Assembly: GCA_019454915.1 (NCBI GenBank)
Contig: JACFNM010000054.1
Location: forward strand, 1 to 12,858
Direction: 5' to 3'
DNA from: Chitinophagaceae bacterium
GTDB taxonomy: Bacteria; Bacteroidota; Bacteroidia; Chitinophagales; Chitinophagaceae
DNA length: 12,858 nucleotides
Positions 1 to 12,858 of this stretch are shown piece by piece. A program made the position numbers and the translations under genes. The stretch's first letter is position 1; every line of letters begins with the position of its first letter. The notes beneath the pieces are model-generated. The model ran no database searches. It saw only the letters and a list, made by a program, of their open reading frames with translations, and was not told where the DNA came from.

Positions 1-1726
1 ACTTCACCGTTAGCTGTCTTTTTTGCTTGTCATACACATACAAATCAAAAGCCCCCGCACCGCCACCGGTATGAGTACCCTTTACATAAACAGTAACGGT
101 TCCGTCTGCAGGAAGTATGGTACGGTAATAATCGCTTCTGTCGGTAACACCATCTGCCACATAACCGAGATGTCCTCTAACCACTTCCTGGTACAGCAAT
201 GGCAAAGCCTGTGGCAAATCATCGTTAGGCTCTTTATCATTGGCACTTTGATCGAGAACCTCGTAACTGATGGCATAATCAAAGGATTGGTTACTATTCT
301 GGTACAGCAAAAAGTACAACGTATCAGCCGCACGGGAGTACACGCGTACGGTATCTGAAAACTGCTGCCCTAACGAAATATTTTTTCCCCCAAGTGTGTA
401 CTTCACCGTTAGCTGTCTTTTTTGCTTGTCATACACATACAAATCAAAAGCCCCTGCACCGCCACCGGTATGAGTACCCTTTACATAAATCGTAACCGTT
501 CCGTCTGCAGGAAGTATGGCACGGTAATAATCGCTACGGTCAGCAACCCCATTGGCTACGTACCCTATTCTGCCATAGAGCGTATCGTTGGGTAAGATTT
601 TCAGTGCCTCTTCAGGTGTGTCGTTGGGCTCAGCATCGTTCGGACTGATCCGTGTAATTTCATAACTTATACTGTAATCAAAACTTGGATTGCTGTTTTG
701 ATACACTAAAAAATACAGGCTGTCAGCCGCACGGGACGGAATTTCAATGGTGTCGCTAAACTGTTCCCCCAAACCAATATTTTTACCTCCCAAAGTGTAC
801 ACAACCGTTAACTGCCTTTTCTGTTTGTCGTAAGCATAAAAATCCAGTGCTCCCGCACCTCCTCCGGTATGGATGCCGCTTATATACACCTTTACCGTAC
901 CTGTTTCCGGTACAAAGGTTTTATAGTAATCACTTCGGTCAGTTACCCCGTTTGATATGTTTCCAATACGGCCATACCTGGTTTCCTGATGAGCAATAGG
1001 CGAAGCTTGCGGGAAATCGTCATTCGGCTCAGGATCATTAATATTCTGATCCGTTACCTCATATTGCAGGGAGTAGCTGAAGGACTGGGAACTATTTTGA
1101 TATATCAGAAAATAAATGCTATCTGCTTCCCGGGAATAAATGCGAATAGTATCTGTAAATCGTTCACCCAATGACACATTTTTTCCTCCGATTGTATATT
1201 TTACCTGGATTTGCCTGCCCGCCTTATCGTAAGCATAAAAATCTAACGCACCATGTCCTCCACCTGTATGAACTCCTTCTAAAAAAACAGTTACAGTACC
1301 GCTTGTCGGCAACAATGTTTTAAAGTAATCTCTTCGATCAGTTACGCCATTGGCTATGTATCCAATCAGCCCTTCTATCTTTTGTTTATGTTTGATTGGC
1401 GCAGCAGTTGAAAAATCATTATTTGGCTCAGGATCATTGGTGCTTTGGTCAAGTACTTCGTATTGCAGTTTAAAGTCAAAGGTTTGGCTGCTATTCTGGT
1501 ATAACAACAGATAAATACTATCAGCATCACGGGAATAAAGACGCAGGGTATCTCTGAATTTTTCTCCTTTATTAATGTTTTTGTTACCAAGCGTATATTT
1601 GACGGCGATCTGACGTTTTCCTTTATCGTACGCATAAAAATCAATAGAGCCGGCGCTCCCCTCTTTATGCTCACCTTCAATATATACTGTTACCGTACCA
1701 TTGGCAGGCAGTAAAGTTTTAAAATA
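1..1726 (-). repeat. Tandem 399-bp coding repeats, four full copies plus one partial
   Basis: Units anchored at the conserved Tyr codon of the DY(Y/F)K motif start (minus-strand 5' ends) at 1726, 1327, 928, 529 and 130. Each step is exactly 399 bases (133 codons) with no insertions or deletions between copies at the anchors I checked. The two copies nearest the window start are nearly identical over about 130 bases (1-135 against 400-534 differ at roughly five positions), while the promoter-proximal copies 1 and 2 differ extensively. This suggests recent duplication or gene conversion toward the 3' end of the gene. Confidence 0.9.
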
Positions 1727-1864
1727 ATAATAACGGTTTGCAGGGCTAACCGTACCGGTTTTGCTTGTACCGGCGGTTAGGGATTCGGCGGTTGAAAAAT
1801 CAGATTGTGCCAACATTCCCTTCCAACTGAAAAATGTAATCAGGCTTAGTAAAATAAATCTCAT
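1..1864 (-). CDS. Exported tandem-repeat protein with PPC-like domains (3' end outside window)
   Basis: The minus-strand frame opens with ATG at 1864 and stays open to the window edge, giving 621 visible residues and no stop. Residues 1-19 form a signal peptide (short basic start, hydrophobic core, cleavage likely after Met-Leu-Ala before Gln-20). The mature part is a chain of 133-residue units at exact spacing: four full and a fifth cut by the edge. Each unit has an EPN(N/D)D-type entry, a GxIGY segment, TDRxDYYKT, LPxxGTVTVY, a glycine-rich HTGGG turn, LDFYAYDK, and a YQNSxQSFDY strand near the end. This order resembles bacterial pre-peptidase C-terminal (PPC) beta-sandwich domains; that assignment is pattern recognition, not a search. 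The gene follows a porV-like gene by 46 bases, so it may be a T9SS cargo, but the C-terminus that would carry a T9SS sorting domain is not visible. Function unknown; likely surface-exposed or secreted. Confidence 0.88.
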   Translation of the reverse strand, partial: MRFILLSLITFFSWKGMLAQSDFSTAESLTAGTSKTGTVSPANRYYYFKTLLPANGTVTVYIEGEHKEGSAGSIDFYAYDKGKRQIAVKYTLGNKNINKGEKFRDTLRLYSRDADSIYLLLYQNSSQTFDFKLQYEVLDQSTNDPEPNNDFSTAAPIKHKQKIEGLIGYIANGVTDRRDYFKTLLPTSGTVTVFLEGVHTGGGHGALDFYAYDKAGRQIQVKYTIGGKNVSLGERFTDTIRIYSREADSIYFLIYQNSSQSFSYSLQYEVTDQNINDPEPNDDFPQASPIAHQETRYGRIGNISNGVTDRSDYYKTFVPETGTVKVYISGIHTGGGAGALDFYAYDKQKRQLTVVYTLGGKNIGLGEQFSDTIEIPSRAADSLYFLVYQNSNPSFDYSISYEITRISPNDAEPNDTPEEALKILPNDTLYGRIGYVANGVADRSDYYRAILPADGTVTIYVKGTHTGGGAGAFDLYVYDKQKRQLTVKYTLGGKNISLGQQFSDTVRVYSRAADTLYFLLYQNSNQSFDYAISYEVLDQSANDKEPNDDLPQALPLLYQEVVRGHLGYVADGVTDRSDYYRTILPADGTVTVYVKGTHTGGGAGAFDLYVYDKQKRQLTVK

Positions 1865-1910
1865 AACTGTATCATTTAAACAAAGAAATTATACCGGCTG
1901 GTTTAACCTT

Positions 1911-3035
1911 TCATTGATTTGCATTGTCCCAATGCAGTAACAGCGAAAAGCGAAGGGTATTGGAAAGCGGGTTCTGATTCACTCCGCTACCGGATGGCAG
2001 CAGATAAGAAAAATTAAATCCAAACATATTGTAACGTACACCAATACCTGTTGAAAGATATTGTCTGCCGCCTCTTTTTGCTGACTCATAATAATAACCG
2101 GCACGGATAGCAAACTTTTGCAGATAGCTGTATTCTATTCCTGTAGCCATACTGGCTTGACCAGGAAAACTGCTGAAAGAACTCCCCCAGCTTTCTGCTA
2201 CATTTTTCATGCGGTATTGCCTGATAGCTTCCGGTGAATCTCCATTCAGCTCAGGCACCAGCAGTTTATTGATATCAACTGCTATTGAAAAACTATGCAC
2301 TTCATTCCATACCTTGTTCCATGATGCACCCAGACCCCAGTTGGCTGGTATGAAGTCTTTTTCCGTCGCATTTTTTATATAGGATATTTTACTGCCCAGG
2401 TTCGACAGTGCGGTTCCCAATGTAAATCCGTTTCCATAAACCCGGTTATCAAAGTACAGTCCGATATCAGCGGCAAAAGCAGCCGCATTCTTGTATTCGT
2501 AACCCGGTACAGAAAAATTGCTTGCCAGTGCCGAGTGAATATAGCGGGCTGATATCCCCAGTCCTAATTTTTCCGAAAGCATGCGGGAATAAGTTACATC
2601 CAGGCTCATTTCTCTGGGACGACTGCTACCCAGGTTGTTGTGCCCATCGGTAGTAAACTGAATATCGCCCAAACTGAAATAACGCACCCCCAAACCAAAG
2701 GCCTGATTTTCACCTGCTTTCGCAAAACCCGCAGCCGACAAAAAATAAACATCATTGCTAATTTCTTTTAACCATGGGATATAGGATATGACAGCAGATC
2801 CGGCATCCGGACTAAATACCAGCTTACCTGCATTCCAATAGGCAGATCCGGCATCAGGCCGCGTAGCGATACCAACATCACCCATACCGCCCGACCTGGC
2901 ATCAGGTGTTATACGTAAAAATGGTACCGGAGTGGTAGTAAGGTTCAGTAATTGCTGTGACCAAACGGTTTCAACGGATAAAAAGATAAAGGTAGTAAAC
3001 ACCACTACCCGTTTAATAAGCGCTATCATACTCAT
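1911..3035 (-). CDS. porV: PorV-family outer-membrane beta-barrel protein (type IX secretion)
   Basis: This 374-residue protein has an N-terminal signal peptide (about residues 1-26, cleavage after Val-Trp-Ser before Gln-Gln). The mature N-terminus carries the PorV hallmark: a VPFLxIxPDAR segment followed by GGMGDVG and a DAGSAYWNAGK stretch. Further PorV-like segments are IPWLKEISND, the LGVRYFSLGDI strand, LSNLGSKISY, and VDINKLLVPE. The remainder alternates short amphipathic strands with glycine turns, ending in an aromatic-rich strand as expected for a 14-stranded FadL-like barrel. Known role of the family: PorV (LptO) binds T9SS cargo leaving the translocon and delivers it to the PorU sortase at the cell surface. 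porU is often the neighbour of porV but is absent here; instead a TPR-CHAT gene lies 75 bases upstream and a repeat protein downstream. It may therefore be a dedicated paralog rather than the housekeeping copy. Start ATG at 3035; Met-3 (3029) is an alternative. Confidence 0.85.
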   Translation of the reverse strand: MSMIALIKRVVVFTTFIFLSVETVWSQQLLNLTTTPVPFLRITPDARSGGMGDVGIATRPDAGSAYWNAGKLVFSPDAGSAVISYIPWLKEISNDVYFLSAAGFAKAGENQAFGLGVRYFSLGDIQFTTDGHNNLGSSRPREMSLDVTYSRMLSEKLGLGISARYIHSALASNFSVPGYEYKNAAAFAADIGLYFDNRVYGNGFTLGTALSNLGSKISYIKNATEKDFIPANWGLGASWNKVWNEVHSFSIAVDINKLLVPELNGDSPEAIRQYRMKNVAESWGSSFSSFPGQASMATGIEYSYLQKFAIRAGYYYESAKRGGRQYLSTGIGVRYNMFGFNFSYLLPSGSGVNQNPLSNTLRFSLLLHWDNANQ

Positions 3036-3063
3036 GGTGTAAAGTAGTTATACGCTTATATCG

Positions 3064-3071
3064 CAAAAATA
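3064..3071 (-). promoter_or_regulatory. Possible -7 promoter element upstream of the porV-like gene
   Basis: The minus strand reads TATTTTTG, a full match to the Bacteroidota -7 consensus TAnnTTTG, with 28 bases between its end and the ATG at 3035. A TTG -33 element is not found at the usual distance (TTT sits there), so the promoter is uncertain. If active, it would allow transcription of the porV-like gene and repeat-protein gene independently of the sigma/CHAT genes. Confidence 0.35.
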
Positions 3072-3110
3072 CCGTTTAGTGAACAGAAAAAAATGAATTT
3101 TCGATAAAAA

Positions 3111-6100
3111 TCAGGATTTTTTTCTCAGCAGAAAATACCAGCATACTACCGCAACCAATAATAACCCGGCTACCCATGCCCATTTGGTGTAGAATGGAGA
3201 TTCAAACAGAGGATCTTCACTGCCAACAAGCGTCATACCTGCCCAAAAGTAAGGATGTGCTAAAGTGCTGCCCGCTGATTGCAGATGATGCAGTTTGGCC
3301 AAACGCAAAGATTCGCTTTTGGTTTTTCCGTCCGCGAGGTATTTATAAAAAGTAGTAATAATATCTGCACTGGATTTCTCGTCTATTTTCCACAGGCTCA
3401 TCACTACGGAGGGGCAACCGGCATACATAAAGCTATGGGCCAGCGACATAACCCCTTCTCCCTGCCTCCAGTTACCCGATCCTGTCTCACAGGCGGTAAG
3501 AACCGCTAAATCTGCCCTTAATTGCATCGCATAAATCTCATAAGCATACAGATAGCCATCATCTCTATCGGTTGAATCTTCCTTCAACGGCTTTGCCATA
3601 AAAAACCGCGATTGCAGCGGGGAACTATTGTTCACTTCCGCATGAGTACCCAGATGTAAAATATTATATTGACTCGCTCTTTGTTTGAATTCACTTTCTA
3701 TAGCAGCCTGCTCCGCAAATAAATCACTACGGATAAGTTTACCGATTTCACGTGCCGCCCGTATTATAAACGGTTGTCGCATAAGCGTGAAATATTGCCG
3801 GTCTGCCAAAGAAGAATCTCCAACTGACTGAAGATACCTCTGCTTCATGACATCGGTGAATACCGGAGCGAATAACAAAGCCTTATCTTCCGGGCTGTTT
3901 TGCTTATGGTCAAACAATAAGGCCGACGTCGTTAACTGGTAGGATATCTCATACCGGTTAATGAGATAGTTCATCTTGCTGAAATCGTGCGTACTGCTAT
4001 CGGAAATGAGCACTTCAAAGTTGAGGTAAAACAATTCATTGTCGGGTATAATCACCAATTGCTTTGTAGTGATATACCGCTCTACCGGCTGGATAAGGGT
4101 ATTAAACAGTTGATAAGAAGCCACACTAAACCTAACGGGGCCGGTATTATACAGCTCCTTCAACACGCTTACGTTTTTCAAAGCATCCCGCGACAGGCGT
4201 TTGACTTCAAATTGTTTGCCATTCAGGACAAATACAAAAACAGCGTTATCAGTTACTACATATTCTAATAATGTTTGCTTATGATTTTTCAGTTGGTTTT
4301 GTACCTCCGTAATACCCGCAGGACGAAGGTTGTACCGTCTTCTTGTCAACTCATCGCCTGACCGGTAAAGGCTATCCTGAAACCGGGAATACATTTCCAC
4401 GGAAGAAGTAAGCAAAGTCAGCAGCGAATCATTTTTCTTCTCTTCGTCGAGGTATTGAGTATTCAGCGAACTGATTTTTTTACGCCAATAAAGATCCTGC
4501 TCATCCGCTTCGCTTAAGACAGTCCGGCTCGCATCAACCATAATGTTATTGGAAGATAATCTGAGGAGGAGCGATCTGCTGCTTTCGGCAAATGCAAAGG
4601 CCTTTTCAAGATACCCCCTGTCTTTAGTATGCTGAAAGAGCTCCCAGCACGCTTCTATAGCAAGATTATACATTCTCCGGTGCTGGCTGGCTATCTGTAT
4701 GAGTGTTGCCTGCATCCTAAAGGCAGGTATACTTTTCTCAAAATAAGACTCATACCGGTCTGCCAATTCAATTGTGTTCTTCAATAGTTGCAAACTTCCA
4801 TTCTTTTTATAAAGAGCAGACTCAATTTCAGAACGGTGATTCAGATAACGAATAATAAAATGACTATACGGAAGTTCCTGTACCCAGTTGGTATCCGGTA
4901 AGACAGGAACCTGCAGAAGTTCCAGGAATACACTATCTGAGAAACGAAGCGCAAGCTCCTGTTGATTATCCAAATAATAAGTCTGGCTGATTTTATCATA
5001 TTGTCCGGCAATAACAATATTTCCTTTCGGGTAACCTTTCCGATACCGGCTCAGTACATCTTTCAATAGTTCCAATGCTTCCTTCGTTCGTCCCTGCCGG
5101 GCATAAGACTCCGCCAGCGTTGTTCGGGTTTGCTCTACAAGTGAATTATCAATGACACCTGCTTTCCGGTTATTTAATAACGATTTAGCGTATAAATTTT
5201 CTGCCTTTCTGTAGTCCTTTTTGTCAAAAAAGAGATCTCCATATTGGGATTCCACATAAGCCATGTTGCGCCAATCGTCAGCAGCCACTTCTTTCTGTAA
5301 ACTATAAGCCTGGTTATACAATGCATCCGCCTCCTCATACTTTTCAAGTTCTCTTTTTACATTGGCCAGGTGCACCAGCGGTCGTACGTACCCCGCACCG
5401 GAAGAGCCGAAATTAATTTCATGCAAGCTCCTGGATTTTTCAAAATATTCCTCTGCCAACTGGAACTCTCCCATAGCATTGTATAGATTACCCATATTGT
5501 TGTAAGCTATCGCCAGCAGTTGCGGATTTTTGTGTTTGGCATAATCACGCTGAATGATCTCCACCATTTTCTGCCGGTGAAAAACAGCTTCGTCCAACCG
5601 GTACATACTCTCGTACAGGGTGCCGAGGTCATTATGAATGAGCCCCATGTTAGGGTGATCAGGCGGAAGATGCAGGTTCCCCAGCCGAACCAATTCCGTT
5701 CCGTATTTCTCTGAATCGTTAAACCACCCTGCGTCGTGCGCTATGAGCATCAGACTTTGATAAACGCCGATTAGAGATCGACTATCCCTGCCGTACATCG
5801 TCTCTATCATATTCCGTGCCTTCTCTGCGTAATGAAGTGCATCAGGAAAATTCTGCAGTTCCAAATACAGCCAACTGATATTGTTGTATAAATCGGCATA
5901 AATATCATTGGGCTTCGCATCGTCCGGTATTCTTTCCAGCGCCTGCATAAAGTATCCCTTTGCCTTTTTCGCTTCTGCATTGTGCACGAGTATTTGCGCT
6001 TTCTGATTTAATGCAGCTATCCGCGCAACGCTGTAATAGGATAAACGCGATGCTATTTCCAGCGCTTCATCTACTGTCCGAAGAGCAGGACGGTTACCTT

Positions 6101-6317
6101 CCTGTCTCCAAATCATGTTCGCCTTTTGCACATAAGCAAAAGTCAGGCTGTCATCATGCTGTATTCTTCTAAAATAAAGGATAGAAGCATTGATATAATA
6201 AGTAGCGCTGTCGTATTGCTGATTCCGGAAAGCTTTTTCCGCTTTTTCAAAATCATTGTTTTGTGCGTAACCCGTCCACCAAAGGGACACAATGCAACAT
6301 AAAAATGACCAGCGCAT
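3111..6317 (-). CDS. Exported, membrane-anchored TPR-CHAT caspase-like protease
   Basis: A 1068-residue protein from the ATG at 6317. The frame also has an in-frame TTG at 6326, but the ATG gives a clean signal peptide (residues 1-19, ending Thr-Gly-Tyr-Ala before Gln) and lies 9 bases after the upstream stop. Residues about 25-460 hold some nine tetratricopeptide repeats, for example the YNNISWLYLELQNFPDAL, NDLGTLYESMYRLDEA and YNNMGNLYNAMGEFQLAEEY helix pairs. A helical linker follows, then a CHAT domain (about 680-1040). The catalytic dyad is visible: His-892 in LHLGTHAEV and Cys-943 in LTACETGSG, followed by the family's GEGVMSLAHSFMYAG and SVVMSLWKID stretches. A hydrophobic segment (about 1046-1064) followed by RKKS is a C-terminal membrane anchor. 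CHAT proteins are caspase-clan cysteine peptidases; TPRs normally receive the activating signal. Signal peptide plus anchor place TPRs and protease on the periplasmic side. Substrate unknown; the anti-sigma and repeat protein are neighbours to consider. Confidence 0.92.
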   Translation of the reverse strand: MRWSFLCCIVSLWWTGYAQNNDFEKAEKAFRNQQYDSATYYINASILYFRRIQHDDSLTFAYVQKANMIWRQEGNRPALRTVDEALEIASRLSYYSVARIAALNQKAQILVHNAEAKKAKGYFMQALERIPDDAKPNDIYADLYNNISWLYLELQNFPDALHYAEKARNMIETMYGRDSRSLIGVYQSLMLIAHDAGWFNDSEKYGTELVRLGNLHLPPDHPNMGLIHNDLGTLYESMYRLDEAVFHRQKMVEIIQRDYAKHKNPQLLAIAYNNMGNLYNAMGEFQLAEEYFEKSRSLHEINFGSSGAGYVRPLVHLANVKRELEKYEEADALYNQAYSLQKEVAADDWRNMAYVESQYGDLFFDKKDYRKAENLYAKSLLNNRKAGVIDNSLVEQTRTTLAESYARQGRTKEALELLKDVLSRYRKGYPKGNIVIAGQYDKISQTYYLDNQQELALRFSDSVFLELLQVPVLPDTNWVQELPYSHFIIRYLNHRSEIESALYKKNGSLQLLKNTIELADRYESYFEKSIPAFRMQATLIQIASQHRRMYNLAIEACWELFQHTKDRGYLEKAFAFAESSRSLLLRLSSNNIMVDASRTVLSEADEQDLYWRKKISSLNTQYLDEEKKNDSLLTLLTSSVEMYSRFQDSLYRSGDELTRRRYNLRPAGITEVQNQLKNHKQTLLEYVVTDNAVFVFVLNGKQFEVKRLSRDALKNVSVLKELYNTGPVRFSVASYQLFNTLIQPVERYITTKQLVIIPDNELFYLNFEVLISDSSTHDFSKMNYLINRYEISYQLTTSALLFDHKQNSPEDKALLFAPVFTDVMKQRYLQSVGDSSLADRQYFTLMRQPFIIRAAREIGKLIRSDLFAEQAAIESEFKQRASQYNILHLGTHAEVNNSSPLQSRFFMAKPLKEDSTDRDDGYLYAYEIYAMQLRADLAVLTACETGSGNWRQGEGVMSLAHSFMYAGCPSVVMSLWKIDEKSSADIITTFYKYLADGKTKSESLRLAKLHHLQSAGSTLAHPYFWAGMTLVGSEDPLFESPFYTKWAWVAGLLLVAVVCWYFLLRKKS

Positions 6318-6326
6318 TTGTACCAA

Positions 6327-7061
6327 TTAATAGGGAAGTTTTTCAATATCTTTTTTCAACAGCTCTGCCTGTTGTTTGTCTGTAATTTTATCAACCCATT
6401 TTTTTGCCTCACTGATCCGGTCAAATTTCAAACAGGCCAGTGTCAGGTACCATATTGCCCTGTCTTGCCAAACACTTTCCTGATTTTGCGCTACGCGCTG
6501 CAGATACGAAACGGCTTCGGGGTTGCGATCATTTAAGAATGCCAGCCCCATATAATATTGCAGCGTATCGTTCACGTCATTTTTTTTGTAGACCTCAGCC
6601 CATATTTCAATAGCGCGATGATAATCCTCCTCCTTATAGCTAATCATTCCATCATAAAAATCATAATTGTTATCGTTGCCACTCATCACCACCGGCAACC
6701 CCGAATCCGGAACAAAATACCGCGCATATACGGACTCGGCAGAAAGAGAACGAGTTCGATAAAACCAGGCGCCTGCCAGTACCAGTACAATGGCAGCCGC
6801 TGCATACCAAAGCATGACTTTTTTGTTCCCCATTGACTTAACGGGCGCCAAACTCTTCTTAATCCAGGAGCCGTCTTCGTGGGAGAGAGTTTCTGCCGCA
6901 GCTATCAAGCGTTGTTGTAAGCGAACCTCGTTCCGGAGTTTTTCATCATGTTTCATCTCTTCTTCAAATCCTGCCCGATCCTCCGCGGACATCCTCTGGA
7001 GCAGATATGCTTCTATTCGTTCGAATAACTCCTGATCAATCTGGTTTTTATAGTTTTCCAT
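6327..7061 (-). CDS. Anti-sigma-like membrane protein with periplasmic TPR-like domain
   Basis: This 244-residue protein has three parts. Residues 1-80 are cytoplasmic and charged, with the IEAYLLQRMSAEDRAGFEEE pattern followed by charged helices typical of anti-sigma N-termini in this phylum; no HxxxCxxC zinc motif is present. Residues about 83-100 are a single transmembrane helix, followed by a YRTR stop. Residues about 125-240 contain TPR-like helix pairs (FYDGMISYKEEDYHRAIEIW, LQYYMGLAFLNDRNPEAVSYL, AIWYLTLACLKFDRISEAKKW). The ATG at 7061 lies inside the end of the ECF sigma gene (14-base overlap), the usual arrangement for a sigma factor and its antagonist; the stop is 9 bases before the ATG of the TPR-CHAT gene. 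I infer that it holds the sigma factor inactive at the membrane until a periplasmic event releases it. It could also be only a TPR adaptor; sigma binding is not proven by sequence. Confidence 0.75.
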   Translation of the reverse strand: MENYKNQIDQELFERIEAYLLQRMSAEDRAGFEEEMKHDEKLRNEVRLQQRLIAAAETLSHEDGSWIKKSLAPVKSMGNKKVMLWYAAAAIVLVLAGAWFYRTRSLSAESVYARYFVPDSGLPVVMSGNDNNYDFYDGMISYKEEDYHRAIEIWAEVYKKNDVNDTLQYYMGLAFLNDRNPEAVSYLQRVAQNQESVWQDRAIWYLTLACLKFDRISEAKKWVDKITDKQQAELLKKDIEKLPY

Positions 7062-7638
7062 CTTTTGTCATTTCTTCCATGAAAAATTTCCTCAATCTCA
7101 TCATGCAGCGATACTTAATCGTCTTTAAACTCTCTTCGGTGTCGCCGGTTACTCCTGCGATTTCAACTAATGACTTTCGTTTATAATAAAATAATTTCAA
7201 CACATCCTTACACTTTTCGCCCAGTTGAAGCCATCCCCGTCCCAACAGTTCGCTCTTATACAATTGCTCTTCAGCCATATCTGCCTCCATCATCACCAAA
7301 TCCGGCTGCTCAGCAGGATCGCCATACACCACCCGGCCTCGTGTGTTTGCCCTAAGCTGGTTTATCCATTTAAACCGGCAAATCTGCCTTAAGTAGGCTC
7401 TAAATTGGCCGGAATCTCCTTCAAATCTCCCTTCTCTCACATTGATCCACGCCGCAGTTACGCTCTCCTGAAACAAATCTCTTGCATCAGCATCCGTACC
7501 TGAATTCTGGCATACATATGTCTCAACCCAGGAATAATTTTCGGCGTAAATCTGCTTTAACAATTCCTCAGGAGTTCGGGTATTAAGGTCAATAAACTTC
7601 TCCAAAGTAAACTGGTTTCTTTTCGCCGTAAGATACAA
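7048..7638 (-). CDS. ECF-family RNA polymerase sigma factor
   Basis: A 196-residue sigma-70 family protein of the ECF type. Region 2 spans about residues 24-95, with the core-binding DARDLFQESVTAAW segment and the -10-recognising FRAYLRQICRFKWINQLR helix. Region 4 spans about 134-188, with LGEKCKDVLKLFYYKRKSL and a helix-turn-helix ending TEESLKTIKYRCMMRLRKF. There is no region 1 or 3. No in-frame ATG exists between the upstream in-frame stop (7681-7683) and the conserved core, so the start is most likely TTG at 7638; a later TTG is possible, and no Shine-Dalgarno is seen. The gene overlaps the anti-sigma-like gene by 14 bases and heads the left-hand module, suggesting that it directs this operon or an envelope regulon. 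The family assignment is firm; the target promoters are unknown. Confidence 0.88.
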   Translation of the reverse strand: MYLTAKRNQFTLEKFIDLNTRTPEELLKQIYAENYSWVETYVCQNSGTDADARDLFQESVTAAWINVREGRFEGDSGQFRAYLRQICRFKWINQLRANTRGRVVYGDPAEQPDLVMMEADMAEEQLYKSELLGRGWLQLGEKCKDVLKLFYYKRKSLVEIAGVTGDTEESLKTIKYRCMMRLRKFFMEEMTKDGKL

Positions 7639-7826
7639 TTTTTGTATCCAGTATCTAAGCCGAAACCATGGTCTAATCCCTCATACCCGAAGAACTCTCC
7701 AATTATTTATCAAATGAATACAAAAAAGGTGAACACTAAAACAATAGATAATCTCATCTTTATCGGGGAGGAGGAAAAGTCGGAATAAAAAATCTTAGAA
7801 ACGACCATACAAAGGAGGTTGCAACT

Positions 7827-8561
7827 TTACTCCTCCAATTTCCCAAGACCCAGCTTTTCAACGGCAATTTGGGAAGCTATCTGGCTGGCATCTTTTTTGT
7901 TGTAGGCTTTTCCTTCGGCTAATAGTTCGCCGTCTACCATGGCGCCAATAGTAAACAGGCGTCTGCCATTTTCAAAACGCTCTTCCAGTGTTTCAAATTC
8001 AAGCACCTTGCCATTTTTATTAGCCCAACCGTATAATTTGTTTTTGTGGTTAATTTCCAGTGTTTCCAAATCTTCAATAAACATATAAGGGATAATCATA
8101 TGTTTCAATACCCATTGTTTGGTCACATTAAAGCCCTTATCGGTATAAATGGCGCCCACCAATGCTTCCAGCGTATTTCCAAAAATCTGGCTCACTTTTA
8201 GGGAAGCATCACTCTTATTAAAAATGGTGATTCTTTTCAGTCCCATCTTTACGGCAATTTCATTCAGGGTTTGCCGGTTTACCATTTTGCTGCGCATTTC
8301 CGTTAAGAAGCCTTCGCCCTTATAGGGGTAGCGTTTAAAAAGATAGTCTGCCACGATGCCGCTGAGAATAGCATCTCCCAAATATTCAAGTCGTTCATTA
8401 TTTTCGTCGGCGCTTTCCTTTACCGAACGATGGCTCAGCGCAATTTTATACAGAGAAAGATTTCCGGGTACGAAACCCAAAATGTTACGCACCTGCCTAT
8501 AAAAGGATCGATTGGACTTACTGGTTCCAAGATATTGAATAAAATACCGCACGAATGCCAA
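7827..8561 (-). CDS. rnc: Ribonuclease III
   Basis: A 244-residue double-strand-specific endoribonuclease for rRNA processing and RNA turnover. The catalytic domain (about 25-155) carries the signature NERLEYLGDAIL with metal-binding Glu-56, Glu-59 and Asp-63, and a second site in FGNTLEALVGAIY with Glu-132. The position matching Asp-114 of the E. coli enzyme is Asn-129. A C-terminal double-stranded RNA-binding domain covers about 172-240, including NHKNKLYGWANKNG and the KKDASQIASQIAVEKL helix. No ATG is available: in-frame choices are TTG at 8561 or GTG at 8552, with a stop at 8577-8579; I give the TTG start with modest confidence. It is the third gene of the acpP-fabF-rnc cluster, 86 bases after fabF, an order conserved across many Bacteroidota. 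Confidence 0.95.
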   Translation of the reverse strand: MAFVRYFIQYLGTSKSNRSFYRQVRNILGFVPGNLSLYKIALSHRSVKESADENNERLEYLGDAILSGIVADYLFKRYPYKGEGFLTEMRSKMVNRQTLNEIAVKMGLKRITIFNKSDASLKVSQIFGNTLEALVGAIYTDKGFNVTKQWVLKHMIIPYMFIEDLETLEINHKNKLYGWANKNGKVLEFETLEERFENGRRLFTIGAMVDGELLAEGKAYNKKDASQIASQIAVEKLGLGKLEE

Positions 8562-8647
8562 TAGAAAGAATTTAATCTAAAATACGACAATTGTTGGCTA
8601 ACCTCACAAAAAAAGTCAGATAAGCCCTCATAAGTTTAACGGCAATG

Positions 8648-9901
8648 TCAGGCAGAATATTTCTTGATAATCACGGAGGCATTGTGTCCGCCAAATCCAA
8701 AGGTATTACTGAGCGCTGCTCTCACCGTACGTGGTTGCGCCTTCCAAAAGGTAAAATTCAATGCCGGATCCAGTCCCTCATCATCGGTAAAGTGATTAAT
8801 GGTAGGCGGAACAATATCGTTTTTCACCGCCATCACACAGGCAATGGCTTCTATAACGCCGGCCGCTCCGAGAAGGTGTCCGGTCATAGACTTGGTTGAG
8901 CTGATATTGAGCTTATAGGCATGATCTCCAAAAACAGCCTGAATGGCCTTTACCTCGGAAATGTCACCCAGAGGAGTGGAAGTACCGTGTACATTAATAT
9001 AATCAATGTCTTCCGGTTTCATACCCGCGTCTTCAAGGGTTGCCATCATCACGTTCTTAGCGCCCAATCCTTCGGGATGAGGAGCCGTAATATGGTGAGC
9101 GTCTGCTGTAGCGCCTGCCCCGGCTATCTCAGCCACAATATGTGCGCCCCGTGCAAGGGCATGTTCCAGGTTTTCCAAAATCAACATTCCCGCACCTTCC
9201 CCAATTACAAAACCATCACGATCCTTATCAAAAGGGCGTGAAGCTGTCTGCGGGTCATCATTCCTTTCGCTTAAGGCCTTCATTGCATTAAATCCACCCA
9301 CACCGGCCTCCTTAATAACGCTTTCACTTCCTCCCGCCAGGATAATATCGGCCTTCCCCAAACGGATAAGGTTAAAGGCGTCCATAATAGCATGCGTTGA
9401 GGATGCACAGGCAGAAACCACTGCATAATTGGGACCGCGAAATCCATGCCTCATGGAAATTTGGCCGGCCGCAATATCCAGGATCATCTTGGGAATGAAA
9501 AAGGGATTGAAACGCGGTGTGCCATCTCCCTTGGCAAATTCGGTTACTTCCTGCTGGAAGGTAATCAAACCGCCGATACCACTTGAAAAGATCACCCCAA
9601 CACGGTTCGGATTGACAGTATCCTTACTGATTCCGGCATTCTTAACTGCCTCATCACTGCATACCAGGGCTGTTTGTGTAAAGCGATCTATTTTACGCGC
9701 CTCCTTCCTGTCAAGAAAATCAGTCGGCTCGAAATTCTTAAGCTCGCAGGCAAATCTTGTTTTGAACTTAGAAGCGTCGAATAAAGTAATTGGATTAGCA
9801 CCTGAGACTCCATTGAGCAACCCCTGCCAATAAGCGGGTGCGGAATTACCCAAAGGAGTCAACGCTCCCATACCAGTTACAACAACTCTTTTTAAATCCA
9901 T
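8648..9901 (-). CDS. fabF: Beta-ketoacyl-ACP synthase II
   Basis: A 417-residue condensing enzyme of type II fatty-acid elongation that joins malonyl-ACP to acyl-ACP. The thiolase-fold active site is complete: nucleophile Cys-165 in VVSACASSTHAI, His-305 in NVHGTSTPLGD, Lys-337 and His-342 in SSTKSMTGHLLGAAG, and the C-terminal glycine-rich NTFGFGGHNAS loop. The start is the ATG at 9901, giving the standard MDLKRVVVTGMGALTPLGN opening; an in-frame TTG two codons upstream (9907) is unlikely. Length fits the family. It lies 36 bases downstream of acpP, its substrate carrier, and 86 bases upstream of rnc, and is probably co-transcribed from the acpP promoter. Confidence 0.97.
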   Translation of the reverse strand: MDLKRVVVTGMGALTPLGNSAPAYWQGLLNGVSGANPITLFDASKFKTRFACELKNFEPTDFLDRKEARKIDRFTQTALVCSDEAVKNAGISKDTVNPNRVGVIFSSGIGGLITFQQEVTEFAKGDGTPRFNPFFIPKMILDIAAGQISMRHGFRGPNYAVVSACASSTHAIMDAFNLIRLGKADIILAGGSESVIKEAGVGGFNAMKALSERNDDPQTASRPFDKDRDGFVIGEGAGMLILENLEHALARGAHIVAEIAGAGATADAHHITAPHPEGLGAKNVMMATLEDAGMKPEDIDYINVHGTSTPLGDISEVKAIQAVFGDHAYKLNISSTKSMTGHLLGAAGVIEAIACVMAVKNDIVPPTINHFTDDEGLDPALNFTFWKAQPRTVRAALSNTFGFGGHNASVIIKKYSA

Positions 9902-9937
9902 AAGCAAGTTTGCCTGCGGTGTGTTAAGGGGAGAAAA

Positions 9938-10174
9938 TTACTTTGCGTGTTCTTCGAGATAAGCAATAGACTGACCAACCGTCGTAATGGTTTCAGCCTG
10001 CTCATCCGGAATAGAGATATTGAATTCTTTCTCGAATTCCATGATCAGTTCTACGGTGTCTAAAGAATCGGCACCCAAATCATTGGTGAAAGATGCCTCA
10101 GGGGTTACCTCAGCTTCATCAACACCGAGTTTGTCAACAATAATCTTCTTAACTCTTGTTGCAATGTCAGACAT
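9938..10174 (-). CDS. acpP: Acyl carrier protein
   Basis: A 78-residue acidic four-helix carrier of growing acyl chains in fatty-acid synthesis. The invariant [10 protein letters not shown] motif is present, with Ser-37 as the 4'-phosphopantetheine attachment site, and the downstream [13 protein letters not shown] segment matches helix III. It is the first gene of acpP-fabF-rnc, with a clear candidate promoter about 28 bases before the ATG at 10174. No Shine-Dalgarno is visible; the leader is A/T-rich, as is common in this phylum. Confidence 0.98.
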
Positions 10175-10202
10175 GGTTTTAAAATTTGGTTAATACTGGG
10201 TG

Positions 10203-10231
10203 CAAAAATATAGTTTTTGGGATAAAAACAA
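10203..10231 (-). promoter_or_regulatory. Candidate Bacteroidota promoter for acpP-fabF-rnc
   Basis: On the minus strand TTG (10231-10229) and TATTTTTG (10210-10203) are separated by 18 bases. They match the phylum's -33 TTG and -7 TAnnTTTG elements, with spacing close to the usual 19-21. The -7 box ends 28 bases before the acpP ATG, leaving a short leader. Placement upstream of a highly expressed housekeeping operon supports it; no transcript data are available here. Confidence 0.55.
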
Positions 10232-10393
10232 TATCTATTTGGTTCTGTGTCGAAAAGATAATTATTTATCCTGTATCCACAGCAAGTTTCAATAATTGAT
10301 ACTTTAGTATTTTGCCTGCCCTATCTTGTCAAAATGACCTCATTTCTGCTCTTTTTTACCTATTTTTAGTGAAATCACATATATAAAGCCGAT

Positions 10394-10825
10394 ATGCCCC
10401 TGAAAATAATAGAGCATAATTCAAAAGAATACCATCAAATGATTGAACTGCGTAATGAAATATTGCGTAAACCGCTGGGGCTTTATTTCAACCCGGAAGA
10501 ACTGGATAGTGAAAAAGATGAAATATTATTAGGCGCCTTTGATGACGACAAGTTGATTGGCTGTTGTATGCTGTCGCGGTCAGACAGTGGTTCCTGCAGA
10601 CTAAGGCAAATGGCAGTTGACCAAAATCTCCAAAAAAAAGGCATCGGAGCTACACTTATTCGTTTTGCAGAAAATATTGCCCGGGACAGAGGATACCGCA
10701 CCATGGTCATGCATGCGCGTAAATCTGCAGTAGGATTTTACAAGAAATTTGGCTATGTTATCCTAAGTGATGAATTCGAGGAAGTCACTATTGCCCACTA
10801 TTTAATGGGAAAGAGGTTAAGGTAG
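10394..10825 (+). CDS. GNAT-family N-acetyltransferase
   Basis: A 143-residue single-domain acetyltransferase. The acetyl-CoA pyrophosphate-binding motif A is clear at about 71-90: RQMAVDQNLQKKGIGATLI, with the Q/RxxGxG/A core at Gln-80 to Ala-86. Motif B follows, with HARKSAVGFYKKFGY at about 107-121. The N-terminal segment LRNEILRKPLG resembles uncharacterised small GNAT proteins; the substrate cannot be told. It is the only plus-strand gene here, transcribed divergently from acpP across a 219-base gap and converging with the lipoprotein gene on its right. ATG at 10394; no strong ribosome-binding site. Confidence 0.9.
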   Translation: MPLKIIEHNSKEYHQMIELRNEILRKPLGLYFNPEELDSEKDEILLGAFDDDKLIGCCMLSRSDSGSCRLRQMAVDQNLQKKGIGATLIRFAENIARDRGYRTMVMHARKSAVGFYKKFGYVILSDEFEEVTIAHYLMGKRLR

Positions 10826-10850
10826 CGTAAAATTTAGATCGCCCTAATCA

Positions 10851-10887
10851 GGAATTGATCGTTTATCACCTTGGTCTGATTAATTCC
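10851..10887. terminator. Inverted repeat between converging genes (possible bidirectional terminator)
   Basis: GGAATTGATC (10851-10860) and GATTAATTCC (10878-10887) form a 10-base stem with one G-U pair in plus-strand RNA and a 17-base loop. It lies just after the GNAT stop at 10825 and just before the lipoprotein-gene stop at 10892. No run of U follows on the plus strand, so termination by this hairpin is uncertain. Confidence 0.3.
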
Positions 10888-10891
10888 GTGC

Positions 10892-12196
10892 TCAATCCCG
10901 CATCGCATTAATCGCATCATAAAGTACGCCTGCTTCGCCTCTGAATTCGCCCGAACCTTTTGGCTCCCCGGTACGCACATCATACCATTCATAAAATCCG
11001 TTATTGGCAAGCACCCTGTCAACCATCGGCTCCAATTCTTCATATGCCTCGTGGAAAAGACCGTAATGAACAAGCCCTCCAATCATCCTGCCGCCAAACC
11101 AGGTCCAGTCGCCTCCGTTTTGATATCTGTAGGCCGCCATATTGGGAAAGGTTTCATCAGGGTAGGGCGGAGAAACCGTAAATCCAATTGTTGCATGATT
11201 TTCTGCATGGGCTGCCGCCACCAGTTGTCTGTTGATTTCAGCTACTTCCTCCGGGGTATTGAAACCTGCGAGAACCGCGCAAATGGAACCTCCCGAATAC
11301 AAAATCTTATTTTCATCAAAATCCGCCGCAAAAGGGCTTCCATCCAAATACAGATGGGGAATATATTTTTGAGCCTGTTCGTCCCAAAGATGTTCTCTTA
11401 CATTTTGCTTCAGTTGCTCTCTTATACTTTTCCAGTCCTTGGCACTTTTGTAGTCTGATGGACAAAATTCCAAAAAAGCATCTATCGCCATGGAATACAT
11501 GGCATTATCATAGATATCTATCGCCCATTTTGTTTTGTCGTTAATAGCCACTCCCCAGCCCGATTCCGGCTGTACATCTCCCCAATCTATCGTAGTGGCG
11601 CCCGTAACCAAACCATATTTATCTGACCACCTGTCGTTTAATATATACAATAAGGCGTCCTCAAGCCGCCGGATGACGGTCTTATCCTCAATCGTCATAC
11701 TAAGAACGTCTTTATCGCCGGTAGCTTTTATATATTTTCCAAAAGCCTGTAATAACGAAGATTCCTGGTCTGTTTCTACCGTATTTTTATGGGCAGCCAA
11801 TCCGGGTAATAATTTCGAATAGCGATAATCATAACCCACGTTTGCATTGGCGGTATCAATCAACCCATCCACAATATTGCCGTCTTCCCCCTGAATTTTC
11901 AAAAACTTAAGTAAATTGTCTCGTACCGTTTCCTGCGGATGAACTTTAAGTGAACCGTTAATAAAAGTATTGAAGTCCCGAATCCAGATTTCGCCGTAGG
12001 ATGTTCCCGCAGTAAATCCACTTAAAATTCTTAATGCCCTTGCCTGGACGGTATCGAACTTACTATTCGTGATGATTAATTCCTTCAAAGGCTGTAAATC
12101 TCCTTCGGTTTTGTTTTGAGGCTGATTACAGCCTCCCAGTATATACAATAGGGAAGAAGTCAGCAAAATGAATACTAAACGGTTTATTGATTTCAT
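10892..12196 (-). CDS. Lipoprotein with six-hairpin glycosidase-like domain
   Basis: A 434-residue protein with a lipoprotein signal peptide: basic start, hydrophobic core, lipobox Leu-Gly-Gly-Cys with lipidated Cys-23. The rest looks like an (alpha/alpha)6-barrel glycosidase of the MGH1/GH63-like or amylo-1,6-glucosidase-like group. Recognisable segments are GEIWIRDFNTFI (about 68-79), TTIDWGDVQPESGWG (about 201-215), AIDIYDNAMYSMAIDAF (about 225-241), YQNGGDWTWFGGRMIGGLV (about 358-376) and GSGEFRGEAGVLYDAINA near the end. Acidic residues in these segments (Asp-74, Asp-204, Asp-207, Asp-363) are candidate catalytic positions, but I cannot assign the family or substrate with certainty. It follows the GH92 mannosidase gene by 67 bases in the same direction, which suggests a role in breaking down mannose-containing glycans at the cell envelope (inference). 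Confidence 0.75.
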   Translation of the reverse strand: MKSINRLVFILLTSSLLYILGGCNQPQNKTEGDLQPLKELIITNSKFDTVQARALRILSGFTAGTSYGEIWIRDFNTFINGSLKVHPQETVRDNLLKFLKIQGEDGNIVDGLIDTANANVGYDYRYSKLLPGLAAHKNTVETDQESSLLQAFGKYIKATGDKDVLSMTIEDKTVIRRLEDALLYILNDRWSDKYGLVTGATTIDWGDVQPESGWGVAINDKTKWAIDIYDNAMYSMAIDAFLEFCPSDYKSAKDWKSIREQLKQNVREHLWDEQAQKYIPHLYLDGSPFAADFDENKILYSGGSICAVLAGFNTPEEVAEINRQLVAAAHAENHATIGFTVSPPYPDETFPNMAAYRYQNGGDWTWFGGRMIGGLVHYGLFHEAYEELEPMVDRVLANNGFYEWYDVRTGEPKGSGEFRGEAGVLYDAINAMRD

Positions 12197-12263
12197 ATGA
12201 ATTCTTTTAAATCAGATTCAGAAATATACGATATTTAGGACAGCTCAGCTTTTTGCAGCAATG

Positions 12264-12858
12264 CTATTTCTCTACTCCCCAGTTCTTATTCGGGATATCA
12301 CCCATTTCCAATACCAGACTGCCACCCTTGAGCAGTTCGCTTGCCGGAAACTTAAATGAATGCAACGGTCTTCCATTCAGGGTTGCTTTCTGCACGTACT
12401 TGTTTTTCCAGGATGCATTTTTGGCTTCAATCACAAATTGATTTCCACGTCCATATAATCCTTTTAAATCAACCAGTATTTTTTCGAATAACGGGCTGGC
12501 TATTTCATAAATCGGTTCGGCATTAGCGCCGCCATCCATCTGAAACAAACCCATTGCCGCCATTACAAACCAGGCGCTCATCTGCCCCTGGTCTTCATCC
12601 CCGAGATAGGCATCCGCCGCTCCGTAGCCATAGTACCGGTCTATGATGGATCGGCTCCAGCGTTGGGTCTTCCAGGGCTCACCCGCCCAGTTGAAAAGGA
12701 ATGCAAAGTGCATGGATTGCTGATTGCCCTGCACCACCGGAAAATCCCAGTACTGATCACCGGGGGCATTATACCGCCAGGTTTCGCTTGTTTTGAAACC
12801 TTCCGTCAGACGGCTGAGAAAGCGATCTCTTCCGATGGCATGCATTAACGCAGGTACG
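12264..12858 (-). CDS. GH92 alpha-mannosidase, C-terminal part (5' end outside window)
   Basis: About 198 residues are visible; the frame is open through the right edge, and the stop is TAG at 12264-12266. The sequence matches the C-terminal catalytic lobe of glycoside hydrolase family 92: a QSMHFAFLFNWAGEPWKTQ stretch, then LGDEDQGQMSAWFVMAAMGLF (equivalent to the family's GN[DE]DxGQMSAW), EIASPLFEKI, and the closing beta-domain with IEAKNAS, YVQKATLNGRPL and LLKGGSLVLEMGDIPNKNWG. Known enzymes are Ca2+-dependent exo-alpha-mannosidases acting on N-glycans or yeast mannan in the periplasm or at the surface. The motif has Gly-Asp-Glu-Asp where Gly-Asn-Asp/Glu-Asp is common. The N-terminal domain, signal sequence and the other catalytic residues are not visible. 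Confidence 0.9.
   Translation of the reverse strand, partial: VPALMHAIGRDRFLSRLTEGFKTSETWRYNAPGDQYWDFPVVQGNQQSMHFAFLFNWAGEPWKTQRWSRSIIDRYYGYGAADAYLGDEDQGQMSAWFVMAAMGLFQMDGGANAEPIYEIASPLFEKILVDLKGLYGRGNQFVIEAKNASWKNKYVQKATLNGRPLHSFKFPASELLKGGSLVLEMGDIPNKNWGVEK

Follow-up and report, generated by a model that had tools for sequence, protein, structure and literature searches.

A TPR-CHAT protein encoded directly behind an ECF sigma factor and a membrane anti-sigma in a Chitinophagaceae bacterium is predicted to be the periplasmic site-1 protease of this anti-sigma, and the three genes may form the core of an envelope switch. We give this reading, including the predicted cleavage, a probability of about 0.7. 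The analysed stretch of DNA, hereafter the window, comprises 12,858 nucleotides and is contig C262 of the genome.

In the proposed mechanism, a one-pass anti-sigma with an outer TPR domain would hold the ECF sigma factor. TPR-CHAT, a putative periplasmic protease of the caspase family, would be tethered to the inner membrane by its C-terminal helix and, on a signal, would cut the anti-sigma linker between the membrane helix and the TPR domain, after Met126 here and after an Arg in most relatives. Release of the sigma factor would then require later cuts, presumably made by RseP-like and Clp proteases. Once free, it would transcribe the operon that encodes it as well as the neighbouring surface cassette, here a PorV paralogue with a large repeat protein secreted by the T9SS. 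The sequence basis comprises gene linkage, a catalytic dyad, predicted topology, linker conservation, co-variation, and a common promoter-like motif. From these, we infer the cleavage, the signal, the later steps, and sigma binding to the motif.

Gene organization of the locus

Five genes, all on the minus strand, were confirmed as open reading frames in the window. The ECF sigma factor gene (7048..7638, TIGR02937) overlaps the membrane anti-sigma gene (6327..7061) by 14 bases, and the gene for the TPR-CHAT protease of 1071 aa (3111..6326) is directly adjacent to the latter. After a gap of 75 bases follows the PorV paralogue (1911..3035, NF033710) and, after another 46 bases, the gene of an exported protein built of repeats (2..1864), which the contig end truncates so that only 621 aa from the N-terminus are encoded. 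These coordinates agree with the initial annotation, which had described five same-strand genes with gaps of at most 75 bases and one overlap. All nine close relatives among 20 compared loci likewise have sigma, anti-sigma, and CHAT genes in this order and on one strand; hence, the arrangement is not due to chance. No tRNA was found in the window. In a scan of the five proteins with the defence models of PADLOC, the only matches were to TPR models of a general kind and, weakly, to JukA (18.1 bits), and an anti-phage defence system was therefore dropped as a candidate.

Across relatives, the five genes are best read as a three-gene core (sigma, anti-sigma, and TPR-CHAT) with a probable output cassette (PorV and the repeat protein) rather than as one unit. 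All 11 close loci have the core; six have the full cassette, one has the repeat gene without PorV, and four have neither cassette gene. The initial annotation named as refuting evidence that the sigma/CHAT and porV/repeat parts stand in unrelated places, and this is the case in part. The sigma/CHAT part is found in loci that lack the cassette, and genes distantly homologous to the repeat gene exist without the core (e.g., L156, L159, and L162); a porV gene adjoining this repeat protein, however, was seen only beside the core among the loci examined.

TPR-CHAT genes are present in approximately 30% of the sampled Bacteroidota genomes (93/296 and 117/394 in overlapping draws). Of 141 TPR-CHAT genes in these samples, 97 have an ECF sigma gene no more than 5 kb away, in either orientation; the other 44 have no sigma gene within this distance, for some of which a contig end accounts. 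This census of 141 centres omits L001-L003, L024-L033, and L153 and counts identical CHAT C-termini once; in a separate table of 145 rows, not all of the rows dropped from the census are omitted.

The anti-sigma linker and the S1 positions of TPR-CHAT

Anti-sigma: Its position after the sigma gene and its one membrane helix make this protein a putative anti-sigma; the NCBIfam anti-sigma model gives 18.8 bits against a cut-off of 100. The protein consists of N-terminal helices (10-59), a membrane helix (82-104), a coil (116-129), and a TPR domain (130-240). The predicted P1 residue is Met126 (LPVVM/SG), whose codon lies at 6684..6686 on the minus strand (computed from the gene start).

TPR-CHAT: A hydrophobic N-terminal export signal is followed by a TPR region, the CHAT domain (739-1036; PF12770, 182.4 bits against a cut-off of 24), and a C-terminal hydrophobic helix (1044-1070). 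The catalytic dyad is His895/Cys946, and a His/Cys dyad is kept in 140 of 141 relatives. By a crude hydropathy rule, just 96 of the 141 CHATs have the C-terminal membrane helix. In a PDB search with the whole protein, the best 60 of 182 matches were only TPR or TPR-like chains, and a profile of the CHAT domain found DdvA and Csx29.

Linker residue 126: In 99 anti-sigmas, this column holds Arg in 68, Met in 23, and Lys in 4. Where the partner CHAT has Glu857, the linker residue is Arg in 68 of 71 anti-sigmas, 18-30 residues outside the membrane. Where CHAT 857 is not Glu, it is Met in 27 of 28, four of which were placed by eye. The exceptions are L089 (Gln with Glu857), L131 (Lys with Val857), and L090 and L094 (Lys with Glu857); odd rows (Q, H, T, gap, K) were inspected by eye. 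Because this juxtamembrane residue co-varies with two S1-pocket positions, the neighbouring anti-sigma is the best candidate substrate. This candidate takes the place of the unspecified periplasmic or surface substrate of the initial annotation.

CHAT positions 857 and 983: Among 20 conserved CHAT columns, these two track the P1 switch inside and outside the main clade (6/6 and 5/6). In the Met rows outside the clade, L095 retains Asp983 and L122 has Asn983. By the order of secondary structure elements and by comparison with PMC4626109, both positions fit the two P1-binding places of clan CD peptidases; no residue-by-residue register with MALT1 or separase is claimed. In the accessible part of PMC9729208, separase D2151, which binds the P1 Arg, is aligned with Csx29 K670; in our profile alignment, K670 lies four residues beyond the residue aligned with 983.

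The linker Arg or Met could instead be structural, and its match with 857/983 could reflect the common ancestry of neighbouring genes. One clade of 22 holds most of the Met cases, and the TPR domain that follows the linker may have to be capped. A quick tree gave three changes of P1 type and four of 857 type, with one independent switch pair on well-supported branches and three on all branches; with so few pairs, the sign test has no power to decide the P1/857 pairing. L021, a Met row outside the clade, is a very long branch. Against common ancestry as the sole cause, the Arg column of the Glu857 group shares the top conservation rank among 239 columns with Ala88, which lies in the membrane helix, and stands above every TPR column; the predicted model puts the linker residue in a coil close to the membrane; and the CHAT columns that follow the switch in and out of the main clade are S1 positions by the order of fold elements. 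We consider this explanation unlikely and favour a match between protease and cleavage site. Three genomes (G008, G021, and G413) each contain one Arg-type and one Met-type set.

The sigma factor and its promoter-like motif

The sigma factor scores 64.4 bits with TIGR02937 (cut-off 42.9) and 31.1 bits with Sigma70_r2 (over 24), and its Sigma70_r4 score of 23.4 bits is just below 24.1. Relatives suggest that its start is a TTG near 7605 rather than 7638, as judged by eye from matching TTG codons in orthologues.

Upstream of the sigma gene lies the promoter-like motif GTTCACCTT-N13-TGATA (7708..7734, minus strand). With zero mismatches, this is the only match in the window; when up to two mismatches are allowed, 61 of 200 shuffled windows match too. 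Similar sites precede the sigma genes of eight orthologous loci, and the sigma factor may thus regulate itself through this motif. A second site, GTTCACT-N14-CGATATA (3057..3084, minus strand), has an imperfect -35 box and precedes PorV; it was kept out of motif training and scored 13.1. When trained on the regions upstream of sigma genes, the motif also turns up ahead of the first cassette gene in 7/7 loci, with a score cut-off chosen after the scores were known. The sigma gene of L010 is outside the 34 best motif scores, and that of L056 has no strict match. In the fetched loci, the strict motif occurs in 13 of 110 sigma upstream regions versus 18 of 1858 others. As the motif is clade-specific, none is claimed for the Arg-type systems. 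In the genome itself, up to one mismatch gave 10 sites, of which only the sigma site is perfect, versus four in a reversed control; since this excess is small, a wider regulon is not claimed.

The motif common to the sigma gene and the first cassette gene suggests that the freed sigma factor turns on surface-protein genes. With a T9SS type A cargo as the repeat protein, control of an envelope module by the sigma pair, as the initial annotation had proposed, is probable.

The same arrangement would also suit a TPR-CHAT that is an output of the sigma factor and not its activator, cutting another periplasmic or surface protein, such as the repeat protein: its gene stands directly behind the sigma pair, and the cassette has the promoter-like motif of the sigma gene too. 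We regard this as improbable, as the core occurs without the cassette in four of the 11 close loci, the sigma and CHAT genes lie on different strands in 52 of 96 linked rows, and the P1/S1 co-variation connects the protease to the anti-sigma.

The PorV and repeat protein cassette

The PorV paralogue scores 361.3 bits with NF033710 (equivalog cut-off 250), and a second PorV on contig C462 of the same genome scores higher (418.7 bits). The repeat gene, which runs off the contig end, very probably continues in an open frame of 1254 aa that reaches the end of contig C371: the two contig ends share an exact overlap of 20 bases, and the gene downstream of the frame is the one that relatives have there. 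This frame has a T9SS type A sorting domain (TIGR04183, 33.6 versus 23 bits), the piece in the window being without the C-terminus, and the orthologue in L006 scores 35.3 bits. The PPC score in the window is 17.8 bits against the Pfam cut-off of 25.9; in two orthologues, PPC is above the cut-off overall, with no single stretch passing alone. A true PPC assignment was therefore dropped, and the earlier wording "PPC-like" is right.

PorV next to type A cargo might indicate a dedicated T9SS branch under the sigma factor, in which CHAT replaces the clan CD sortase PorU; other PorV-model genes likewise adjoin type A cargo in L157 and L165. The genome, however, already encodes a protein of the C25 family that is PorU-like at the family level (contig C275, 164.1 bits), besides the better-scoring PorV; CHAT ends in a hydrophobic helix, and a PorV match lies within 6 kb in only six of 134 CHAT loci. 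This branch is highly improbable.

Another alternative, partly compatible with the preferred site-1 protease reading, is that the PorV/repeat pair senses the state of the surface or of the T9SS and reports inward to TPR-CHAT. A precedent in Porphyromonas gingivalis is PorA, a T9SS tail protein that binds PorV and, in the available portion of PMC7712824, acts upstream of the ECF factor SigP; in addition, a DUF7619 protein adjoins CHAT in nine further loci. The persistence of the core in the close loci without the cassette, and the promoter-like motif that marks the cassette as an output, speak against inward signalling, to which we give little chance.

Relation to known systems and significance

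Craspase: The TPR-CHAT fold of Craspase/CASP (Cas7-11, TPR-CHAT Csx29, Csx30, and CASP-sigma) is present here too, and the logic is similar, although the locus described here would act in the envelope. Unlike in Craspase, the protease of this locus carries an export signal at its N-terminus together with a membrane helix. A putative membrane anti-sigma with a TPR domain takes the part of the inhibitor, and cleavage is predicted at a fixed Arg or Met. No cas gene scored over the cut-off among 10 window proteins scanned. Craspases cut at non-conserved sites (L/D, M/K, and A/S) according to PMC11106740; hence, a fixed P1 is not a requirement for CHAT proteases.

DdvS/DdvA: In Myxococcus xanthus, anti-sigma and CHAT are one chain in DdvA (PMC4374960, in the part available), whereas they are two genes here.

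DegS/RseP: The first protease of this control is a PDZ serine protease, whereas here it would be a caspase-family cysteine protease with TPRs. The likeness to the predicted scheme is that, on envelope stress, a protease cuts a membrane anti-sigma and thereby frees the sigma factor (PMC10028731). RseA, which holds sigma-E, and RsiW are controlled in this way.

ECF54: CHAT proteins occur in the genetic context of this group, and proteolytic control has been proposed (PMC8999054, in its accessible part). That proposal dispenses with an anti-sigma; in the window, the gene directly after the sigma gene is anti-sigma-like.

PorXY-SigP: The ECF factor of this system raises the expression of T9SS genes, porV among them, and a T9SS tail protein acts upstream of it (PMC7712824). 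SigP is paired with a two-component system, and the available part of this account has no CHAT protease.

Separase: This eukaryotic protease, with cohesin as substrate and held by securin, is unlike the system here.

In the literature searched, the sigma/anti-sigma/TPR-CHAT trio is not described; a CHAT domain together with an anti-sigma appears in Craspase work only, and no substrate is described for Bacteroidota TPR-CHATs. The analysis offers a predicted substrate and cut site for many of these proteins at once and a residue pair that is expected to switch specificity; in one clade, a promoter motif would mark the outputs. Craspase and DdvA, studied separately, would share one frame with it, that of caspase-family proteins controlling ECF sigma factors.

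There is a better than even chance, in our judgement, that this is a widespread form of envelope signalling in Bacteroidota. TPR-CHAT would be the dedicated site-1 protease of ECF anti-sigmas, each sigma factor would control itself and neighbouring surface proteins (e.g., T9SS cargo, lipoproteins, or barrels), and Craspase would be one branch. P1 and S1 would have been re-matched at least two times, from Arg with Glu857 to Met with a non-acidic residue 857. If true, such re-matching could insulate parallel copies of the system in one genome.

Gene organization of the locus

The five minus-strand genes proposed in the initial annotation are borne out. They are joined by a 14-base overlap and then by gaps of 0, 75, and 46 bases. 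The first four encode an ECF sigma factor, a small membrane protein that has one membrane helix and a TPR domain (the putative anti-sigma factor), a TPR-CHAT protein of 1071 aa, and a barrel of the PorV family. The fifth, for a repeat-built exported protein, runs off the contig end after 621 residues. Upstream of this stretch lie rnc and fabF, placed as in three relatives (L004, L006, and L011; L numbers denote loci). The window is the entire contig C262 of a 4.64 Mb draft genome in 802 contigs. It also holds a GH92 glycosidase gene that is truncated at the contig end, so that the C-terminal part remains (12264-12857); the next gene (10892-12196) encodes a protein that weakly matches an MGH1-like glycosidase.

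On contig C371 of the same genome, a 1254-aa frame is open at the contig end, and 20 bases there overlap exactly with the first bases of the window. The T9SS type A sorting model recognizes the C-terminus of this frame at 33.6 bits (cut-off 23). The gene downstream (MPRLAAFPKAF...) is the one that follows the repeat gene in L006 and CHAT in L004 and L011. As the break falls inside a repeat, we can only infer that the C371 frame is the rest of the window's repeat gene.

Core and cassette

We compared 11 close loci, namely nine close relatives among 20 loci found by the CHAT protein, the window, and L056 of genome G036. Sigma factor, anti-sigma factor, and CHAT protease are encoded in that order on one strand in all 11. 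PorV and the repeat gene are both present in six (the window, L005, L006, L007, L009, and L020), L010 has the repeat gene without PorV, and L004, L008, L011, and L056 have neither beside the core. Hence, the single five-gene envelope module that had been claimed is real as an arrangement but not as one unit; it consists of a three-gene core and a cassette that is gained or lost.

The genomes of L004, L008, and L011 have two PorV-family genes each, and that of the window has three. The cassette-free G036 has five PorV-family matches, and one of these lies next to a different large gene for type A cargo. PorV-model genes also directly adjoin large T9SS type A cargo genes in L157 (8978-15325) and L165 (8940-14065), which suggests that PorV paralogues are each paired with one cargo.

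Spread of the core across Bacteroidota

The CHAT profile matched 93 of 296 Bacteroidota genomes at an E value of 1e-60 or better; a second draw, which overlapped the first, gave 117 of 394. Around a subset of the family- and phylum-search matches, 120 stretches were fetched and genes were called as open frames. The census, restricted to genes of at least 700 aa, comprised 141 distinct TPR-CHAT genes, spread over 134 loci. An ECF sigma gene lies within 5 kb of 97 of them, some misses being contig ends, and the density of sigma genes drops from 172 per Mb within 1 kb of CHAT to about 16 per Mb at 6-9 kb. In an earlier 145-row table, which still included some fragment loci, 96 rows had a sigma gene no more than 5 kb away, on the strand opposite to CHAT in 52 and on the same strand in 44. 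In 94 of these, a same-strand gene directly follows sigma, and 87 of these genes match the anti-sigma profile. Unsupervised clustering of neighbours within 6 kb gave sigma and anti-sigma as the top two families besides CHAT (91 loci each), the next commonest being found in 22 loci. The recurrence of the same partners in different gene orders points to a functional partnership rather than an inherited order.

Of the 141 CHATs, 140 retain the His/Cys dyad, among them all 97 that are sigma-linked; the exception, L017, has no sigma gene nearby. By a crude hydropathy rule, 134 have a hydrophobic N-terminus and 96 a C-terminal membrane helix. Two TPR-CHAT genes lie close together in L080, L081, L085, L086, L087, L101, and L140. 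Near CHAT in L034 and 21 other loci, a recurrent gene encodes a protein of about 299 aa that starts like a lipoprotein; the one member scanned had no Pfam match.

Conserved linker residue of the anti-sigma factor

When 99 anti-sigma proteins encoded near a CHAT were aligned, one residue stood out in the region outside the membrane helix, which otherwise varies. This column has Arg in 68 proteins, Met in 23, and Lys in four; the column after it has Ser in 44 and Gly in 34. The residue follows the membrane helix at a distance of 18 to 30 residues. In a structure model of the window's anti-sigma factor, it is placed in a coil (116-129) between a membrane-proximal helix and the TPR domain. Where the paired CHAT has Glu at position 857 (numbered as in the window's TPR-CHAT protein), the residue is Arg in 68 of 71, and this column ties for first of 239 with Ala88 of the membrane helix, above every TPR column. 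We predict from this pattern that the linker residue is the cut site (P1).

Four more Met anti-sigmas (L095, L115, L120, and L122) were placed by eye, as their Met is one column off or beside a gap. A further 20 stretches yielded eight anti-sigmas, seven with Arg in the linker column and one (L188) with Arg just beside it; all 20 readable CHATs have Glu857/Asp983, and no new Met-type case was found among these stretches.

Predicted pocket positions of the CHAT protease

When CHAT columns were compared between the Met and Arg/Lys linker groups, position 857 differed most strongly, being Glu in 70/72 of the Arg/Lys group and 0/23 of the Met group. Position 983 is Asp in 70/72 of the former and Glu in 23/23 of the latter. 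By row, all 68 Arg linkers are paired with Glu857/Asp983, and all 23 Met linkers with a CHAT whose residue 857 is Ala, Leu, Ile, Gly, or Phe. The CHATs of the four loci with a linker Met placed by eye have Ser or Ala at 857; at 983, L095 keeps Asp and L122 has Asn. Outliers are L131 (Lys with Val857), L089 (Gln with Glu857), and L090 and L094 (Lys with Glu857). The window's genome carries a second sigma/anti-sigma/TPR-CHAT set (L120, on C219) with a linker Met placed by eye and Ser857, and a third CHAT on the short contig C54.

Twenty CHAT columns with at least 90% identity within the Arg group were tested for departure in 22 main-clade Met rows and six other non-Glu857 rows. Position 857 departs in 22/22 and 6/6, 983 in 22/22 and 5/6, and 891 in 1/22 and 5/6; the remaining 17 depart in at most two of the six. 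Position 891 is His in the Arg group and Gln or Asn in five of the six off-clade CHATs, and is possibly a further pocket residue.

In the CHAT model, 857 belongs to the helix that follows the fold's first strand, and 983 opens a helix after the strand that comes next to the Cys946 loop in sequence order. The P1 anchors of caspase-3 and gingipain-R are described as sitting where the first helix begins, past the first strand; that of MALT-1 is slightly further along, and a second anchor is in helix 4 (PMC4626109).

A quick tree gave three changes of P1 type and four of 857 type. A formal co-variation test had no power, as well-supported branches hold just one independent pair. Three genomes each have one Met-type and one Arg-type set: G008 (L007, L044), G021 (L061, L050), and G413 (L092, L109).

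Promoter-like motif and probable outputs

Nine close loci share a two-box motif before their sigma genes, GTTNACC(T)T followed 14-15 bases after the ACC by YGATATA or similar, with the motif lying 96-180 bases ahead of the called start. These nine sites served to train a weight matrix, with which 146 genes from ten close loci were scored. The seven cassette first genes (PorV in six loci, the repeat gene in L010) all score at least 12.5, a cut-off that equals the weakest cassette site and was chosen after the scores were known. Beyond these and the training genes, four others reach it, one directly behind CHAT in L011. Of random 310-base stretches from the same loci, true sites included, 5% exceed 11.3. 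The window's PorV site is imperfect (GTTCACT, score 13.1). The L010 sigma gene is absent from the 34 best motif scores, and that of L056 has no strict match.

A sister form, GATGACC, precedes the sigma genes in L061, L064, L065, and L066 and lies farther off in L068. Surface genes with the sister motif near other cores encode beta-lactamase-fold proteins (L056, L058), an outer-membrane barrel (L061), and an 817-aa protein with a lipoprotein-like start (L065). Beta-lactamase-fold proteins with lipoprotein-like starts and a promoter-like motif upstream lie within about 6 kb of the core at L056:12931-14106, L058:2173-3327, and L008:11166-12338. In nine further loci (L111, L117, L119, L124, L128, L129, L138, L142, and L145), DUF7619 proteins of 649-682 aa are encoded within 250 bases of CHAT; the one scanned (L111) has PKD. 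DUF7619 also occurs in orthologues of the repeat protein. Together, the motif before cassette and other surface genes and the DUF7619 neighbours make it likely that the sigma factor outputs are surface proteins that differ between lineages.

Proposed mechanism

In the window's TPR-CHAT protein, the N-terminus is hydrophobic and a hydrophobic helix lies at the C-terminus; the outer face of the inner membrane is therefore where the protease and the linker of the anti-sigma factor should come together. A signal, which one of the two TPR domains may sense, would enable the CHAT protease to cut the linker. By analogy with RseA, further proteolysis would then release the sigma factor. The initial observation of the gene group stands, and its interpretation is refined: the locus is best read as a regulatory protease switch plus an output cassette.
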